From Hyphomicrobiales bacterium (GTDB lineage Bacteria > Pseudomonadota > Alphaproteobacteria > Rhizobiales > RI-29), in contig WGLQ01000007.1 of NCBI GenBank assembly GCA_016125495.1, forward strand, positions 248,001 to 312,000: 64,000 bases of DNA, in the 5' to 3' direction. Position numbers and translations under genes: made by a program. Positions within the stretch are counted from its first letter, which is position 1. Each line of letters starts with the position of its first letter. This document shows, piece by piece, positions 1-64,000 of this stretch. The notes under the pieces were generated by a model. The model was not told the DNA's origin. It saw nothing but the letters and a program-made list of their open reading frames with translations, and did no database searches.

Positions 1-170
1 TCGTCGGCGGCGAGATCGATCGTGCGCTGCAATTCCCCGATCATCGCCAGCGAGAGCGAGTTGCGCTGCTTCGGGCGGTTGAGCGTGAGCTCGAGAACGC
101 CGTCCACGAGCCGTGACAGGACCGCCGGCTGGCTCTCCGTTCCGTTCTCGATCGTCTTGTCTGGCATCAT
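1..170 (-). CDS. enoyl-CoA hydratase/isomerase family protein (N-terminal part only)
   Basis: This gene runs off the left edge and only about 56 residues are visible. After a short leader the protein reads VLELTLNRPKQRNSLSLAMI, the first strand and the NRP.xxNSLS signature of the crotonase fold, which hydrates or isomerises acyl-CoA thioesters. A perfect AAGGAGG (177-183 on the complementary strand) lies 6 bases before the ATG at 170; a second ATG at 167 is also possible. The crotonase, thioesterase, rplM, rpsI order is a familiar alphaproteobacterial neighbourhood. The family is clear; the exact substrate cannot be judged from the N-terminus. Confidence 0.8.
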   Translation of the reverse strand, partial: MMPDKTIENGTESQPAVLSRLVDGVLELTLNRPKQRNSLSLAMIGELQRTIDLAAD

Positions 171-244
171 GACAGGCCTCCTTGGCAAACCACCTGCCGC
201 CGCCGGAACGACCCGTGCGGCCGGCGATCCCGTCCCGCACCCAC

Positions 245-973
245 CTATTGCCGCGCAGCCTCGAGGATGCGCTCGTAATACTCGCGCACGAGCCTGATGT
301 TCTCGGCATTGTCGAGCGCCGGCTGTGTCGAGAGCATGTCTTCGTAGATCTCGATCAATTCCTTGCGCGCCTCTTCGTCGATGCCCGGCTCCTTGCTCAC
401 CTCCTCCATCTGTTCGCGCAGCTTGTCGCGCGGGTCCGTGAACTCCCCGGTCGCCGGATCGATCGCCGTGAAATAGAGGCCGATCGTGTTCTCCACCTCG
501 ATCATGTGCGCAAAGCTCTCGAACCCGGCCTCGCGCGCGATTTCCTCGAGACGCCGCTCGTTATCCGCATCGGCCAGAACCGGCGCGGCGTTGGAGCCTT
601 CATCGGCCTCAACCGCGCCCATCACGACGGCCATCATCTTGGGCCGCGCCAGTATGAAGGCCTCGATGTACGCCGGTGTCAGATCGACGAGGCGAACGTC
701 GTCGAAGAAGGCATCGGACGGGCTGGCGTCATCCTCCTGGAAGGCCTCGTCACCCTCCTCGTCCGCCGTCTCGACACCCTCGCCGGCCGCCACCCGGCCC
801 GTGCCGTACTGCGCCACGACGGGCGCATCGGGCGCGGAAACCACTGCGGAGGCCTCGGCCTCGCCTGGCCCGCCGATCGCGGCCGCTGTCAGCAGCGCCA
901 ACATGACCAGGAACTGGCAGGTCCGCCCCGACCCACCTCGCCACCGCACCTGCTCGACGACCGCCTTGACCAT
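245..973 (-). CDS. exported hypothetical protein
   Basis: The product is 242 residues and I recognise no family. It starts with a signal-peptide-like segment: basic N-terminus, then the hydrophobic stretch QFLVMLALLTAAAIGG, then a small-residue cleavage region around EAEA. An acidic, low-complexity linker follows (about residues 40-75). The rest is a helical domain rich in Glu/Arg with the conserved-looking segments DLTPAYIEAFI and FESFAHMIEVENTIG. It is probably periplasmic. The ATG at 973 is preferred because a GGGTGGGTG stretch precedes it; an in-frame ATG at 1009 has no ribosome site. It lies downstream of the divergent thioesterase and upstream of the crotonase on the same strand, so it may be co-transcribed with the latter. 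Confidence 0.6.
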   Translation of the reverse strand: MVKAVVEQVRWRGGSGRTCQFLVMLALLTAAAIGGPGEAEASAVVSAPDAPVVAQYGTGRVAAGEGVETADEEGDEAFQEDDASPSDAFFDDVRLVDLTPAYIEAFILARPKMMAVVMGAVEADEGSNAAPVLADADNERRLEEIAREAGFESFAHMIEVENTIGLYFTAIDPATGEFTDPRDKLREQMEEVSKEPGIDEEARKELIEIYEDMLSTQPALDNAENIRLVREYYERILEAARQ

Positions 974-1107
974 CTTGCACCCACCCGCTTCATTCGAAGC
1001 ACCGAACATAGCCGAGCCCCGCCCGCTCGCAAGGCCCCGCCGCGCCGTCGGCCGGGGCCAGCTGCGCCGCGGAGAGCACGATTGCGCGAGCGCGAGGAGC
1101 CCGATTG

Positions 1108-1575
1108 GTGAGCGATGACATGAACCCGCCGGCCCGCGCCGTGATGACGGCGAGCGAGGTGGCCCGGCTGCTCGACGAGGTCTTTCCCGAAATCCACGAC
1201 GCCGGCCGCATCTTCGAGGTCGAGGCGATCCGCCCACTCGGCGCCTCTCTGCGCATGCGCTACCATCCTCGTAACCTGAGGCCGGGAGGCACGATTTCGG
1301 GCCCCGCCATGTTCACCCTCGCCGATCTTGCCATGTACGCCGCCGTGCTCGGCGCGATCGGTCCGGTTCCGCTCGCCGTCACCACCAACCTCAACATCAA
1401 TTTCCTGCGCAAACCCCCCGCCCGCGACATGATCGCCGACGTGCGCTTGCTGAAGCTCGGCCAGCGCCTCGCCATCGGCGAGGTGTCATTGTTCGGGGAG
1501 GGTGTCTCCGAGCCCGCCGCGCACGCCACGGCGACCTATTCCATCCCACCGCCCTCCAAGCGGGTCGGCGGATAG
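1108..1575 (+). CDS. PaaI/YdiI-like hotdog-fold thioesterase
   Basis: A 155-residue protein of the hotdog thioesterase superfamily, which hydrolyses acyl- or aryl-CoA esters in the cytoplasm. The region around residues 55-75 reads RPGGTISGPAMFTLADLAMY, the typical PaaI core where GG.xxSGPA.xxLAD leads into the long hotdog helix. The strand TTNLNINFLRKP follows, as in DUF4442/PaaI proteins. The GTG at 1108 is chosen because GAGGAG (1094-1099) lies 8 bases upstream; the in-frame ATG at 1120 is less well placed. It is divergent from the exported hypothetical and sits next to a crotonase fragment, which hints at acyl-CoA metabolism; the substrate is unknown. Confidence 0.8.
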   Translation: MSDDMNPPARAVMTASEVARLLDEVFPEIHDAGRIFEVEAIRPLGASLRMRYHPRNLRPGGTISGPAMFTLADLAMYAAVLGAIGPVPLAVTTNLNINFLRKPPARDMIADVRLLKLGQRLAIGEVSLFGEGVSEPAAHATATYSIPPPSKRVGG

Positions 1576-1647
1576 GAGAAAGCTGAGGTAAATGAATACC
1601 CCACGTCTATATAACTGATTTCAAAGCATTCTTTTTTTCGCTTTTGT

Positions 1648-1676
1648 TTGACAAACGCGTGCGTCGCCCGCTAGAA
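1648..1676 (+). promoter_or_regulatory. probable sigma-70 promoter of rplM-rpsI
   Basis: A perfect -35 hexamer TTGACA (1648-1653) is followed after 17 bases by CTAGAA (1671-1676), in an unusually T-rich island just upstream of rplM. The match to strong alphaproteobacterial housekeeping promoters is good at -35 and moderate at -10. Position, 90 bases before the rplM start, fits a ribosomal-protein operon. Confidence 0.6.
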
Positions 1677-1764
1677 GAGCCCGTCGGCGGACGGATGTCT
1701 CCGCCTCCCCCAATTCGTGACCATCGCGCCCCCGCTGCGGGGTCCAGCAAGCGGAGCCTCCCGC

Positions 1765-2232
1765 ATGAAGACCTATTCGGCCAAACCCGCCGAGATCGAG
1801 AAGAAATGGGTGCTGATCGACGCCGAGGGCCTCGTCGTCGGTCGCCTCGCCGCCCTCATTGCCCGGCGTCTGCGCGGCAAGCACCTGGCGATTTTCACGC
1901 CGCACGTCGATTGCGGCGACAATGTCATCGTCGTCAATGCCGAGAAGGTCGTCTTCACCGGAGCCAAGCGCACCGACAAGACCTATCATTGGCACACCGG
2001 CTATCCGGGCGGCATCAAGGAGCGCAAGGCGCACCAGATCCTGGACGGCCGCTTTCCCGAGCGCGTGATCGAGAAGGCCGTCGAGCGGATGCTTCCGGGC
2101 GGCCCGCTGTCGCGCCAGCAGATGCGCAACCTCAAGATCTACGCCGGTCCGGACCATCCCCATCAGGCCCAGACGCCGACGACGCTCGACGTCGCGGCGC
2201 TGAACCCCAAAAACACCATTCGCGAGAGCTGA
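1765..2232 (+). CDS. rplM: 50S ribosomal protein L13
   Basis: The 155-residue product is L13 from end to end. It begins [20 protein letters not shown], has the conserved [18 protein letters not shown] segment that contacts 23S rRNA, then [15 protein letters not shown] and the [10 protein letters not shown] loop. The length is usual for the family. The ATG at 1765 gives the standard N-terminus; in-frame codons further upstream add residues not found in L13. It forms the usual two-gene operon with rpsI, which starts 49 bases downstream. Confidence 0.98.
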
Positions 2233-2281
2233 CCGAGTCCGCATCGCCGCCCGACCCCCGTTACGCCGAAAGTGATCCCCA

Positions 2282-2767
2282 ATGGCAGACACCCCGTCCA
2301 GCTCCCTCGAAGCCCTCGGCCAGCTCGCCGGCGTCGAGAGCGCCCAGACCGCCCCGATCTACCAGCAGAAGCTCGATGCGCACGGCCGTGCCTACGCCAC
2401 CGGCAAGCGCAAGGATGCCGTCGCCCGCGTCTGGGTGAAGCCGGGCAGCGGCAAGATCACCGTCAACAAGAAGGACGTCGTGCAGTATTTTGCCCGCCCG
2501 GTGCTGCAGATGATCCTGCGCCAGCCGCTGGTGGTTGCGGACCGCACCACCCAGTTCGACGTGATCTGCACCGTCGCCGGTGGCGGCCTCTCGGGCCAGG
2601 CCGGCGCCGTCCGGCACGGTCTCGCCAAGGCGTTGACGCTCTATGAGCCGGAATTGCGTCCGGTGCTGAAGCGGGCCGGCTTCCTGACGCGCGACAGCCG
2701 CGTCGTCGAGCGCAAGAAGTACGGCAAGGCCAAGGCCCGCCGCAGCTTCCAGTTCTCCAAGCGCTGA
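2282..2767 (+). CDS. rpsI: 30S ribosomal protein S9
   Basis: The 161-residue product is S9, a head protein of the small subunit whose basic tail reaches the P site. The core begins at [20 protein letters not shown] and ends in the invariant RRSFQFSKR tail. About 35 extra residues precede the core ([20 protein letters not shown]...), an extension common in alphaproteobacterial S9. It lies 49 bases after rplM and is followed by a strong terminator, so the transcription unit appears to be just these two genes. Confidence 0.98.
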
Positions 2768-2820
2768 TCCTGGCGTCGGCGCACGACGCCCGCGCGCCAC
2801 GGCGAACACGATTGTTGCAG

Positions 2821-2850
2821 GGCCCGGTGCGAACCGGGCCTTTTTCTTTG
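2821..2850 (+). terminator. rho-independent terminator of rplM-rpsI
   Basis: A perfect 8-bp stem GGCCCGGT / ACCGGGCC (2821-2828 and 2833-2840) closes a GCGA tetraloop and is followed at once by TTTTTCTTT. It sits 54 bases after the rpsI stop codon. Confidence 0.93.
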
Positions 2851-2939
2851 CGCGCGCCCGTATCAAGCTGGCCCGAGCACGAGGTGGCCCCGGCCGTTCC
2901 GGAGTTCCCTTGCCCCGCCCCACGCAACGAGGAGTGCCC

Positions 2940-3608
2940 ATGTCCCGGCACCAGACCCCCCTCACCCCCGAACTGCTCGCCTACCTCGAGCGCATCTCGC
3001 CGGCCGAACCCGCACCGATGGCCGCATTGGCGAGCGCGGCCGACCAGCTCGAGCACGCCAACTGGCGCGCCTCGTCGGCCGAGGCGCGCCTTCTCGCCCT
3101 CCTGGTTCGGCTGATGGGGGCCCGGCGCTGCCTCGAGATCGGAACGTTCGTCGGCTATTCGACACTCTGGATCGCGAGCGCCCTGCCTGCGGACGGCCGC
3201 ATCGTCACCTTCGACATCATGGACGAATACCCCGCCGTCGGCCGCCCGTTCTGGGAGGCGGCGGGAGTTACAGGCCGCATCGATCTGCGCATCGCCCCTG
3301 CGCTCGAGGCCCTGCCCAGCCTCATCGCCGAGGGTGGCCCCGGCAGCTTCGACATGGCCTTCATCGACGCCGACAAGAAGAACTACCCGAAATACTACGA
3401 ACTCTGCCTGGAACTGGTCCGCCCCGGTGGCCTCATCGCCGTCGACAACACGCTCTGGAGCGGCCAGGTGATCGATCCCTCCGACACCTCGAAGGCGACC
3501 GAGGGCATCCGTGCGCTCAACGCCCGCATCGCCGCCGATCCGCGCATCGAGGCAGCGCCCCTCTCGTGCGGCGATGGCCTGACGCTCGTCCTCAAGCGGG
3601 GCGCCTGA
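2940..3608 (+). CDS. class I SAM-dependent O-methyltransferase (Methyltransf_3 family)
   Basis: A 222-residue relative of catechol/caffeoyl-CoA O-methyltransferases. The SAM-binding strand and glycine loop are seen as CLEIGTFVGYSTLWIASALP (around residue 62). The metal-binding AFIDADKKNYPKYYE (around 140) and RPGGLIAVDNTLWSGQV (around 163) carry the conserved Asp residues for the divalent cation. The start at 2940 has GAGGAG five bases upstream. The acceptor is unknown. It stands alone between the rpsI terminator and a convergent glycosyltransferase. Confidence 0.88.
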   Translation: MSRHQTPLTPELLAYLERISPAEPAPMAALASAADQLEHANWRASSAEARLLALLVRLMGARRCLEIGTFVGYSTLWIASALPADGRIVTFDIMDEYPAVGRPFWEAAGVTGRIDLRIAPALEALPSLIAEGGPGSFDMAFIDADKKNYPKYYELCLELVRPGGLIAVDNTLWSGQVIDPSDTSKATEGIRALNARIAADPRIEAAPLSCGDGLTLVLKRGA

Positions 3609-3651
3609 GCAATAAGCGCCTGACCACTCCCTCTTGTCCGGCGCTCGATCA

Positions 3652-4953
3652 CTACGATGCCGGACCCGCCAACAACCCTTCGAGGATGTCGCACGCCCGC
3701 CGGGCGCCGTCCTCGGCCGCAAGCTGCGCTGCCACCGTGCCCGCCGCCCGCGCAAAGTCCGGATTGCCAACGAGGCGCCGGAGGTCGGCCGTCAGCCGCT
3801 CGCCCGTCCACTTGCCCGGGCTCGGCCCCGCAATGCCCGCCCCCAGCGCTTCGACACGCGCGGCCCAATAGGGCTGATCGATCAGGAACGGACAGACGAG
3901 GGTCGGGCGCCCGCAGCGTAACCCCATGGCCGTCGTGCCCGCGCCGCCATGGTGGACGACGGCCGCAACGAGCGGAAAGAGCCGGTCGTGCGGGGCTCCC
4001 GTGATGACATGCACGTTCTCCGGAAGGGCCCGCCCCGAAGCCGCCTCGTCGAGCCCACCCCAGCCGCCGGCGATGATCGCGCGAAGCCCGTTGGCCGCGA
4101 GGGCAGAAAGCCAGAGGTCGAGTGCCTTGCCCGGCTCGCCGAGCGGCATGGAACCGAAGCCGATGTAGACCGGCGGTGGGCCGGCTGCGAGAAAGCGGGC
4201 GAGCCGCGCATCGGGCTGCCATTCGGTGCTGGCAGGAGCCGTGTCCCAGACATAGCCGGTCACATGCACGTGCGCCGGCCAATCCGCTGGCCGCGGCTGA
4301 ACGGCCTCACTGAACGCATAAATGATCGGCAGGGGTGAGCCGTCCGGACGGCTGCGAAGGCTCGCGTGGCTCCGCGCCGACGGCAGACCGAGCAGTTCGC
4401 GCCGCAGCCGGCGCGTGATGCCGCCGAGGAAGAGGTGCTCGGCGCCGAGCATCGCATAGCTCGCCCGGTTCAGGGTGCGGCCGAACGAACGGGTCGAGAT
4501 GGGGAAGATCGGGAAATCCCCCGTCGGCGTCAGCGGCTGGTAGGCGAGCATCGCGGACGGCACACCGAGCGCTTCGGCGATCGAACTCGCGAAGGTGACC
4601 TTGGGATGGAAGACGACGAGGTCGGCGCCCTCGCACGCGGCGACCGCCATGCGGGCTGTGGTCTCGTGCCAGGTCCGGGCGACACGGAGCTGGCCTTTGA
4701 GGTTCGCGAAGGCACCGCGCTCGATGATGGTTCGCGCGACGGGATCCTTCAACAGCAGGCGGATGTCGTCACCCGTGCGCGCGAAGTCGATTCCGCGCCG
4801 GGTCACCATCTCCTCGAAGTTGGCGGGAGCGCCGATCCGGAGCCTGAAGCCGCGATCGCGGAGCCGTACGGCGAGGTTCAGTGCCGGGGCGACGTCCCCG
4901 AGGGAGCCCGTGACGAGGATGACGACGAGGGGAGCGGTCCTGCCAGGCAACAA
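3652..4953 (-). CDS. GT1-family glycosyltransferase (UGT/sterol glucosyltransferase-like)
   Basis: A 433-residue GT-B protein. The N-terminal domain has the GSLGDVAPALNLAVRLRDRG donor-family signature, as in macrolide and sterol glucosyltransferases. The C-terminal domain has YIGFGSMP (around residue 262) and the diagnostic VVHHGGAGTTAMGLRCGRP (around 336), where HHGGAGTT contacts the nucleotide sugar. It probably moves a sugar from a UDP/TDP donor to a lipid or secondary metabolite; the acceptor is unknown. The start is a TTG at 4953 (a second TTG follows) with AAGGAG (4957-4962) just upstream. It is monocistronic and divergent from argC. Confidence 0.85.
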   Translation of the reverse strand: MLPGRTAPLVVILVTGSLGDVAPALNLAVRLRDRGFRLRIGAPANFEEMVTRRGIDFARTGDDIRLLLKDPVARTIIERGAFANLKGQLRVARTWHETTARMAVAACEGADLVVFHPKVTFASSIAEALGVPSAMLAYQPLTPTGDFPIFPISTRSFGRTLNRASYAMLGAEHLFLGGITRRLRRELLGLPSARSHASLRSRPDGSPLPIIYAFSEAVQPRPADWPAHVHVTGYVWDTAPASTEWQPDARLARFLAAGPPPVYIGFGSMPLGEPGKALDLWLSALAANGLRAIIAGGWGGLDEAASGRALPENVHVITGAPHDRLFPLVAAVVHHGGAGTTAMGLRCGRPTLVCPFLIDQPYWAARVEALGAGIAGPSPGKWTGERLTADLRRLVGNPDFARAAGTVAAQLAAEDGARRACDILEGLLAGPAS

Positions 4954-5208
4954 TCGCTCCTTCCCCGATCAATCGTGCCTCGACGCGGCAGCACGCCCGT
5001 TCTAGAGCTTTTCCGGGACTGGGGCTAACCCTCGAGAGCGGATCGACCGACCCCGTCGGGAGACCCTGTGGTTACGTGTCGTCGTCGGACAACCCGCACC
5101 CGCTCACCCGGTCCAGACAGAAGCGTCCTCAGGACGCGCTACGCGACGCGGCGTGAAATCGATCAGTCGTGCCGCGAGGGGGCAAGAGCCGCACTTGAAG
5201 AGGTTATG

Positions 5209-6258
5209 ATGGCCAACCGCAAAACCATCCGCATCGCCGTCATCGGCGCCTCCGGCTACACCGGGGCCGACCTCGTGCGTCGCGCCGCCCGCCACCCGGC
5301 GATCGAGATCGTCGCTCTCGCGGCCAAGAGCAATGCCGGCCGTCCCCTCGCCGAGGCCTTCCCCCATTTCGCGGGCCTCGACCTTCCCGATCTCGTTTCC
5401 GTCGAGGATGTCGATTTCAGCGCCGTCGACGCCGCCTTCTGCGGCCTGCCGCACGCCACCGCCCACGAGATCATCGCCGGCCTGCCGGCGCGCGTGAAGG
5501 TCGTCGACATGTCCGCCGACTTCCGCCTGAAGGACCCGGCCGTCTACGAGGAGTGGTACGGCGTGGCCCACCCCGCGCCGCATCTCTTGGCCGATGCCGT
5601 CTACGGCCTCACCGAGCACTACCGCGAGGCGATCGCTGCCACCCGGCTCGTCGCCTGCCCGGGTTGTTATCCGACCGCGACGCTGCTCGCCCTTCTGCCG
5701 GGCCTCGCCGCTGGCGTCATCGCCCCGGACGATCTCATCATCGACGCCAAGTCGGGGGTTTCGGGGGCCGGCCGGAGCCTGAAACAGAACGTGCTCTTTT
5801 GCGAGGCCGGCGAGGGCCTCTCGCCCTACGGCATCGCCAAGCATCGCCATGCCCCCGAGATCGAGCAGGAGATCGCCCGCGTCACCGGCGGCGACGTGCG
5901 CGTCAATTTCACGCCCCACCTCGTGCCGATGTCGCGCGGTGAACTCGTTACCTGCCACGTGCGCCTCGCGCCGGGCGCGCGGGCCGAGGACCTGCGCGCC
6001 GCGCTCGAGACGAGCTATCGCGGCGAGCCGTTCGTGCACGTGCTGGCCAAGGGCGTCATCCCGGCAACGCAGAATGTGCGCGGCTCGAACGCCTGCCACA
6101 TCAACGTCTTTGCCGACCGCATTCCGGGTCGCGCCATCGTGGTCGCGACCATCGACAACCTCGTCAAGGGCTCGGCCGGTCAGGCCATCCAGAACTTCAA
6201 TCTGATGTTCGACCTGCCGGAGACGATGGGCCTCGAGCAGATCGCGCTCTTTCCCTGA
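5209..6258 (+). CDS. argC: N-acetyl-gamma-glutamyl-phosphate reductase
   Basis: The 349-residue product reduces N-acetylglutamyl phosphate to the semialdehyde with NADPH, the third step of arginine synthesis. The nucleotide loop VIGASGYTGADLVRR is at the N-terminus and the catalytic cysteine is Cys153 in VACPGCYPTATLL. The conserved KSGVSGAGRSLK and FTPHLVPMSRG segments are present, and the length matches ArgC type 1. The second of two adjacent ATGs (5209) is preferred because GAAGAGG ends 5 bases before it. The rpsI-argC vicinity is typical of Hyphomicrobiales. Confidence 0.96.
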   Translation: MANRKTIRIAVIGASGYTGADLVRRAARHPAIEIVALAAKSNAGRPLAEAFPHFAGLDLPDLVSVEDVDFSAVDAAFCGLPHATAHEIIAGLPARVKVVDMSADFRLKDPAVYEEWYGVAHPAPHLLADAVYGLTEHYREAIAATRLVACPGCYPTATLLALLPGLAAGVIAPDDLIIDAKSGVSGAGRSLKQNVLFCEAGEGLSPYGIAKHRHAPEIEQEIARVTGGDVRVNFTPHLVPMSRGELVTCHVRLAPGARAEDLRAALETSYRGEPFVHVLAKGVIPATQNVRGSNACHINVFADRIPGRAIVVATIDNLVKGSAGQAIQNFNLMFDLPETMGLEQIALFP

Positions 6259-6280
6259 ACCGGCTCGCGGGACGTCGTTG

Positions 6281-7435
6281 TCAATCGCGTTCCTCGGCGG
6301 CCGCACCCGCGCCCGCGACGATGCCGCCACCCGGCTCACGCAACACCGCGTGCAGGTTCCAGAGCGCGAGCGCCAGCACCACGAAGGCCCCCGCCTGGTG
6401 CACGAGCCCCAACCAGAGCGGCACGGCCTCCAGCAGCGTCCAAACCCCGAACCCCGCCTGTACGACGAGCCCAACCGCCAGCGCGCCAGCCGCGAACCGC
6501 ACCCGTTGTGAATCGCCGATGTTGCGCCGGACGGCGACGACGTGCGCGAGGCCGAAGGCGAGGAGCACATAGGCCGCCATGCGGTGGTTGAACTGCACCG
6601 TCAGCGCGTTCTCGAAGACGTTGAGCCAGGCCGGCTGCATGGCCAGCAGCCCGTCCGGAATGAAGGCCCCGTCCATGAGCGGCCACGTGTTGTGCGAGAG
6701 GCCCGCATTCATCCCGGCAACCAGTGCACCGAGCAGGATCTGCAGGATGATGCCGACAACCAGGGCGACGCTCGAAACGCGGAGCCAGAGCGGCACGCCA
6801 CCCTGCCAGGCCCCCACACCGCCGAGCGGATCCGAGCGGGGCCGCAACCCGAGTGCCGTCCAGACCAGTGCCGCGAAGATGACGGTGGCGAGCCCGAGGT
6901 GCGCGGCGAGGCGATACTGGCTGACGTCGACCCGATCGCTGAGCCCGCTCTGCACCATGTACCAACCCATGACGCCCTGCAGGCCGCCGAGCGCCAGGAT
7001 CAGGCAGAGGCGCCCGGCGAGACCCGCCGGTATCCGCCGGAGCACCAGCAGAACGAGCAGCGGCAACCCGAAGGCGAGGCCGACGAAGCGGGCGAGCTGA
7101 CGATGCCCCCACTCCCACCAGTAGATGAATTTGAACTCCTCGAGGCTCATACCCTTGTTGATCTGCTGGTACTGCGGGATCTGCCGGTATTTCTCGAAGG
7201 CGTCGTGCCAATCGGCCTCATCGAGCGGTGGGATGGCACCCAGGATCGGCTTCCATTCGGTGATCGAGAGCCCGGAGTCGGTGAGCCGGGTCGCCCCGCC
7301 GACCACGGCGACGGCCAGCACCAGCGCCGCCACGAGGTAGAGCCAGAGGCGAACGAAGCCGGGCCATGCTCGCCGCTCCTGGCGCCCTTCGCGGTCGTCT
7401 GAGCTGGCCGCCACGTCCGCATCGGTCGCGCTCAT
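6281..7435 (-). CDS. ctaA: heme A synthase (COX15/CtaA type)
   Basis: A 384-residue inner-membrane enzyme that oxidises the C8 methyl of heme O to make heme A for aa3-type cytochrome oxidase. Eight hydrophobic segments are visible. The signature VGGATRLTDSGLSITEWKP lies after the first helix, and the heme ligand histidines occur in EWGHRQLARFVG, RLAAHLGLA, VQFNHRMAAYVL and LGLVHQAGAF. This is the longer alphaproteobacterial/mitochondrial form. The ATG at 7435 is fixed by a strong GAGGAGG just upstream; the open frame extends further but without family similarity. It converges with argC, with only 22 bases between stop codons. Confidence 0.95.
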   Translation of the reverse strand: MSATDADVAASSDDREGRQERRAWPGFVRLWLYLVAALVLAVAVVGGATRLTDSGLSITEWKPILGAIPPLDEADWHDAFEKYRQIPQYQQINKGMSLEEFKFIYWWEWGHRQLARFVGLAFGLPLLVLLVLRRIPAGLAGRLCLILALGGLQGVMGWYMVQSGLSDRVDVSQYRLAAHLGLATVIFAALVWTALGLRPRSDPLGGVGAWQGGVPLWLRVSSVALVVGIILQILLGALVAGMNAGLSHNTWPLMDGAFIPDGLLAMQPAWLNVFENALTVQFNHRMAAYVLLAFGLAHVVAVRRNIGDSQRVRFAAGALAVGLVVQAGFGVWTLLEAVPLWLGLVHQAGAFVVLALALWNLHAVLREPGGGIVAGAGAAAEERD

Positions 7436-7681
7436 TCTTCGCCTCCTCGCCGGCTCCGTATCACGTTCGCCAATACCCGGCACGACGACGCGAACGCCGC
7501 ACCCGACAAGCGAACGGCGCACGCCGGGGCGCCGGATCACCGCCACAACCGCCTGCCGCCATCCGACCGCAAGGTCAAGCCGATCCGCGTCTTGCGCCCC
7601 TCTGAGGTTACTCGTGGCAACCGACCCGCAACGCGGTATGCTCCGATGACCCTGTCCGCCCGAACGAGCAAGAAGGCCCAA

Positions 7682-7927
7682 ATGCCCGCACGTCTTCGCA
7701 AGCTGATCGGCACAATCGTGCTGCTCGTCTACATAACCATCTACGCGCTCCTCGCGATGGTCGTTGGCGCGCGCGTACTCGAAGGCGCCTCGGGCGCCGT
7801 GGAGTTCCTCTATTACATGGTCGCGGGGCTCGCCTGGGTGCCGATCGCGGGGCTCCTCGTCACGTGGATGGAGACCGGGCGTTTCCTGCCGGCCCGGCGG
7901 CGCCGCGACGGCAGCGCGACGCCCTGA
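7682..7927 (+). CDS. DUF2842 small membrane protein
   Basis: An 81-residue protein with two transmembrane helices (about residues 6-28 and 36-58) separated by a short loop. The sequence LRKLIGTIVLLVYITIYALL followed by YYMVAGLAWVPIAGLL is the pattern of DUF2842, a family of alphaproteobacterial membrane proteins without known function. The ATG at 7682 has AGAAGG 5 bases upstream; an in-frame ATG at 7646 lacks a site. It is divergent from ctaA, as often seen for this family near heme/oxidase genes. Confidence 0.75.
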   Translation: MPARLRKLIGTIVLLVYITIYALLAMVVGARVLEGASGAVEFLYYMVAGLAWVPIAGLLVTWMETGRFLPARRRRDGSATP

Positions 7928-7980
7928 GCGGCGTTGCCGGAGTGGTCACCTGGCGACCGCGAGCCGCGGGCCGCAGCGTG

Positions 7981-9036
7981 TCAGGCCGCCCGCCCGCCGC
8001 TCGCCAGCCGCCGCACGGCATGCCCGGCCGTTGCCAGGAACGTTGCCGCAAAGCTCTCGTTCGCAAAGCGCTTGTCGAGCGGCAGACGCGGCAGGGCAAA
8101 GACGTTGCCGACGTGCTCGGGTCCGAGCGGCGCCGCGATGCGGGTGAGCCCGGTCTTGAGCCCCATCTCGCGCACCAGCCGTTGGTCGCGCGGCCCGAAC
8201 GAGGTCGCATCGCCGAACGGATAGGCGAAATGGCGCGGGCGCACGCCCGTCGCCGTCTCGATGCGCGCGAGTGCTTCGCCGATCTCGAATTCCGCCTGCG
8301 CCTGCGGCAGACTGGCGAGCGCGACATGGCGCACGCCTTGCGCCACGAGGCTCATCAGCGGATCGCCGATGAGCATGCGGACCTCCTGCCAGTTCATGGT
8401 GGCGTCCTGCGAGAGCGCGGCGACGTCGAGACCGATGCCACGGCAGATTTCGCGCACGAACCGGCGCGCCGACTCCTCCTCGATGGTGCGCAACCAATTG
8501 AAGATGGCGAAAAAGGTGGCCCGCTTCTGGGCCAGCGAATCGCAGATGAAGCCCCTGAGTTCGCCGTCGATCCGCACCTTGAGTTCGGCGACCTCGTCGA
8601 TGACCCGCTCGAGCGCCACCCACCAGAGTTCGCCCGCCCCGCTGCCGAAATCGGTGGCGAACGCGACCGCCAGCGGCACGTCGTTGTCCCGCAACACCTG
8701 ATAGGCATGTATGATGCTGTCGCGATATCCGCAGTCGAGCGTGAAACAGACGAAGCGCCGCTCGAAATCGCCCTCCACGAGCCGCCAGTGCGCCTCGTCG
8801 AGCGAAATGATGTCGATGTCGGCGGCTCGGATCGCGTCGATGGCGAGCTTGAGCTGGCGCGGTGTCAGGGCGGCATGCGTCGGGGCGACGAACGTCCGGC
8901 CATCATCGGGCCGCACGTAGTCCACCTGAAGGATCGCGCCGAGGCCGCCCGCAAGCATACCCGCCGTCCTCGCCCTCGCACCCGCGGCCAATGCCCCGAC
9001 GGTGCGATCCAACACCCCGCCACGCGATGCCATCAT
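7981..9036 (-). CDS. polysaccharide deacetylase-fold (NodB) protein with altered metal site
   Basis: The 351-residue product follows the NodB fold: strand ERRFVCFTLDCGYRDS (residues 93-107), the region NWQEVRMLIGDPL leading to the second motif (228-242), and RPRHFAYPFGD. Two of three zinc ligands are changed: the usual TFDDG is TLDCG (Asp101, Cys102), and the usual AHTxxHP is AQGVRHV (Gln233, His237). Family knowledge says these bind the metal used to deacetylate N-acetylglucosamine polymers or peptidoglycan. The protein may be a non-catalytic homologue or use another chemistry. Start at 9036 with TAGGAG upstream. It lies directly downstream of the Wzc-like gene on the same strand, so a role in surface polysaccharide is inferred. 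Confidence 0.72.
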   Translation of the reverse strand: MMASRGGVLDRTVGALAAGARARTAGMLAGGLGAILQVDYVRPDDGRTFVAPTHAALTPRQLKLAIDAIRAADIDIISLDEAHWRLVEGDFERRFVCFTLDCGYRDSIIHAYQVLRDNDVPLAVAFATDFGSGAGELWWVALERVIDEVAELKVRIDGELRGFICDSLAQKRATFFAIFNWLRTIEEESARRFVREICRGIGLDVAALSQDATMNWQEVRMLIGDPLMSLVAQGVRHVALASLPQAQAEFEIGEALARIETATGVRPRHFAYPFGDATSFGPRDQRLVREMGLKTGLTRIAAPLGPEHVGNVFALPRLPLDKRFANESFAATFLATAGHAVRRLASGGRAA

Positions 9037-9218
9037 CGGTTCCCGCTCCTACCCGCGAGGAGGAGTTAAGACACCTCGTTCCGCGTGGCGCAACGCCGTC
9101 GCGTCGATTGCCGACAGCTGCCGCGTGATATGTGCGTTGCGGCCACAGATGTCTCTCGCGCGTCACGCAGCGATGCCGCCTCGAGCAACCGGCCCTGGTG
9201 AGCAGGTCTCGAGCGGGC

Positions 9219-11597
9219 TCAGGAAGCCATGAGTTCGCGCTCGACGCTCGGAACCAGCGCTCGCCCGCTGCCAGCCGCAACCCGGAACACCGGCAGGTCG
9301 GCAACATCGTAGCCGAGAAAGCCGGCTTCCACCGCCCGGCCGCCGCGCCGTCGCTCGTCGACCACGACAACACCGGCGTCGATGCGCCCGTCGAGCGCCT
9401 CGAGCAATCTTCGTCCGCTGTCCTGTCCCGCGAGGATCGTGATGGTATCGAAGCTCTCGTCGAGGGCATCGAAAAGCATCTCGATCTGATCGCGCGGGTA
9501 CGCCGCGGGACGGCCGTTGGCGGACCCGCCCATCACCAGGATGAAAAGCCCACTGCGCGGGTCGACACAGAGCGCCTCCTCGAAGCCGATCGTGCCCTCG
9601 AGGATCTCGTGGATACCAGGCGCTGCCGAAACGCCGAGACGGCGCGCCAGCACCTCGCCCGCCGAGCCCCACCCGACCACCAGCGACTGCCGTCCCGACC
9701 TCGCGCAGGCGACCGCCAGACCAACCGCTTCACTCGCTCCGTCCGCCGCCCGTTCGTAGGCGCTCACCATCACCCTGAGGCCCGGCCCCTCGCTGGCGAG
9801 ACGGTCGACTTGACCGACGACGCAGGCGAAATCGTCGAGTTGGGTGGTTCGCTCGCCGCCGGTTGGCTCCTTGCCGGTCGCGGCGAACACTCTCTTTGCT
9901 CCCTCCGCGTCGTCCGGTGCTGCCATCTCGTCCCGGCTCACCACAGGGCCTTGCGCGGCCGCGCGAAGCCCGCCGGCCGCGGGACGCGGCTGGGCCGGTT
10001 CGCCACGTTCGCCGCTCTCCGGCCCGCCGCTCGCCACCGTCAGGCCACGCCGCATCCGCCGCGCTGCCCGACCGCCCCCGCGCACGATGGTCAGCAGCAC
10101 GACACCGAGACCGATCAGCAGGGTCAGCGCCATCGCGAGCAGCGACCATGCGGCCTTGCGTGGCAGCACGGAACTCGCCGCTGGATCGGCCCGGTTGACG
10201 ATCACGACCCGCCCGCCGTCCGACGCAGTCGCTCCGGCCACGCTCGGGTTGGCGACGTCATCGCCGCCGAGCGCCGCTGCACGGAGCCCCGTCAACCGGG
10301 CTTCGAGAATGGCCAATTGCTCACCGAGGGCGGCCAGGCCGCGCTTCTTGAGCGCGATCTCGGCGTCCATCATCGCCAACCGGCCGCCGGGGTCCTCGTC
10401 GCCGGCCGCACCGGTTGCAGCGCCGCGCGTGCCGACGCCGGCCTCTGCGCGAGGCGCACTTGGCGGCGGCGTGAGACGCGCCTCCTCCTCGAGCACCTTT
10501 TGGCGCGCAACGAGTCCGGCAAGCTCGCTCTCCATGGCCCTCTGCAGGCCACGAATCTCCTCGCGGATCTGACGACGGACGCCCTCGAGCTCGGCATTGG
10601 CCTGCTGCATGCGCGGATGGCGTGAAAGCAACGTGGCGGCAAGCTCGCTCACCTTTTCTTCGGCCGCCAGCCGCTGCGCGATGAGACGGCGAACGACCGG
10701 CGAGCGCAGCACCTCGGGCGAAGTCTCCGCGGTTCCATCCTGCAGCATAACCGCGAGCCGCTTGATGCGCTCCGACATCTCACGGCTGGCCGCCCGTGCC
10801 GCTTCGATCTCCGCCGTTGTCGCGGGCTCTTGACCCGTGCCGCGCAACCTCGGCGCCGTCGCCGTCGGAGCTGGTGCCGACGCGCGCTCGAGCGCGGCAC
10901 CCGCCTGCTCCCGCACACTGGTGGCCGCGACAAGATCGGATTCGGCCCTTGCGATCTGGGACTCGAGCCCTCTGATCTCGAGTTCCAGGGCGGCGATTTC
11001 GGGCGAATTGCTCGCAGCCGTCACCACTGCGGCGGCCGCGGAATTAGGCCGCCCCGCGCTTGTCCCGCTCGCGGCGAGCACGCTGGAGACCGCATTCGCC
11101 ACATCGGCAGCCAGCTGAGGGTCGCGGCCGAGGAAGCCGATGCGCAACGAGCCGTTGGCCGCACTCGCCTTGACCACGAGACCTCGGGTGAGGGCGATCC
11201 GCAGTCGCTCCGGTTCCTCGAGCGCGCCCCCCACATATTCACGCGGTCCACCGGTGAATCGCCCGACCAGGGGGTCGAGCCGGCGGGGCGCATGCATCGC
11301 GGGATCGAGTGCCCGTCGCTGCGCGTCCGAGAGGGCAGCGATTACGGCTGCCTGCGTCTCCGGTTCACGTGCCCGCGCGGCAACGGCCAGGACTGCCGCA
11401 TTGCCCGCGTCGTCGGCGGCGACCGAAATCAGGCTGGTGGACAGGTACAGGGGCGTGACCTGGGTCAGGATTCCATACGTGCCGACCCCGGCCAGAAGCA
11501 CCGCCACACCGAGGCGCACGCGGTTGCGCTTCACGGCGCCCCACAGGTCGATGACACCAGCCGATGGGCCGGGAGCCGCATGCGTTTCCCGCTCCAT
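9219..11597 (-). CDS. Wzz/Wzc-like polysaccharide co-polymerase with degenerate kinase domain
   Basis: A 792-residue inner-membrane protein of the polysaccharide chain-length/export type. TM1 is at about 28-46 and TM2 at about 482-505, flanking a long periplasmic part with coiled-coil segments (roughly 215-470). The cytoplasmic tail aligns with BY-kinase/CpsD proteins, e.g. PGIHEILEGTIGFEEAL, but where Walker A is expected (about 612-622) there is no GK(S/T), and the DAD motif of Walker A' is replaced by GWGSAGE (641-647). It should therefore not bind ATP in the usual way. The ATG at 11597 has GGAGG upstream. It is divergent from the Wza-like gene. Confidence 0.8.
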   Translation of the reverse strand: MERETHAAPGPSAGVIDLWGAVKRNRVRLGVAVLLAGVGTYGILTQVTPLYLSTSLISVAADDAGNAAVLAVAARAREPETQAAVIAALSDAQRRALDPAMHAPRRLDPLVGRFTGGPREYVGGALEEPERLRIALTRGLVVKASAANGSLRIGFLGRDPQLAADVANAVSSVLAASGTSAGRPNSAAAAVVTAASNSPEIAALELEIRGLESQIARAESDLVAATSVREQAGAALERASAPAPTATAPRLRGTGQEPATTAEIEAARAASREMSERIKRLAVMLQDGTAETSPEVLRSPVVRRLIAQRLAAEEKVSELAATLLSRHPRMQQANAELEGVRRQIREEIRGLQRAMESELAGLVARQKVLEEEARLTPPPSAPRAEAGVGTRGAATGAAGDEDPGGRLAMMDAEIALKKRGLAALGEQLAILEARLTGLRAAALGGDDVANPSVAGATASDGGRVVIVNRADPAASSVLPRKAAWSLLAMALTLLIGLGVVLLTIVRGGGRAARRMRRGLTVASGGPESGERGEPAQPRPAAGGLRAAAQGPVVSRDEMAAPDDAEGAKRVFAATGKEPTGGERTTQLDDFACVVGQVDRLASEGPGLRVMVSAYERAADGASEAVGLAVACARSGRQSLVVGWGSAGEVLARRLGVSAAPGIHEILEGTIGFEEALCVDPRSGLFILVMGGSANGRPAAYPRDQIEMLFDALDESFDTITILAGQDSGRRLLEALDGRIDAGVVVVDERRRGGRAVEAGFLGYDVADLPVFRVAAGSGRALVPSVERELMAS

Positions 11598-11748
11598 GTC
11601 GCTTGCCTCCAAATCACATTCATTCGGAGAATCGCGCTCGACCGGTAAGCAAAGCTTTAACGTGTCCGAGAAAAACACGAGCGATCAGAGTTTCTTAACC
11701 ATGAGCGCCTAGAACCGTCCCCGGAACGTTGTTGTACGGAGACGTGTC
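11598..11748. promoter_or_regulatory. divergent promoter region of the polysaccharide export genes
   Basis: This 151-base gap is flanked by the divergent starts of the Wzc-like and Wza-like genes, so it must hold both promoters. It is more AT-rich than the surrounding genes (for example around 11650-11700). A small inverted repeat CGTGT/ACACG (11661-11665 and 11675-11679) lies in the centre. I cannot fix -35/-10 elements with confidence. Confidence 0.4.
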
Positions 11749-12471
11749 ATGTCGGTACGCGTTGGGAGCATTGTGTTGCTGCTTGCCGCTCTTCTCGCTG
11801 GCTGCAGCCACATGGGCCAGACCTCGGTGAAGGACGTCGCTCTCAGCGACGAGGAGGCCGTCATCGCGGTGGCGATCGCCTCCCACCGTTCGCATGCCGA
11901 ACCCGAACCCGCGTCCGACGATACCTACTCCGAGCCGGTCGAGCACGCCTATGGCGAACCCGTCCACATCGATCGCCGGACCACGACCACCGCCATCGAG
12001 CCGGTCCAAGCACTCAACTACCGTCTGGACACCGGCGACCAGGTCCGCGTCTTCGTTTACGGCCAGCCAAATCTGTCGCGGGTCTATACGCTCGACGGCG
12101 AGGGATTCATTTCCGTACCGCTCATCAGCGCGGTGAAGGCGCGCGGCCTGACCACGTTCGAACTCGAAGCCCGCATCGCGGCCCGCCTCTCCGTGGAATA
12201 CATCCGCGATCCCAAGGTGAGCATCGAGATTGCCGCGCATCGCCCGGTCTACGTGCTCGGCGAGGTCCGCAGCGCCGGTCAATTCCCTTACTCGGCGGGT
12301 CTCACGGCGCGCCGCCTCGTGGCGCTCGCGGGTGGCTTCACGCCGCGTGCCGACAAGCTCGGGCTGCGGGTGACGCGCGTCATCGAGGGCAACCGCGAGA
12401 CGCACGAACTGCGGCTCGACGAAGACCTCCTGCCTGGCGACGTGATCACCGTCGGCGAGCGCTGGTTCTGA
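11749..12471 (+). CDS. Wza/GumB-like polysaccharide export outer-membrane lipoprotein
   Basis: A 240-residue lipoprotein. Signal peptide II is clear: hydrophobic VLLLAALLAGC with the lipid-modified Cys at about residue 19. After a Glu/Pro-rich linker the Poly_export domain begins at YRLDTGDQVRVFVYGQPNLS (about residue 90) and continues to SIEIAAHRPVYVLGEV. An SLBB-type segment, GQFPYSAGLTARRLVALAGG, follows. Such proteins form the outer-membrane conduit for capsule or exopolysaccharide. The start has a GGAG about 7 bases upstream. It pairs with the divergent co-polymerase; no glycosyltransferases, flippase or polymerase lie nearby, so the rest of the pathway is elsewhere. Confidence 0.88.
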   Translation: MSVRVGSIVLLLAALLAGCSHMGQTSVKDVALSDEEAVIAVAIASHRSHAEPEPASDDTYSEPVEHAYGEPVHIDRRTTTTAIEPVQALNYRLDTGDQVRVFVYGQPNLSRVYTLDGEGFISVPLISAVKARGLTTFELEARIAARLSVEYIRDPKVSIEIAAHRPVYVLGEVRSAGQFPYSAGLTARRLVALAGGFTPRADKLGLRVTRVIEGNRETHELRLDEDLLPGDVITVGERWF

Positions 12472-12539
12472 GGCGGTGGCCGTAGGCTGTCGGACGGGTC
12501 GAAGAAGGAGACCCGACGGCGACGACGCAACCACCCCGC

Positions 12540-13916
12540 TCAGGGCGTGATCTGGACCCGCGGCTCGGACGGCTCGTCCTCGTATTCGGCGATCACCACT
12601 TCGCCGGTGCCGTCACGGCGATAGAGGTCGGGCCGGAAATGCGCCTCGCCACCGCCATTCGCCCAGGCGGTCAGATAGACGAAATGCACCGGCACCGGCT
12701 CCGTCAGCACGACATCCTCCGCAATGCCACCGGCCAGGATGCTGTCCACTCGGGCACGGTTCCAAGTCGGGTCGTCCGCGACCAGCCAGGTCGCAAGATC
12801 GATGATCCGCTCGACCCGCACGCACCCGGCACTGAACGAACGTGAACTGCGCCCGAAAAGCTTCTTCAGCGGCGTGTCGTGCAGGTAGACGATGTGCTCG
12901 TTGGGCATGTCGATGCGAACGAGGCCGAGCGCGTTGTGATCGCCCGGATCCTGACGAAACTTGACCTTCTCGGTGTCGACCATAGACCAGTCGATGTAGG
13001 TGGTATCGAGTTCCTCACCCTTCCAATCCGTGAGGGCGCGGATGTGCTCGCGGCGCAGATACTCCGGATCCTTCATCACCGCAGGGATGAGATCGCGCCG
13101 CGCGATGCTGTCCGGCACGTGCCAGTAGGGAAAGAAATTCAGGCCACGGATCTTCGCCTCGACCGTCGGGGTCTGCGCCGCCTCGCGGCCGGCGATGACC
13201 TTGGAATAGAGTTCGACGCGTCCGCCCCGCACGGCCTGCAGGTCGAACGAGGGCACGTTGACGATGACATAGCGAGGCATGTCCCGCACGCGCTCGTAGA
13301 ATGTGCGGATGCGCAGCGAGTTGACTTGCAGCGTCGCCAGCCGCTCGTCCGCCGGCACGTTGAGGGCGTTGTGCGTCGCAACGTCCACGACCCCGTTCGG
13401 CCGCAGCCCATGCCGCACCTGGAACCTCTTCAGCGCCGCCTCGAGTTCGTCGTCGAACTGCCAGCCGTCATCGCGCCGGCCACGGAAATCGCCCGAGATC
13501 GCCAGCCGCCTGCGCAGCAGCGGCACGCGTTCGTCGCGGGCCCCTGGACGCAGCCACGCGCCCTTGTGGCGCGGCATCGCCGGCCAGCCGCCATCCGCGA
13601 CGATCCGCCGATGGTGTTCGATCGCGGCATCGAGCGCCATGATCGTATCGTGGCTGAGCAACGTCGTTTCGTTGACCAGGAACGCATCGAGGCGGGCTGC
13701 TTCGCGCGCGCGCTCTTCGGCGGTTGTCGAGGCACCCGAGGAGTGGCTCGTCGACTGCGGCCGCCCACCGCTCAGCCATTGCTGGATCCAGTCGCCCGAG
13801 TCCCGTCCTTGCGCGGCGGCCGGCGAGGCACCGCTCGCAGCGAGGCAGAGCACGGTGATGGCTGCCGCCGCCAGACGTAGGCCTACCCTGCGGTGTCCCT
13901 GCATCCCAATTCCCAT
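12540..13916 (-). CDS. L,D-transpeptidase (YcbB-like, YkuD domain)
   Basis: A 458-residue exported cell-wall enzyme that makes or exchanges 3-3 crosslinks in peptidoglycan. Signal peptide: LRLAAAAITVLCLAASG, cleavage near AAAQG. A helical scaffold is followed by a PG-binding-1 domain (FDDELEAALKRFQVRHGLRP, about 170-220), then the catalytic YkuD domain, where SRSFSAGCVRVE holds Cys365 as nucleophile in the SxGCxR motif and YLHDTPLKKLFG is the strand before it. Order and length match the YcbB/LdtD group. The ATG at 13916 follows GAGGAGGGG at good spacing. Confidence 0.92.
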   Translation of the reverse strand: MGIGMQGHRRVGLRLAAAAITVLCLAASGASPAAAQGRDSGDWIQQWLSGGRPQSTSHSSGASTTAEERAREAARLDAFLVNETTLLSHDTIMALDAAIEHHRRIVADGGWPAMPRHKGAWLRPGARDERVPLLRRRLAISGDFRGRRDDGWQFDDELEAALKRFQVRHGLRPNGVVDVATHNALNVPADERLATLQVNSLRIRTFYERVRDMPRYVIVNVPSFDLQAVRGGRVELYSKVIAGREAAQTPTVEAKIRGLNFFPYWHVPDSIARRDLIPAVMKDPEYLRREHIRALTDWKGEELDTTYIDWSMVDTEKVKFRQDPGDHNALGLVRIDMPNEHIVYLHDTPLKKLFGRSSRSFSAGCVRVERIIDLATWLVADDPTWNRARVDSILAGGIAEDVVLTEPVPVHFVYLTAWANGGGEAHFRPDLYRRDGTGEVVIAEYEDEPSEPRVQITP

Positions 13917-14303
13917 GTCCCTGACATCCCCTCCTCGAGGACTTCGCTGCCCAGGTGTGTGACGCCATCGATGCATGCAAGACCTGCGCGTCCGATTGCG
14001 CCACCCTCGCGACCGAAGAACGATCACTTGTGAGAGATCGGCTGGCATTGCCGACCCCGTGAACGCCACCGCACTCGTGACGACCGCGCCCGCAATGCCG
14101 CCGGTTCCGACAGAGTTGCTGGCCTTATAGCAATTTCGATCGGATGCTGACCCATGATTCTGAGATGTCGGCTGCAAAGGCGGCAGGAACACGGCACCGC
14201 CCCCTCCGATCACACCGCACAGGCCAGCGAGGCTCGTCCCGGGGAGCGAACCGTGACTTCACCGCAACAGCTTGGCTCGAACGGCGCAAGCCGAGACGTC
14301 TGC
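13917..14303. other. gene-free stretch between ftsI and the L,D-transpeptidase
   Basis: These 387 bases contain no convincing gene. The transpeptidase reading frame stays open upstream to 14213, but that extension has no family similarity. A TATAAG hexamer on the minus strand (near 14125) could be a -10 element for the transpeptidase, without a good -35. No terminator hairpin after ftsI was found. Confidence 0.5.
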
Positions 14304-16058
14304 TCAGAAATCCGCCATGAGCGGTCGCGGCGTGACGCCGAGGATCGGAGCGAGCCGCGAGATAAGACGTGCGGTGGCGGGCGCTGCCGTCCTGCCGCCA
14401 CCTCTCGAGGCGCCATTGGCGTCGGTGTGCTTGGGCTCGAACAGCATCACGTAGGTGATGTAACGCGGCTCGTGGGCCGGGAACGCGCCAACGAAACTCG
14501 CGATGACCCGCTCCTTGCTGTAGCCCTCGGGCGTCGGGATTTCGGCGGTGCCTGTCTTGCCGCCGACATCGAGCCCCGGCACGTCGGCCCGCCGTCCGGT
14601 GCCTTGTGGCGACGTCACGTTGAGCCGCATCAGGGCCCTGAGGCGCGCGCTCGTCTCGGGCGAGATGACCGGCCGCGCGCGATAGTCGATACGCCCTTCC
14701 GGCACCTTGAGGAACGTCGGATAGATCGGATGCCCACCGTTGAGGAGGGTTCCCGCCACCGCCGCGAAATGCATGGGAGCGAGTGCGATGCCATGACCGT
14801 AGGCGCTCGTCATGGCATGGAGATCGTCCCAACGCACAGGCGGCAGAGGTTCGGCCATCGCCCCGAGTTCACTGGTCAGTGGCCGCAAAAGCCCGATCCG
14901 ATCCATGAAGTCCCGCAGTGCCTCGGGCCCCACCGCCTCGGCCATTCGGGCTGCTCCGATGTTGGAGGACTTGAGGAACACCTCCTGCAGCGTCAGAGGC
15001 CGGTTCTGCGGATGGTCGTCGCGGATCACGCGCCCGGCGATCTCGATCGGCGCGCTGGCGTCGTAGAACGTCTCGAGCCCGCCATGGCTGCCATCGAGGA
15101 CGGCGGCGACCGTCACCAGCTTCAGCACCGAGCCGAGTTCGAAACGCTCCCGCGTCAGCCGGTCGATCGCCTCCGGGACCAGCGCACCGCCCGAATGGTT
15201 CGGATCGAAATCCGGCAGCGAACTCATCGCCACGACCTCTCCGGTGGTGGCATCGAGCACCAGGCCGGCCGCCGCCACCGCCTGGTTCTCCGCCATCGCC
15301 AGCTCGAGTTCGCTGCGCAGCGCATGCTGAGCCGCCAGATCCAACGAGAGCGCCACCGGCGCCTTGGGCGATCGTCCCGGCGGCTCGACAGCGTCGATGC
15401 CGACCGTCTGGTCGATGTGACGTTCGATCGCGAGGGTTCCGAGGTTGTCGATGCTGACCGTTCCGAGAACGTGAGCGGCGAACCGCCCGGCGGGATAGAC
15501 GCGGCGCAGCTCCGGACGGAAGGCGAGGCCCGGCAGGCCGAGATCGTGGATCTCCTGCGCCTTGGCCGGAGTCAGACCCCGGCGGATCCAGACGAACCGC
15601 CGCGAGCGATCCGCCAGTTCGCCACGCAGCCGTTCGATGTCGAGACCATCGATATGGTTGGCGAGTTCGAGCGCCACGGCATCGGGATCCGTGACGTGCA
15701 GCGGATCGGCAAAGAGCCCCGGTGAAACGATGTCGGTCGCGAGCACCCGGCCCTGGCGGTCGACGATATCGGGCCGGGCGAACGAGCGCTCGCCGGCGCG
15801 CGCGACGCTGAGCGAGGGGCGATCCTGCGAAATGAGCCCGAGCCGCCCGAGCTGGAGCGCGACAGCGCAAAAGGCACCGATGATGACGAGTGTGAATGCC
15901 GCCAGCCGGCGCCGCGAGACGGCCCCACCACCAACCCCACGGCCGCGTCCGGGACGGCTCGTGTCGGCCTCCGCGCCCACGGGTCGGGGCGGCGGCGGTG
16001 GCGCGCCATGCACGACCTTTCGCACCCGGTCGGCCGCGGAGGCAGAGCGTCCGCTCAT
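14304..16058 (-). CDS. ftsI: peptidoglycan D,D-transpeptidase FtsI (PBP3)
   Basis: The 584-residue class B penicillin-binding protein makes septal crosslinks in the divisome. It has a cytoplasmic Pro-rich N-terminus, one membrane anchor (about residues 50-72), the PBP dimerisation domain starting near DIVDRQGRVLATDI, and the transpeptidase domain. Catalytic motifs: GSVLK (SxxK, preceded by FEL), SSN in FLKSSNIGAARMAEA, and KTGTAE near the C-terminus. Its ATG overlaps the ftsL stop by four bases (ATGA). In most genomes murE follows; here the division cluster stops at ftsI. Confidence 0.96.
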   Translation of the reverse strand: MSGRSASAADRVRKVVHGAPPPPPRPVGAEADTSRPGRGRGVGGGAVSRRRLAAFTLVIIGAFCAVALQLGRLGLISQDRPSLSVARAGERSFARPDIVDRQGRVLATDIVSPGLFADPLHVTDPDAVALELANHIDGLDIERLRGELADRSRRFVWIRRGLTPAKAQEIHDLGLPGLAFRPELRRVYPAGRFAAHVLGTVSIDNLGTLAIERHIDQTVGIDAVEPPGRSPKAPVALSLDLAAQHALRSELELAMAENQAVAAAGLVLDATTGEVVAMSSLPDFDPNHSGGALVPEAIDRLTRERFELGSVLKLVTVAAVLDGSHGGLETFYDASAPIEIAGRVIRDDHPQNRPLTLQEVFLKSSNIGAARMAEAVGPEALRDFMDRIGLLRPLTSELGAMAEPLPPVRWDDLHAMTSAYGHGIALAPMHFAAVAGTLLNGGHPIYPTFLKVPEGRIDYRARPVISPETSARLRALMRLNVTSPQGTGRRADVPGLDVGGKTGTAEIPTPEGYSKERVIASFVGAFPAHEPRYITYVMLFEPKHTDANGASRGGGRTAAPATARLISRLAPILGVTPRPLMADF

Positions 16059-16426
16059 GGCCGAACGCTCCCATCGATCACCGCCGAGAGCCGCCCATCG
16101 GGCCGGCGTTCGGAGGTTCCGCCGTGGGAATTGCCCCGACCGAGCCGGCGTCCGGCCTCCTCGAGGCTGACGATCTGGTCCGGCTGCATCGGGCGATAGC
16201 CGAGATGCTCGCGGGCGAGCCGCTCGATCCGCGCCGGCTCGGTGAGATAGCCCCAGTCGGCTCTGAGTGTCGCCACCTCCGCGCGGGTGCGCTCGATCAT
16301 TCGCGCCAGCTCCCCGACGCGCTCGTCGAGGAGGCGCGTGTCGTTCTTGATCGCATAGAGCGCGAAGACCATAGCCAGGGTCGCCGGCACGATGATGAGG
16401 GTCAGGAGACGACGCACGGGTTGCAA
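16055..16426 (-). CDS. ftsL: cell-division protein FtsL-like
   Basis: A 123-residue bitopic membrane protein: short basic N-terminus, TM helix LLTLIIVPATLAMVFALYAI (about 7-26), then a periplasmic coiled coil (about 30-65) and a short region with the ARIERLAREHLGYRP segment often seen in FtsL. FtsL joins FtsB and FtsQ to activate septal synthesis. Sequence conservation in this family is poor, so the call rests on topology and its place between rsmH and ftsI. The product ends in an unusual Gly/Arg-rich tail of about 35 residues. Confidence 0.85.
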   Translation of the reverse strand: MQPVRRLLTLIIVPATLAMVFALYAIKNDTRLLDERVGELARMIERTRAEVATLRADWGYLTEPARIERLAREHLGYRPMQPDQIVSLEEAGRRLGRGNSHGGTSERRPDGRLSAVIDGSVRP

Positions 16427-16453
16427 CCTTCCGATCCGGAATGGGTCTCGAGA

Positions 16454-17488
16454 TCAGCGCCGCACCGTCGGCACCCCCAGCTCCTGCGGGCTCATCGCCC
16501 TGGCCGGGGCCGCGGTTCGCACCGCGATCCTCAAGCTGGCCGAGCGGGCGCGCGGGTTGGCGCGGATCTCGTCGTTACCAGGGTGTAAAGGGCGAGGGTT
16601 AACGATCCGGAAACCGGGCTCGTCGAATTGCTCCGAACGCTCCGGCAGATGCCGCGATGGACGGGCCTGGCGACCGGCGCGGGCCCGCATGAAACGCTTG
16701 ACGATGCGATCCTCGAGCGAATGGAAGCTGACGACCGCGAGGCGGCCACCCGGGCGCAGCACCCGCTCCGCCGCACAGAGCGCCTCGGCGAGCGCATCGA
16801 GTTCGTGGTTCACATAGAGCCGCAGCGCCTGGAAGGTCCGGGTCGCCGGGTGCTTGTCGTCGCCGGGCGGCCGCCCGATGGTGCGCTCGACGAGCGCGGC
16901 GAGCTCACCGGTCGTCGAAATCGGCGCTGCCTGTCGCTCCCGCAGGATGGCACGCGCAATGGCGCCGGCCCGCCGCTCCTCGCCGAACGACCTGAGGATC
17001 GTCGCGATCGCCCCTTCACCCGCCGTCGCGACCAACTCGGCCGCGCTCTCGCCGGCCTGCGACATGCGCATGTCGAGCGGTCCGTCGCGCATGAAGGAAA
17101 AGCCCCGGCGGCCGTCGTCGAGTTGCATCGACGAGACCCCGACGTCGAGCACCACACCGTCGAGGGAACCGGGTCCGAGGCCGTGCGCGCCGGCAATGAG
17201 ATCGAGACTGCGGAAATTGCCCTGCTCGACGATCAGCCTTGGAGCAAAGCGCGCAACGAGTATCGCCGCCTCCGCGACCGCGTCCGGATCCTGGTCGATG
17301 GCGAGCACCCGGCAATTGGCCGCCTCCAGGATCGCCCGCGTATAGCCGCCCGCCCCGAGGGTGCCGTCGATGTAGGTTTCACCGTCGGCGGGCGCGAGCG
17401 CCTCCAGCACTTCGCGAAGCAGCACGGGAACGTGACGCGTGTGTCCGCTTGCGGCACCCGCGGACTGGGGTTCGCCGCCACCCGTCAT
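16454..17488 (-). CDS. rsmH: 16S rRNA (cytosine(1402)-N(4))-methyltransferase RsmH (MraW)
   Basis: The 344-residue product methylates N4 of C1402 in the decoding centre. Diagnostic segments: HVPVLLREVLEAL at the start, the SAM loop YIDGTLGAGGYTRAILEA, LDGVVLDVGVSSMQLDD, RGFSFMRDGPLDMRM, and near the end GGRLAVVSFHSLEDRIVKRF. The ATG at 17488 overlaps the mraZ stop (ATGA), which fixes the start. Confidence 0.97.
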   Translation of the reverse strand: MTGGGEPQSAGAASGHTRHVPVLLREVLEALAPADGETYIDGTLGAGGYTRAILEAANCRVLAIDQDPDAVAEAAILVARFAPRLIVEQGNFRSLDLIAGAHGLGPGSLDGVVLDVGVSSMQLDDGRRGFSFMRDGPLDMRMSQAGESAAELVATAGEGAIATILRSFGEERRAGAIARAILRERQAAPISTTGELAALVERTIGRPPGDDKHPATRTFQALRLYVNHELDALAEALCAAERVLRPGGRLAVVSFHSLEDRIVKRFMRARAGRQARPSRHLPERSEQFDEPGFRIVNPRPLHPGNDEIRANPRARSASLRIAVRTAAPARAMSPQELGVPTVRR

Positions 17489-17982
17489 CGTCCCCGTGCT
17501 CCCTCGTTGCCGTCCGGGCCCTCTTCCGGACGGCCCCCCGCGCCGAACAGCCGTTTGTGGTCGCGCGCCTTTTCTCGTGCCGCCGCGCGATGAGCCTCGA
17601 AGCGGCCGGGCTCCCACATTTGAAATTTCTGTCCGAGCCCCACGAACGTGACCATCCCTTCGATGGCCGCATGCTCGCGCAATTCCGAAGGAAGGACGAT
17701 GCGGCCGTCCCCGTCGATCTTGAGCACCTGGACGTCGCCATAGAGCGCGACAGAGAGTTCGTCCCGCTCGTCCGAATAGTCGTCGAGACCCGCGAGCAGG
17801 GCATCGATCTTCTTCGCAAGCACTTCGCCGCCAGCATCGAGGGCCGGACGATCGAGCGCGGGGTAACAGTAGATGCCGCCTTCATAGCCATCCCGAGCCA
17901 GGACCTCGCGGAAGCTGGCCGGAATGGAAACCCGTCCCTTGGCGTCGACCTTGTTGGTGAACGTCGAGACAAAGCGATCCAT
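17485..17982 (-). CDS. mraZ: transcriptional regulator MraZ
   Basis: A 165-residue protein with two AbrB-like MraZ repeats. The first is FTNKVDAKGRVSIPASFREV (about 7-26), the second is VLKIDGDGRIVLPSELREHA (about 84-103); both carry the DxxGR DNA-binding loop. MraZ forms ring oligomers and represses its own division operon. The ATG at 17982 follows GGAAGG and gives the usual MDRF-type N-terminus. The gene heads mraZ-rsmH-ftsL-ftsI, with candidate operator boxes about 240 bases upstream. Confidence 0.96.
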   Translation of the reverse strand: MDRFVSTFTNKVDAKGRVSIPASFREVLARDGYEGGIYCYPALDRPALDAGGEVLAKKIDALLAGLDDYSDERDELSVALYGDVQVLKIDGDGRIVLPSELREHAAIEGMVTFVGLGQKFQMWEPGRFEAHRAAAREKARDHKRLFGAGGRPEEGPDGNEGARGR

Positions 17983-18432
17983 CCCACCTTCCGAGCGCCT
18001 CGGTTCCCTCATCCTGCTTGCACGGGGCCTTCTGTGCTTGCCGACTGGCGCGGCCGGACTCCCGCGCCAAAGCCCGTATCTTGCGCATTCCCCGCCGACC
18101 TGGCCGCCGTGTCCTGCCATTGCCCCGTGTGGGGCGAGGGAGCCGCGGCGATCATCGCTCGTGGCCTCGAGCGTGTTCGCTCTGTCGGCCCCCTCGACGC
18201 GCCCCGTTACGGACGGGCACTCATGGGATTACATGGGAAGTTATGGGAGTCAACGGAAATTTAACGATTTCTTTGGGATCGAACTTGATCTGGATGGTGC
18301 CGGGAGCAACCGCCGACACGCGAGCGCCAAGCCGAAGGGGGCGCGCCACGTTGCCAGGATCGTGGTAGATTGACGGGGAACGCCGCATCATCACGCCCGC
18401 GGCAAATGCCTCAGTCGATTGACGGGATCACC
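17983..18432. other. divergent region between mraZ and the amidase gene
   Basis: These 450 bases separate two divergent genes. The only structured elements I see are the MraZ-type boxes and overlapping minus-strand promoter at 18224-18253. The part nearer mraZ (17983-18220) is GC-rich, non-coding in appearance, and would form a long 5' leader for the division operon. Confidence 0.5.
18224..18253 (-). promoter_or_regulatory. MraZ-box array overlapping the division-operon promoter
   Basis: Three copies of TGGGA occur at exact 10-base spacing on the plus strand (18224-18228, 18234-18238, 18244-18248). Evenly spaced TGGG-N5/6 repeats upstream of mraZ are the known signature of MraZ operators. 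On the minus strand TTGACT (18253-18248) and TAATCC (18231-18226) with a 16-base spacer could be the promoter, so the boxes would lie right across it. The repeats are clear; assigning them to MraZ follows from context. Confidence 0.7.
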
Positions 18433-19824
18433 ATGACCACCGAGAGCCTACTCGCGCTGCCCGCCCGCGATGTCGTCGGTCATTTGCGGGAGGGCACCGT
18501 CACTCCGCACGACTGCCTCGATGCGCTCGAAGCCGCCATCGCGGCGCGCAATGGCGAGATCAACGCCCTGCCGACGCTCTGCTTCGAGCGGGCGCGGACC
18601 TTTGCCGACGATCTCCTGAGCCGGTCCCCAGGCGAAAGGGGCGTGCTCGCCGGCCTGCCCATCCCGATCAAGGATCTGACCGAGGTCGCGGGCGTGCGCA
18701 CGACGTTCGGCTCTCTGGCCTTTTCAGGGCACATCCCCGTCGACTCCGATCTCCTCGTCGAGCGGCTCGAGGCGGAGGGCGCCATCGTCTATGCCAAGTC
18801 GAACACGCCCGAGCTCGGCGCCGGCGGCAACACCTTCAACGATGTCTTCGGACCGACCCGGAACCCGGCCGCGCCGCACCTTTCGGCGGGCGGCTCGTCC
18901 GGCGGCGCGGCGGCGGCGATCGCGGCGGGCATGGCCTGGGTGGCGCATGGATCGGACCTTGCCGGCTCGCTGCGCACCCCGGCCGCGTTCTGCGGCGTCA
19001 CCAGCCTGCGTCCCTCGCCCGGCCTCATTGCAACCAGCCCCGGTGCCAATGCCTTCGACGTCCTGGCGCAGAACGGTCCGATGGCGCGCGACATCGCCGA
19101 TCTCGCACTCCTCGCCGACGCCATGAGCGGGCTCGACGCCCGGGCCCCCCTCGCAAAACCGCGCCAGCAGGCCGGCCTTGTCGAGGCCGTCCGCCGACCG
19201 GCCCTGCCCGCCCGCATCGCCTTTTCGCCGGACCTCGGGATAACGGAGACCACCGCCGAGGTTCGCGATCGCCTCGAGACCGCGCTCCTCGCAATCGAGC
19301 GGGCCGGTGCCATCGTCGAGCCCGCGCACCCCGATTTTGCCGGTGTCCACCATGCCTTCGACGTCCTTCGCGCCCTCGGCTATGCGACGGGCCACGAGGC
19401 AACGCTGGAGCGTCATCGTGACGTTCTGAAACCCGAGGTGGTCTGGAACATCGAGCGCGGCCTTTCACTCACGGGCGAGGACATCCGTCATGCCATCGCC
19501 TGGCACGGCCACTGCTTCCGGCTCGCCGCCGCCTTCATGCAGGATTACGACCTCCTCGTCGTGCCAGCCGCCATCGTCACGCACCTGCCCCTCGCAGAGC
19601 GTTATCTAGGCTACGGCCACGGCGTGCCTTACGCGGAATATTATCGCTGGCTGGCAATCGCCTACGCCATCACCATGACGACGCTACCCGTCGTCACCCT
19701 TCCCGTCGGCCCGCGCGCGAACGGCGAGGGCTTCGCGCTCCAGCTCGTCGGGCGCCCGCATGGCGAGGTCGAGCTGTTCCGCCACGCCGCCGCGATCGAG
19801 CAGGTCCTGGCAACGGCCGGCTGA
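18433..19824 (+). CDS. amidase signature family protein
   Basis: A 463-residue amidase (Ser-cisSer-Lys). The lysine lies in LPIPIKDLTEVAG (about residue 79), the glycine-serine stretch in SAGGSSGGAAAAIAAGM (about 155), and the nucleophile in GSDLAGSLRTPAAFCG (about 178-193; the second Gly of the usual GG is Ala here). Members hydrolyse carboxamides, including amino-acid amides, nicotinamide-like compounds and wall fragments; the substrate cannot be told. The ATG at 18433 is favoured; an in-frame ATG at 18406 is possible. It stands alone, divergent from the division operon. Confidence 0.85.
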   Translation: MTTESLLALPARDVVGHLREGTVTPHDCLDALEAAIAARNGEINALPTLCFERARTFADDLLSRSPGERGVLAGLPIPIKDLTEVAGVRTTFGSLAFSGHIPVDSDLLVERLEAEGAIVYAKSNTPELGAGGNTFNDVFGPTRNPAAPHLSAGGSSGGAAAAIAAGMAWVAHGSDLAGSLRTPAAFCGVTSLRPSPGLIATSPGANAFDVLAQNGPMARDIADLALLADAMSGLDARAPLAKPRQQAGLVEAVRRPALPARIAFSPDLGITETTAEVRDRLETALLAIERAGAIVEPAHPDFAGVHHAFDVLRALGYATGHEATLERHRDVLKPEVVWNIERGLSLTGEDIRHAIAWHGHCFRLAAAFMQDYDLLVVPAAIVTHLPLAERYLGYGHGVPYAEYYRWLAIAYAITMTTLPVVTLPVGPRANGEGFALQLVGRPHGEVELFRHAAAIEQVLATAG

Positions 19825-19832
19825 GGCGAATT

Positions 19833-21152
19833 TCAGAAACCGGCCAGCGTCGCCCCGGCCGCCAGCGCGACGGCAACGGCGAGCACCTCGGGCACGCTGC
19901 GATGCAGCGCCAACAGCAGCACGCCGCAGATCAGCGCCAGCCCGCCCGCCAGCGGGTCGATGCTCGACAACTCCGGAACCCCGAAACGAACCGGCCCGAC
20001 CTCGACAGGCACGATCGAACGGAAAATCACGTGCAGCGCGAACCAGATCGCGAGGTTGGCGATGACACCGACGACGGCCGCCGTTATCGCCGCGAGCGCG
20101 CCCTTGAGACGCGGCTGGCCGTTGAGCCATTCGACGTAGGGCGCACCGACGAAGATCCAGAGGAAACAGGGAGCGAATGTCGCCCAGAGCGCGATGACGG
20201 CTCCCGCCGCGCCGAGCCACAGATTGCCCTCTCGCCCGGCGGCCGCAACGAAGGCGACGAACTCGGTCACCAGGATGAGCGGGCCGGGCGTCGTCTCGGC
20301 AAGCCCGAGGCCGTCCATCATCTGGCCGGTCGTCAGCCAGCCCCGCACCGCCACGACCTCCTGCGTCATATAGGCAAGCACGGCGTAGGCCCCACCGAAG
20401 GTGACCACCGCCAGCTTGGAAAAATACCAACCGAGGTCTGCCAACAATCCCCCTGCGCTCCCCCACTCGAGGACGATGAGCGGCAGGAGCCAGATGGCGA
20501 GCCAGACAACCGCGGTGCGCAGGCTCGCCCCGACATGCCCCGCCGCTAGACGCGCCACGTCGGCGTCCGCCCCGGTTGCCCTTTTCCCGGTCAATGCCCC
20601 GGGCGTCAGGAACCCGGCGAGAGCGGCCACGACGACGATCATCGGAAACGGCGTGTTGAAGAGGAAAATCGCAACGAACGCCGCAGCCGCGATCGAAAGC
20701 TGGAGACCGCCGACGAGCGCCCGCCGTGCGATACGCCCGAGTGCTTCGACGACGATCGCCAATACCGCCGCCTTGACGCCGAGGAACAAGCCCTCGACCA
20801 CGGGCACGTCACCGAGCGCCACGTAGAGCATGGAAAGGAAAAGAACGACCAGTGCCCCCGGCAGCACGAAGAGGAGCCCTGCCGCGAGACCACCGGCGAT
20901 GCCATGCAGCCGCCAGCCGGCGTAGGTCGCGAGTTGCATCGCCTCCGGCCCCGGCAGCAGCATGCAGAAACTGAGGGCGTTGAGAAAGCGCCCCTCGTCG
21001 AGCCAGCGTTTTTCATCCACCAGCATCCGGTGCATGAGCGCGATCTGCGCCGCCGGCCCCCCGAAGCTCAGCAACCCGATCCGCGCCCAGACACCGAGCG
21101 CCTCGCGAAAGCTCGGCCCCTCGCGAACCGGCACTTCCTGCCCCACCGTCAT
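19833..21152 (-). CDS. chrA: chromate transporter ChrA family (two-domain form)
   Basis: A 439-residue integral membrane protein with two homologous CHR halves. The first opens with FREALGVWARIGLLSFGGPAAQIALMHR and contains FLNALSFCMLLPGPEAMQLATY; the second has KLAVVTFGGAYAVLAYMTQEVV and GLGLAETTPGPLILVTEFVAF. The FGGP/FGGAYA and PGP motifs are the CHR signatures. ChrA exports chromate; many homologues have not been tested. GGAGG precedes the ATG at 21152. It converges with the amidase, 8 bases between stops. Confidence 0.92.
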   Translation of the reverse strand: MTVGQEVPVREGPSFREALGVWARIGLLSFGGPAAQIALMHRMLVDEKRWLDEGRFLNALSFCMLLPGPEAMQLATYAGWRLHGIAGGLAAGLLFVLPGALVVLFLSMLYVALGDVPVVEGLFLGVKAAVLAIVVEALGRIARRALVGGLQLSIAAAAFVAIFLFNTPFPMIVVVAALAGFLTPGALTGKRATGADADVARLAAGHVGASLRTAVVWLAIWLLPLIVLEWGSAGGLLADLGWYFSKLAVVTFGGAYAVLAYMTQEVVAVRGWLTTGQMMDGLGLAETTPGPLILVTEFVAFVAAAGREGNLWLGAAGAVIALWATFAPCFLWIFVGAPYVEWLNGQPRLKGALAAITAAVVGVIANLAIWFALHVIFRSIVPVEVGPVRFGVPELSSIDPLAGGLALICGVLLLALHRSVPEVLAVAVALAAGATLAGF

Positions 21153-21436
21153 GCCCCGCCTCCACTGCCGATCCGCGATTCCAGCCCGAGACCGGATCCC
21201 GAGGCCAGGCCCGCATCATGGGGCCAGTCGTGTGTCTCGCCGAAGACATCGCGCGCCCAGCAATGGAATACATCGTGGACAGGATCGAGGACGCGATGTT
21301 TGGGCTGTCGCCTCGAGGGGCAATCGCGTGGGGCCCCTGCCGGTGAGGAAGACAATACCCGCACCGAGTTTTCGATCGCAAGCACACGCCAACGCCGCGC
21401 GCCGAAGCCGCGCATCTGCGCCTGCTGTTTGCCGGC

Positions 21437-21961
21437 CTACATCGCCCGCAACATGAGCTCGAGCAGCGCGTCCGGCGACCTCGGGTCGACGAAGTACTGG
21501 TATTCGCGCGCCTGCTGGTCGCGCAGAGCCGTGCGCACCACGCCCTTGGCGTCGAGCACCATCGTGCGGGGAACGTATCCGCCATCGATCGCATACTTGC
21601 GATTGATGGCCGGCTCGTCGTCGATGTTGACGATCACGAGCACGAACGACTTGGCGAGCGAGACGATGTCGGGCGATTTGAACACCGCGCGAAAGGTGCG
21701 GCAGTGCGGACACCAGTTGGCATGAAAGACGGTGAGCACGGGCTTGCCGGTGCGCTCGGCTTGCGCCAGCCCCGACGCGTAGTCGTGCCAGACGATCTCG
21801 GCCCCGTTCCAGTCCTGGGCATCGCGCGGCGGCTGGTCGGCCCGAACACCTGGGCCCGCGACCACGACAAGAAGGAGGCCGAGCACGGCCACGAAGAGGC
21901 GCCGCAGCCGGAAGTCACGTGCGGACCGCATTCCGACTGATGACAACGGCGAACGCTTCAT
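21437..21961 (-). CDS. exported thioredoxin-fold protein
   Basis: The 174-residue product has a basic start, a hydrophobic signal or anchor (LRRLFVAVLGLLLVVVAGPGV) and then a thioredoxin domain with VLTVFHANWCPHCRTFRAVF, i.e. a CPHC redox motif at about residue 85, and the cis-Pro region GGYVPRTMVLD. It likely reduces or shuffles disulfides in the periplasm, like the DsbD/SoxW group. The ATG at 21961 follows GGAGG at 8-9 bases; the frame is open upstream without similarity. It precedes chrA on the same strand, 284 bases apart. Confidence 0.82.
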   Translation of the reverse strand: MKRSPLSSVGMRSARDFRLRRLFVAVLGLLLVVVAGPGVRADQPPRDAQDWNGAEIVWHDYASGLAQAERTGKPVLTVFHANWCPHCRTFRAVFKSPDIVSLAKSFVLVIVNIDDEPAINRKYAIDGGYVPRTMVLDAKGVVRTALRDQQAREYQYFVDPRSPDALLELMLRAM

Positions 21962-22037
21962 GAGATTTTCCTCCTTCTTCCCGCCGATCCCGGCGCCGTG
22001 CCCGGGGACAGTCGTCACTGCGGCCCCGATGCGACAC

Positions 22038-23132
22038 TCACGCCTTCCTGCCCGTCCCCTCTTGCCCGGGCGAACCTTCCTCCCTCGCCCCGCCGCGCAC
22101 CCGCGCGCCGCCGACGAGTTCAGCGATGATCGCACGTAGGCTCGCCGGCTTGCTCTCGATGTGCGGCAGCGGCCGGCAGACCGCGATCGCCGCCAACCCG
22201 AGCCGCGCGGTCAGCGTCCCGTTGAAGACGCCCTCCCCGAGCCGACCGGCAACCAACCCGACGAGCCGCTTGCCGATCATATCCTGCGCGAGATCGAGTG
22301 TGAATGCGATCCCGCCGGTGACCACGACGTGCGTGACGACCTTGCGCACCAGCCGAAGCGAGGCGAAAAACCCCGGCCGCCCGCCGTAGAGTTCGGCGAG
22401 GCGCCGCAGCATGCCGAGCGTCTGGGCCGCAACGAAAGCCATGTCGAGCAGGGGGCTCGGCGAAAGCGCCGTCAGAACCGAGACGCGCTTGGCCGCATCG
22501 GCAACGATCGAGCGCGCCCGCCCATCGAGCGCCTGCGCAAGCTCGCGATCGGCGAGCACCAGCACTTCTCCGGCGGACAGCACGCCCCCGTCCTGGCGCG
22601 CGAGCATCGTCAGCGCCCAGCGCATGTCCTCGCGCTCGCGATAGAGTGTGCGCAGTCCGTTGAGCGCGCGCCGCGCGGCCTTGCCGTCGTCCTGCCGGAG
22701 CGCCTCCTCGGCATCCTGACGCACGCGCCCGAGTCGGCGCAGATGCCAGAGCCCGGCGATTTCGCGGACAGCGATCCCGACGGCGGCGAGCCCCGCGAGA
22801 AGCACGAGTGAAAGCGCCGTCCAGCCGAGCCAGCCCTCCCGGCGCATCAGATCGGCGACGAAATCGGTGAGCCAGACGCCGGTGGCGAGCGCGACGAGCG
22901 AGCCGAGCGCGGCGAACAACAACGCGATCCAGACTGCGCCCTTCTCGGCGACGCCCCGCGGCGATCTGGCGCCAGCGGGCAGCGCATCGCCCGGCGTATC
23001 GTCCGTCAAACCAAAAGGTCCGTCCCGCCGCTCGTCCTCGAAGCGCACGCCCGCATCGCCCGGCGCGAACGCGGTCGGTTTCGGATCCCCTCCCCCGCGC
23101 TCCCGGTCGCGATCGTCCCCCCGTCCCGTCAT
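22038..23132 (-). CDS. YcjF-like membrane protein (TIGR01620/DUF697)
   Basis: A 364-residue protein with a hydrophilic N-terminus (about 1-65), two TM helices (about 68-88 and 98-120), a helical soluble part, and a C-terminal DUF697 segment with VVTHVVVTGGIAFTLDLAQD. This is the pattern of E. coli YcjF, of unknown function, encoded with YcjX in phage-shock regulons. Its ATG overlaps the stop of the YcjX gene by four bases, so the two are translated together. Confidence 0.85.
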   Translation of the reverse strand: MTGRGDDRDRERGGGDPKPTAFAPGDAGVRFEDERRDGPFGLTDDTPGDALPAGARSPRGVAEKGAVWIALLFAALGSLVALATGVWLTDFVADLMRREGWLGWTALSLVLLAGLAAVGIAVREIAGLWHLRRLGRVRQDAEEALRQDDGKAARRALNGLRTLYREREDMRWALTMLARQDGGVLSAGEVLVLADRELAQALDGRARSIVADAAKRVSVLTALSPSPLLDMAFVAAQTLGMLRRLAELYGGRPGFFASLRLVRKVVTHVVVTGGIAFTLDLAQDMIGKRLVGLVAGRLGEGVFNGTLTARLGLAAIAVCRPLPHIESKPASLRAIIAELVGGARVRGGAREEGSPGQEGTGRKA

Positions 23133-24589
23133 GCCAACTTGTCCCCGATGAGGAACTGGAGCGCCCTGTCGAGGCGGATGTGCGGCAGCGTCGCGCCACC
23201 GCCGCGCCCGCCCGCTCCGCCCGTCTCACCTGCGCCCGGCTCGAGCGGCGGCGGCAGGAAGCGCACGAAGCGGATGTTGCGCCGGCTGCGCAGTGCCTCG
23301 TCGGGGTCCTCCGGCAGCGTGCCCGGATAGATCACGGCCTCGGTGCGGCCATCGTAGCGTTTTCCATCGATCGTTTCACCCGCCATCGGCACGCCCGCGA
23401 TGCAGCGCAGTGTCTCGCCGTCGCGCGTCACGACCGCCTGTCGCGTCGCCCGGACCGAGGCGATGGCGAGCGCCCCGACCTCGGCGCCGGCATCCCTCGC
23501 GCGTGCGCGGGCCCGCTCCACGATCCGCCCCATGATCCGCTCCAGCCGATCATATCCGGTGGCGTGCAGATGGTCGGCCTTCGTGGCAGCGAACATGACA
23601 CGGTCGATGCGGGGGCTGAACAGCCGGGTCAGCCAGTTTCCGCTCCCCTGCCTGAATGCCGGAAGGATCGAGCTGACGGCCCGTTCGAGATCCTCGATCG
23701 CATCCGGCCCCGCGTTGAGCGCCTTCAAGACGTCGACCAGCACGATCTGGCGGTCGAGCCGCGAGAAATGGTCCCGAAAGAAGGGTTTGACGTATTCGCG
23801 TTTGTAGGCCTCGTACCAGGCGTCGAGCTGATCCCGCAGCGTCACCGCCCCCCCGCGCGCCGGCCGCGGCCGCTCGTCATTCGGCAGCGGCAGAGGAAAG
23901 AAATTCATGAGCGGCTTTTCCGCATCCCGCCCCGGCTCGAGGAAGCGGCCGGGCGGCAAGGTCGAGAGCGCGTGGCGATCCTCCCGGCAGGCCTTGAGGT
24001 AATCGCGAAAGAGCGCGCTTCCAGTGTAGGCGGTATCACTGGAAAAGGGTCCGTCCGGCTCGATCGACTCTATGAAGGCGAGAAAGCGCGCCGCCAGGCT
24101 GCGCCGGGCCGGGCCGGCGGCGAGAATGAACGCCTCGCGCGACCAGGTGAGATAATCGCGCTCCAGCAGCGCCAGATCGAGCAGCCATTCACCGGGATAA
24201 TCGACGATCTCGACGTCCAGCGTGCGTTCGCCGAGGAAGGCGAGGAGACCCGCGCGCGGCTCGTACGTCAAGCGCAAGCGCAGTTCGCTGACGCTGTCGG
24301 TGCGCTCCGGCCAGCCCGCGGGGCGCCCCGTCAGGGCCCGGATATAGCGCTCGTAGGCAAAGAGATCGTCGTAATAGGGTGGCGGCATCAGGACGACCGC
24401 CTTGAGGCGCCCCTGTGCCACCGGCTCGAAGAAGGGCAGCCAGCCACCGTCCAGGAGGTTGTGCACCAGCGCGGTGATGAAGACCGTCTTGCCCGAGCGC
24501 GAAAGCCCGGTCACGCCGAGTCGCACCGTGGGGCGCACCAGATCACGCGCGGTCTCGAGCCGCTCTGCCGTCCAGCTTGCGAGCCCCAT
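23129..24589 (-). CDS. YcjX-like P-loop NTPase (DUF463)
   Basis: The 486-residue product has the Walker A motif GLSRSGKT at about residues 27-34, the YcjX sequence FITALVHNLLDGG just after it, and the acceptor-like VEIVDYPGEWLLDL. MFAATKADHLHATGYDRL resembles the TKxD base-recognition motif of GTPases. The family is a GTP-binding stress protein linked to the phage-shock response; no psp genes are nearby. The pair with YcjF is conserved widely in proteobacteria. Confidence 0.9.
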   Translation of the reverse strand: MGLASWTAERLETARDLVRPTVRLGVTGLSRSGKTVFITALVHNLLDGGWLPFFEPVAQGRLKAVVLMPPPYYDDLFAYERYIRALTGRPAGWPERTDSVSELRLRLTYEPRAGLLAFLGERTLDVEIVDYPGEWLLDLALLERDYLTWSREAFILAAGPARRSLAARFLAFIESIEPDGPFSSDTAYTGSALFRDYLKACREDRHALSTLPPGRFLEPGRDAEKPLMNFFPLPLPNDERPRPARGGAVTLRDQLDAWYEAYKREYVKPFFRDHFSRLDRQIVLVDVLKALNAGPDAIEDLERAVSSILPAFRQGSGNWLTRLFSPRIDRVMFAATKADHLHATGYDRLERIMGRIVERARARARDAGAEVGALAIASVRATRQAVVTRDGETLRCIAGVPMAGETIDGKRYDGRTEAVIYPGTLPEDPDEALRSRRNIRFVRFLPPPLEPGAGETGGAGGRGGGATLPHIRLDRALQFLIGDKLA

Positions 24590-24784
24590 CCGCCGCCGCG
24601 CCTCCCTGCCGCCCCGTCGGCGGATGGCTGTGAGATAGACGCGGCCGCAAGGTGCGACAAGCCGAGGCTACGTCCAAGCGCCAATTTGGGGCCGGGTCCG
24701 CAGTGCAACCGAACGCGACCGGGCAAAGCCGTAGCCCACGCCGCACCTGAGGGAACAGGTCCGCGCGGAGCGCGGACCCGGCAC

Positions 24785-26773
24785 TCAGCAGCCCGGCCAG
24801 GGCGACGAGGTCGTGATCGCCTCCGAGCAGTTGGACTTGGGCTTGCGTCCACCCGTGCGCGTTGCGCTGCGCGTCGGCGTTCTCTTCGGCGCCGCCCGAA
24901 CGACGGGTTTCGGTTTCGGCGAACTCGTCCGGGTGGTCGTCCGCCGGGTGGTCGTGGTCCGGGACGGCGTGCTCCGGGTCCGCGTCGGTGTCGCCTCGCT
25001 CGGCGCCGTCTTGACCGTACGGGTGCTGCGCGGGGTGTAGCACTTGCCGCGCGAGTTGCGCTTCTGGCCCTCGGCGCACTCGGCGCGGCGCGGCTCGCTG
25101 GCCTGCGGGCTCGTGCGCCGGGCGACGGACGGCTCGGTGTCGCACACCACTTTCGACGTCTCGATCGCCTCGAGCAGGTCTGCGCTCGGCTCCTGGTCGT
25201 CCAGCGCCTCGTTGCTGTACTCGGCAAAGCGCTCGAGCGCCCCGGCACTGTTGCGGCCCCAGATCCCGTCCGCCCGTCCTGAGAGGCAGGATTTCTCGAT
25301 CAGCGCCTGCTGCAGGCGCGTGATGATCTGGTAGGAGCTGAGGGCCGGCTGCTCGTTCTCCACCTGGGTCGGATCGGCGGACGCCACCTTTTGGGTCGGC
25401 GTGGCTGGAACCGTCGGCTCAGCCGTCGCGGGCGCGCCCGGAACACTCGGAAGCGTCGGCGCCTGCCCGAGTGAGGGCGCGGTCGGGGCCGAGCTCTGGC
25501 TCGGTGCGCTGGCGGCCGGGAGCGCCGCGACCTTGGCGGCCTCCTCCAGCTCCTTCAGCATGGCCTCGAGTTCGCTGCGCTTGGAGCAGCACGTGCAGCT
25601 GCCGAGATAGGCGTCGGCGGCCGCTGCGCTGCGGCTCGATAGGATGACGTCGGCCGTCTCCCGCTCGCGCGCGCAGATGCGGGCATTGAGCCGGTCCTGC
25701 CGCAGACGGTCCTGCAGCTCCGTGCGGTTGGGGCAATAGAGGCAGCTTTCGAGGTAGCCCGAAACCTTGGTCTCGTCGGGCTCGGCCAGCAGCAGCGCCG
25801 AGCGCAGCCGCTCGTCGTGCTTGCGGTCCTCGGCGATGATCCAGGGCAGGCGACCGCCGGGGTTCGCGAGCACCTCACCCGGCTCGGCGCCGACCAGTTC
25901 GGCACGCTGCACAGCGCCCGGCTCGACAGCCTTGAGACGGCGCGACATGCGGGTTTCGAGGAACCGCTCGAGTTCGCCGGCCGTGATCGCACCGTCCCCA
26001 TCGCCGCCGAAGTCGGCTTCGTCCGCCTCCCCGAAGAGGCCGGAAACCAGCGCATCGGTGAAGATGCTCATGCGGTGGCCGGTATCCCAGACCGCGAACT
26101 GGTCGCCCTGGGCCGCGGCCAGGACGCGAATGGAGGACGACGTCAACGCGGTGCGGCTCGCCAGGACGACCGGCGCGCCATGCAACGGCGCGCTCCGGTT
26201 CTTGACGAGATCGCCGGCATTGCTGCGACCCGAAAAGCAGCTTTCGAGCACGAGCGTCACCTTGCCTTCGGGCATCTGTTCATTCTTGAGTCGCTCGAGC
26301 TGCGAGATCAGCGTGTCGACGGAATAGCCCGAAACGGCGAGCTGGCTCGGCTCGGAATCGGTCGCCATCAGATACGGGATCGACTGGTTGCTACCCTGGG
26401 CCGTCTCGCGCGAGCCGTGCCCGACGAAATAGACGAACAGCTCGGCATCCTTGCCGCGCACCAGACCGGTCAACCGCCCGAGACTGTTGCCACCGCCGAA
26501 CAGCACCTTGAGGTCGGCGAGCGAGGCATTGTCGACGCGCTCGATGTTGCGGCGCGGGATTTCATAGACCGTGGTCAGCAGTTCCTCGATGGCCTGGGCA
26601 TCGCGCTCGGCGAACTGGATTTCGCTGGCGTAGCGATAGTCCTTGTTGGCGACGATGATGGCGAAGCGCTCCTTGGCGCTCGCCGAGGCCGCCATCGTGA
26701 CGAGCCCTCCGAGCCCGGCAGCGAATGCCGCGAGCATCATGCCGGCGAACGACAGTCGGGATGTCCTGCTCAT
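24785..26773 (-). CDS. secreted caspase-family (C14) protease, paralogue 1
   Basis: A 662-residue protein with a signal peptide (about 1-33, cut near ASASA) and a caspase-fold p20 domain at once after it: RFAIIVANKDY, AERDAQAIEELL, then the dyad His119 in YFVGHGSRE and Cys179 in LVLESCFSGRSNAG. A calcium-loop-like GGDGDGAITAGE follows (256-267). Next come Cys-rich repeats (ESCLYCPN, GSCTCCSK), a Pro/Ala linker, a PG-binding-like segment (QQALIEKSCLSGRADGIWG) and a Thr/Arg-rich tail containing CAEGQKRNSRGKCY. Start 26773 has GGAGGA close by. It lies head-to-tail downstream of a paralogue with the same plan. Confidence 0.88.
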   Translation of the reverse strand: MSRTSRLSFAGMMLAAFAAGLGGLVTMAASASAKERFAIIVANKDYRYASEIQFAERDAQAIEELLTTVYEIPRRNIERVDNASLADLKVLFGGGNSLGRLTGLVRGKDAELFVYFVGHGSRETAQGSNQSIPYLMATDSEPSQLAVSGYSVDTLISQLERLKNEQMPEGKVTLVLESCFSGRSNAGDLVKNRSAPLHGAPVVLASRTALTSSSIRVLAAAQGDQFAVWDTGHRMSIFTDALVSGLFGEADEADFGGDGDGAITAGELERFLETRMSRRLKAVEPGAVQRAELVGAEPGEVLANPGGRLPWIIAEDRKHDERLRSALLLAEPDETKVSGYLESCLYCPNRTELQDRLRQDRLNARICARERETADVILSSRSAAAADAYLGSCTCCSKRSELEAMLKELEEAAKVAALPAASAPSQSSAPTAPSLGQAPTLPSVPGAPATAEPTVPATPTQKVASADPTQVENEQPALSSYQIITRLQQALIEKSCLSGRADGIWGRNSAGALERFAEYSNEALDDQEPSADLLEAIETSKVVCDTEPSVARRTSPQASEPRRAECAEGQKRNSRGKCYTPRSTRTVKTAPSEATPTRTRSTPSRTTTTRRTTTRTSSPKPKPVVRAAPKRTPTRSATRTGGRKPKSNCSEAITTSSPWPGC

Positions 26774-26951
26774 CTCGTCCTCCAACCCGGGCCGGCAGGC
26801 CAACCGGCCGCAGTAGAACAATCCTAGGCCCTGCCCTCTACTTGTGGAAGCGCCAGAGCGATCCGTGCATGCCCCGTGCCGGACGGGCCGTGGGCGACCC
26901 CTGCCCCGTGCGCTAATTCTCGCGCGTGCCCGGCCTGCCACTGTCGGACGT

Positions 26952-28997
26952 CTAAAGCCACGAGCACGTGCGCGGCCGCCCTGTCCTCGTCGATCCACCT
27001 GTACACGAGAGACGGCGCCCGCAAGGATGGCGTCCCGAGACCGAGTCACCCGTCGAGATGCTGCCCCTCCCCCAGACGGAAAGGCTCGCCGCCGTCGCAT
27101 TGGCCGGGCAGTTGCCCGTGGATGCGGTTCGCTTCTTTGCCGCCGAGGCGTTGGGCGTCGCCTGGCGCGTCGGCGCCGGTGAGGTCTTCTTGGGGGCTGC
27201 CGTCTGCGGCTTTCGCGGCTCGGCTGGCGTGTAGCAGGCGCCGCGCGAATTTCGCTTCTGGCCCGCCGCGCATTCCACCCGCTCTTGTTTGCGCGGGGTC
27301 GTGCGGGGCGGCGGCGCCGTCCGGTTGCGAGGCTCCTCCGCCGTGGTGGCCGGGGTGGTCGTAGCGACGTTGGCCGGTGCACAGGGCTGCGCTGAAGCCT
27401 CGATGAGATCGAGCAGGGCAGGCACCGGGCCCGCGTCCACATCGATCTCGATATCGCCGCGGTCACGGTGCATTTCGGCAAATCGCTCAATCGCCCTCCG
27501 GCTCGCAGGCCCCCAGGAGCCGTCGGCTCGACCGGAGAGGCACTTGCGCTCGATCAACGCACTCTGAATGCGGGCGATCAGCTCCCGGCCCGCGAGCGAA
27601 TTGCCCCTGACTGGCGCACCATCAGCGCCCGGCACCGGAAGCGGAACATTCGCCGACACCCCAATGCCGACGCCTCGCGCCCCCGATCCGTCGACGCCAC
27701 TCGGCGCGCCGAGGGCCGCCGCCGAGATATTTCCGACAAAGCTCAGCGCCGCCGTGCGCACCCGCTCCAGCTCGGCGGCGCGCGCTTCGAGCGCCGCACG
27801 CTCGGCGCAGCACTCGCACGTGCCGAGAAACGCCTTGATGGAATCGACACTGCCTTCGGTGACCAGCGACTGCGAGGTCGGCGCCTCCAACTCGCACATG
27901 CGGGCGCTGCGCCGCATCGACTGCACCCTTTGGCGAACCTCGTCCTGGTTGGGGCAATAGAGGCAGTCCTCGAGGTACCGCCTCATGGCCCCTTCGTCGG
28001 GCTTGGCCAGAAGCAGCGCCGAACGCAGACGCTCGCCGTGCCGGCGCTCCTCGGCGGCGATCCAGGAGAGCTGGCCCTGCACGTTCGCGAGCACTTCGTC
28101 ACTGGAAAGACCGACGAGGTCGGGCGTCTGCACGACACCGGCCTCGATGCGCGCGAGGCGCCGCGCCATGCGCCGCTCGAGGAAGTTCCCGAGTTCGCCC
28201 GCCGTCACGTTGCCGTCGCCATCCCCACCGAGGTTCGCATCGTCCGCCTCACCGAAAAGGCCGGAGACCAGCGCATCCGTGAAGACGCTCATCTCGTGCT
28301 GGCCATCCCAGACCGCGTATTGGTCGCCTTGCGCCGCCGCGAGCACCCGGACCCCGACAGGGGCTCCGGCACCGAGCCGGTGCGACAATACGACGGGCGC
28401 GCCGTGGAGCGGCGCGCTGCGGTTGCCGAGGAGGTCGCCCGCGTTGCTGCGCCCCGAAAAGCAACTCTCGAGCACGAGCGTCACCTTGCCCTCGGGCAGG
28501 ACCTCTCGTTTGACGCGCTCGAGCTGCGAGACGAGGAGGTCGACGGAGTAGCCGGAATCCTCGAGCTGGCTCGGATCGGTGTCGGCCGCGATCAGATAGG
28601 GCACCGACACGCCCCCGACCCGGCTCTCGCGCGAACCATGCCCGACGACGTAGACGAAGAGCTCGGCCGTCCCGCCCCGCACCATGCCGGCGACCCGCCC
28701 GAGGCGCTGACCCTGACCACTGCCGAAGAGCGTGCGCAGGTCGCCGAGCGTGGCATTGTCGATGCGCTCGATGTTGCGGCGCGGCACCCCGTAGACGGTG
28801 GTGAGCAGTTCCTCGACCGCCTGCGCATCGCGATCGGCGAATGCGACGGGGCTGGCGTGGCGATACTCCTTGTTGACGACGAGGACCGCGAAACGCTCGC
28901 CCGCGTAAGCCGCACCGCAGGCCGCCCCCTGCCAGCCCGCGACCACCACAGCCGCGAGCATCCGAATGAACGTCGCGAACATGCGTCTTTCAGCCAT
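26952..28997 (-). CDS. secreted caspase-family (C14) protease, paralogue 2
   Basis: A 681-residue paralogue of the next gene downstream, similar from end to end. Hydrophobic N-terminus (about 9-32), RFAVLVVNKEY, His120 in YVVGHGSRE and Cys179 in LVLESCFSGRSNAG, so the dyad is intact. It shares the GGDGDGNVTAGE loop (257-268), the paired-Cys repeats, the IERKCLSGRADGSWG segment and CAAGQKRNSRGACY. The C-terminus runs about 30 residues beyond the paralogue's end in odd-looking, Arg/Gly-rich sequence. Start at 28997 chosen over 29051 for a GGAG at usable distance. It is divergent from the TIR-DnaJ gene. Confidence 0.87.
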   Translation of the reverse strand: MAERRMFATFIRMLAAVVVAGWQGAACGAAYAGERFAVLVVNKEYRHASPVAFADRDAQAVEELLTTVYGVPRRNIERIDNATLGDLRTLFGSGQGQRLGRVAGMVRGGTAELFVYVVGHGSRESRVGGVSVPYLIAADTDPSQLEDSGYSVDLLVSQLERVKREVLPEGKVTLVLESCFSGRSNAGDLLGNRSAPLHGAPVVLSHRLGAGAPVGVRVLAAAQGDQYAVWDGQHEMSVFTDALVSGLFGEADDANLGGDGDGNVTAGELGNFLERRMARRLARIEAGVVQTPDLVGLSSDEVLANVQGQLSWIAAEERRHGERLRSALLLAKPDEGAMRRYLEDCLYCPNQDEVRQRVQSMRRSARMCELEAPTSQSLVTEGSVDSIKAFLGTCECCAERAALEARAAELERVRTAALSFVGNISAAALGAPSGVDGSGARGVGIGVSANVPLPVPGADGAPVRGNSLAGRELIARIQSALIERKCLSGRADGSWGPASRRAIERFAEMHRDRGDIEIDVDAGPVPALLDLIEASAQPCAPANVATTTPATTAEEPRNRTAPPPRTTPRKQERVECAAGQKRNSRGACYTPAEPRKPQTAAPKKTSPAPTRQATPNASAAKKRTASTGNCPANATAASLSVWGRGSISTGDSVSGRHPCGRRLSCTGGSTRTGRPRTCSWL

Positions 28998-29056
28998 CCC
29001 CAAGTCTCCGCAATGGACCCCAAGTTCCGCTCCGCGGCAGAGCCCGCTCACCGATG

Positions 29057-29091
29057 AATGAGTGAATTAGCGCATCATTGTAACACTCATT
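29057..29091. promoter_or_regulatory. 8-bp inverted repeat in the caspase / TIR-DnaJ divergent promoter
   Basis: AATGAGTG (29057-29064) and its exact reverse complement CACTCATT (29084-29091) are separated by 19 bases in the AT-rich region between the two divergent starts (28997 and 29167). The half-site centres are 27 bases apart, about two and a half helical turns. It looks like an operator for a dimeric regulator serving both genes; no regulator gene is adjacent. Confidence 0.5.
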
Positions 29092-29166
29092 GGAATGCAG
29101 TCCAGGCACCGGTTGCCACGCCGGCAAATCACGGCAATGGTCGGCGAAAGATCGAGAGAGCGGATC

Positions 29167-30273
29167 ATGGCGGATATCTTCATCAGCTACGCACGCGAGG
29201 ACCGGGAGCGGGCCGAGGCGGTTGCCGCACTCGCCGAGCGCCACGGCCTCACCGTCTGGTGGGACCGTCGCTTGAAGGGCGGCGCCGCATTCCACCAGGA
29301 AATCGAGCGCGAACTGGTCGCTGCGCGCAAGGTCGTGGTGCTCTGGTCGGCAGCCTCCATCACCTCGGTCTGGGTGCGCGACGAGGCCGACCTCGCCCGC
29401 CAGCACGACAAGCTGCTGCCCATCAGCCTCGACGACAGTCCATTGCCGATCGGTTTCAGGAGCTATCACACGCTGCGCTACGGCGATGTGATGGCGGACG
29501 CCGCGAGCTTTCTCGCCGATTGCGGCCTGACACCGCAAGCTCCGGCCACGAAGGGCGCCGACGGGCAGGACCTGAACGCAATGTTCGACAGCTTCTTCGG
29601 CAAGAAGTCCGCCGAAGCATCGACAGCAGCCGAGATAGGCCTCGAGATCACGCTCGCCGAAGCCCATTCCGGCAAGACGGCCGACATGACGGTGCCGCTC
29701 AGAAGCCTCTGTCGAACCTGCAACGGCCGTGGCGCGAGCAAGCCGGAACAACTCACCTGCCAGACGTGCGCGGGAACCGGGCGCATCGTAGACAAGCAGG
29801 GCTTCTTCAATATCGAGAAGGCCTGCCCGACGTGCTTCGGCAACGGCAAGTTGCCGCCGCGCAGCCAGACGTGCGAGGATTGCCAGGGCAACGGTGTGCG
29901 CATGGTGAAACGCACCTTCAAGGTGAACATTCCCAAGGGGATCGAAAGCGGCACCCGCATCCGCCTCGCCGGCGAAGGCGAGCACGACCCGGCGACGGGC
30001 GTCACAGGCGATCTCTTCATTCGCGTCAGCGTTGCGCCGGATCCGGTTTTCACTCGCGACGGTGCCGATCTCCTGCGCCGAGTTTCGGTCTCTCGCGAAC
30101 TCGCCGAGCACGGCGGCGAAGTCGATATCGTCACCCTCACCGGGGATTCCCTGCGCATGAAACTGCCGGCCGGCACCACGGACGGCAAGCAATTCCGCGT
30201 GCGCGGTCGCGGCATGCCCAAACTTCGAAGCGAGGAGATCGGCGACCTCTACGTCGAGATCGCGCTCAGTTAG
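29167..30273 (+). CDS. TIR-DnaJ fusion: TIR domain joined to DnaJ zinc-finger and substrate-binding domains, no J domain
   Basis: A 368-residue cytoplasmic protein. Residues 1-115 are a TIR domain: MADIFISYAREDRERAE, a middle HQEIERELVAARKVVVLWS, then SVWVRDEADLA, where Glu73 sits at the position of the NAD+-cleaving glutamate. Residues 136-146 (DLNAMFDSFFG) resemble the end of a DnaJ Gly/Phe region. Residues 157-345 are DnaJ: LEITLAEAHSGK, four zinc repeats (CRTCNGRG, CQTCAGTG, CPTCFGNG, CEDCQGNG) and the C-terminal peptide-binding fold to GDLYVEIALS. There is no J domain and no HPD motif, so it should not stimulate DnaK. Start 29167 gives a normal TIR N-terminus; AGAGAG precedes it. Confidence 0.9.
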   Translation: MADIFISYAREDRERAEAVAALAERHGLTVWWDRRLKGGAAFHQEIERELVAARKVVVLWSAASITSVWVRDEADLARQHDKLLPISLDDSPLPIGFRSYHTLRYGDVMADAASFLADCGLTPQAPATKGADGQDLNAMFDSFFGKKSAEASTAAEIGLEITLAEAHSGKTADMTVPLRSLCRTCNGRGASKPEQLTCQTCAGTGRIVDKQGFFNIEKACPTCFGNGKLPPRSQTCEDCQGNGVRMVKRTFKVNIPKGIESGTRIRLAGEGEHDPATGVTGDLFIRVSVAPDPVFTRDGADLLRRVSVSRELAEHGGEVDIVTLTGDSLRMKLPAGTTDGKQFRVRGRGMPKLRSEEIGDLYVEIALS

Positions 30274-30297
30274 TCCGATCGACGCGGCAACCGCCCG

Positions 30298-31503
30298 TCA
30301 GACCACCTGCCCCGCCGCCCAGCCCGACGACCACGCCCACTGGAAGTTGTAGCCGCCAAGCCAGCCGGTGACATCCACCACCTCGCCGATGAAGTAGAGC
30401 CCGAAACCGGGCCCGTGCGGCCTCGCGCGCGCTGCCATGGTGCGCTGATCGAGTTCGCTCGTTGCAACGCCCCCGACCGTGACTTCCGCCGTGCGCCAGC
30501 CTTCCGAGCCCGAGGGGGTCACGCGCCAATGGTTGGTGGCTGTTCCGAGGCCCACGATCTGGCGGGATGTGAGATCGGCGAGGTTGCTCAGCGCGGCCCC
30601 TGCTTCGGCGGCGATCTGCTCGGCGAGCCGCCGCGGCATCAGCGCCCCGAGCGCGGTCACCACCTTCTGGCGCCCGGCCCCCGCGCCTCGTGCCTCGCCG
30701 ATCGTCGCCGCGACGTCATGCCCCGGCGCAAGGTCGATCGCGATCGCCTCGCCCTCGCGCCAGAAGGAGGAAATCTGCAGGATGGAGGGGCCCGAGAGCC
30801 CGCGGTGCGTGAAAAGCAATCCCTCTCGAAAGCGCGTCGCCCCGTGCGTGACGACGGCATCCAGTGAGAGCCCCGCCAGCCCTGCCGCCATGTTCTTCAG
30901 CGCGCCCTCGAAGGTGAGCGGCACGAGCCCCGGGCGCGGCGCCACGACACGAAGCCCGAAGCGCTCGGCGATCGCATACCCGATCCCCGTCGCGCCCATC
31001 TTGGGGATGGATTTGCCGCCGGTCGCAACGACCAGCGAGGGCGCGGAAAAAACGCCCACCGGCGTCGTCACCTCATAGCCCCCGGCCCCCGCCGCGACCT
31101 CGCCGACCGCCGTGCCGAGCCGGACCGAAACGCCCGCCGCCGCCGCATCGCGCGCCAGCATTGCGATCACCTCGCGCGCCGAGCCGTCGCAAAAGAGCTG
31201 GCCGAGCGTCTTTTCGTGAAATGCGATGGCATGCGCGTCGAGCCGCGCGATGAAATCCTCGGGCGTGAAGCGCGAAAGCGCGGAGACCGCAAATCGCGGG
31301 TTCTCGGAAATGAAACGATCCGGAGCGCAGTGGAGGTTCGTGAAGTTGCAGCGCCCACCACCGGAGATCCGGATTTTCTCTCCGATCGCCTGTGCGTGGT
31401 CGAGGACGACGACACGACGTCCGCGCCGGCCCGCCTCGATGGCGCACATCATGCCTGCCGCGCCCGCCCCGAGCACGATGACGTCGTAATTCTCCATCGC
31501 CAT
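30298..31503 (-). CDS. BaiN/HI0933-like flavoprotein (NAD(P)/FAD-dependent oxidoreductase)
   Basis: A 401-residue flavoprotein. The FAD dinucleotide fold is YDVIVLGAGAAGMMCAIEAG at the N-terminus, followed by the family hallmark KIRISGGGRCNFTN (about 44-57). Further markers: LVVATGGKSIPKMGATG, THRGLSGPSILQIS, GGVATSELD and the C-terminal GLYFIGEVVDVTGWLGGYN. Members reduce C=C bonds of diverse substrates; the natural role is mostly unknown. GGAGGGG precedes the ATG at 31503. The argE-like gene lies upstream on the same strand, 20 bases away. Confidence 0.9.
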   Translation of the reverse strand: MAMENYDVIVLGAGAAGMMCAIEAGRRGRRVVVLDHAQAIGEKIRISGGGRCNFTNLHCAPDRFISENPRFAVSALSRFTPEDFIARLDAHAIAFHEKTLGQLFCDGSAREVIAMLARDAAAAGVSVRLGTAVGEVAAGAGGYEVTTPVGVFSAPSLVVATGGKSIPKMGATGIGYAIAERFGLRVVAPRPGLVPLTFEGALKNMAAGLAGLSLDAVVTHGATRFREGLLFTHRGLSGPSILQISSFWREGEAIAIDLAPGHDVAATIGEARGAGAGRQKVVTALGALMPRRLAEQIAAEAGAALSNLADLTSRQIVGLGTATNHWRVTPSGSEGWRTAEVTVGGVATSELDQRTMAARARPHGPGFGLYFIGEVVDVTGWLGGYNFQWAWSSGWAAGQVV

Positions 31504-31523
31504 GCCCGCCCCTCCGGCGGATG

Positions 31524-32693
31524 TCAAAGCGCCCGCTCGAGGCGCGCCCCGAGGCGATCGAGGAAGTCGAGGCAGCGCTCGATCTCGACGATCTCGATGA
31601 ACTCGTCCGGCTTGTGCGCCTCGCTGATGTTGCCGGGCCCGAATACCGCACTCGACATCCCGGCCCGGGCGAAAAACCCGGCATCCGTGCCGAAGGAGAC
31701 GACTTCGGTGTCGTTGCGTCCGGAGAGTTCGGTTAGGAGCGCGACCGCCGGACCCGAGCCGGACGGATCGAGCGAGGGCACCAGCGCGGTGACCTCCGTC
31801 GCGATGTCGGCCGTCGGATGGCTCGCGCGCAGTTCCGGCAGAACCACCTCGCGCGCATGCGCGAGGATGCCGGCGACGATCGCCTCCCCGTCGGTGCCAG
31901 GCACGGGCCGGACCTCCCAGTCGAACGCGCAGTCGCCGGCGACGATGTTGCGTGCCGCCCCGCCCGCGATCGTGCCGACGTTGAGCGTCGCAAAGGCCGG
32001 ATCGAACGGGCTCGCCTCGAGCGGCCGCGCCGCCAGCCCGCGCCCGACCTCCTCCATGTGCGTCAAGAGGCGCGCGGCCGCGAGTATGGCATTGGCGCCC
32101 TTGCGGGGGTCCGAAGCGTGCGCCGCAAGGCCGGTGATCCGCGTCGTCAACTCGATGCCACCCTTGTGCCCGGTGACGATGCGCATGCCGGTCGGCTCGC
32201 CGACGAGCGCGATCGCCGGGCGCGGCCCTGTCCCGCACACCTCTTCGACCAGCACTGGCGCGCCGTAGCCGCCGATCTCCTCGTCGTAGCACATGCTGAT
32301 GTGGATCGGTCTGACCAGCTGGCGCCGCTGCCAGGACGGCACCATCGCCAGCATCGCCGCGAGGAAGCCCTTCATGTCGACGGCCCCGCGCCCGTAGAGC
32401 CGGTCACCGCGCCGGGCGAGGCGGAAGGGATCGCTGCTCCAGACCTGCCCGTCGACGGGCACCACGTCCGTATGGCCGTTGAGCAGGACGCCGCCGTCGA
32501 CGCCCGGCCCGATGATGGCGTGCAGGTTCGCCCGCTCGCCGGTCTCGTCATGGCTGAGGCGCACGGCAATGCCGTGGCCCGCGAGATAGTCCGAGACGTA
32601 GGCGATGAAATCGAGATTCGTGCGCCCGGAAATCGTCTCGAACGCGACGAGCCGCTCGAGGATCGCGATCGCGTGCCCGCTCGAGTCAACCAT
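31524..32693 (-). CDS. argE: acetylornithine deacetylase (ArgE/DapE, M20 family)
   Basis: The 389-residue metalloenzyme removes the acetyl group from N-acetylornithine or a similar acyl-amino acid. Zinc ligands are recognisable: LLNGHTDVVP (His, about 72), YGRGAVDMKGFLAAML (Asp), the catalytic pair CYDEEIGG (Glu-Glu), GEPTG, and His in FGPGNISEAHKPDE. The length suits ArgE. Because it sits beside a polyamine/opine-type transporter and a PuuB-like oxidase, it may act on an imported acylated amine rather than in arginine synthesis. Confidence 0.85.
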   Translation of the reverse strand: MVDSSGHAIAILERLVAFETISGRTNLDFIAYVSDYLAGHGIAVRLSHDETGERANLHAIIGPGVDGGVLLNGHTDVVPVDGQVWSSDPFRLARRGDRLYGRGAVDMKGFLAAMLAMVPSWQRRQLVRPIHISMCYDEEIGGYGAPVLVEEVCGTGPRPAIALVGEPTGMRIVTGHKGGIELTTRITGLAAHASDPRKGANAILAAARLLTHMEEVGRGLAARPLEASPFDPAFATLNVGTIAGGAARNIVAGDCAFDWEVRPVPGTDGEAIVAGILAHAREVVLPELRASHPTADIATEVTALVPSLDPSGSGPAVALLTELSGRNDTEVVSFGTDAGFFARAGMSSAVFGPGNISEAHKPDEFIEIVEIERCLDFLDRLGARLERAL

Positions 32694-32714
32694 GGGACCA
32701 CCCTCTCGGCCGCG

Positions 32715-33530
32715 TCAGCGCGAGCGCCCGAGCACCTGCGCGAGCACCATCAGCAGCGTCGTCACCGCGATCATGATGGTCGAGATCGCCGCGATCGTCG
32801 GGTCGATCTGGTCACGCAGCGCGTTGAACATGTTGCGCGTCAGCGTAGCGTTCTCGCCGCCGGAAAGGAACATGGCCACCACCACCTCGTCGAACGAGGT
32901 CAGGAACGCCAGCAGCGCGGCGGTGACGACGGAAAAGCGGATCTGCGGCAGCGTGACCGTGAAGAAGGCCGTCGCCCGATTCGCCCCGAGGCTGCGCGCC
33001 GCCATCTCCTGATTCATGTCGTAGCTCTTGAGGCCGGAGGCAACGACGATCAGCACGAGCGGCAACGCGAGCAGGCTGTGCGCCAGGACGAGGCCCGCCA
33101 TGGTGTAGAGAACCTTCATCTTCACGTAGACGTAGAAGGCGCCGATCGCGATGAGGATGAGCGGAACCATCATCGGCGTGATGAGAACGACGTAGACCAT
33201 GCGTGCGAACGGCACGTTGGAGGCATGCAGCCCGTAGGCCGCCATGACGCCGATGGGGGTGGCGACGAGCATCGTGAGGAACGCCGCCGTGAACGAGGCG
33301 ATCGTCGCCTTCTGCCAGGCGACGGACCCGAAATAATTCTCGTACCAGCGCAGCGACCAGTTTCGCGGCGGGAACTCGAGATACTGGGAATCCGAGAACG
33401 ACATCGGAATGACGATCAGGGTCGGCGCCACCAGGAACAGCATGATGAGGCCGCTCAATGCATAGAGCCAGAGCCGGTCCAGGTGCGTCACCTGGGTCTC
33501 GCTCGCCGGCTGCTTCAGCCAACCGATCAT
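32715..33530 (-). CDS. ABC transporter permease, PotC-like (spermidine/putrescine type)
   Basis: A 271-residue inner-membrane permease with six TM helices. The EAA loop reads SLGANRATAFFTVTLPQIRF (about residue 175), the docking site for the ATPase. ENYFGSVAWQKATIASFTAAF near the N-terminus is typical of PotC-type permeases. Its ATG at 33530 overlaps the stop of the upstream permease by one base (TGATG), with GGGAGG as ribosome site. Confidence 0.9.
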   Translation of the reverse strand: MIGWLKQPASETQVTHLDRLWLYALSGLIMLFLVAPTLIVIPMSFSDSQYLEFPPRNWSLRWYENYFGSVAWQKATIASFTAAFLTMLVATPIGVMAAYGLHASNVPFARMVYVVLITPMMVPLILIAIGAFYVYVKMKVLYTMAGLVLAHSLLALPLVLIVVASGLKSYDMNQEMAARSLGANRATAFFTVTLPQIRFSVVTAALLAFLTSFDEVVVAMFLSGGENATLTRNMFNALRDQIDPTIAAISTIMIAVTTLLMVLAQVLGRSR

Positions 33531-34453
33531 CAGTGGCCTCCCCGCGTCAGGGTCTCGAGGCTGACGAAGCGCGCCGCGATCCAAAGGAAAAAGACGGTCA
33601 GCACCAGCAGCACGACGCCGAGCGCGCTTGCCGCCCCCCAGTTGACGAACAGCTCGATGTTGTTGGCGATCTGCATCGAAACGAGGATGACGCGTCCGCC
33701 GCCGAGCACCGCCGGTGTCACGTAGAAACCGAGGCAGAGCACGAAGACGATCAGCGCCCCGGCGATCAGCCCCGGCATGGAGAGGGGAAAGAAGACCGTC
33801 CAGAACGCCCTGACCGGCCCTGCTCCGAGGTTGGAGGCGGCCTTGAGGTAGTCGCGGTCGATCGCACGCATCGACGAGAGCAGCGGCAGCACCAGGAACG
33901 GCAGCATGATGTGCACCATGCCGATGAGCGTGCCCTCGATGTTGTGCACGAACTTGATCGGCTCGCTCCAGAGGCCGAGCTCGATCCCCCAGTTGTTGAC
34001 GAGGCCGTTGCGCTGGAGGAGGACGAGCCAGGCGTAGGTGCGCACCAGCAGCGAAGTCCAGAACGGCAGCAGCACGGTGATGAGGCAGAGGTTGGCGACC
34101 CTCGTCGGCAGCTGGGAAAAGAAATAGGCGAGCGGATAGCCGATCGCCACGCAGATGACCGTCGTCAGGAAGCTGACCCAGAAGGTCGTCTTGAAGATGC
34201 GCACATACGATTTCGTCTCCAGCATGCGCGCATAATTCTCGAGCGAATAGCCGCCATCGGCGCCGATGAACGAGACATAGCTCAGCCAGCCGACCGGCAG
34301 CACGAGGAGGACGAGAACGAGCAGGAGCGCCGGCGAGGCGAGACCGAAGAGGGAAAGCCGCTCGAGCAACGCATCGCGCTTCAGCGATGCCGCGTTCGGT
34401 GCCCCCAGCATCGCCCCTTCACTGGCGCGGACATCGCCTGCAACAGCGCTCAT
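33530..34453 (-). CDS. ABC transporter permease, PotB-like
   Basis: The 307-residue partner permease has six TM helices, the first after a hydrophilic head of about 30 residues. The EAA loop is NLGAGPVRAFWTVFFPLSMPG (around 220), and LLPFWTSLLVRTYAWLVLLQ is the PotB signature. It overlaps the ATPase stop by four bases (ATGA) upstream and the PotC-like gene by one base downstream, a tightly coupled operon. Confidence 0.92.
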   Translation of the reverse strand: MSAVAGDVRASEGAMLGAPNAASLKRDALLERLSLFGLASPALLLVLVLLVLPVGWLSYVSFIGADGGYSLENYARMLETKSYVRIFKTTFWVSFLTTVICVAIGYPLAYFFSQLPTRVANLCLITVLLPFWTSLLVRTYAWLVLLQRNGLVNNWGIELGLWSEPIKFVHNIEGTLIGMVHIMLPFLVLPLLSSMRAIDRDYLKAASNLGAGPVRAFWTVFFPLSMPGLIAGALIVFVLCLGFYVTPAVLGGGRVILVSMQIANNIELFVNWGAASALGVVLLVLTVFFLWIAARFVSLETLTRGGH

Positions 34454-35583
34454 CGCCCGTCCTCCCCGCCCGTGCCGTCGTCGACGATGAGGACGGTATC
34501 GCGCGGCTCCAGGCCGAATGCGGCCGTCTCACCGGGCCGCGGAAGACTGGCGATCGTCTCGGCGCGCACGACGCCGCGCTTGGCGATCTCGGTGCCATCG
34601 GCGAGCACGGCATAGAGCAGGAAGCTGTCGCCCTGATAGACGACGTCGCGCACGCGCGCCTCGAGGCGGTTCATGCCGGCCCCCTCACCGGGCGCCAGGA
34701 GGTGCAGCCGCTCGGGGCGCACGACGAGCAGCAGACGGTCGCCCGCCGGAACCTCCCCCGCGACCTCGAGCGCGACATCCGCGGCAACGAGCCGCCCCGC
34801 CTCGCGGCGCACCGGCAGGAAGGTCGATTCTCCGATGAAATCGGCAACGAACCGGTTCGCCGGTCGGTTGTAGATCGTCTCAGGCACGCCGAGTTGCATG
34901 ACGCGGCCGAAATTGATGACGGCGATGCGGTCCGACATGGTCAGTGCTTCGCGCTGGTCGTGCGTGACGTAGACCGTTGTCATCCCGAGCTTGTCGTGCA
35001 GGTGGCGCAATTCGATCTGCATGCGCTCGCGCAGTTTCTTGTCGAGCGCCGAGAGCGGTTCGTCCATCAGCAGGATGCGCGGTTCGAAGACGATGGCGCG
35101 CGCGAGCGCGACCCGCTGCTTCTGGCCGCCCGAGAGCTGGTCGACCCGCCTCTCGCCATATCCGGCGAGTTGCACGGTCTCGAGCGCCTGCTCGACGCGC
35201 GCCGTGATTTCGGCCTTCGCCAAGCGCCGCAGGCGGAGCGGATAGCCGATGTTGCCGGCCACCGTCATGTGCGGAAAGAGCGCGTAGCTCTGGAACACCA
35301 TGCCGATGTTGCGGGCGTGCGGCGGCGTGCGGATCATCTCGTCGTCGCCGATCCGAAGACTGCCATGGTCGGGTCGCGTGAAGCCGGCGAGCACCATGAG
35401 CAGTGTCGTCTTGCCCGAGCCGGAGGGCCCGAGAAGGGTGAGGAATTCACCGCTCCGGATATCCAGGTCGACATGATCGAGGGCATGCACCCGACCGTAG
35501 GTCTTGGTCATCCCGCGGATGGTGATGGCCTGCGCCGCGCTCGTGCCCTTGCGTGCTTCCAATGCTCTTCTCCACCCCTCCAT
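34450..35583 (-). CDS. ABC transporter ATPase, PotA-like
   Basis: A 377-residue ATPase powering the import system. Walker A GPSGSGKTT, Q-loop MVFQSYALFPHMTV, signature LSGGQKQRVALARA, Walker B RILLMDEPLSALD, and H-loop VYVTHDQREAL are all intact. A TOBE domain (from about 280) closes the protein, as in PotA/FbpC. The reading frame opens at 35583, but a TTG at 35562 has a better ribosome site (GGAGAAG); either start leaves the domains complete. Confidence 0.93.
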   Translation of the reverse strand: MEGWRRALEARKGTSAAQAITIRGMTKTYGRVHALDHVDLDIRSGEFLTLLGPSGSGKTTLLMVLAGFTRPDHGSLRIGDDEMIRTPPHARNIGMVFQSYALFPHMTVAGNIGYPLRLRRLAKAEITARVEQALETVQLAGYGERRVDQLSGGQKQRVALARAIVFEPRILLMDEPLSALDKKLRERMQIELRHLHDKLGMTTVYVTHDQREALTMSDRIAVINFGRVMQLGVPETIYNRPANRFVADFIGESTFLPVRREAGRLVAADVALEVAGEVPAGDRLLLVVRPERLHLLAPGEGAGMNRLEARVRDVVYQGDSFLLYAVLADGTEIAKRGVVRAETIASLPRPGETAAFGLEPRDTVLIVDDGTGGEDGR

Positions 35584-35637
35584 ATGGCTGCGCCGGGCGA
35601 ACCTTCGCCCGGCGCCGATTTTGACAGGCGCTGACGA

Positions 35638-36678
35638 CTACTCCGTCAGCATTTCCTGATAGAGTTCCTGGGCCCGCGTCTCCCACTTGGCATACCACTC
35701 GATGTTGATCGGCAGCTGCTTTGCGGCGTTGTCGGGGTGCGAGGGCAGCGCGCGCGAAAGCGCATCCTCGATCTGGCCGATCTCGTAGGCCTTCTTGTTG
35801 GTCGGCCCATAGGTGATGTGCAGCGGCAGGTTGGCCTGGTACTCGGGCTTCGAGATCTCGGCGAGGAACTTCATGGCGAGATCACGGTTCGGCGCACCCT
35901 TCGGGATGGCGAAGCAGTCGTAGTCGAGCAGGCCCTGGTCGAAGTGATAGGAGACGTTCGCGCCGTCCTTCTTGGCGACGTCGAAGCGCCCGTTCCAGCC
36001 GGTGGTCATGTCGACCTCGCCGTCCTTCATGAGCTGGGCCTGCTGCGCGCCCGAGGTCCAGAAGACCGCGATGTGCGGCTTGAGGCGGCGGATCACGTCG
36101 ATCGCGCGCTTGATGCCCTCTTCGCTGTCGAGCACCTTGTAGACCTCTTCCGGCGGCACGCCGTCGGCCATGATCGCCGGCTCGAGAGCGCCGGCGACCT
36201 TGGCGCGGTAAGCGCGCTTGCCCGGGAATTTCTCGACGTTGAAGAAATCGGCCCAGCCGCGCGGACCGTTCTCGCCGTAGGTTTTGGTGTTCCAGGCGGC
36301 CACCACCGAGAACACGTCGCCGCCGACGCAATGCGGAATGTAGAGGCCTGGATAGAACGTCGAGACATCGATGACGTTGTAGTCGAGGGGCTCGAGGAGT
36401 CCTTCTGCAGCGGCGCGCGCGGCGCTGCCCGAGCCGCTGACGACGATGTCGAACGTGACCGCTCCCGTCTGCACCTGCAGGCGTACGTCGGACATGCCGC
36501 CGTAGGTCTGCTCGTTGACGGTGATGCCCATGGCCTTGGCCGCCGGCACGAACAGCGCCTTGCTCTGGGCGTCCTGATAGGCACCGCCCCACGAGGCGAT
36601 GGTGATCTGCCCATCGGCGAGTGCCGCCCCCGGCCAGGCAGCGATCGCTGCCGCAGCCAGCATGTACTTGAGCTTCAT
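35638..36678 (-). CDS. periplasmic solute-binding protein, PotD-like (SBP family 8 type)
   Basis: A 346-residue secreted binding protein: signal peptide MKLKYMLAAAAIAAWPGAAL with cleavage near ALADG, then ITIASWGGAYQDAQSKALF, typical of spermidine/putrescine and opine receptors. Trp/Tyr/Asp positions such as YDCFAIPKGAPNRD and MTTGWNGRFD line the ligand cleft in relatives. It is first in the transport operon, with GAGAGGA before the ATG. The ligand is probably a polyamine or a cationic amino-acid derivative, supported by the neighbouring amine oxidase. Confidence 0.88.
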   Translation of the reverse strand: MKLKYMLAAAAIAAWPGAALADGQITIASWGGAYQDAQSKALFVPAAKAMGITVNEQTYGGMSDVRLQVQTGAVTFDIVVSGSGSAARAAAEGLLEPLDYNVIDVSTFYPGLYIPHCVGGDVFSVVAAWNTKTYGENGPRGWADFFNVEKFPGKRAYRAKVAGALEPAIMADGVPPEEVYKVLDSEEGIKRAIDVIRRLKPHIAVFWTSGAQQAQLMKDGEVDMTTGWNGRFDVAKKDGANVSYHFDQGLLDYDCFAIPKGAPNRDLAMKFLAEISKPEYQANLPLHITYGPTNKKAYEIGQIEDALSRALPSHPDNAAKQLPINIEWYAKWETRAQELYQEMLTE

Positions 36679-36814
36679 TACGTCCTCTCCCTGTGTTGCG
36701 ACCTGCTTTTGAGGTCCCTGCTGGTTTGTCCGCCGGCTCGCTCGGCGCGCGGATTTCGCTCCCTCTCACTGCACCCGGCGCGGTCGCGAGCCTCGACCCC
36801 GTTGCTCCCGCCGG

Positions 36815-38158
36815 CTATGGCGAGATTGCTCCGTCCTGCCTCTCGGCCACCGAGGCCTGCCGGGTCTCGTGGCGGTCCCGCATGCGGTAGTACGCCACGA
36901 CCGCCGGCAGAAACCAAGGCTTGCCCGAATAAAGTGGCCGTGTCGGGAAGGGCAGATCGTCGAACGCGGTGCGCGCCTCGGCCTTGCCGAGGATGCGCTG
37001 GCCGGCGCGCATGCCGAGATAGCTCGCCATCGAGACGCCCGAGCCACAGTAGCCGAGCGCATAATGGATGCCGCCGATGACCCCGGTATGTGGCAGCGCA
37101 TCGAACGTGTAGGCGACCGTCCCCATCCAGGAATGCGCGAGCCCGATGCCGGCGAGTTCCGGAAAGAGCCGCACCATCTCGGCTCGCAGCAACGGCCCCG
37201 TGACCGCCGGATCGACCTCACCCGACGAGACACGGCCGCCGAACACGATGCGCCGCCGGTCGGGCGAGGGACGATAATAATAGACCACCTTGCGCGTGTC
37301 GGTGAAGACGTAGGCGCGCGGCATCAGGCGGTCCATGACGTCGGCCGCGATCGGCTCGGTCGCCATCATGTAGCTGCCGATGGGAATGATGCGCCGGGCG
37401 AGCCATGGCACCAGATTGCCGGAATAGCCGTTCGTTGCAACGAGCACGTCACGTGCCCGGATGTCGCCGGCCCCGGTGCGAACCAGGAACCCGTCGCCGC
37501 TTCGCTCGATCCCCCGCGCCGCCACCCCCTCCTTGACGGCGACACCCGCCGCGAGCGCCCGCCCGAGGAGGCCGGCGAGGTATTGCCCCGGCTGTAGACT
37601 CGCATGGCGCTTCAAGAGCACGCCACCGAAGTAGGCGCGTGTCGCGATGTAGCCATCCTGGTCCTTGCGGGCGACGACCTCCACCCCCTCCTTGCGCACC
37701 TCGGCACCGGCCGGCAGGGACCGCCCCAGCGCCTTGTCGACCAGCCAATCGAAGTGCCGCGGCGTGTGCGCCGCGTGGAACCGTCCGACGCGCGCGAAAT
37801 CGCAGGCGATCGCCTCACGCGCGAGGAAGCCCTCGAGCCAGTCGAGCGCCTCGTGCGGCACCTCCGTGATGGCGTTTGCCCGCGCGATGCCATAGCGCTT
37901 TGCCAGTGTCGCATAGTCCGGCTTGAGGCTGGTCCCGATCTGCCCACCGTTACGGCTGCTGCACCCGGTCCCGATGGTCTTGGCCTCGAGCACGAGCGTC
38001 GAGCGTCCTGCCCGTGCGGTCTCGAGGGCGGCGTTGAGCCCGGTATACCCGGCACCGATCACGACGACGTCGTACGCACCCGAAGGTGTCACCTCGGGCA
38101 CTTTCGGAAAGACCGTATCGGTCCACCAGACCGGGGTTCTGTCGAGCACTTGCGCCAC
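36815..38158 (-). CDS. FAD-dependent amine oxidoreductase (PuuB/DAO family)
   Basis: A flavoprotein of about 447 residues in the gamma-glutamylputrescine oxidase group, oxidising an amine with FAD. The dinucleotide fold is YDVVVIGAGYTGLNAALETA, followed by SSRNGGQIGTSLKP, characteristic of PuuB/OrdL proteins. The C-terminal half has WMGTVAYTFDALPHTG and ALGYCGSGVSMASYLG. The first codon is unclear: a GTG at 38158 follows GGGAGAG, and a TTG about 20 bases upstream is also open. It lies upstream of the transporter operon on the same strand and divergent from a LysR regulator. Confidence 0.87.
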   Translation of the reverse strand: MAQVLDRTPVWWTDTVFPKVPEVTPSGAYDVVVIGAGYTGLNAALETARAGRSTLVLEAKTIGTGCSSRNGGQIGTSLKPDYATLAKRYGIARANAITEVPHEALDWLEGFLAREAIACDFARVGRFHAAHTPRHFDWLVDKALGRSLPAGAEVRKEGVEVVARKDQDGYIATRAYFGGVLLKRHASLQPGQYLAGLLGRALAAGVAVKEGVAARGIERSGDGFLVRTGAGDIRARDVLVATNGYSGNLVPWLARRIIPIGSYMMATEPIAADVMDRLMPRAYVFTDTRKVVYYYRPSPDRRRIVFGGRVSSGEVDPAVTGPLLRAEMVRLFPELAGIGLAHSWMGTVAYTFDALPHTGVIGGIHYALGYCGSGVSMASYLGMRAGQRILGKAEARTAFDDLPFPTRPLYSGKPWFLPAVVAYYRMRDRHETRQASVAERQDGAISP

Positions 38159-38250
38159 GTCTCTCCCGCGCCCCGCCAACCTCGAGGCCAGCCGTCGGCC
38201 TGCAGATCATCGCCGAGCGCATCATCGGGGCCGGCCGTGAATTAGATCAA

Positions 38251-38277
38251 TTGAAATCTTGCAATCGATTCTTTCAA
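38251..38277. promoter_or_regulatory. candidate LysR operator
   Basis: TTGAAA (38251-38256) and TTTCAA (38272-38277) form an inverted repeat with 15 bases between, inside an AT-rich patch between the divergent oxidase gene and the LysR gene. LysR regulators commonly bind such T-N11-A type sites in the shared promoter. Arms are short, so confidence is limited. Confidence 0.45.
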
Positions 38278-38324
38278 AGTTTTTATGGATAGGGGCAACC
38301 GACACCCCCCCGGAGGCCACCGGC

Positions 38325-39224
38325 ATGCATCTCAAGCTCCGCCAGATCGAGGTCTTCCACACGCTGATGAAGGCGGGTTCGGTCTCGCAGGCCGCCGAGC
38401 GGCTGAACCTCTCGCAACCGGCCGTCAGCGTCGCCTTGGCCAACCTCGAGCAGGAGGTCGGCTTCAAGCTCTTCCACCGCTCGAAGGGCTTCTTCGCGCC
38501 GACCAACGAGGCGGTCCTGCTCTATGCGGAGGCCGAGCAGAGCCTGCTTTCACTCAACCGGCTCGAGAGCCGCGCCCGCAGCATCCGCGCCGGCACGATC
38601 GGCGCCGTCACCATGGCGAGCAACGGCGCTGTCGCCATCAACCTGTTGCCATGGGTGATCGCCGAGTTCACCGCCGCCCACCCCCACGTCACCATCGATC
38701 TGAAGCTGCGCGACACACGCACCATCGCGAGTTGGGTCGGCGAGCGTGTCGTCGATCTCGGGCTCATCGATGCGCCCGCCCCGGTCGCGGGACTCGAGGT
38801 CGAAACCTTCCGAATCCCCTGCGAAGTGCTCTTGCGCGCCGACGACCCGCTGGCGGCCCACCCCGTGCTGACTCCGAAACTCCTCGAGGGGCGCACGATG
38901 ATCGGCATCACCGGAGATCACAGCGTCGACCGCCAGATGGAGCAGGCCTTCTTCGATGCCGATGTGTTGTTCGAGCGGCGGATCACCTGCTCCTACTTCG
39001 CCATTGCGCGCAACATGGCGCGGGCGGGTGCCGGCATCGCGATCATCGATCGGGTGAACGCGCGCCCCGAACTCGGCGACGATGTCGTCGCGCGCCCGTT
39101 CGAGCCGACCATTATTTTCGAGTTCGCCATCGTTTATCTGAGGAATGCGGAGATGCCGCCCTCGGTCGCCCGCTTCCTCGATCTCTTGTGCATGCGCCTG
39201 AAGACGTTCGTCGACCAGAACTGA
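38325..39224 (+). CDS. LysR-family transcriptional regulator
   Basis: A 299-residue LTTR. The N-terminal winged helix begins LRQIEVFHTLMKAGSVSQAAERL and the recognition helix is SQPAVSVALANLEQEVGFKLF. The effector domain (about 95-290) has the RAGTIGAVTMASNGAVAINL opening usual for the family. Start at 38325: GGAGG 7 bases upstream. It is divergent from the PuuB-like oxidase and so probably controls it together with the transporter, in response to the amine or a product. Confidence 0.92.
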   Translation: MHLKLRQIEVFHTLMKAGSVSQAAERLNLSQPAVSVALANLEQEVGFKLFHRSKGFFAPTNEAVLLYAEAEQSLLSLNRLESRARSIRAGTIGAVTMASNGAVAINLLPWVIAEFTAAHPHVTIDLKLRDTRTIASWVGERVVDLGLIDAPAPVAGLEVETFRIPCEVLLRADDPLAAHPVLTPKLLEGRTMIGITGDHSVDRQMEQAFFDADVLFERRITCSYFAIARNMARAGAGIAIIDRVNARPELGDDVVARPFEPTIIFEFAIVYLRNAEMPPSVARFLDLLCMRLKTFVDQN

Positions 39225-39292
39225 GCATCGCGACAGGCGTGGATGGCGCCGGCGGAGCACCGGTCCCGGCATCCGATCGACGCGGTGGTGGC

Positions 39293-40975
39293 TCAATCGG
39301 CGCCGTAGGCGACCACCTGCGACGCTTCGTAGCCGCGCATCAGATGGCCGAAGAGCGCGGCGGCGCTGCGTTGATAGCCGGCCGTCGTCAGATGCAGATG
39401 GTCGCGTGCTGCGAGCGGCGGATTGAGCGACGCCCACTGGCCGATCGAGCAGGCACCGCCCATCGCATCGGCCCAGTCCCAGTAGGCGGCATCGAGATCG
39501 CGTGCGACCTGGCGCAACACCTCGCGCACCAGTCCCATGCGCGGCAACGGATGCCAGGTGCCACCGACACGGCTCGGACAGCGGCTTTCCGCATGCGGCC
39601 CGCTGCCGGCACGTCGCGCCCCGTCGGGCGGTCCGAGCACGAGAACGGAAGCCTGCGGCGCCGCCGCCACGAGCTGGTCGAGCAGATGGCGGACGTGGCC
39701 CTCGTAGCCCTCTCGCGAGAGCCCGCTGTTGAAGGCATCGTTCGATCCGTAGCCGAGGATGACGAGGTCGGGCTCGAGGGCTCGGACGTCGGCGGCGATG
39801 ACCTCGGGTGTCCAGACCCGCGCGCTGTAGACCGCCGCGCCGGGTATGCCGAGGTTGACGTATTGGATGCCGGCTCGGGCCTTCTCCAGGGACCATCCGA
39901 GCACCGTCACCGGTCCACCACCGAGTGTGCGCAGCTTGAGTAACGAAGACGACCCTTCGACGCTGACGATTCCGACCGGGCCATCGCCGTCGGATGTCGC
40001 AACGCTTGCCCCCGCACCGCCGAGCGTGACCTCGAAACGCCCACCGCCCGGTCGCCTCAGATAGTGCACGCTCGCACGCTCGAAACGCTCGCCCTTGGCG
40101 TCGATCGCGAGGACCGCACCGTCGCGATCGCTCGTCGCCCTAACGCCGGTGAGCCCATAGGCCCCCGATTTTTCCGTGAGGCTGTTGGCGAAATGCCAGC
40201 CATCGCTCGCGCTCGTCTCCATGCCCGCAACACGGTGCCACCGGAACGCCTTGGGCGGCTGCATGAGGCCGCGCCCCGCGTCCCCGAACCGCTCCTGGAG
40301 GCGCCGCCGGAGGGCATCCGGAAAGAGGTCGCTGGCGATATGGCTGTCACCCATGTGGAGGATTCGCAGCGGCCGCGTGCGCACCCCGCTCTCGAGATCG
40401 CGCAGCGCCGCATGGAACGACCGTAGCGCCCCGATCGACCGCCGGTCGGGCCGCGCCGCGCTCTCTCCGAACGGTTCGCCGAGTGTCGCCGGCTCCGCCC
40501 GTGCGAGTCGCAGAGGCAGCGGCGGGCGCGCAAAGAGAACCGGTGTCGGCACGTCGAACGCTTCGGCGATGCGCTCGGCCGTCGAGCCGGGCGGAATGTC
40601 GAAGCCAGGTTCCCGGCGCACCGCGCTGAGCCCGACCGGCGCATGGCGCGCCTCGGCCGATGCGAGCGCGCTCGCAGGGCGCGGCTCCGGTACATCGAAA
40701 AGCCCCTCGAAGGTCGGTCCGGTAAGCCCCACCCTGGCCGCTTGTGCCGGAGCAGCCACGGGCCCGCGCCAGTCCAGCCGTGCGGACTTCGCCGCACTGT
40801 TGCTGACCTCGAAATGGCTCGGGCTCTCAGCGCGCGAGCTGCCGTTGCGATCGACAATCCGGCCGGACCGGTCGTCATCGCGTGGGCTGGCGACCTCGAG
40901 GTTGCATCCGCCGACGGCGGCGAGCGCGAGGGCAACGACGGCTGTCATCGCCAGACGGCACCTCGCCCCTCCCAT
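39293..40975 (-). CDS. large SGNH/GDSL-hydrolase lipoprotein
   Basis: A 560-residue protein with a lipoprotein signal (LALAAVGGC, Cys near residue 24). A long, low-complexity Pro/Ala/Arg region (about 30-190) leads to an SGNH hydrolase domain: block I RILHMGDSHIASDLFPDALR (about 205), a beta-rich insert, block III DLVILGYGSNDAFN, and block V with the catalytic Asp/His in ARDHLHLTTAGY. Relatives hydrolyse or transfer acetyl esters on surface polysaccharides. It converges with the LysR gene and is the first of three SGNH proteins in 4 kb. Confidence 0.85.
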   Translation of the reverse strand: MGGARCRLAMTAVVALALAAVGGCNLEVASPRDDDRSGRIVDRNGSSRAESPSHFEVSNSAAKSARLDWRGPVAAPAQAARVGLTGPTFEGLFDVPEPRPASALASAEARHAPVGLSAVRREPGFDIPPGSTAERIAEAFDVPTPVLFARPPLPLRLARAEPATLGEPFGESAARPDRRSIGALRSFHAALRDLESGVRTRPLRILHMGDSHIASDLFPDALRRRLQERFGDAGRGLMQPPKAFRWHRVAGMETSASDGWHFANSLTEKSGAYGLTGVRATSDRDGAVLAIDAKGERFERASVHYLRRPGGGRFEVTLGGAGASVATSDGDGPVGIVSVEGSSSLLKLRTLGGGPVTVLGWSLEKARAGIQYVNLGIPGAAVYSARVWTPEVIAADVRALEPDLVILGYGSNDAFNSGLSREGYEGHVRHLLDQLVAAAPQASVLVLGPPDGARRAGSGPHAESRCPSRVGGTWHPLPRMGLVREVLRQVARDLDAAYWDWADAMGGACSIGQWASLNPPLAARDHLHLTTAGYQRSAAALFGHLMRGYEASQVVAYGAD

Positions 40976-41170
40976 CGCTCCACCCTTTCCAAGCCCCCGG
41001 GTTCCGCCGGAACTTCGTCGAAGCCGGCACCGCGAGACACCGCGCTCGAGGCAGCTAGCTTAGGAAACGACCGTTAATGTGGCGCTTACGGGCGCTCTTG
41101 ACTGGAACGCCCCTTCGGCGGATCGCCTCGAGTGGAGGGCAACGGCGGGTTCCGCCGGTGCCATCACGAC

Positions 41171-42121
41171 CTACGGGGTGGAGGTGCCACCGGCTCGTGG
41201 CGCAGCCGCACTCTGTCCGGTCCCTCCCGCCGGCTTTTGTGCCACTGCGGGATCCGCGCCATCGCTGTCGCCAGCCTGTGGTTCGGTCGCGGGCTCCGTT
41301 ACCGCTGCGGCAAGGGCCGCGTCGTCACGCGCGATGATCGCTTTCACGACCCGACCGAGCCACTTCACGCCCGAATTGGAAAAGTGCATGCCGTCGCTCT
41401 CGCGCATCAGCTTGCGATTGCCCTGATCGTCCGTGAGGTGTGTGACATAGGTCCCGCCCGGACCGGAAAAGAGCTCGTAGGTGTCGATGTAGCCACTGCC
41501 CGCCTTCGCACTCTCGGCGCTGAAAATGCCGTTGATCGCCTGCCCGACGGCGTCGTCGCGGGCGTTCTTCTGAATTGGCATCCCGACCCAGTAGAACCGT
41601 GCCCCGCGCGAGGTGAACGACCGGATGAGCGCCTCGACGCGAGCTGCATACGTCTCTTTCCAGAGATCGGTCAGCAGCTTCTCGCGGTAGCGCTGCCCCT
41701 CGACACGGATCGGCTGGTTGTCGTTTCCACCCAGCATCATGATGACGATGTCGGCCCGTTCGCGCTCGGCGATCTCCTCGGCGGCCTTGTTCCAGTCGTA
41801 GAAGTCGTCGCGGACCATGCCGCTGGAGATCTTGGTCAGCCGATCGATCTTGACCGTCTTGTCGCCGCGATAGGCCTCATAGAGCCCGATGTAGAGCTGC
41901 CCGCCGAGCGAATCCCCGATGATGAGGATCCGGCGCGGCCCCGCCTCGCCGCCCGGATCGGCCTCGCTTGCAAAGACCACACCGCCCGATGGTGCAAGTG
42001 CCAGGAAGCCACCGCCGACCAGCAGGAGACCGAGCGTGGCGACCCAGAGCGACAGCGACAGTGCAACGCAACGCGCCGCCACGGCAGTGGCCTTGCGCAA
42101 TTTGTGCCCATCAAGCAACAC
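41171..42121 (-). CDS. DUF459 SGNH-type hydrolase, exported
   Basis: A 316-residue protein with a membrane segment (about 22-48) and then the SGNH fold: block I RRILIIGDSLGGQLYIGLYE, block III IVIMMLGGNDNQPI, and block V SDGMHFSNSGVKWLG with Asp and His. DUF459 proteins stand beside exopolysaccharide or O-acetylation genes and are predicted esterases. The start is GTG at 42121 with GAGGAG 6-7 bases upstream. A Pro/Gly/Ala-rich tail ends the protein. Confidence 0.85.
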   Translation of the reverse strand: MLLDGHKLRKATAVAARCVALSLSLWVATLGLLLVGGGFLALAPSGGVVFASEADPGGEAGPRRILIIGDSLGGQLYIGLYEAYRGDKTVKIDRLTKISSGMVRDDFYDWNKAAEEIAERERADIVIMMLGGNDNQPIRVEGQRYREKLLTDLWKETYAARVEALIRSFTSRGARFYWVGMPIQKNARDDAVGQAINGIFSAESAKAGSGYIDTYELFSGPGGTYVTHLTDDQGNRKLMRESDGMHFSNSGVKWLGRVVKAIIARDDAALAAAVTEPATEPQAGDSDGADPAVAQKPAGGTGQSAAAPRAGGTSTP

Positions 42122-42283
42122 GCTGTCTCCTCACCACAACGAAACCGATCCCAACCCTCTCAATTCGTCATAGAATACTTTACCGTGAGTTTAAGCATTC
42201 CATCTGCTCGAGATCGGCGATCCGATCGACGGAATGGCAAATCGGCCGCAGGCGCCGGATCACACGAACGAGATGCGGGCAGC

Positions 42284-42976
42284 ATGTCTCTTCGTTTCAG
42301 CCAAGTTCCTGTCGCGCGCGCCCGACACGATCTGGCGGTCCCACCACACACCAGTGGCCAACGATCACACTGCGCCGCACGCCCGACCCCCGTTGCGAGC
42401 CGCTCGGGCATCGCCTGCCTCGCGGCCGTGCTCCTCACGCTCGCCGCACTCCTCGCGGGCCCGCTGGCCGCAAGACCCGCCAACGCCGGAGAGGCGACGG
42501 TGATCGGTGACAGCATCGGCGACGACATGGCCAAGACCGTCGGTCTGAGGACCGTCGCGCGCACCAGCTTCAGCGTCCGCCGCCACGACATTCGCCGCCA
42601 GCTCGAGCAAGTGCCCGCCGGCCACGTCGTCATCGTCAGCGCCGGCCTCAACGACGGCGCAGCGCCCGTCGCCCACTTGAAGCCGTTCCTCGAGCGCGCG
42701 ATCGGCCACCTCGAGGCGTCCGGCCACCGCGTCGTCTGGATGGGCCTGCCGTGCGTGTTGAAGAAGTGGGACGCCGCCGCCGAGCGCATCGATGCCTATC
42801 TCACCGAGCGCCTCGGGGCCTCGGCGATCCAGTATGTCAGCTTGCGGGACGATACGATCTGCAGTCGCGCGATGCGCACGGGCGACGGGGAGCATTTCAA
42901 GCCGAAAGGCTACCGCTATCTCTGGGCCAAGATCCGTGCCGAGGCCCCCTACGCGGCGACCGTCACCACCAGGTGA
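42284..42976 (+). CDS. small exported SGNH-like hydrolase
   Basis: The product is about 230 residues with a hydrophobic export segment (CLAAVLLTLAALLAGPLAA, about 44-62, cut near ANAGE). The domain is short and minimal: ATVIGDSIGDDM (block I), VVIVSAGLNDGAAP (block III, with GLND in place of GxND), and GDGEHFKPKGYRYLW (block V, with Asp/Glu and His). The ATG at 42284 is weakly supported; later starts would trim the N-terminus only. It is divergent from the DUF459 gene and probably related in role. Confidence 0.7.
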   Translation: MSLRFSQVPVARARHDLAVPPHTSGQRSHCAARPTPVASRSGIACLAAVLLTLAALLAGPLAARPANAGEATVIGDSIGDDMAKTVGLRTVARTSFSVRRHDIRRQLEQVPAGHVVIVSAGLNDGAAPVAHLKPFLERAIGHLEASGHRVVWMGLPCVLKKWDAAAERIDAYLTERLGASAIQYVSLRDDTICSRAMRTGDGEHFKPKGYRYLWAKIRAEAPYAATVTTR

Positions 42977-43037
42977 CGACCGGCCTGCCCCCCGCCATCA
43001 CTGGCAGCGCACGGACGCTGCCAATCGTGCCCCGTCC

Positions 43038-43613
43038 TCAACGCTCCCACGCGTTACGCTTGACGAGCCCGCCGAGCAGCCCGTCGAGCGAGATCGCCCC
43101 GGGCCCGCGCAGGACGAGATAAATGAGCGGCAGCGCCCAGAGCAACCGCTGATCGGCGATCGGGCTGTCCTGCACCACATCGAAGAAGTCGCCGATCGTC
43201 TTGGCGTCGACCCCGTGGAAGTTGATGTCGACGTAGGTCATCACCGCGATGAAGGCGAGCATGCCGAGGCTCGCGATCCTCGTGAAGAGCCCGACCACCA
43301 CCAGCAGCGGCAGCAGCACCTCGCCATAGGTTCCCGCATAGACGATGAGCCCATGCGGCAGGAACGCGATCTTGTCGGCGTTGTAGCCGGCCTGCTCGGC
43401 CACCGGCGGCAGCATCTGGGCATAGGCGCTGATGGTCGGCACGAGCGAGCCCGGAAATCCGCTCCCGACCTTCGTTGCCGCCGAATTGAGGAGATAAACG
43501 AGCAGTACGCTCGCCAGCCCGAGCCGCATCACGAGCCCCGGCAGCCAACCGGCGGTCGCCCGCTCGATGCCGCCGAACACCGCGTCGTGGAGGTTCGCAA
43601 GTCCCCTGATCAT
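43038..43613 (-). CDS. bufD: DoxX-family membrane protein of the bufferin operon
   Basis: A 191-residue membrane protein with four TM helices: LVMRLGLASVLLVYLLNSA (about 28-46), EVLLPLLVVVGLFTRIASLG and LGMLAFIAVMTYVDINFHG, and LLWALPLIYLVLRGPG. This is the DoxX/SURF4 pattern. Last gene of the DUF2282-DUF692-DUF2063-DoxX operon. In characterised buf operons a DoxX protein is present and may serve maturation or redox; the symbol is assigned on that synteny. The start is uncertain: GGGAG lies directly before the ATG at 43613. Confidence 0.8.
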   Translation of the reverse strand: MIRGLANLHDAVFGGIERATAGWLPGLVMRLGLASVLLVYLLNSAATKVGSGFPGSLVPTISAYAQMLPPVAEQAGYNADKIAFLPHGLIVYAGTYGEVLLPLLVVVGLFTRIASLGMLAFIAVMTYVDINFHGVDAKTIGDFFDVVQDSPIADQRLLWALPLIYLVLRGPGAISLDGLLGGLVKRNAWER

Positions 43614-43647
43614 CTCCCTGCCCCATGCTCCTGCTTGGCTTTTGTTT

Positions 43648-44472
43648 TCATCGAGGATTGGTTTTCTCCACTCCGGGCTCCGGGTCGGCGGCGGCCCGCG
43701 AACTGCCGCCCTCGAGACCGACCACGACCCCGGCCTGGAGGACGAAGCCGACGAGTTGCCCGAGTTCGCTTGCTTGCGCGATGCCGGCCCGCCCAGCCGC
43801 TGCATCGAGCGTTGCCCCCTCGACCAGCGCCGCGATGAACTCGAACGCCGTGGGGGCCAGCCGTATCACCTCGACATCGAGACGCGGGCGAATGACCATT
43901 CCGACTTCACCATGCCAGGAAATGGCCTCGAGCGCACCCCTGACATCGCACGTCTTGTGCGCCTTCCAGATCGACAGGACCGGCCATTCCGACTTGATGA
44001 GGCGGAGGGAGGGATGCATGCACAGCGCCGCCCGGGTCAGCAGCTCCGGATCGCATGCACCGAGTTCGGCGACTCCGATCGGTGCCGCGTCAGCGGCATG
44101 ATAAGCCTCCCCGATCCGCCACTCGAGTTCCGCCACAGCGGCGAGGAACGGCAACTTCTCGGCTCCCGGCAGCCCCGCGAGGAAGCTCGGAAAACCGCGA
44201 CCGTAGTGCAGGAGGACCGGGCTCTGCGGAATGTGTTCGGCAACGAAGGCCCGTGCGGCGGCGGCAAAAAATCGATCCCCCACCAATTGCGCCGACACTT
44301 CGAAGCGGGCTGCGAGCGCATCGACGAGGCCGACGGCGTGGTTGTTGCGATAGACAGCAAAACGCTTGTCCGCCCGGCGCCCGCCACGTGTCGCGGCGAC
44401 ACTCCCCGGCACACCGGCCGCCGGATCGCGCACCGCGCGCCCAAAGTGAGCCTGCTCATCAAGCCACGGCAT
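43648..44472 (-). CDS. bufC: DUF2063 partner protein of the DUF692 enzyme (BufC/HvfC-like)
   Basis: A 274-residue protein of the HvfC/DUF2063 family. The N-terminal part has [21 protein letters not shown] and [21 protein letters not shown], the usual DUF2063 hallmark; the C-terminal part is a winged-helix-like domain. These proteins bind the precursor leader and present it to the DUF692 enzyme. It overlaps that enzyme gene by 14 bases. Confidence 0.88.
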
Positions 44473-45382
44473 CGAGCGTCTCCGATGCAGGTGCGGCGCG
44501 TTCTCGCATCACCGCTTCGGCCGTGCGCGCCTCGCTGAAAAGCACCTCCCAGGAGGGAATCTCCTCGTCCCACTCGATCAATGTCGGGACCGGGCCCATG
44601 CGCGTGACGACGCCGCCATAAAGCTCCCAGACGGCGTCGATCACACTGCGGTCGTGCGAATCGATCAGCAGCCGCGCGCCGTCGTCGTCGACATCCTCGG
44701 CATGTCCCGCGAGATGGACCTCCCCGACATGCGCGAGCGGGAAGCGCTCGAGATAGGCCTGTGGGTCGATGCCCCGGTTCGTCGAGGAGACGAAAACGTT
44801 GCTGACGTCGAGCAGGAGGCCGCAGCCCGTGCGCCGCACAACCTCCTCGAGGAAGTCGATCTCGTCCATGTCGCTCTCGCGGAACGCGACATAGGTCGAG
44901 GGGTTCTCGAGCAGCATGCGCACACCGGTGACATCCTGCACCTCGTCGATGTGGCGACAGACGATGGCGAGCGTCTCCTCGGTATAGGGCAGGGGGAGAA
45001 GATCGTTCATGAAGCCGGTGTCGTGCGTCGACCAGGCCAGGTGCTCCGAGAGCTGCGCCGGCCGATACCGCGCGATGAGGGTCTTCAACCTTGCCAGGTG
45101 GTCGCGGTCGAGATCGCGCGCGCCACCGATGGAAAGTCCCACTCCGTGCAGCGAAAGACTGTAGCGCTCGCGCACGCGCGAGAGGAAATGGTGCGGTGGC
45201 CCGCCATCGCCCATGTAGTTCTCGGGATGCACCTCGAAAAAGCCGACGTCGGGCGCCCCGGCAAGGATGATCTCGTAGTGGTCCGGCTTGAGGCTGACAC
45301 CCGCACGGGCTGGCAGAGAGTATCGATCCCCACCCTCCCTCTTGCGTGAATTCCTCGCATCATTCCTTTCCGGAGCCTTCAT
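44459..45382 (-). CDS. bufB: DUF692 multinuclear non-heme iron oxygenase (BufB/MbnB-like)
   Basis: A 307-residue TIM-barrel enzyme that, in this family, modifies cysteines of a small precursor, e.g. to thiooxazole or oxazolone-type groups. Likely iron ligands are visible along the barrel: EVHPENY (50-56), [11 protein letters not shown] (His79), SEHLAW (113), LLENPSTYV (159), [12 protein letters not shown] (Asp192), [11 protein letters not shown] (His223, His227), DSHDRSV and [11 protein letters not shown]. The ATG at 45382 has an AGGAA site. It lies between the DUF2282 precursor and DUF2063 genes. Confidence 0.92.
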
Positions 45383-45515
45383 CCGAATTCCTTTCCACGC
45401 CCATCTCGACTGCCGGACTGACGGATATCCCATTGGGAAAAATCATCAATCGCAAACGACGACACCGCAGCAAACCGCTTCGGGCCCGCTGCGGTGCCAC
45501 GAGGATGTCGGGGCC

Positions 45516-45824
45516 TCAGGCCTTCGGCAGATCGCGGTCGAGTTCGGTCAGGCTGCCCTTGCGGCCATCCGGCAGAACCTTGTCCCAGGCGAGACCTTCG
45601 CAGGAGCCGGCCGGAACGATCGTCCAGGCGTTGCCCTGGTAGTCGACCTTCGAGGTGCCCGCGCACGTCGTGCCGGCGCCGGCCTTGCAGTCGTTCTTTC
45701 CGGCGAGTGCGATGCCATAGCACTTTTCGCCGTCGGCGGCCGTCGAGGGCGTGGATGCGAAACAGGTCGCAGCGACCGCGAGGGCACCCGCCACGAGGGC
45801 GGCGGACGTCAGAGATCTGCTCAT
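45516..45824 (-). CDS. bufA: DUF2282 bufferin precursor peptide (BufA1-like)
   Basis: A 102-residue RiPP precursor with a cleavable signal peptide (about 1-30). The mature part has four cysteines: Cys35 in EKCYGI, Cys46 in KNDCKAG, Cys54 in TTCAGTS and Cys75 in [26 protein letters not shown] is typical of DUF2282 proteins. By the work on Caulobacter-type bufferins, the DUF692/DUF2063 pair oxidises some cysteines and the product binds copper in the periplasm. GGAGGA lies 9 bases before the ATG. First gene of the operon. Confidence 0.9.
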
Positions 45825-45946
45825 TCGGATAATCCTCCATTGTGCCGGGTGATGCGCGCCACCCGCAGGAGGTATAGAAGCCCATTCCGGCGCATGCGGC
45901 AAAACACGCCCGTTCACATCGCCGTTAGCGGTTTTTGTCCGTCTCT

Positions 45947-46699
45947 TCAGCCGCCGCGAACCGCCTCGACGGCGATCTGGCGCATCAGGAGATGATCCAG
46001 TCGGCCAGCCGACAGCCGCGACAGGATGCGCGCCTTTGGCCCGGGCGGGGCAACGGGGCCGAGGCGTCGCACCGAGAGGCCAGCCTCCTCGAACATCGCC
46101 CGATAGGAGACCGGCGTGAACCAGCGCAGATGTGTGCGGTCGTGCGGCCCGCTGTCCGCGAGCCGCCATTCACCGCGCAGCAACTGCAGCACGAAGCCGT
46201 AGTGCGCCACGTTCGGCGAACTGGCGAGCATGACCCCACCCGGCCGCAGGAGCTCCGCCAGCCGCGCGACCACGCACCAAGGATCGACGAGGTGCTCGAG
46301 CACCTCCGAGAGGATGACCGCATCGAGGCTCGCCGCAGGAATGTCGATCGCCATCGTCTCGACGTTGCCGACCCGGACATCGGGAATGAAGCGGCGGGCC
46401 CGCTCGGCCGCGGCCGGATCGAGCTCGATGCCGATGTAGCTGCCGCAACGCTCCATTTCGAAGGCGATCGCTGCCGTCTCGCCGCTGCCGCAGCCGACTT
46501 CGAGGATCCGCGCCTCGGGGTTGCGCTCGAGGGCCATGATGAAGTCGCGCCGGGCGCCGACGAAGTAGGCATCGCTCTTGCCCGCATAATCCGCCGCCAG
46601 CACGTGCTCCGGGCGCTCCGCGCCAACCGGCGGACGCCCAGCCGGTCGCGATGTCGAATGTGCCTGGCGCGCGACTACACCCACGTTCCCCTGCTGCAT
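45947..46699 (-). CDS. class I SAM-dependent methyltransferase
   Basis: A 250-residue methyltransferase of the Methyltransf_11/23 kind. SAM motif I is [20 protein letters not shown] (about 63), the acidic loop is [14 protein letters not shown], and [17 protein letters not shown] is post-motif [18 protein letters not shown] and [11 protein letters not shown] resemble enzymes encoded with polysaccharide glycosyltransferases. The start at 46699 is chosen by homology span. Its substrate is unknown, and it stands between the buf operon and a divergent MBL hydrolase. Confidence 0.85.
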
Positions 46700-46948
46700 G
46701 TCCGACAGCTCCTCCGCCCGCGGATCGGGCCCCGGGAAACTATCGCGGCAGGATGAGCATTGCCTTAAGGCGACTGCGGGCCGCCTGCCGCCCAACGACC
46801 ATCGCGGTGAAGCGAAGTTGGCCTGTCATACATTCGTGTTTCGTTATATGTTGGGCTGGAGACCGCCCGGCGGGCCCAATCCATGCCGCCAGCCTCGCCC
46901 GCGAGGATGGCGCCGTGGCTCGCATCAATTCGATCAGGGGGAACCCCA

Positions 46949-47914
46949 ATGCCGCAGGCACCGTTGACCGATAATCCTCTCGCAGCGGAATTGGCGACAC
47001 CGTCGCGCCGCGCGCTGATCCGACTCGCCGCCGGCGCCATCACCGTGGCCGCAATCGGTCTTCCTGCCGCGCCCGTCCATGCGGCAACCGTCGCCCTCGC
47101 CGACGGCAGCCTCGAAATCGTCTCGGACGGCGGCCTGACGCTGCCGTTGCGCTTCGTTCTGCCCGACGTGCCGATCGAGGAACTGAATGCCTTCCTCACG
47201 GCCAACGGCCAGTCGACGGAGGCCTTCACCGCCGCCTGCAACCTGCCCGTGCTGCGCCGTGGCGAGACGCTGGCCGTGTTCGACGCGGGGGCCGGGAGCA
47301 ACTTCATGGCCTCGACCGGCCGCCTGCCCGCCAACCTCGAAGCCGCCGGCATCGACCGGGAGGCCGTCACCCACGTGCTCTTCACCCACGCTCACCCCGA
47401 CCACATCTGGGGCGCCATCGACGAGTTCGACGAACTCATGTTCCCGAATGCCGAGCACCTCATCGCGGCGGCGGAGATCGACTTCTGGCGCTCCGACCAG
47501 GCCATGGCGGCCGTTGGTGCCGACCGTGAAGTCTTCGTCGTCGGTGCCCGCGCCCGTTTCGAGGCACTCGGCGATCGCATCCGCACGGTCCAGCCCGGCG
47601 AGGAGGTCCTGCCCGGCATCATGGCCATCGACACCAGCGGTCACACGCCCGGCCACCTCTCCTACGAGCTCGCGGGCGCCAGCGGTGGCCTGGTCATCGG
47701 CGGCGACGTCTTGACGAACCCGTTCGTGTCCTTTGCCCACCCACGATGGCGCAGCGGCACCGACACCGACGCCGATGCCGGCATAGCCAGCCGCCTGGCC
47801 CTGCTCGACAAACTCTCCCTCGAAAAGGCGGCGCTGCTCGGCTTCCACCTGCCGTTCCCGGGCCTCGGACGCGTTGAAAAGAGCGCAGGCGCCTACCGCT
47901 TCGTCGTGGATTGA
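46949..47914 (+). CDS. exported MBL-fold metallohydrolase (SoxH-like context)
   Basis: A 321-residue metallo-beta-lactamase-fold protein. A twin-arginine-like leader SRRALIRLAAGAITVAAIG (about 19-37) is followed by HVLFTHAHPDHIWG (HxHxDH zinc motif, about 151-160), GHTPGHLSYEL, GGDVLTN and a final His in LLGFHLPFPG. It should bind two metals and hydrolyse an ester or thioester in the periplasm. Its position at the end of the sox region recalls the SoxH hydrolases of Paracoccus, so a part in sulfur metabolism is possible but not proven. AGGGGGA precedes the ATG. Confidence 0.82.
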   Translation: MPQAPLTDNPLAAELATPSRRALIRLAAGAITVAAIGLPAAPVHAATVALADGSLEIVSDGGLTLPLRFVLPDVPIEELNAFLTANGQSTEAFTAACNLPVLRRGETLAVFDAGAGSNFMASTGRLPANLEAAGIDREAVTHVLFTHAHPDHIWGAIDEFDELMFPNAEHLIAAAEIDFWRSDQAMAAVGADREVFVVGARARFEALGDRIRTVQPGEEVLPGIMAIDTSGHTPGHLSYELAGASGGLVIGGDVLTNPFVSFAHPRWRSGTDTDADAGIASRLALLDKLSLEKAALLGFHLPFPGLGRVEKSAGAYRFVVD

Positions 47915-47970
47915 GCCCAGCCGGCGCGGGGACTTCCGGCCGAACGGTCATCGAAGGACCCGCCGCGGGC

Positions 47971-49068
47971 TCACTCGCCCGCCTGCGGCTCGCGTCGGCG
48001 CGTCGCGGCGAAGGCCTGGAACACCGAGCCTTCGATCAGCATCGCCAGCCCCATTCGCGCCCCGATGATGAACCCCGCGAGCGCGATCGGCGCCGAAATC
48101 GCGAGCACGGTGAAGCCGGTGACCCCCTGCCCGATGGTGCAACCGAGCGCCAGCACGCCGCCCGCCCCCATCAGGCTCGCCCCGACCAGATGCCGCCCGA
48201 GTTCGCGCGCATCGTCGCACGCTTCCCAGCGCACGTCGTCCCATCTGACCGCCGCGATCGCCGCCCCGACCACCACGCCGAGCGCCAACCCGGCGGCATA
48301 ACCCGGCGCCCGCCCGATCGTCAGAGCGAGGCTCATCACGAGTTCGCCGAAGGGCGCGATGAAGGAGGCCGACTCCATCGGCTGTGGATGCATCGAACGA
48401 TCGGCGAGGAACGTCGTGATCCACCAACCCGCGGCGACGGCGAACCCGATGACCAGCGAGGCCGCGAGCAGTCTCGGCTGCTCCCTCAAAGCCCGCCCCG
48501 ACAAAGCCCAGACCGCAACCGCCGCCGCGATCACGAGCCCGACGACCAGCCCGCCCGTCCGCCCCACGACCGGCTCGAGCCAGTCCACGAGCCCGCCCAT
48601 GCCACCGCCGGTGATCGCCAATGGCTCGAACAGCGCCAAACGCATGTTGGCGAGCGCCCCGAACTGCATGGACAGCCCGGCGAGAGCGATGATCACGATC
48701 ACCACCAGATGCCGCAGACTGCCGCCGCCGAGCTGCACCGCCGCCCCGAAGCCGCAAGTCCCGACCAACGCCATGCCGAAGCCGAATGCCGTTGCCCCGA
48801 CGAGGACGGCAATGGGATTGAACGGCGCCGACGCGAAATGCGTGCTGGTGATATCGATGACACCGGACAGCGCGAGCGCCATCGTCGCCAGCGTCGCCGT
48901 CGCGGTCAGCAGCGCCCAACCCCTTAGGCCACCGCTGTCGCCCCCATACCAGTAGCGCTCGATCGCGGCGAGCGTGCAGAATCGTGCCGAGCGCGCGGCA
49001 AAGCCGATGATGGCACCGACCGCGAGGCCGGAAAGCGGCAGCAGCAGGGGTTCATCGAGTGCGATCAT
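47971..49068 (-). CDS. soxT: YeeE/YedE-family thiosulfate transporter (SoxT)
   Basis: A 365-residue inner-membrane protein with about ten TM helices. Conserved cysteines typical of thiosulfate-conducting YeeE proteins are at Cys31 in ARSARFCTLA, in LVGTCGFGAAVQLGGGSLR and in LALGCTIGQGVTGF; the two repeats with G-rich loops show the internal duplication. The start at 49068 follows GAGGG. It forms a unit with the ArsR-type regulator and soxS on the minus strand, an arrangement consistent with SoxT in other sox loci. Confidence 0.88.
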   Translation of the reverse strand: MIALDEPLLLPLSGLAVGAIIGFAARSARFCTLAAIERYWYGGDSGGLRGWALLTATATLATMALALSGVIDITSTHFASAPFNPIAVLVGATAFGFGMALVGTCGFGAAVQLGGGSLRHLVVIVIIALAGLSMQFGALANMRLALFEPLAITGGGMGGLVDWLEPVVGRTGGLVVGLVIAAAVAVWALSGRALREQPRLLAASLVIGFAVAAGWWITTFLADRSMHPQPMESASFIAPFGELVMSLALTIGRAPGYAAGLALGVVVGAAIAAVRWDDVRWEACDDARELGRHLVGASLMGAGGVLALGCTIGQGVTGFTVLAISAPIALAGFIIGARMGLAMLIEGSVFQAFAATRRREPQAGE

Positions 49069-49200
49069 GTCGTGCCCTCGGACAGCCCGCCACGCTGCAC
49101 GACGCAGCGGTGCGTGCAGGGTGCCCAATGTGCAACCGAGGCTATCGCCGCCATGGCTGCTGGCGCAACGGATTTCGTCAGATCGCCCGGTACTGGACGC

Positions 49201-49569
49201 TCATTCGCCCTTGCCGCCGCCGTCCTTCACGTTCTTGCAGAAGAGATCGTGCAGCGCTTGGATGATCCCGGAGATCTCGTCGTCGGCGATCGCATAATAG
49301 ATCATCCGCCCGTCTCGGCGCGTCGTCACCAATCCGTCGACCCTGAGCCGCGCGAGCTGCTGGGAGACCGTTGGCTGCGGCAGGTCGATCATCGCCTCGA
49401 TGTCGCTCACAGAGCGCTCCCCACCGCTCAGGATGCAGAGGATCATCAGCCGGCTTTCATGGGCCAGCGCCTTGAGGATGTCGCTCGTGCGCCGTGCATG
49501 CTGCGCGAGCGTCGCCATGTCGATGCCGTCGGCCGGGTTGGCCAGCCTGAGCGGCTGCTGATCGTTCAT
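49201..49569 (-). CDS. soxR: ArsR-family repressor of the sox genes (SoxR/SqrR/BigR type)
   Basis: A 122-residue winged-helix protein. The recognition region is SVSDIEAMIDLPQPTVSQQL with the wing at TTRRDGRMIYYAIAD. Cys45 (in RLMILCILSGG) and Cys111 (in LHDLFCKN) are 66 residues apart, the same spacing as the persulfide-forming pair in SqrR and BigR, so it probably lets go of DNA on tetrasulfide bridge formation. It lies between soxS and soxT, opposite the soxVW-to-soxF genes, fitting a local thiosulfate/sulfide-responsive repressor. Confidence 0.9.
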   Translation of the reverse strand: MNDQQPLRLANPADGIDMATLAQHARRTSDILKALAHESRLMILCILSGGERSVSDIEAMIDLPQPTVSQQLARLRVDGLVTTRRDGRMIYYAIADDEISGIIQALHDLFCKNVKDGGGKGE

Positions 49570-49663
49570 TGATCGTCGTCCGGTGCTGTGTTCAGCGTTG
49601 CAGTCGTCACGCTCGGAACGCATTCGGCAGCGCGAAAGCGCCGGCAAATCGGGGCATTCTAAC

Positions 49664-49682
49664 GCGGTTCACGAGGAACCGC
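49664..49682. repeat. perfect hairpin between soxS and soxR
   Basis: GCGGTTC (49664-49670) and GAACCGC (49676-49682) form a 7-bp stem with a 5-base loop in the 150-base gap. No T-run follows on either strand, so it is not a standard terminator; it may be an operator half or an mRNA-processing structure. Confidence 0.45.
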
Positions 49683-49719
49683 GAGCTTACCCCGGATATC
49701 GGTTTTTCGCTTGCGCTAT

Positions 49720-50121
49720 TCACCCACCCTCCTTGGCCATCCGCTGCATCAGCTCGCCGAGCAACTCCCAAAAGAAGCTTTCCCCGGGATAGCCGCGAAT
49801 GCGGCCGACTTCCCTCCCCTCGTCCATCAGTATGAAGGTCGGCGTGAACCGCTCCTTGGCGACCCCCGCGAGATCGTCCGGCCAGGGCAGAGCAAGGTCC
49901 ACCCGGCGCAGCGGGGCGAGCGCACCCTCGCTGGTGCGCGGATAGATCGGACCGATCTCGGCATGCCAGCGAAGACACCAGCCGCACCCATAGGACTCGA
50001 GCATCACCAGCTCCGCCGCACGCGCCGACGCCGGCATCGCAACCGCCGCCGACAGCATGCAGATCAGCGCGGCGCCGATCCGCACGGCTTGCCAGCGACC
50101 GACCACGCCGAACCGCCTCAT
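49720..50121 (-). CDS. soxS: thioredoxin-like SoxS
   Basis: A 133-residue exported thioredoxin-like protein. Signal segment VRIGAALICMLSAAVAMPASA, then LVMLESYGCGWCLRWHAEIG with CGWC as redox motif (about residue 50), and RFTPTFILMDEGREVGRIRG holding the cis-Pro. SoxS from Paracoccus keeps SoxY active by reduction. GGAGG sits just before the ATG at 50121, which gives the natural start; an upstream in-frame extension is not needed. First gene of the minus-strand sox unit. Confidence 0.85.
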   Translation of the reverse strand: MRRFGVVGRWQAVRIGAALICMLSAAVAMPASARAAELVMLESYGCGWCLRWHAEIGPIYPRTSEGALAPLRRVDLALPWPDDLAGVAKERFTPTFILMDEGREVGRIRGYPGESFFWELLGELMQRMAKEGG

Positions 50122-50187
50122 GGAGCCTCCATCCGTCTCCCCCGCTCCCGATCGATCGTCGACGATCCGGGCAACGGGTGTTGCGAC

Positions 50188-50209
50188 ACACATCCACATA
50201 TGCGCATAT
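50188..50209. promoter_or_regulatory. candidate SoxR operator in the soxS / soxV divergent promoter
   Basis: ACACATCCACATA (50188-50200) runs into the perfect 12-bp palindrome ATATGCGCATAT (50198-50209), in an AT-rich island between the divergent starts at 50121 and 50296. The 13-base part recurs with one mismatch before soxY (51809-51821). An ArsR-type repressor is encoded next door. The role is inferred. Confidence 0.55.
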
Positions 50210-50295
50210 TACCATATAGGCGCCACGCCATCACGCTTCAAACGGCCCGGCGTCGCGGCGCTCTTCAATCGGCCGCACAATACCGGAACCGATCG

Positions 50296-51027
50296 ATGGA
50301 CGCGACATTCGGAGCTGCCTTCATCGCCGGACTGCTGTCCTTCGTCTCGCCGTGCGTGCTTCCCATCGTTCCCCCGTATCTGGCCTTCCTTGCCGGGCTC
50401 TCGGCCGAAGAGATGACGGGACCGGGCTCCTCGTCGGGGCCCAGCCGGCGGATCATGGGCGCGGCCATCGCCTTCGTGCTCGGCTTCACCACGGTGTTCG
50501 TCCTGCTGGGCGCGACCGCGAGCGCACTCGGCCAGGCGCTCGTCGATCACATGGATACGCTCGCCGTCATCGCCGGAGCCATAATCCTGCTGTTCGGCCT
50601 TCATTTTCTCGGCCTCCTGCGCATCGGCCTCTTCTACCGCGAGGCCCGGGTGCACATTGCCCGCAAGCCCCCGGGGCTCATCGGTGCCTATCTCATCGGG
50701 CTTGCCTTCGCCTTCGGCTGGACGCCCTGCGCCGGCCCGGTTCTCGCCGCCATCGTCTTCGTGGCGGGGGCCGAGGAGACAGCCCTGCGCGGCGCGGCGC
50801 TGCTAGCGACCTATTCGCTCGGCATCGGCATTCCCTTCCTCGTCGCCGCCGCGTTCACGGGCCCCTTCATGCGCTGGTCGAAGGGTATGCGCCGCCATCT
50901 CGGCACCATCGAGAAGGTGAGCGGCGCGCTCCTGGTGGTAACCGGGCTCCTGTTCATGACTGGCCAGATGAAGACGATTGCCTACTGGTTGCTCGAGGCC
51001 TTCCCCGGCCTCGGTACATTCGGATGA
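50296..51027 (+). CDS. soxV: CcdA-type thiol-disulfide membrane transporter SoxV
   Basis: A 243-residue DsbD/CcdA-family protein with six TM helices. The reactive cysteines lie in FVSPCVLPIVPPYLAFLAG (helix 1) and FAFGWTPCAGPVLAAIVF (helix 4). SoxV carries electrons from cytoplasmic thioredoxin to SoxW in the periplasm and is needed for Sox activity. The ATG at 50296 gives the normal short N-terminus. soxW follows after 68 bases. Confidence 0.92.
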   Translation: MDATFGAAFIAGLLSFVSPCVLPIVPPYLAFLAGLSAEEMTGPGSSSGPSRRIMGAAIAFVLGFTTVFVLLGATASALGQALVDHMDTLAVIAGAIILLFGLHFLGLLRIGLFYREARVHIARKPPGLIGAYLIGLAFAFGWTPCAGPVLAAIVFVAGAEETALRGAALLATYSLGIGIPFLVAAAFTGPFMRWSKGMRRHLGTIEKVSGALLVVTGLLFMTGQMKTIAYWLLEAFPGLGTFG

Positions 51028-51095
51028 CGGGAACGGAGTGGCGGATCGGGCCAAGCCTGCCACACCGGACCACAAGCAAGAGGAGACCGGGAGCC

Positions 51096-51731
51096 ATGCC
51101 CAAGTCCAGCATCGAGCGAGGCGTGACCGCCGCCCGCGCCATCGCCACCGCGCTCGGATTGATCGCCATTCTCGCCGCCCCGATCGCCGCGCCTGCGGCC
51201 CGAGCGAGCGAATCCACCATCGGCGAGGACGGCCTCCACAAGCAGTCCTGGTTCGCCATCACCTTCCGGGACATGAGGGAAGACATCGAGAGTGCCGCGG
51301 CCCAGGGCAAGCGCCTCGCCATCGTCTTCGAGCAGCGCGGTTGCATCTACTGCCGCAAGCTGCACGAGGAGTTGCTCGCCGACCCGGCCATTCGCGACTA
51401 CGTGCGCGACAACTTCATGATCGTGCAATATAATCTCTTCGGCGACGAGGAGGTCACCGATCTCGACGGCAAGGCGCTGACCGAAAAGACCGCGGCGCGG
51501 CGTTGGCGCGTCGTCTACACGCCGACCGTCATCTTCCTGCCCGAGACCGCCCCTGCCGAAGGCTCGCTGCTCGACGCCGCCGTCGCCACCATGCCGGGCG
51601 CCTTCGGCAAGCAGACGTTCCTGCACATGTTCCAGTGGGTGCGCGAGAGAGGCTACGAGGGCGAGGAGCACTTCCAGAAGTACCATGCCCGCAAGCTCGA
51701 GGAGCGGCCCGCGAACGGGAGCACGGATTGA
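51096..51731 (+). CDS. soxW: periplasmic thioredoxin SoxW
   Basis: The 211-residue product has a signal peptide (about 10-38) and a thioredoxin-like domain with VFEQRGCIYCRKLHEELLAD (CIYC at about 83) and the cis-Pro in VVYTPTVIFLPE. The long C-terminal helix with FLHMFQWVRERGYEGEEHFQ is characteristic of SoxW. It takes electrons from SoxV and passes them to Sox proteins. A purine-rich GGAGACCGGGAG stretch precedes the ATG. Confidence 0.9.
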   Translation: MPKSSIERGVTAARAIATALGLIAILAAPIAAPAARASESTIGEDGLHKQSWFAITFRDMREDIESAAAQGKRLAIVFEQRGCIYCRKLHEELLADPAIRDYVRDNFMIVQYNLFGDEEVTDLDGKALTEKTAARRWRVVYTPTVIFLPETAPAEGSLLDAAVATMPGAFGKQTFLHMFQWVRERGYEGEEHFQKYHARKLEERPANGSTD

Positions 51732-51808
51732 AGCTCTGCTCGCCGCGCAGCGGCACGGCGGGCACACGAGGCCGCCGACCCGAGCCCCCGAAAGGCCACG
51801 ACCGCCAT

Positions 51809-51821
51809 ACACATGCACATA
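51809..51821. promoter_or_regulatory. second copy of the sox motif upstream of soxY
   Basis: ACACATGCACATA matches 12 of 13 bases of the motif in the soxS/soxV region. It is in an AT-rich island (to about 51845) within the 273-base gap between soxW and soxY, 184 bases before the soxY start. It probably marks a second promoter, for soxYZAXBCDEF. Confidence 0.5.
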
Positions 51822-52004
51822 ATCGAATTTATCTATTGATCGGCGCTCGTCGTTGAGAGTAGCCTTGTGGGCAGGTGGCCCGACCACCGCATTGCAGAAC
51901 GCGTCATCGGCCCTGGCGGCCCACCGACAGGCGAGCATGAGCGCGGCTCGCCAGCCAGGGATGGCATGGCAGCCGCGCACGACGACAGGAGGAGGATTAT
52001 CGAG

Positions 52005-52460
52005 ATGCAGGTAACGAGACGGAGCGCCCTAAAGCTCGGAGCCGGCGCAGCTGCCCTGACGCTGATCGGCCTGCCGGGCTTCGAGGCGCTCGCCGATCAG
52101 GCGGAGGTCGACAAGCTGATCGCCGAATTCACTGGCGGCAAGAAGCCCGAATCCGGTCGCATCGCGCTGACCGCGCCCGAGATCGCCGAGAACGGTAATT
52201 CCGTTCCGGTCGCCATCGCCGTCGAGAGCCCGATGACGGCTGAATCCCATGTCGCCGCAGTCATGCTGCTCGCCGCCGGAAACCCGCGTCCGGGCGTCGC
52301 GACCTTCCATTTCTCTCCGGCAAGCGGCCAGGCCAGCGCCACGACGCGCATTCGCCTTGCAAGGACGCAAGACGTCGTCGCCATCGCAAGAATGAACGAC
52401 GGCTCGGTCTTCATCGACACCAAGAATGTGAAAGTGACCATCGGCGGCTGCGGCGGCTGA
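52005..52460 (+). CDS. soxY: thiosulfate-carrier subunit SoxY
   Basis: A 151-residue protein exported by the Tat pathway: TRRSALKLGAGAAALTLIG. It ends with VTIGGCGG, whose flexible GGCGG arm holds the cysteine to which sulfur intermediates are bound during oxidation. SoxY works as a dimer with SoxZ, shuttling the substrate between SoxXA, SoxB and SoxCD. AGGAGGAGG precedes the start at 52005. soxZ begins 21 bases later. Confidence 0.96.
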   Translation: MQVTRRSALKLGAGAAALTLIGLPGFEALADQAEVDKLIAEFTGGKKPESGRIALTAPEIAENGNSVPVAIAVESPMTAESHVAAVMLLAAGNPRPGVATFHFSPASGQASATTRIRLARTQDVVAIARMNDGSVFIDTKNVKVTIGGCGG

Positions 52461-52481
52461 TCGGCGAAGGAGGAATTCGAA

Positions 52482-52805
52482 ATGGCAGCCAAGCCACGTG
52501 TCAAGGTGCCCAAGACCGCAGCGGCGGGCGAGGTCATCACCATCAAGACCCTGATTTCCCATCCCATGGAGTCGGGACAGCGCAAGGACGGCGCCGGGAA
52601 CACCATCCCCCGCCAGATCATCAACAAGTTCTCTTGCGAGTTCAACGGCCAGCTCATCTTCTCCTGCGACATCGAGCCGGCCGTTTCAGCGAACCCCTAT
52701 CTCGAGTTCACCGCAAAGGTGACCGAGAGCGGAACATTCAAGTTCACGTGGGTCGACGACGATTCGACCGTGACCACGTCCGAGCATGCGATCGAGGTCA
52801 AGTAA
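52482..52805 (+). CDS. soxZ: sulfur-carrier partner protein SoxZ
   Basis: A 107-residue immunoglobulin-like protein without signal peptide, exported as a complex with SoxY. PRVKVPKTAAAGEVITIKTL, SHPMESGQRKD and IPRQIINKFSCEFNG are the standard SoxZ segments, and FKFTWVDDDSTVTTSEHAIEV closes the beta-sandwich. Length and sequence are typical. Confidence 0.97.
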   Translation: MAAKPRVKVPKTAAAGEVITIKTLISHPMESGQRKDGAGNTIPRQIINKFSCEFNGQLIFSCDIEPAVSANPYLEFTAKVTESGTFKFTWVDDDSTVTTSEHAIEVK

Positions 52806-52888
52806 CAGGGAGCTGAACCGCGACCGCCGAGCGCCATGCGGCCGAGCAGCGGCAACGAGAAGACAACGAAAGTCCTGGGAGGATGGGA

Positions 52889-53698
52889 ATGGGACGTTCA
52901 ACGTGGGGAATCCGCCTCGCCACCGCGGCGATCGCGATGACGTGTTGGCTCGCTCCGGCGATCGCCGATGAACTCGAGACCTACAAGAGGATGCTGGCCG
53001 ATCCTTTCGCCAACCCCGGCTGGCTCTACGCCGACGAGGGCGAGGCACTCTGGAATACGCCGGCGGGGCCCAAGAATGCTTCGCTCGAGCAATGTGATCT
53101 CGGCCTCGGGGCCGGCGTCGTTGAAGGCGCCTATGCGCAGCTCCCGCGCTATTTCGCCGACGCCGATCGGGTGATGGACGCCGACACCCGCATCGCCTGG
53201 TGCCGCGAGACCCTGCAGGGCATTCCCTTTGCGGACACGGCCAAGACCGCCTTCTCCAAGCGCGGCAAAAAATCCGAGATGGAGCAACTGACCGTCTACG
53301 TGGCTTCCAAGTCCGAAGGCGTCGAGATCGCAACGCCGATGTCGCACCCGAAGGAACTCGAGGCCTACGCGATCGGTGAAGCGTTGTTCTACCGGCGGTC
53401 GTCCATGCTGGATTATTCCTGCGCGACCTGCCACGGGAACACCGGCGCGCGCATCCGCCTTCAAGAGCTCTCGAATCTGACCGAATCCGCCGAAGCAGGC
53501 CCCGTCATGGCCTCCTGGCCGACCTACCGCGTCAGCCACGAGAGCGTGCGCACGATGCAGCACAGAATGTGGGACTGTCAGTGGCAGATGCGCATGCCCG
53601 ACATCGCCTTCGGTTCGGACGCCACGATCGCGCTCGTCACTTACCTTTCGCGGAACGCCTCCGGCACGGCAATGGCGTCTCCCGGGTTGAAGCGTTGA
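52889..53698 (+). CDS. soxA: L-cysteine S-thiosulfotransferase subunit SoxA
   Basis: A 269-residue periplasmic cytochrome c. Signal peptide about 1-25 (cut near AIADE). It has one CxxCH site, YSCATCHGN (about 175), as in the single-active-heme SoxA group, and Cys in HRMWDCQWQMRMP, the modified-cysteine ligand. EQCDLG and IAWCRET could form the N-terminal disulfide left where a second heme was lost. With SoxX it joins thiosulfate to SoxY. The second ATG (52889) has GGGAGG at 6 bases; the one at 52883 has none. Confidence 0.95.
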   Translation: MGRSTWGIRLATAAIAMTCWLAPAIADELETYKRMLADPFANPGWLYADEGEALWNTPAGPKNASLEQCDLGLGAGVVEGAYAQLPRYFADADRVMDADTRIAWCRETLQGIPFADTAKTAFSKRGKKSEMEQLTVYVASKSEGVEIATPMSHPKELEAYAIGEALFYRRSSMLDYSCATCHGNTGARIRLQELSNLTESAEAGPVMASWPTYRVSHESVRTMQHRMWDCQWQMRMPDIAFGSDATIALVTYLSRNASGTAMASPGLKR

Positions 53699-53715
53699 GC
53701 ACGGGGAGAGCGCAC

Positions 53716-54330
53716 ATGAGGAACATCGTCAGAATCGCTGCCGTCATCGGCCTCGTTGCCGCCGCCGGCACGTCCGCACTGTCGCAGGACGTCGATCAGG
53801 CAAAGATCGATGCCATCGTCGCGGCCGCCTTCCCGAACCTGCCGCCGGAGTTGCAGAAGCGGGTGGACCAGGACCAGACGCAGGCCGAGTGCTCGAAATA
53901 CCGCGACAATCCACCCGCCGACGTCGCCGACGCAATCGTCGCCAGGGAAATGGCGAGCATCGTCTACCCGGCGGACGGAAATCTGATGGGCGACTGGCAG
54001 GTTGCCTTGAAGGAGGCCAACAACGGCTACGGCTGGCGCATGCGCGACAAGGCCGAGCGCGTCGTCGGCGGCAACTGCTATGCCTGCCACCAGCTGGCGC
54101 CCGACGAAGTCGCCTACGGCAACCTCGGTCCGAGTCTGACCGGCTACGGCAAGGACCGCACCATCGACGCCGAGATCATCAAGGCGACCTACGACAAGAT
54201 TTACAATCCCCAGGCGGTTCTCGCCTGCTCCCAGATGCCACGCCTCGGTCACAACGGCTACCTGACGCCGGAGCAGATCCGCGACTATGTCGCCATGCTC
54301 CTGCATCCGGACAGCCCGGTGAACAAGTAG
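53716..54330 (+). CDS. soxX: L-cysteine S-thiosulfotransferase subunit SoxX
   Basis: The 204-residue mono-heme cytochrome c has a signal peptide (cut near ALSQD), heme site NCYACHQLAP (about 118) and Met ligand in ACSQMPRLGHNG. The preceding helical extension (about 25-105) marks the long SoxX type. It follows soxA by 17 bases; in Paracoccus-type clusters soxX precedes soxY, so the order here (A then X) is different. Confidence 0.95.
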   Translation: MRNIVRIAAVIGLVAAAGTSALSQDVDQAKIDAIVAAAFPNLPPELQKRVDQDQTQAECSKYRDNPPADVADAIVAREMASIVYPADGNLMGDWQVALKEANNGYGWRMRDKAERVVGGNCYACHQLAPDEVAYGNLGPSLTGYGKDRTIDAEIIKATYDKIYNPQAVLACSQMPRLGHNGYLTPEQIRDYVAMLLHPDSPVNK

Positions 54331-54487
54331 GGCATCCGGCGCAACCGGGCACACGAAGCGCGCGAGACGGCGAGCCGGAGCGGCGGCGCGCGGACACTGA
54401 TCCGCCATGCCGACCGCCTGGGTCGCCGGCCGCTCGGCCGGCCCAGCCGAGGTGCCGGAACAGCATCGAGAATTGGATCAGCAGCCC

Positions 54488-56182
54488 ATGGCCACCCACT
54501 TCACCCGTCGCGAATTCGTTGCCGCCGGCCTCGCGCTCTCCGCCGCCATGGGCGCCAGCGGCAATATATCACGGCTCGCCGCCCAGCAGGCGCTCACCGA
54601 GGATCAGTTGCTCGGCGCGGAGGATTTCGGCAACGTCACGCTGCTCCACATCACCGACGTGCACGCCCAGCTGAAGCCGATTTTCTTTCGCGAGCCCTCG
54701 ATCAATCTCGGGGTCGGCGAAGCCGCCGGCCTTCCACCACACATCACCGGCGCCGACTTCCTGAAGCTCTACGGCATCGCCCCCGGCAGCCGGGAGGCCT
54801 ATGCCCTCACCTCCGAGGACTTCGAGGCACTCGCCGCAAGCTACGGGCGTATGGGCGGCCTCGACCTCATCGCCAGGGTCGTCCGGCGCATCCGCGCCGA
54901 GCGTCCGGATCGCGTCGTCCTCCTCGACGGTGGCGACACCTGGCAGGGCAGCTACACGGCCATGAAGTCCGCCGGAGCCGACATGGTCGAGGCCTTCGAG
55001 CTTCTCGCGCCCGACGCGATGACCGGTCACTGGGAATTCACCCTCGGCGCCGAGCGCGTCCAGGAGATCATCGAGGGACTTTCTTTCCCCTTCCTCGGCA
55101 GCAACATCTTCGACAGCGAGTGGGAGGAGCCCGCCTTCGAGGCGACGCGCATGATCGAGCGCGGAGGCGCCAAGATCGCCGTCATCGGCCAGGCGTTTCC
55201 CTATACGCCGATCGCCAACCCGCGCTGGATGTTCCCGAAATGGTCGTTCGGCATCCGCGAGGAGCAGATTGCCAAGCATGTCGAGATCGCGCGCTCGGAT
55301 GGCGCCGAGGTGGTGGTCCTCCTTTCCCACAACGGCTTCGACGTCGACCGCAAGCTCGCCGCCCGCGTCCCGGGCATCGATGTCATCCTCACCGGCCACA
55401 CCCACGACGCCCTGCCCGAACCCGTTCTGGTCGGCAAGACCCTTGTCATCGCGAGCGGCTCCAACGGAAAATTCCTCTCTCGCCTCGACCTCGACATCGC
55501 GGATGGGGCGCTGCGCGGCTACCGCTATCGCCTCATTCCGATCTTCTCCGACATCATCGCACCCGATCCGGAGATGGCCGCGCTGATTGATCGCGTGCGC
55601 GCACCGCACGAGGCGTTCCTCGGTGAAAAACTCGCCGACACCGAATCCCTCCTCTATCGCCGCGGCAACTTCAACGGCACCTTCGACGATCTCATCTGCC
55701 AAGCGCTGCTCGCCGAGCGCGATGCCCAGATCGCCCTTTCCCCGGGCTTTCGCTGGGGCACGTCACTTCCGGCTGGCCAGCCGATCACGCGCGAGGACGT
55801 CTTCAACGCGTGCGCGATGAGCTATCCGAGCGTCTATCGTCTCACGTTCACCGGCCAGCAGCTCAAGGACATCATCGAGGACGTGGCCGACAACCTTTTC
55901 AACCCCGACCCATACTATCAGCAGGGCGGCGACATGGTCCGCATCGGCGGCATGGGCTACCGGATCGACGTCGGGGCCGAGATCGGCTCGCGCATTTCCG
56001 AGATGACGCTGTTGTCGACCGGCGCTGCGATCGAACCATTGGGCGAGTACGTCGTCGCGGGTTGGGCCTCGGTGAACGAAGGGGTGGAGGGACCGCCCGT
56101 CTGGGAACTCGTCGAGAAACATCTCGCCAAGAACCCGGTCGTGCGCCTCCCCGAGAACACCTCCGTTCGATTGGCACCCTGA
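54488..56182 (+). CDS. soxB: thiosulfohydrolase SoxB
   Basis: A 564-residue Mn-dependent hydrolase with a Tat leader (TRREFVAAGLALSAAMG). It releases sulfate from SoxY-bound thiosulfonate. Metal-site sequences: LLHITDVHAQL (Asp/His), VVLLDGGDTWQGS (Asp), TGHWEFTLG, the SoxB form of the NHE motif, LLSHNGFDVD, and ILTGHTHDA. The C-terminal 5'-nucleotidase-like domain starts near FNGTFDDL. It opens a second gene block after a 157-base gap following soxX. Confidence 0.97.
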   Translation: MATHFTRREFVAAGLALSAAMGASGNISRLAAQQALTEDQLLGAEDFGNVTLLHITDVHAQLKPIFFREPSINLGVGEAAGLPPHITGADFLKLYGIAPGSREAYALTSEDFEALAASYGRMGGLDLIARVVRRIRAERPDRVVLLDGGDTWQGSYTAMKSAGADMVEAFELLAPDAMTGHWEFTLGAERVQEIIEGLSFPFLGSNIFDSEWEEPAFEATRMIERGGAKIAVIGQAFPYTPIANPRWMFPKWSFGIREEQIAKHVEIARSDGAEVVVLLSHNGFDVDRKLAARVPGIDVILTGHTHDALPEPVLVGKTLVIASGSNGKFLSRLDLDIADGALRGYRYRLIPIFSDIIAPDPEMAALIDRVRAPHEAFLGEKLADTESLLYRRGNFNGTFDDLICQALLAERDAQIALSPGFRWGTSLPAGQPITREDVFNACAMSYPSVYRLTFTGQQLKDIIEDVADNLFNPDPYYQQGGDMVRIGGMGYRIDVGAEIGSRISEMTLLSTGAAIEPLGEYVVAGWASVNEGVEGPPVWELVEKHLAKNPVVRLPENTSVRLAP

Positions 56183-56312
56183 AACGGGCGGACCACATGG
56201 ATCGGGTCCCACGAGGAGACCGGTCCACAAAGCACGATGAATAGCGGGTGCGCGGCGCGGCATTCCACTCCACGCCCGTTCCCCACGGTGAGACCAGAGC
56301 CGGGAGACTTCG

Positions 56313-57605
56313 ATGAGCAAAGGTCATGATGACGCGGCCACGGGCCGTCACACCACCCGCCGACAGGTGCTGAAGGCGGGCCTCGGCGCGGGTGCGGCGC
56401 TCGGCGTCGCGGCTGCCGCAGGCCATGCCGGGGCCGCGCAAGGCGATCCCGCCATTCTCGAGCTGCCGAGCTGGAGCACGGCCCTTGGCGATGGCGTTGC
56501 CGCCGCGCCTTACGGCAAGCCCTCCGAGCACGAGAGCCATGTCGTGCGCCGCGACGTCGAATGGCTGACGGCTTCGCGCGAGAGTTCCGTGAATTTCACC
56601 CCCCTCCACGAGTTGGACGGCATCATCACCCCGAACGGCCTCTGCTTCGAGCGCCACCACTCGGGCGTCGCCGCGGTCGATCCGGCCAACTACCGCTTGA
56701 TGATCAATGGCCTGGTCGACCGGCCCCTGGTCTTCACCATGGCGGACTTGAAACGCTTCCCGCGCGAGAACCACGTATACTTCCTCGAGTGCGCCGCCAA
56801 TTCGGGAATGGAATGGCGCGGCGCTCAGCTCAACGGCTGCCAGTTCACGCACGGCATGGTGCACTGTGTCATGTACACCGGCGTGCGCCTCGCCCACGTC
56901 CTCGAGGAGGCCGGCCTCAAGACCAATGCGAAATGGATCATGCCGGAAGGCGCCGACGCCGCCGCCATGAACCGTTCCATCCCGATGGAAAAGGCGCTCG
57001 GCGATTGTCTCCTCGCCTTCAAGATGAACGGCGAGGCGTTGCGGCCAGAGCAGGGTTATCCGCTCCGCCTCGTCGTGCCGGGCTGGGAAGGGAACATGTG
57101 GGTGAAGTGGATCCGCCGCATCGAAGTCGGTGACGAGCCGTGGCACGCGCGCGAGGAGACCTCGAAGTACACCGACCTCCTCGCCGACGGGCGCTCGCGC
57201 CGCTTCACATGGGTAATGGACTGCAAATCCGTCATTACCAGCCCGTCACCTCAGGCACCGATCACCCACGGCCGCGGCCGCACCGTCGTCACCGGGCTCG
57301 CCTGGTCCGGACACGGAAAGATAAAGAGGGTGGACGTCTCCCTCGATGGCGGCCGGAACTGGCGCACCGCTCGGCTCGACGGTCCGAGCCTCGACCGGGC
57401 GCTGCACCGCTTCTACCTCGATTTCGACTGGGACGGCTCCCCACTCTACCTCCAGTCCCGCGCGATCGACGAGACGGGCTACGTGCAGCCGACCAAGGAG
57501 GAGTTGCGCGCCGTGCGTGGCGTCAACTCGATCTACCACAACAACGGCATTCAGACCTGGGCCGTGAAATCCGACGGGAGCGTGGAAAATGTCGAGATCT
57601 CCTGA
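56313..57605 (+). CDS. soxC: sulfane dehydrogenase molybdenum subunit SoxC
   Basis: The 430-residue molybdopterin protein of the sulfite-oxidase family has a Tat leader (TTRRQVLKAGLGAGAALG). The Moco cysteine is in YFLECAANSGMEWRG. The C-terminal dimerisation domain begins near ITSPSPQAPITHGRGR and includes VSLDGGRNWRTA. With SoxD it oxidises the outer sulfur on SoxY, avoiding sulfur storage. Its last 17 bases overlap soxD. Confidence 0.97.
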   Translation: MSKGHDDAATGRHTTRRQVLKAGLGAGAALGVAAAAGHAGAAQGDPAILELPSWSTALGDGVAAAPYGKPSEHESHVVRRDVEWLTASRESSVNFTPLHELDGIITPNGLCFERHHSGVAAVDPANYRLMINGLVDRPLVFTMADLKRFPRENHVYFLECAANSGMEWRGAQLNGCQFTHGMVHCVMYTGVRLAHVLEEAGLKTNAKWIMPEGADAAAMNRSIPMEKALGDCLLAFKMNGEALRPEQGYPLRLVVPGWEGNMWVKWIRRIEVGDEPWHAREETSKYTDLLADGRSRRFTWVMDCKSVITSPSPQAPITHGRGRTVVTGLAWSGHGKIKRVDVSLDGGRNWRTARLDGPSLDRALHRFYLDFDWDGSPLYLQSRAIDETGYVQPTKEELRAVRGVNSIYHNNGIQTWAVKSDGSVENVEIS

Positions 57606-58776
57606 ACGCGTCCGGCGGCTCCGGCTGGCGCTGTGCGCTGCAACGTTCGCCCTGTCCCTGGGCCTCGGTTCGAGCCTGCCATCCGTCGCTGTTGCCGGTG
57701 ATGCGGCGAAGGGCGCCACGGTCTTCAAGAAATGCTCCGCCTGCCACATGGTCGGCGAAGGAGCAAAGAACCGGGTCGGTCCGCACCTCAATGACATCTT
57801 CGGGCGCACCAGCGGTTCGCTCGAAGGCTTCAAGTTCTCGAACGCGATGAAGGAAGCCGGTGCAGGCGGCCTCGTCTGGACCACGGAAACACTCTCGGGC
57901 TACCTTGCGGATCCGCGCGGCTACATGAAGGGCAATCGCATGTCCTTCGTCGGCCTGAAGAAACCGGAAGAACTCGCCGACGTCATCGCCTATCTCGCGA
58001 CATTCTCTCCCGGCTCGGCAGCGGCACCCGCCCAACAGGATGCGCCGGCCCCGGCCTCGGGCGGATCCACCGGTTCTTCGTCCAACGGAACCGGAGCCAG
58101 CACCACCACTGCGACCGCTGCGGTCGAGACGCCGCCGGCGAGCGCTCCGACGGATTCCGCGCCCGCCATGCCCCTGAGTACCGGCCCGATGCGGCTCGGG
58201 CGACTCGCGACACCTGCCGAGATCGCCGCATGGGACATCGACGTGCGCCCGGATGGCGCGGGACTGCCCGAGGGACGCGGTACGGTGGCCGACGGCGAAG
58301 TGATCTTCGCCGAGCGTTGCGCCGTCTGCCACGGCGACTTCGGCGAAGGCGTCGACCGCTGGCCCGTCCTCGCCGGCGGCCAGGACACCCTCAAATCCGA
58401 GCGACCCGAAAAGACGGTCGGCTCGTTCTGGCCATATCTCTCGACGGTTTGGGATTATATTCACCGTTCGATGCCGTTCGGGGACGCCCAATCCCTGACC
58501 GACGACGAGGTCTACGCGGTCACCGCCTACCTGCTCTACATGAACGACGTCGTCACGGACGAGAACTTCGAGCTCAATCACGAGAATTTCGCTACCGTTC
58601 GCCTCCCCAACGAAGCCAGCTTCTACATGGACGACCGCGATTCGGAGCCATTCGCCAAACCGCGCGATCCCTGCATGGAGAATTGCCGTCCGGGCACGGC
58701 GGAGGTCATCGGGCGGGCCCGGGTTCTCGACGTCACGCCCGATGACGACGGAGCGGGACAGGGCGCAATCGAATGA
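57589..58776 (+). CDS. soxD: diheme cytochrome c subunit SoxD
   Basis: A 395-residue protein with a signal peptide and two cytochrome domains joined by a Ser/Thr/Pro linker (about 145-205): FKKCSACHMVG with Met in GNRMSFVGL, and ERCAVCHGDFG with Met in HRSMPFGD. The partner of SoxC. A terminal PCMENCRPG lies beyond the second domain. The start overlaps soxC; the next gene overlaps the end by four bases. Confidence 0.95.
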   Translation: MSRSPERVRRLRLALCAATFALSLGLGSSLPSVAVAGDAAKGATVFKKCSACHMVGEGAKNRVGPHLNDIFGRTSGSLEGFKFSNAMKEAGAGGLVWTTETLSGYLADPRGYMKGNRMSFVGLKKPEELADVIAYLATFSPGSAAAPAQQDAPAPASGGSTGSSSNGTGASTTTATAAVETPPASAPTDSAPAMPLSTGPMRLGRLATPAEIAAWDIDVRPDGAGLPEGRGTVADGEVIFAERCAVCHGDFGEGVDRWPVLAGGQDTLKSERPEKTVGSFWPYLSTVWDYIHRSMPFGDAQSLTDDEVYAVTAYLLYMNDVVTDENFELNHENFATVRLPNEASFYMDDRDSEPFAKPRDPCMENCRPGTAEVIGRARVLDVTPDDDGAGQGAIE

Positions 58777-59513
58777 CGCGACGATTTGCCCTCTCCTTGT
58801 CGGCGATCGCTTTTCTCGCACTGAGCCACATCGCGGCCTCGTGCCCGAGCGCAATGGCTTCCGAGGAGAGCGATCTCGTGCGCCGGGGTGGAGAGGTTTT
58901 TCGCCGCTGCACGGCCTGCCATCAGATCGGCGACGGCGCGACGAACCGCATCGGACCGCACCTCAATGAGATTTTCGGACGCACCGCCGGAACTCTCGAT
59001 TGGCCGCGCTATTCGAGCGCGCTGCGCGAGCAGGGCAATTTCGGTCTCGTCTGGAACCGCGAGACCCTCGAGGCCCTCATAGCCGATCCGGACGCTTTCA
59101 TCCCCGGTGTGCGCATGAGTTTTCGCGGCATCACGGATCCAGCCGACCGCCAGGCGGTCATCGCCTACCTCCAGGCCTTTTCGCCCGGCCCCAGCAACAT
59201 TCCAGAGACACCGCCGCAGCCTGGCCAGGCGGCCGTGCGTGATCCCGATCTCCCCGCCGAATTCATCGGCCTCGTCGGTGATGCCGAGTTCGGGGAATAC
59301 CTCTCGAGCGAATGCCTCACGTGTCACCAGGCCTCCGGTGCCGACAAGGGAATTCCCTCCATTGTCGGCTGGCCGGTCGCGGACTTCGCGCGCGCCCTCT
59401 ATGCCTATCGAACGAACCAGCGCGAGCATCCCGTCATGCAGATGATCGCCGGACGGTTGAGCCCGGAAGAAATCGCCGCGCTCGCCGCCTACTTTGAAAA
59501 GGGCAAACCGTAG
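58773..59513 (+). CDS. soxE: diheme cytochrome c SoxE
   Basis: A 246-residue periplasmic protein. The first domain (FRRCTACHQIGDGA, Met in GVRMSFRGI) closely resembles the first domain of the upstream SoxD, suggesting duplication. The second (SECLTCHQASGADKG, Met in VMQMIAGRLS) is like the cytochrome subunit of flavocytochrome c. With the following SoxF it fits a SoxEF sulfide-oxidising flavocytochrome. Start overlaps soxD (ATGA). Confidence 0.9.
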   Translation: MTRRFALSLSAIAFLALSHIAASCPSAMASEESDLVRRGGEVFRRCTACHQIGDGATNRIGPHLNEIFGRTAGTLDWPRYSSALREQGNFGLVWNRETLEALIADPDAFIPGVRMSFRGITDPADRQAVIAYLQAFSPGPSNIPETPPQPGQAAVRDPDLPAEFIGLVGDAEFGEYLSSECLTCHQASGADKGIPSIVGWPVADFARALYAYRTNQREHPVMQMIAGRLSPEEIAALAAYFEKGKP

Positions 59514-59546
59514 GCCGGCCTTCGGTGCCCAGTTGGGAGGACTGAC

Positions 59547-60818
59547 ATGCGATTGACCAGACGCAGCCTGCTGGCCTCGGCCAGCGCAGCTGCCGCAACC
59601 CTGGCACTGCCGTCCATCGTTCGCGGCGCCAATCCGCGCGTCGTCGTCATCGGCGGCGGCGCGGGCGGGGCAACGGCCGCACGCTATCTCGCCAAGGACT
59701 CCAAAGGCGCCCTCGATGTCACGCTGGTGACGCCCGAACCGCAGTTCACCACGTGCTTCTTCTCCAACCTCTATCTCGGGGGCTACCGCACGTTCGAATC
59801 GATCACACACGACTACAAGACGCTCGAGGGCACCTTCGGCATCAAGGTCGTGCACGCCATGGCGAGCGCCATCGACCGCGACGCCCGCACGGTCGCACTC
59901 TCCGACGGCTCGAGCCTCGGCTACGACCGGCTCGTGGTCTCTCCCGGCATCGACCTCAAGTGGGAGAGCGTTCCGGGCTATTCCGAAGCCGCCAGCGAGA
60001 TCATGCCGCACGCCTGGAAGGCAGGTCCGCAGACCCAGCTCCTCAAGGCCAAGCTCGACGCCCTGGCGGACGGCGAGAACATCGTCATGGTGGCGCCGCC
60101 GAACCCCTACCGCTGCCCGCCCGGACCCTACGAGCGCGTTTCGATGATGGCCCACGTTCTGAAGGCGAGCGGGCGCACGCGCTCCAAGGTGATCGTCCTC
60201 GACCCGAAGGAGAAGTACTCGAAGCAAGGCCTCTTTGCCGAGGGGTGGGAGAAGCACTATCCGGGCATGGTCGAGTGGATCCCCGCGTCCATCCACGGCG
60301 GCATCGAGAGCGTCGACCCGGCCGCTGGTACCGTCACCACCTCGCTCGACACATTCAAGGCCGGGCTCGGCAACATCATCCCGGCTCAGTCGGCGGGCAG
60401 CATCGCGCTTTCGGCGGGCCTTGCCGACGACAGCGGCTTCTGCCCGATCGTACCGGCCTCCATGCAGAGCCGCATGGATGAGAACATCTACGTCATCGGC
60501 GACGCCTGCATCGCCGGCGACATGCCGAAGTCGGGCTATTCCGCCAACAGCCAGGCCAAGGTGGCGGCCATGGCGATCCGTGGTGCGCTGACCGGCAGCC
60601 GTGTCTTTCCGGCGAAGTACTCCAACACCTGCTGGAGCCTCATCGAGACGGAGGACGGCATCAAGGTTGGTGCGAGCTATGAGCCGACGGACGAAAAGAT
60701 CGCCTCGTCCTCGAGCTTCATTTCCAAGACGGGCGAGGACGCGGCCCTGCGCAAGGCGACTTTCGAGGAAAGCCTCGGCTGGTACGCCGGCATCACGGCC
60801 GACATGTTCGGCGCATGA
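59547..60818 (+). CDS. soxF: flavocytochrome c sulfide dehydrogenase flavoprotein SoxF
   Basis: The 423-residue flavoprotein has a Tat leader (TRRSLLASASAAAATLA) and FAD fold NPRVVVIGGGAGGATAARYL. FTTCFFSNLYLGG holds one of the redox cysteines and DDSGFCPIVP the other side of the active site (about residue 310). ENIYVIGDACIAGDMPKSGY is typical for the family. It oxidises sulfide and passes electrons to the SoxE cytochrome. Last gene of the sox operon; a terminator follows. Confidence 0.94.
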   Translation: MRLTRRSLLASASAAAATLALPSIVRGANPRVVVIGGGAGGATAARYLAKDSKGALDVTLVTPEPQFTTCFFSNLYLGGYRTFESITHDYKTLEGTFGIKVVHAMASAIDRDARTVALSDGSSLGYDRLVVSPGIDLKWESVPGYSEAASEIMPHAWKAGPQTQLLKAKLDALADGENIVMVAPPNPYRCPPGPYERVSMMAHVLKASGRTRSKVIVLDPKEKYSKQGLFAEGWEKHYPGMVEWIPASIHGGIESVDPAAGTVTTSLDTFKAGLGNIIPAQSAGSIALSAGLADDSGFCPIVPASMQSRMDENIYVIGDACIAGDMPKSGYSANSQAKVAAMAIRGALTGSRVFPAKYSNTCWSLIETEDGIKVGASYEPTDEKIASSSSFISKTGEDAALRKATFEESLGWYAGITADMFGA

Positions 60819-60862
60819 CGCCATGACCGGGGGCGCGCATGGCCGCGTCCCCCGATGATGGA

Positions 60863-60894
60863 CCCCGGCGGGATCGTGTCCGCCGGGGCTTTTT
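60863..60894 (+). terminator. rho-independent terminator of the sox operon
   Basis: A perfect 9-bp stem CCCCGGCGG / CCGCCGGGG (60863-60871, 60880-60888) with an 8-base loop is followed by CTTTTT. It lies 45 bases after the soxF stop. Confidence 0.9.
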
Positions 60895-60929
60895 CGTGCC
60901 GCCTTCTCCGAGGGCCGGGCAACCCGTTT

Positions 60930-61892
60930 TCAGGCCGCCTCGCGGCGCAGCGGTTGCGCCATGCAGTGCACGCCGCCCCCCGCCCACGTGAACATGGTCA
61001 TTTCCGGATCGTAGACGGAGAACCCCGCTGCCCGGAGCTTCTTGTTGAGATCCTTGGCGCCGGCCGTCGAGAGGATGCGGTCGCGCCCGAGCGCCACGAC
61101 ATTGCAGCCGAGGGCCATCGTTTCCTTGAAGCTCACCGGGATGATCTCGATCTTCTTGGCCTTGAGCCAGTCGATGATATCATCCTCCGTCGTGTCGAGG
61201 CACACCGCCGCGCAGCGCTCGTTCAGCATGCACACCATGAGATCGATGTGCACGTAGAACTGATCGATCGGCGCCCACTTGATCTCCCAGCCTTCCGCCT
61301 CGAACCAGCCCGCGATCTGTTGGGCCGCCACCAGTTCGCTGCGATGATCCGTATAGCCGAGCAGCACACAGTCCTCGGCGATGGGATTGAAGTCCCCGCC
61401 TTCGAAGTTGCCGGAGGAGACGAGATCATAGATCGGAATGCCGGCTTCCATATAGAAGCGCATGCAGGCCGCGTACTCCCCGCGCCGCCGTGGATTCGCC
61501 ATCTGGCAGATGACGGCGCCGTAGGGCGTCATGAACGAGCTGTCGCGGGCATAGACCTGGTACGGGTTGTATTCGTCGAGCGGCAGGAAGTGCGTCTTGA
61601 CGCCCGCCTCCCCATAGGCCTCGACCATCTCGCGGTGCTGGCGCATCGCGAGTTGCTTGTCGAAGACGAGCCCCTTGCGCATGGTATCGCGCACCAGCGA
61701 CGACCAGGCGGCATTCTCCTCCCCCATCCAGCGAAAGCCTTCCGCCGGGCCGAGCAGCACGTCGGTGAGCACGCCTGCCTCCGACTTGATGCCCCAGTTT
61801 TCCATTCGCGGCGTTCCGCCGCCCTCGTGCCGAGCCCGGAGCGGTACGGTGCCTGCCTTGCCATTCACCTGCTTGGTCTTGCGTGTCGCCAA
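60930..61892 (-). CDS. amidinotransferase/DDAH-like guanidino hydrolase
   Basis: A 320-residue protein of the pentein fold that includes dimethylarginine dimethylaminohydrolase, arginine deiminase and glycine amidinotransferase. Active-site elements: YARDSSFMTPYG (Asp), NFEGGDFNPI (substrate Asp/Glu), YVHIDLMVCML (catalytic His), and the nucleophile Cys in AGGGVHCMAQPL near the C-terminus. It likely acts on arginine or a methylarginine. Start is TTG at 61892, with GGGAGG 6 bases upstream; an ATG at 61805 is an alternative. It converges with soxF. Confidence 0.85.
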   Translation of the reverse strand: MATRKTKQVNGKAGTVPLRARHEGGGTPRMENWGIKSEAGVLTDVLLGPAEGFRWMGEENAAWSSLVRDTMRKGLVFDKQLAMRQHREMVEAYGEAGVKTHFLPLDEYNPYQVYARDSSFMTPYGAVICQMANPRRRGEYAACMRFYMEAGIPIYDLVSSGNFEGGDFNPIAEDCVLLGYTDHRSELVAAQQIAGWFEAEGWEIKWAPIDQFYVHIDLMVCMLNERCAAVCLDTTEDDIIDWLKAKKIEIIPVSFKETMALGCNVVALGRDRILSTAGAKDLNKKLRAAGFSVYDPEMTMFTWAGGGVHCMAQPLRREAA

Positions 61893-62200
61893 AAGAACCT
61901 CCCTCTCACTCCGGTCCGCAGCTGCCCTCGTCGGTCGTGCCGAACGGCAGCGGCCCGCTCCATCGGGCGACGGACCATCGATCCACGGTCCATCTTTGGG
62001 CCAGGCCCGTCCGGCAGGCAACAGCGACCTGCAAGGGGACGTGCGTTCGGGTCGAGGAAGGTGGGGCAGGCGCGCTGGCAGGCATCGCAGTGCCCGAGAA
62101 CCGAAAGCCCGCCACGGCGCGCCGGGCGGGCTTTCAAGTGAGTACTTCCGGGTTCACGAGAGTGCGGCGCGGTGTAGGGCGGCGCTCGTCATCCCGACCG

Positions 62201-62725
62201 TCAGGCCTTCAACGCGCGCTTCAGCCGCTCGATGGCATCCCTTTCGGCGAGCCCGATCTCGCCCTCCGCACCGGCCACGCTTTCGACCATGGCAACGATG
62301 TCGGCGAGCTGCTCACGTGTGCATGCCTCGCGCAGCTTCGGCGCGATCCGGCGCACGACCTCGGAGGCATCGATATGCTCGCCGGCCATCCAGCGCGCAT
62401 GCGCGATCATCTCCTCGGACTTGCCTGCGGGGATCTCCATCACGCCCGTCAGGGCCGTGGTCATCGCCTCGTGTTCACGCCCCGTCATCGGTCCATCGGA
62501 CTGGGCGAGCGCCACCATGAGCGCGGCGGCACCCTCGCGGGGGTCTTCCATCAGGCTGAGACGATCGGCGGCAAACTTCTTTTGCCAGCGCCAGCGCCGG
62601 AACATCCCGCGCGCGTCATCGGCCACGCCGATCACCTCGCGCGAAGCACGCGCGGCAACCTCGAGCCGCCAAAGCAGGCCGATGACCACACCAGCCGCCG
62701 CCAGCAATCCCATGATGATCGACAT
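62201..62725 (-). CDS. TerB-like / DjlA-N-type protein
   Basis: The 174-residue product has an N-terminal hydrophobic anchor (MSIIMGLLAAAGVVIGLLW) and a helical TerB domain (about 55-174) with two repeats around ALMVALAQSDGPMTGREHEAM and IVAMVESVAGAEGEIGLAERD, acidic positions that bind metal in TerB. Function unknown; TerB domains occur in tellurite-resistance and membrane-stress systems. Lone gene with 242 bases to the hppA stop upstream. Confidence 0.78.
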   Translation of the reverse strand: MSIIMGLLAAAGVVIGLLWRLEVAARASREVIGVADDARGMFRRWRWQKKFAADRLSLMEDPREGAAALMVALAQSDGPMTGREHEAMTTALTGVMEIPAGKSEEMIAHARWMAGEHIDASEVVRRIAPKLREACTREQLADIVAMVESVAGAEGEIGLAERDAIERLKRALKA

Positions 62726-62900
62726 CTCGCTTCTCCCCTCCGGGTCGTTGCCCTGCTCGCCCCTCGGATTCCATCGCCGGAGATTAGCAGGACAAAATGA
62801 CTTCGATCTGAACAGTGGAACGCTCAGAGGAAAGCCGGTGGAAGACCGTCGTCGAAGCGGGGCAAAGCATAGGCTTTCGCTGCGCCGCCACCCGCCGACG

Positions 62901-62935
62901 AAGCAAAGAGGGGCCCGGCGTTGCCGCCGGACCCC
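62901..62935 (-). terminator. rho-independent terminator after hppA
   Basis: On the minus strand an 11-bp stem with one G-U pair (62935-62925 with 62920-62910) closes a GCAA tetraloop and is followed by TCTTTGCTT. It sits about 33 bases after the hppA stop codon. Confidence 0.82.
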
Positions 62936-62967
62936 ATTGTCGCACCAAAGATGGTGGGCGATTTCGC

Positions 62968-64000
<1,033 letters not shown>

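Follow-up and report, generated by a model that had tools for sequence, protein, structure and literature searches.

A TIR domain in place of the J domain of DnaJ in an alphaproteobacterial protein, a candidate client-triggered NADase

Described systems closest to the fusion

By what general means immune proteins of bacteria recognize infection is an open question; in one recent study, DnaJ stands between phage proteins and an effector of NLR-like type. In the available text of that study (PMC12169576), bNACHT25 depends on host DnaJ for the detection of phage coat protein, and sensing fails with DnaJ H33Q and D35N, indicating that the J domain is needed. We analyzed a window of 64,000 nucleotides (G000:C7:248001-312000) from the 4.05 Mb genome of a Hyphomicrobiales bacterium, in which one gene encodes a TIR domain joined to the zinc and C-terminal regions of DnaJ. 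Judged by that text, bNACHT25 appears to be the closest published parallel: both would use DnaJ as a relay from infection to an immune effector, but bNACHT25 relies on a separate host DnaJ with a needed J domain and on a NACHT effector, whereas the fusion carries J-less DnaJ parts on a TIR domain.

Each half of the protein also resembles a well-described family. With class A J-domain proteins (DnaJ, Hsp40) it shares the four-repeat CxxCxGxG zinc region, the client-binding C-terminal domains and a remnant of the G/F region; it differs in lacking the J domain and its HPD motif, in carrying a TIR domain at the N-terminus and, for the window copy, in lacking the C-terminal dimerization segment. 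With TIR NADases fused to sensors (TIR-STING, TIR-APAZ of SPARTA, TIR-SAVED, and SpbK) it shares an N-terminal TIR domain with a WxxxE motif and matching structure, but where those proteins carry a sensor of nucleotides, nucleic acids or a dedicated phage protein, it carries the client-binding module of a chaperone.

Chaperone parts are found in predicted bacterial conflict systems as well, namely GAP1-N2 GTPase systems with HSP70 and DnaJ-domain fusions; as far as the available text describes them, these join FNIII-repeat proteins to a DnaJ (HSP70 co-factor) domain, whereas our fusion joins the client-binding part to a TIR and has no J domain (PMC7159879). The chaperones CsdK1 and CsdK2 of Myxococcus likewise combine a signaling domain with a chaperone and have a heat-stress cell-death link, but the domains concerned are PilZ and DnaK, not TIR and DnaJ (PMC10313047, available text). 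These examples show chaperone parts combined with other modules in circuits of this kind. No description of a TIR-DnaJ fusion was found in the open-license literature among the matches listed (titles and abstract starts), nor were exact phrases such as "TIR-DnaJ"; DnaJ appears only as a phage co-chaperone in PMC7824862, and PMC12345140 names dnaJ solely as one of the heat-shock genes and in its reference list. We regard the fusion as a TIR-with-sensor protein whose second module, the DnaJ client-binding part, has no earlier report that we found in this literature.

Domain order, predicted folds and candidate active site

The initial annotation, made from the letters alone, described one uninterrupted frame with an N-terminal TIR domain, a short FDSFFG remnant, four intact zinc-finger repeats and the DnaJ C-terminal fold, the HPD-containing J domain being gone. 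This TIR-DnaJ architecture is confirmed (Table 1). The frame has no internal stops, and all three Pfam matches lie above their curated cut-offs. The J domain has no Pfam match in the protein at E ≤ 0.1, HPD is absent from the sequence, and the N-terminal residues are predicted to fold as a TIR domain instead. FDSFFG pairs with the G/F segment of ordinary DnaJ (DIFDDLFGEFM), and the four repeats are complete, glycines included (C182/C185, C198/C201, C220/C223, and C236/C239). An alternative in-frame ATG lies at 29095, but the gene most likely starts at 29167, because MADIF is common to the window fusion, a second fusion (locus L064, below) and other TIRs.

Table 1. Coordinates of features in the window and at the L064 locus
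Locus	Feature	Coordinates	Strand	Basis or remark
Window	TIR-DnaJ(ZF-CTD) fusion gene, 368 aa	29167-30273	+	Open frame; Pfam TIR_2, DnaJ_CXXCXGXG, DnaJ_C; relative L064
Window	TIR domain, residues 4-104	29176-29478	+	Pfam TIR_2, 5.2e-21; VIA-align match to TIRs
Window	W69-xxx-E73, WxxxE motif of TIR NADases	29371-29385	+	Alignment with AbTir W204/E208; residue roles as in available text of PMC11374754
Window	FDSFFG, DnaJ G/F region remnant, residues 140-145	29584-29601	+	Alignment with ordinary DnaJ and L064
Window	DnaJ_C client-binding region, residues 156-366	29632-30264	+	Pfam, 8.7e-37; structure match
Window	DnaJ zinc region, four CxxCxGxG repeats, residues 182-243	29710-29895	+	Pfam DnaJ_CXXCXGXG, 9.7e-12; sequence
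Window	Individual CxxCxGxG repeats	29710-29733, 29758-29781, 29824-29847, 29872-29895	+	Sequence
Window	Two tandem caspase-domain genes (Peptidase_C14)	24788-26740, 26955-29051	-	Pfam
Window	Adjacent DUF697 and DUF463 (YcjX-like) genes	22041-24589	-	Pfam
Window	chrB-a cis-regulatory RNA	21247-21342	-	Rfam, 57.3 bits; just upstream of chromate transporter gene
Window	Chromate transporter gene	19836-21152	-	Pfam
L064	dnaK	1634-3553	Same as fusion	
L064	Ordinary dnaJ	3743-4915	Same as fusion	
L064	TIR-DnaJ fusion, 511 aa	5001-6536		Directly downstream of dnaK and dnaJ

Family models recognize the halves separately. NCBIfam models of bacterial DnaJ match the window fusion from residue 129 onward only, and PADLOC models at E ≤ 0.01 match the TIR part only (residues 1-83 at most), with no whole-length match to a known PADLOC system protein at that threshold. 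The comparison with Thoeris gave two weak matches to the TIR domain (Pfam ThsB_TIR, 19.7 bits against a cut-off of 21.2; PADLOC ThsB, 0.00016), and the 11 neighboring proteins contain no ThsA-type domain by Pfam.

An AlphaFold2 model built from 37 aligned rows has a mean pLDDT of 85.6 and a pTM of 0.45, at which it appears to support the fold of each half rather than the mutual placement of the halves; the linker around residues 127-153 is poorly predicted. Foldseek and VIA-align returned two separate sets of matches, to TIR domains for residues 1-121 and to DnaJ/Hsp40 for residues 150-368. The best TIR match is TRR-2 (4w8g; Z 18.0, rmsd 1.9 over 120 residues), followed by SARM1 (9mw2; 16.4, 2.1 over 117), SPARTA (8fex; 16.1, 2.0 over 121), AbTir (7uxu; 14.9, 2.2 over 120), and metazoan TIR-STING (6wt6; 14.8, 2.2 over 115). 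The initial annotation had allowed that structure comparison might reveal no TIR fold; the N-terminal part matches TIR structures. Residues 150-368 match Thermus thermophilus DnaJ (4j80; Z 17.7, rmsd 1.6 over 143) and DnaJA2 (7zhs; Z 18.1, but rmsd 12.0 over 216).

The TIR domain keeps most positions on which NADase activity depends. In a phmmer alignment with numbering anchored on AbTir E208, residues S7, D33, V58, W69, E73, and R78 pair with AbTir S140, D167, V193, W204, E208, and R215. Substitution of any of these six AbTir residues, or of R151, reduces NADase activity (PMC11374754, available text). Six of these seven positions are thus kept, R151 being replaced by E17. Glu73, in the motif WVRDE, had been proposed as the candidate NAD+-hydrolase residue, and the alignment bears this out: it pairs with the catalytic Glu208 of AbTir and is invariant among 25 aligned TIRs. 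By these residues, WxxxE included, the window TIR is a predicted NADase. TIR domains often pair with each other, and the genome encodes four other TIR_2 proteins, so we weighed whether the TIR is a binding module rather than an enzyme, tethering the client-binding DnaJ part, as a dedicated holdase, to other TIR proteins; the retained WxxxE pair, Asp33, and other NADase positions argue against this, and we consider it rather improbable.

The DnaJ part was compared with 32 ordinary DnaJs (that of L064, the genome's own, and 30 of the order) at positions at least 94% conserved among them. The window fusion keeps 45 of 63 such positions in the C-terminal domain and 22 of 29 in the zinc region, including all eight zinc cysteines, but only 4 of 13 in the G/F region and none of the seven in the C-terminal dimerization segment; the J part (2 of 18) gives no meaningful alignment. 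The dimerization segment is missing because the protein ends right after the second C-terminal beta domain, at its last beta strand. DnaJ has its client sites in both beta domains, and substrate binding apparently involves the zinc finger as well (PMC8215388, available text). From this pattern of conservation, the fusion appears to have retained the client-binding parts and dropped both the DnaK-signaling head and the dimerization tail. Its DnaJ part is 48% identical to the genome's own DnaJ. In a DnaJ tree of 34 rows this part lies on a very long branch (4.53), so its client specificity may have changed.

A second fusion and the rarity of the architecture

A second TIR-DnaJ fusion, L064, occurs in an alphaproteobacterial metagenome-assembled genome (MAG; JAHZKP010000028.1, genome G1095), apparently from the order to which G000 belongs; the 40 relatives compared with G000 share its order only, and none is of its genus or family. 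L064 has the same domain order (TIR, G/F remnant, zinc repeats, and DnaJ_C) and is 41% identical to the window fusion over 398 columns. The initial annotation had raised the possibility that the order is absent from any other genome, as well as that of a frameshift or assembly join between the two parts. L064 answers the first, and we rejected the second on the open frame, the high GC3 along its whole length (0.68-0.90 per 41-codon block) and the independent MAG with the same order and a sister TIR. The presence of this order in a second genome makes an accident of assembly unlikely.

The two fusion TIRs are sisters with support of 97/98 and in 96% of 200 bootstrap trees, in a tree that has few columns for its 98 rows and in which one wrongly cut row (L149) is to be disregarded. 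The DnaJ tree separates the two fusions, with the window row very long, and topology tests reject none of three pairings, which join one fusion to the other (p 0.6), the window fusion to the DnaJ of its own genome (0.734), or the L064 fusion to its neighbor DnaJ (0.8). These trees are compatible with one fusion event or with two involving the same TIR type; the TIR tree favors one, and a single fusion followed by divergence is the simplest reading.

L064 departs from the window fusion in its DnaJ part. Only two of four zinc repeats are kept (Pfam 23.5 bits, under the 32.7 cut-off), which by position look like the first and the last; in DnaJ, the first and last repeats form one of the two zinc sites. 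There are three DnaJ_C stretches, corresponding to an extra C-terminal copy, and the linker is longer than in the window fusion. Conserved positions are kept at 57 of 63 in the C-terminal domain and 11 of 29 in the zinc region, and the predicted model (mean pLDDT 73.4) has low-confidence helices near its end. The loss of two zinc repeats together with the gain of a C-terminal copy (5001-6536) is an unusual rearrangement in a DnaJ scaffold.

The position of L064 directly after dnaK and dnaJ bears on two alternative readings. Plant immune receptors with integrated decoy domains offer a model for the first, in which the DnaJ part would lure phage proteins that bind or take over the host's DnaJ, and their binding would activate the TIR. 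Both lambda and MS2 are phages that depend on this host protein (PMC12169576, available text), and pieces of the L064 DnaJ part are 65% (query residues 210-380) and 43% (query residues 154-240) identical to the neighboring DnaJ, as expected of a duplicated mimic. The window copy, at 48% identity to its own DnaJ, is a poor mimic, however, and no phage partner is known for either host; we consider a decoy unlikely.

The second reading is a stress-linked NAD+ regulator or cell-death factor without an antiviral role, in which heat or oxidative protein damage would lead to NAD+ cleavage and arrest. The chaperone genes beside L064 are consistent with it, and the PilZ-DnaK proteins are a bacterial precedent for a signaling-domain/chaperone protein tied to heat-stress cell death (PMC10313047, available text). 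Yet a hairpin of 59 bases (4924-4982; -26 kcal/mol, z -3.20), equaled by 1 of 200 shuffles, lies between the L064 dnaJ and the fusion; it may be a terminator or an attenuator, so joint heat-shock transcription of dnaK, dnaJ, and the fusion is at most a possibility. A simple terminator scan did not list this hairpin and found 8 such sites where 7.6 were expected, hence no excess. The window fusion, moreover, is not near dnaK-dnaJ: G000 has its own pair elsewhere, with no TIR gene listed beside it. A purely stress-linked role seems about as improbable as a decoy.

Within the searches made, the architecture looks very rare, with two cases. Two short TIR patterns, run against a collection of 84,980 species genomes, gave 388 stretches, 285 of them related, and we examined the best 80 of the 285. 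Among these 80, only L064 has a fusion like that of the window; in the remaining 79 no CxxCxGxG follows the TIR, with five frames running off their contig (L065, L070, L071, L106, and L116), two of them (L070 and L106) too early to judge. The scan query covered the zinc region as well as the TIR, which should place other fusions high in the ranking, although a fusion whose TIR has neither pattern would be missed. No further fusion beyond G000 and G1095 appeared among the matches listed (E ≤ 1e-50) in 397 genomes of the order, where a fusion like that of L064 (265 bits) would stand near the top.

Nor was a further fusion found in partly overlapping sets of 385 genomes of the class (matches < 1e-20), 398 of the phylum (< 1e-18), 148 relatives of G1095 (< 1e-18), and 296 genomes of its order (< 1e-25); since matches were kept only under these limits, a fusion could have escaped the search if its TIR is remote. 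When 53 loci were read on both strands, the only TIR frame with at least two CxxCxGxG repeats was L148, which is part of the L064 fusion itself, and no TIR motif or frame with more than one repeat was read at L151, L157, L164, L165, or L166. L049, which matches query residues 3-161, was rejected as a TIR with a probable membrane segment rather than DnaJ. Viral contigs yielded no relative by the short patterns used, and the plasmid and phage collections held no record with one place covering 80% of the query, the matches listed being DnaJ parts.

This rarity, and the long branch of the DnaJ part, are what a decaying or accidental fusion with no selected function would predict. An open frame with eight of eight zinc cysteines and the catalytic residues in place, and a second genome with a sister TIR and the same order, point the other way and make decay very unlikely.

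By eye, related TIRs apparently precede tetratricopeptide-type, WD40-type or membrane parts. In L094 (from 814), the TIR is followed by an apparent P-loop NTPase and repeats, possibly a bacterial TIR-NB type protein.

Proposed mechanism and genomic setting

We favor, with a probability of roughly 0.5, a stand-alone sensor-effector in which the DnaJ part binds clients and clustered TIRs cut NAD+, leading to growth stop or death. The zinc and C-terminal beta domains would bind unfolded, aggregated or phage-made polypeptides, as in ordinary DnaJ, and in place of the J domain, which would pass the client to DnaK, the protein carries a putative TIR NADase. Several copies on one client or aggregate would bring their TIRs together; the TIRs could then assemble and cleave NAD+ or make a cyclic ADP-ribose signal, and NAD+ cleavage would stop growth or kill the cell. 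On this view the fusion most likely senses unfolded or phage proteins independently of DnaK and clusters TIRs for NAD+ cleavage, suggesting a switch for cell death or defense that abnormal proteins trip; the benefit would be phage defense or removal of protein-damaged cells.

Client binding that triggers NAD+ cleavage without DnaK, the reading offered in the initial annotation, would fit both the retained parts and the DnaJ-dependent phage sensing described in the available text of PMC12169576, and the sister TIR and shared order of L064 also count in favor of a client-triggered NADase. The absence of a C-terminal dimerization segment is in keeping with a monomer that would cluster only with the help of a client. 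Such monomer-to-cluster activation cannot be assumed for both fusions, given the zinc-region loss, the extra C-terminal copy, and the low-confidence end helices of L064. Against the proposal, sensing by bNACHT25 needs a working J domain, which the window fusion does not have; a J-less sensor would therefore be a different solution.

More tentatively, the fusion may be a one-protein innate immune receptor that senses infection or proteotoxic damage by J-less DnaJ client binding, guards or mimics the host chaperone and answers by TIR NAD+ cleavage, having arisen beside dnaK-dnaJ when TIR was exchanged for J in a duplicated dnaJ. Were this so, misfolded or foreign protein would have a chaperone module as its receptor, a parallel to eukaryotic unfolded-protein and guard/decoy sensing. 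As a DnaJ client-binding module and a putative NADase share one chain without the DnaK-signaling head, the idea is testable with a single purified protein.

Also counting against the proposal are the long branch of the DnaJ part, the small number of known cases (two), and the setting of the gene: there is no recognizable defense island around the window fusion. A mobile element is not supported: no phage or transposon genes were found by Pfam among the 11 neighboring proteins, and the window has no tRNA. A further point against the proposal is that no sigma-70-like promoter was found for the fusion, the one site between the divergent genes pointing toward the caspases. The two caspase genes are both divergent from the fusion; one of them, searched in six genomes (E ≤ 1e-10), gave six matches in G000 including the query, one in G096, and none in G001, G1095, G1096, or G1097. 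Given six matches in G000 and none in fusion-bearing G1095, the caspases do not form a conserved pair with the fusion, and we rejected such a link.

The caspase proteins have a sub-threshold match to the EACC1-associated caspase family, and both, judged by eye, carry a probable signal peptide and retain the GHG and ESCFSG motifs. YcjX/YcjF, which the DUF697 and DUF463 genes resemble, are stress genes in other bacteria. The other neighbors encode an HI0933-like flavoprotein, an M20 peptidase, and an ABC transporter (Pfam). The further TIR_2 proteins of G000 (L001, L003, L004, and L005) lie on other contigs in frames of 380-567 aa, and L003 and L004 apparently carry membrane segments (by eye).
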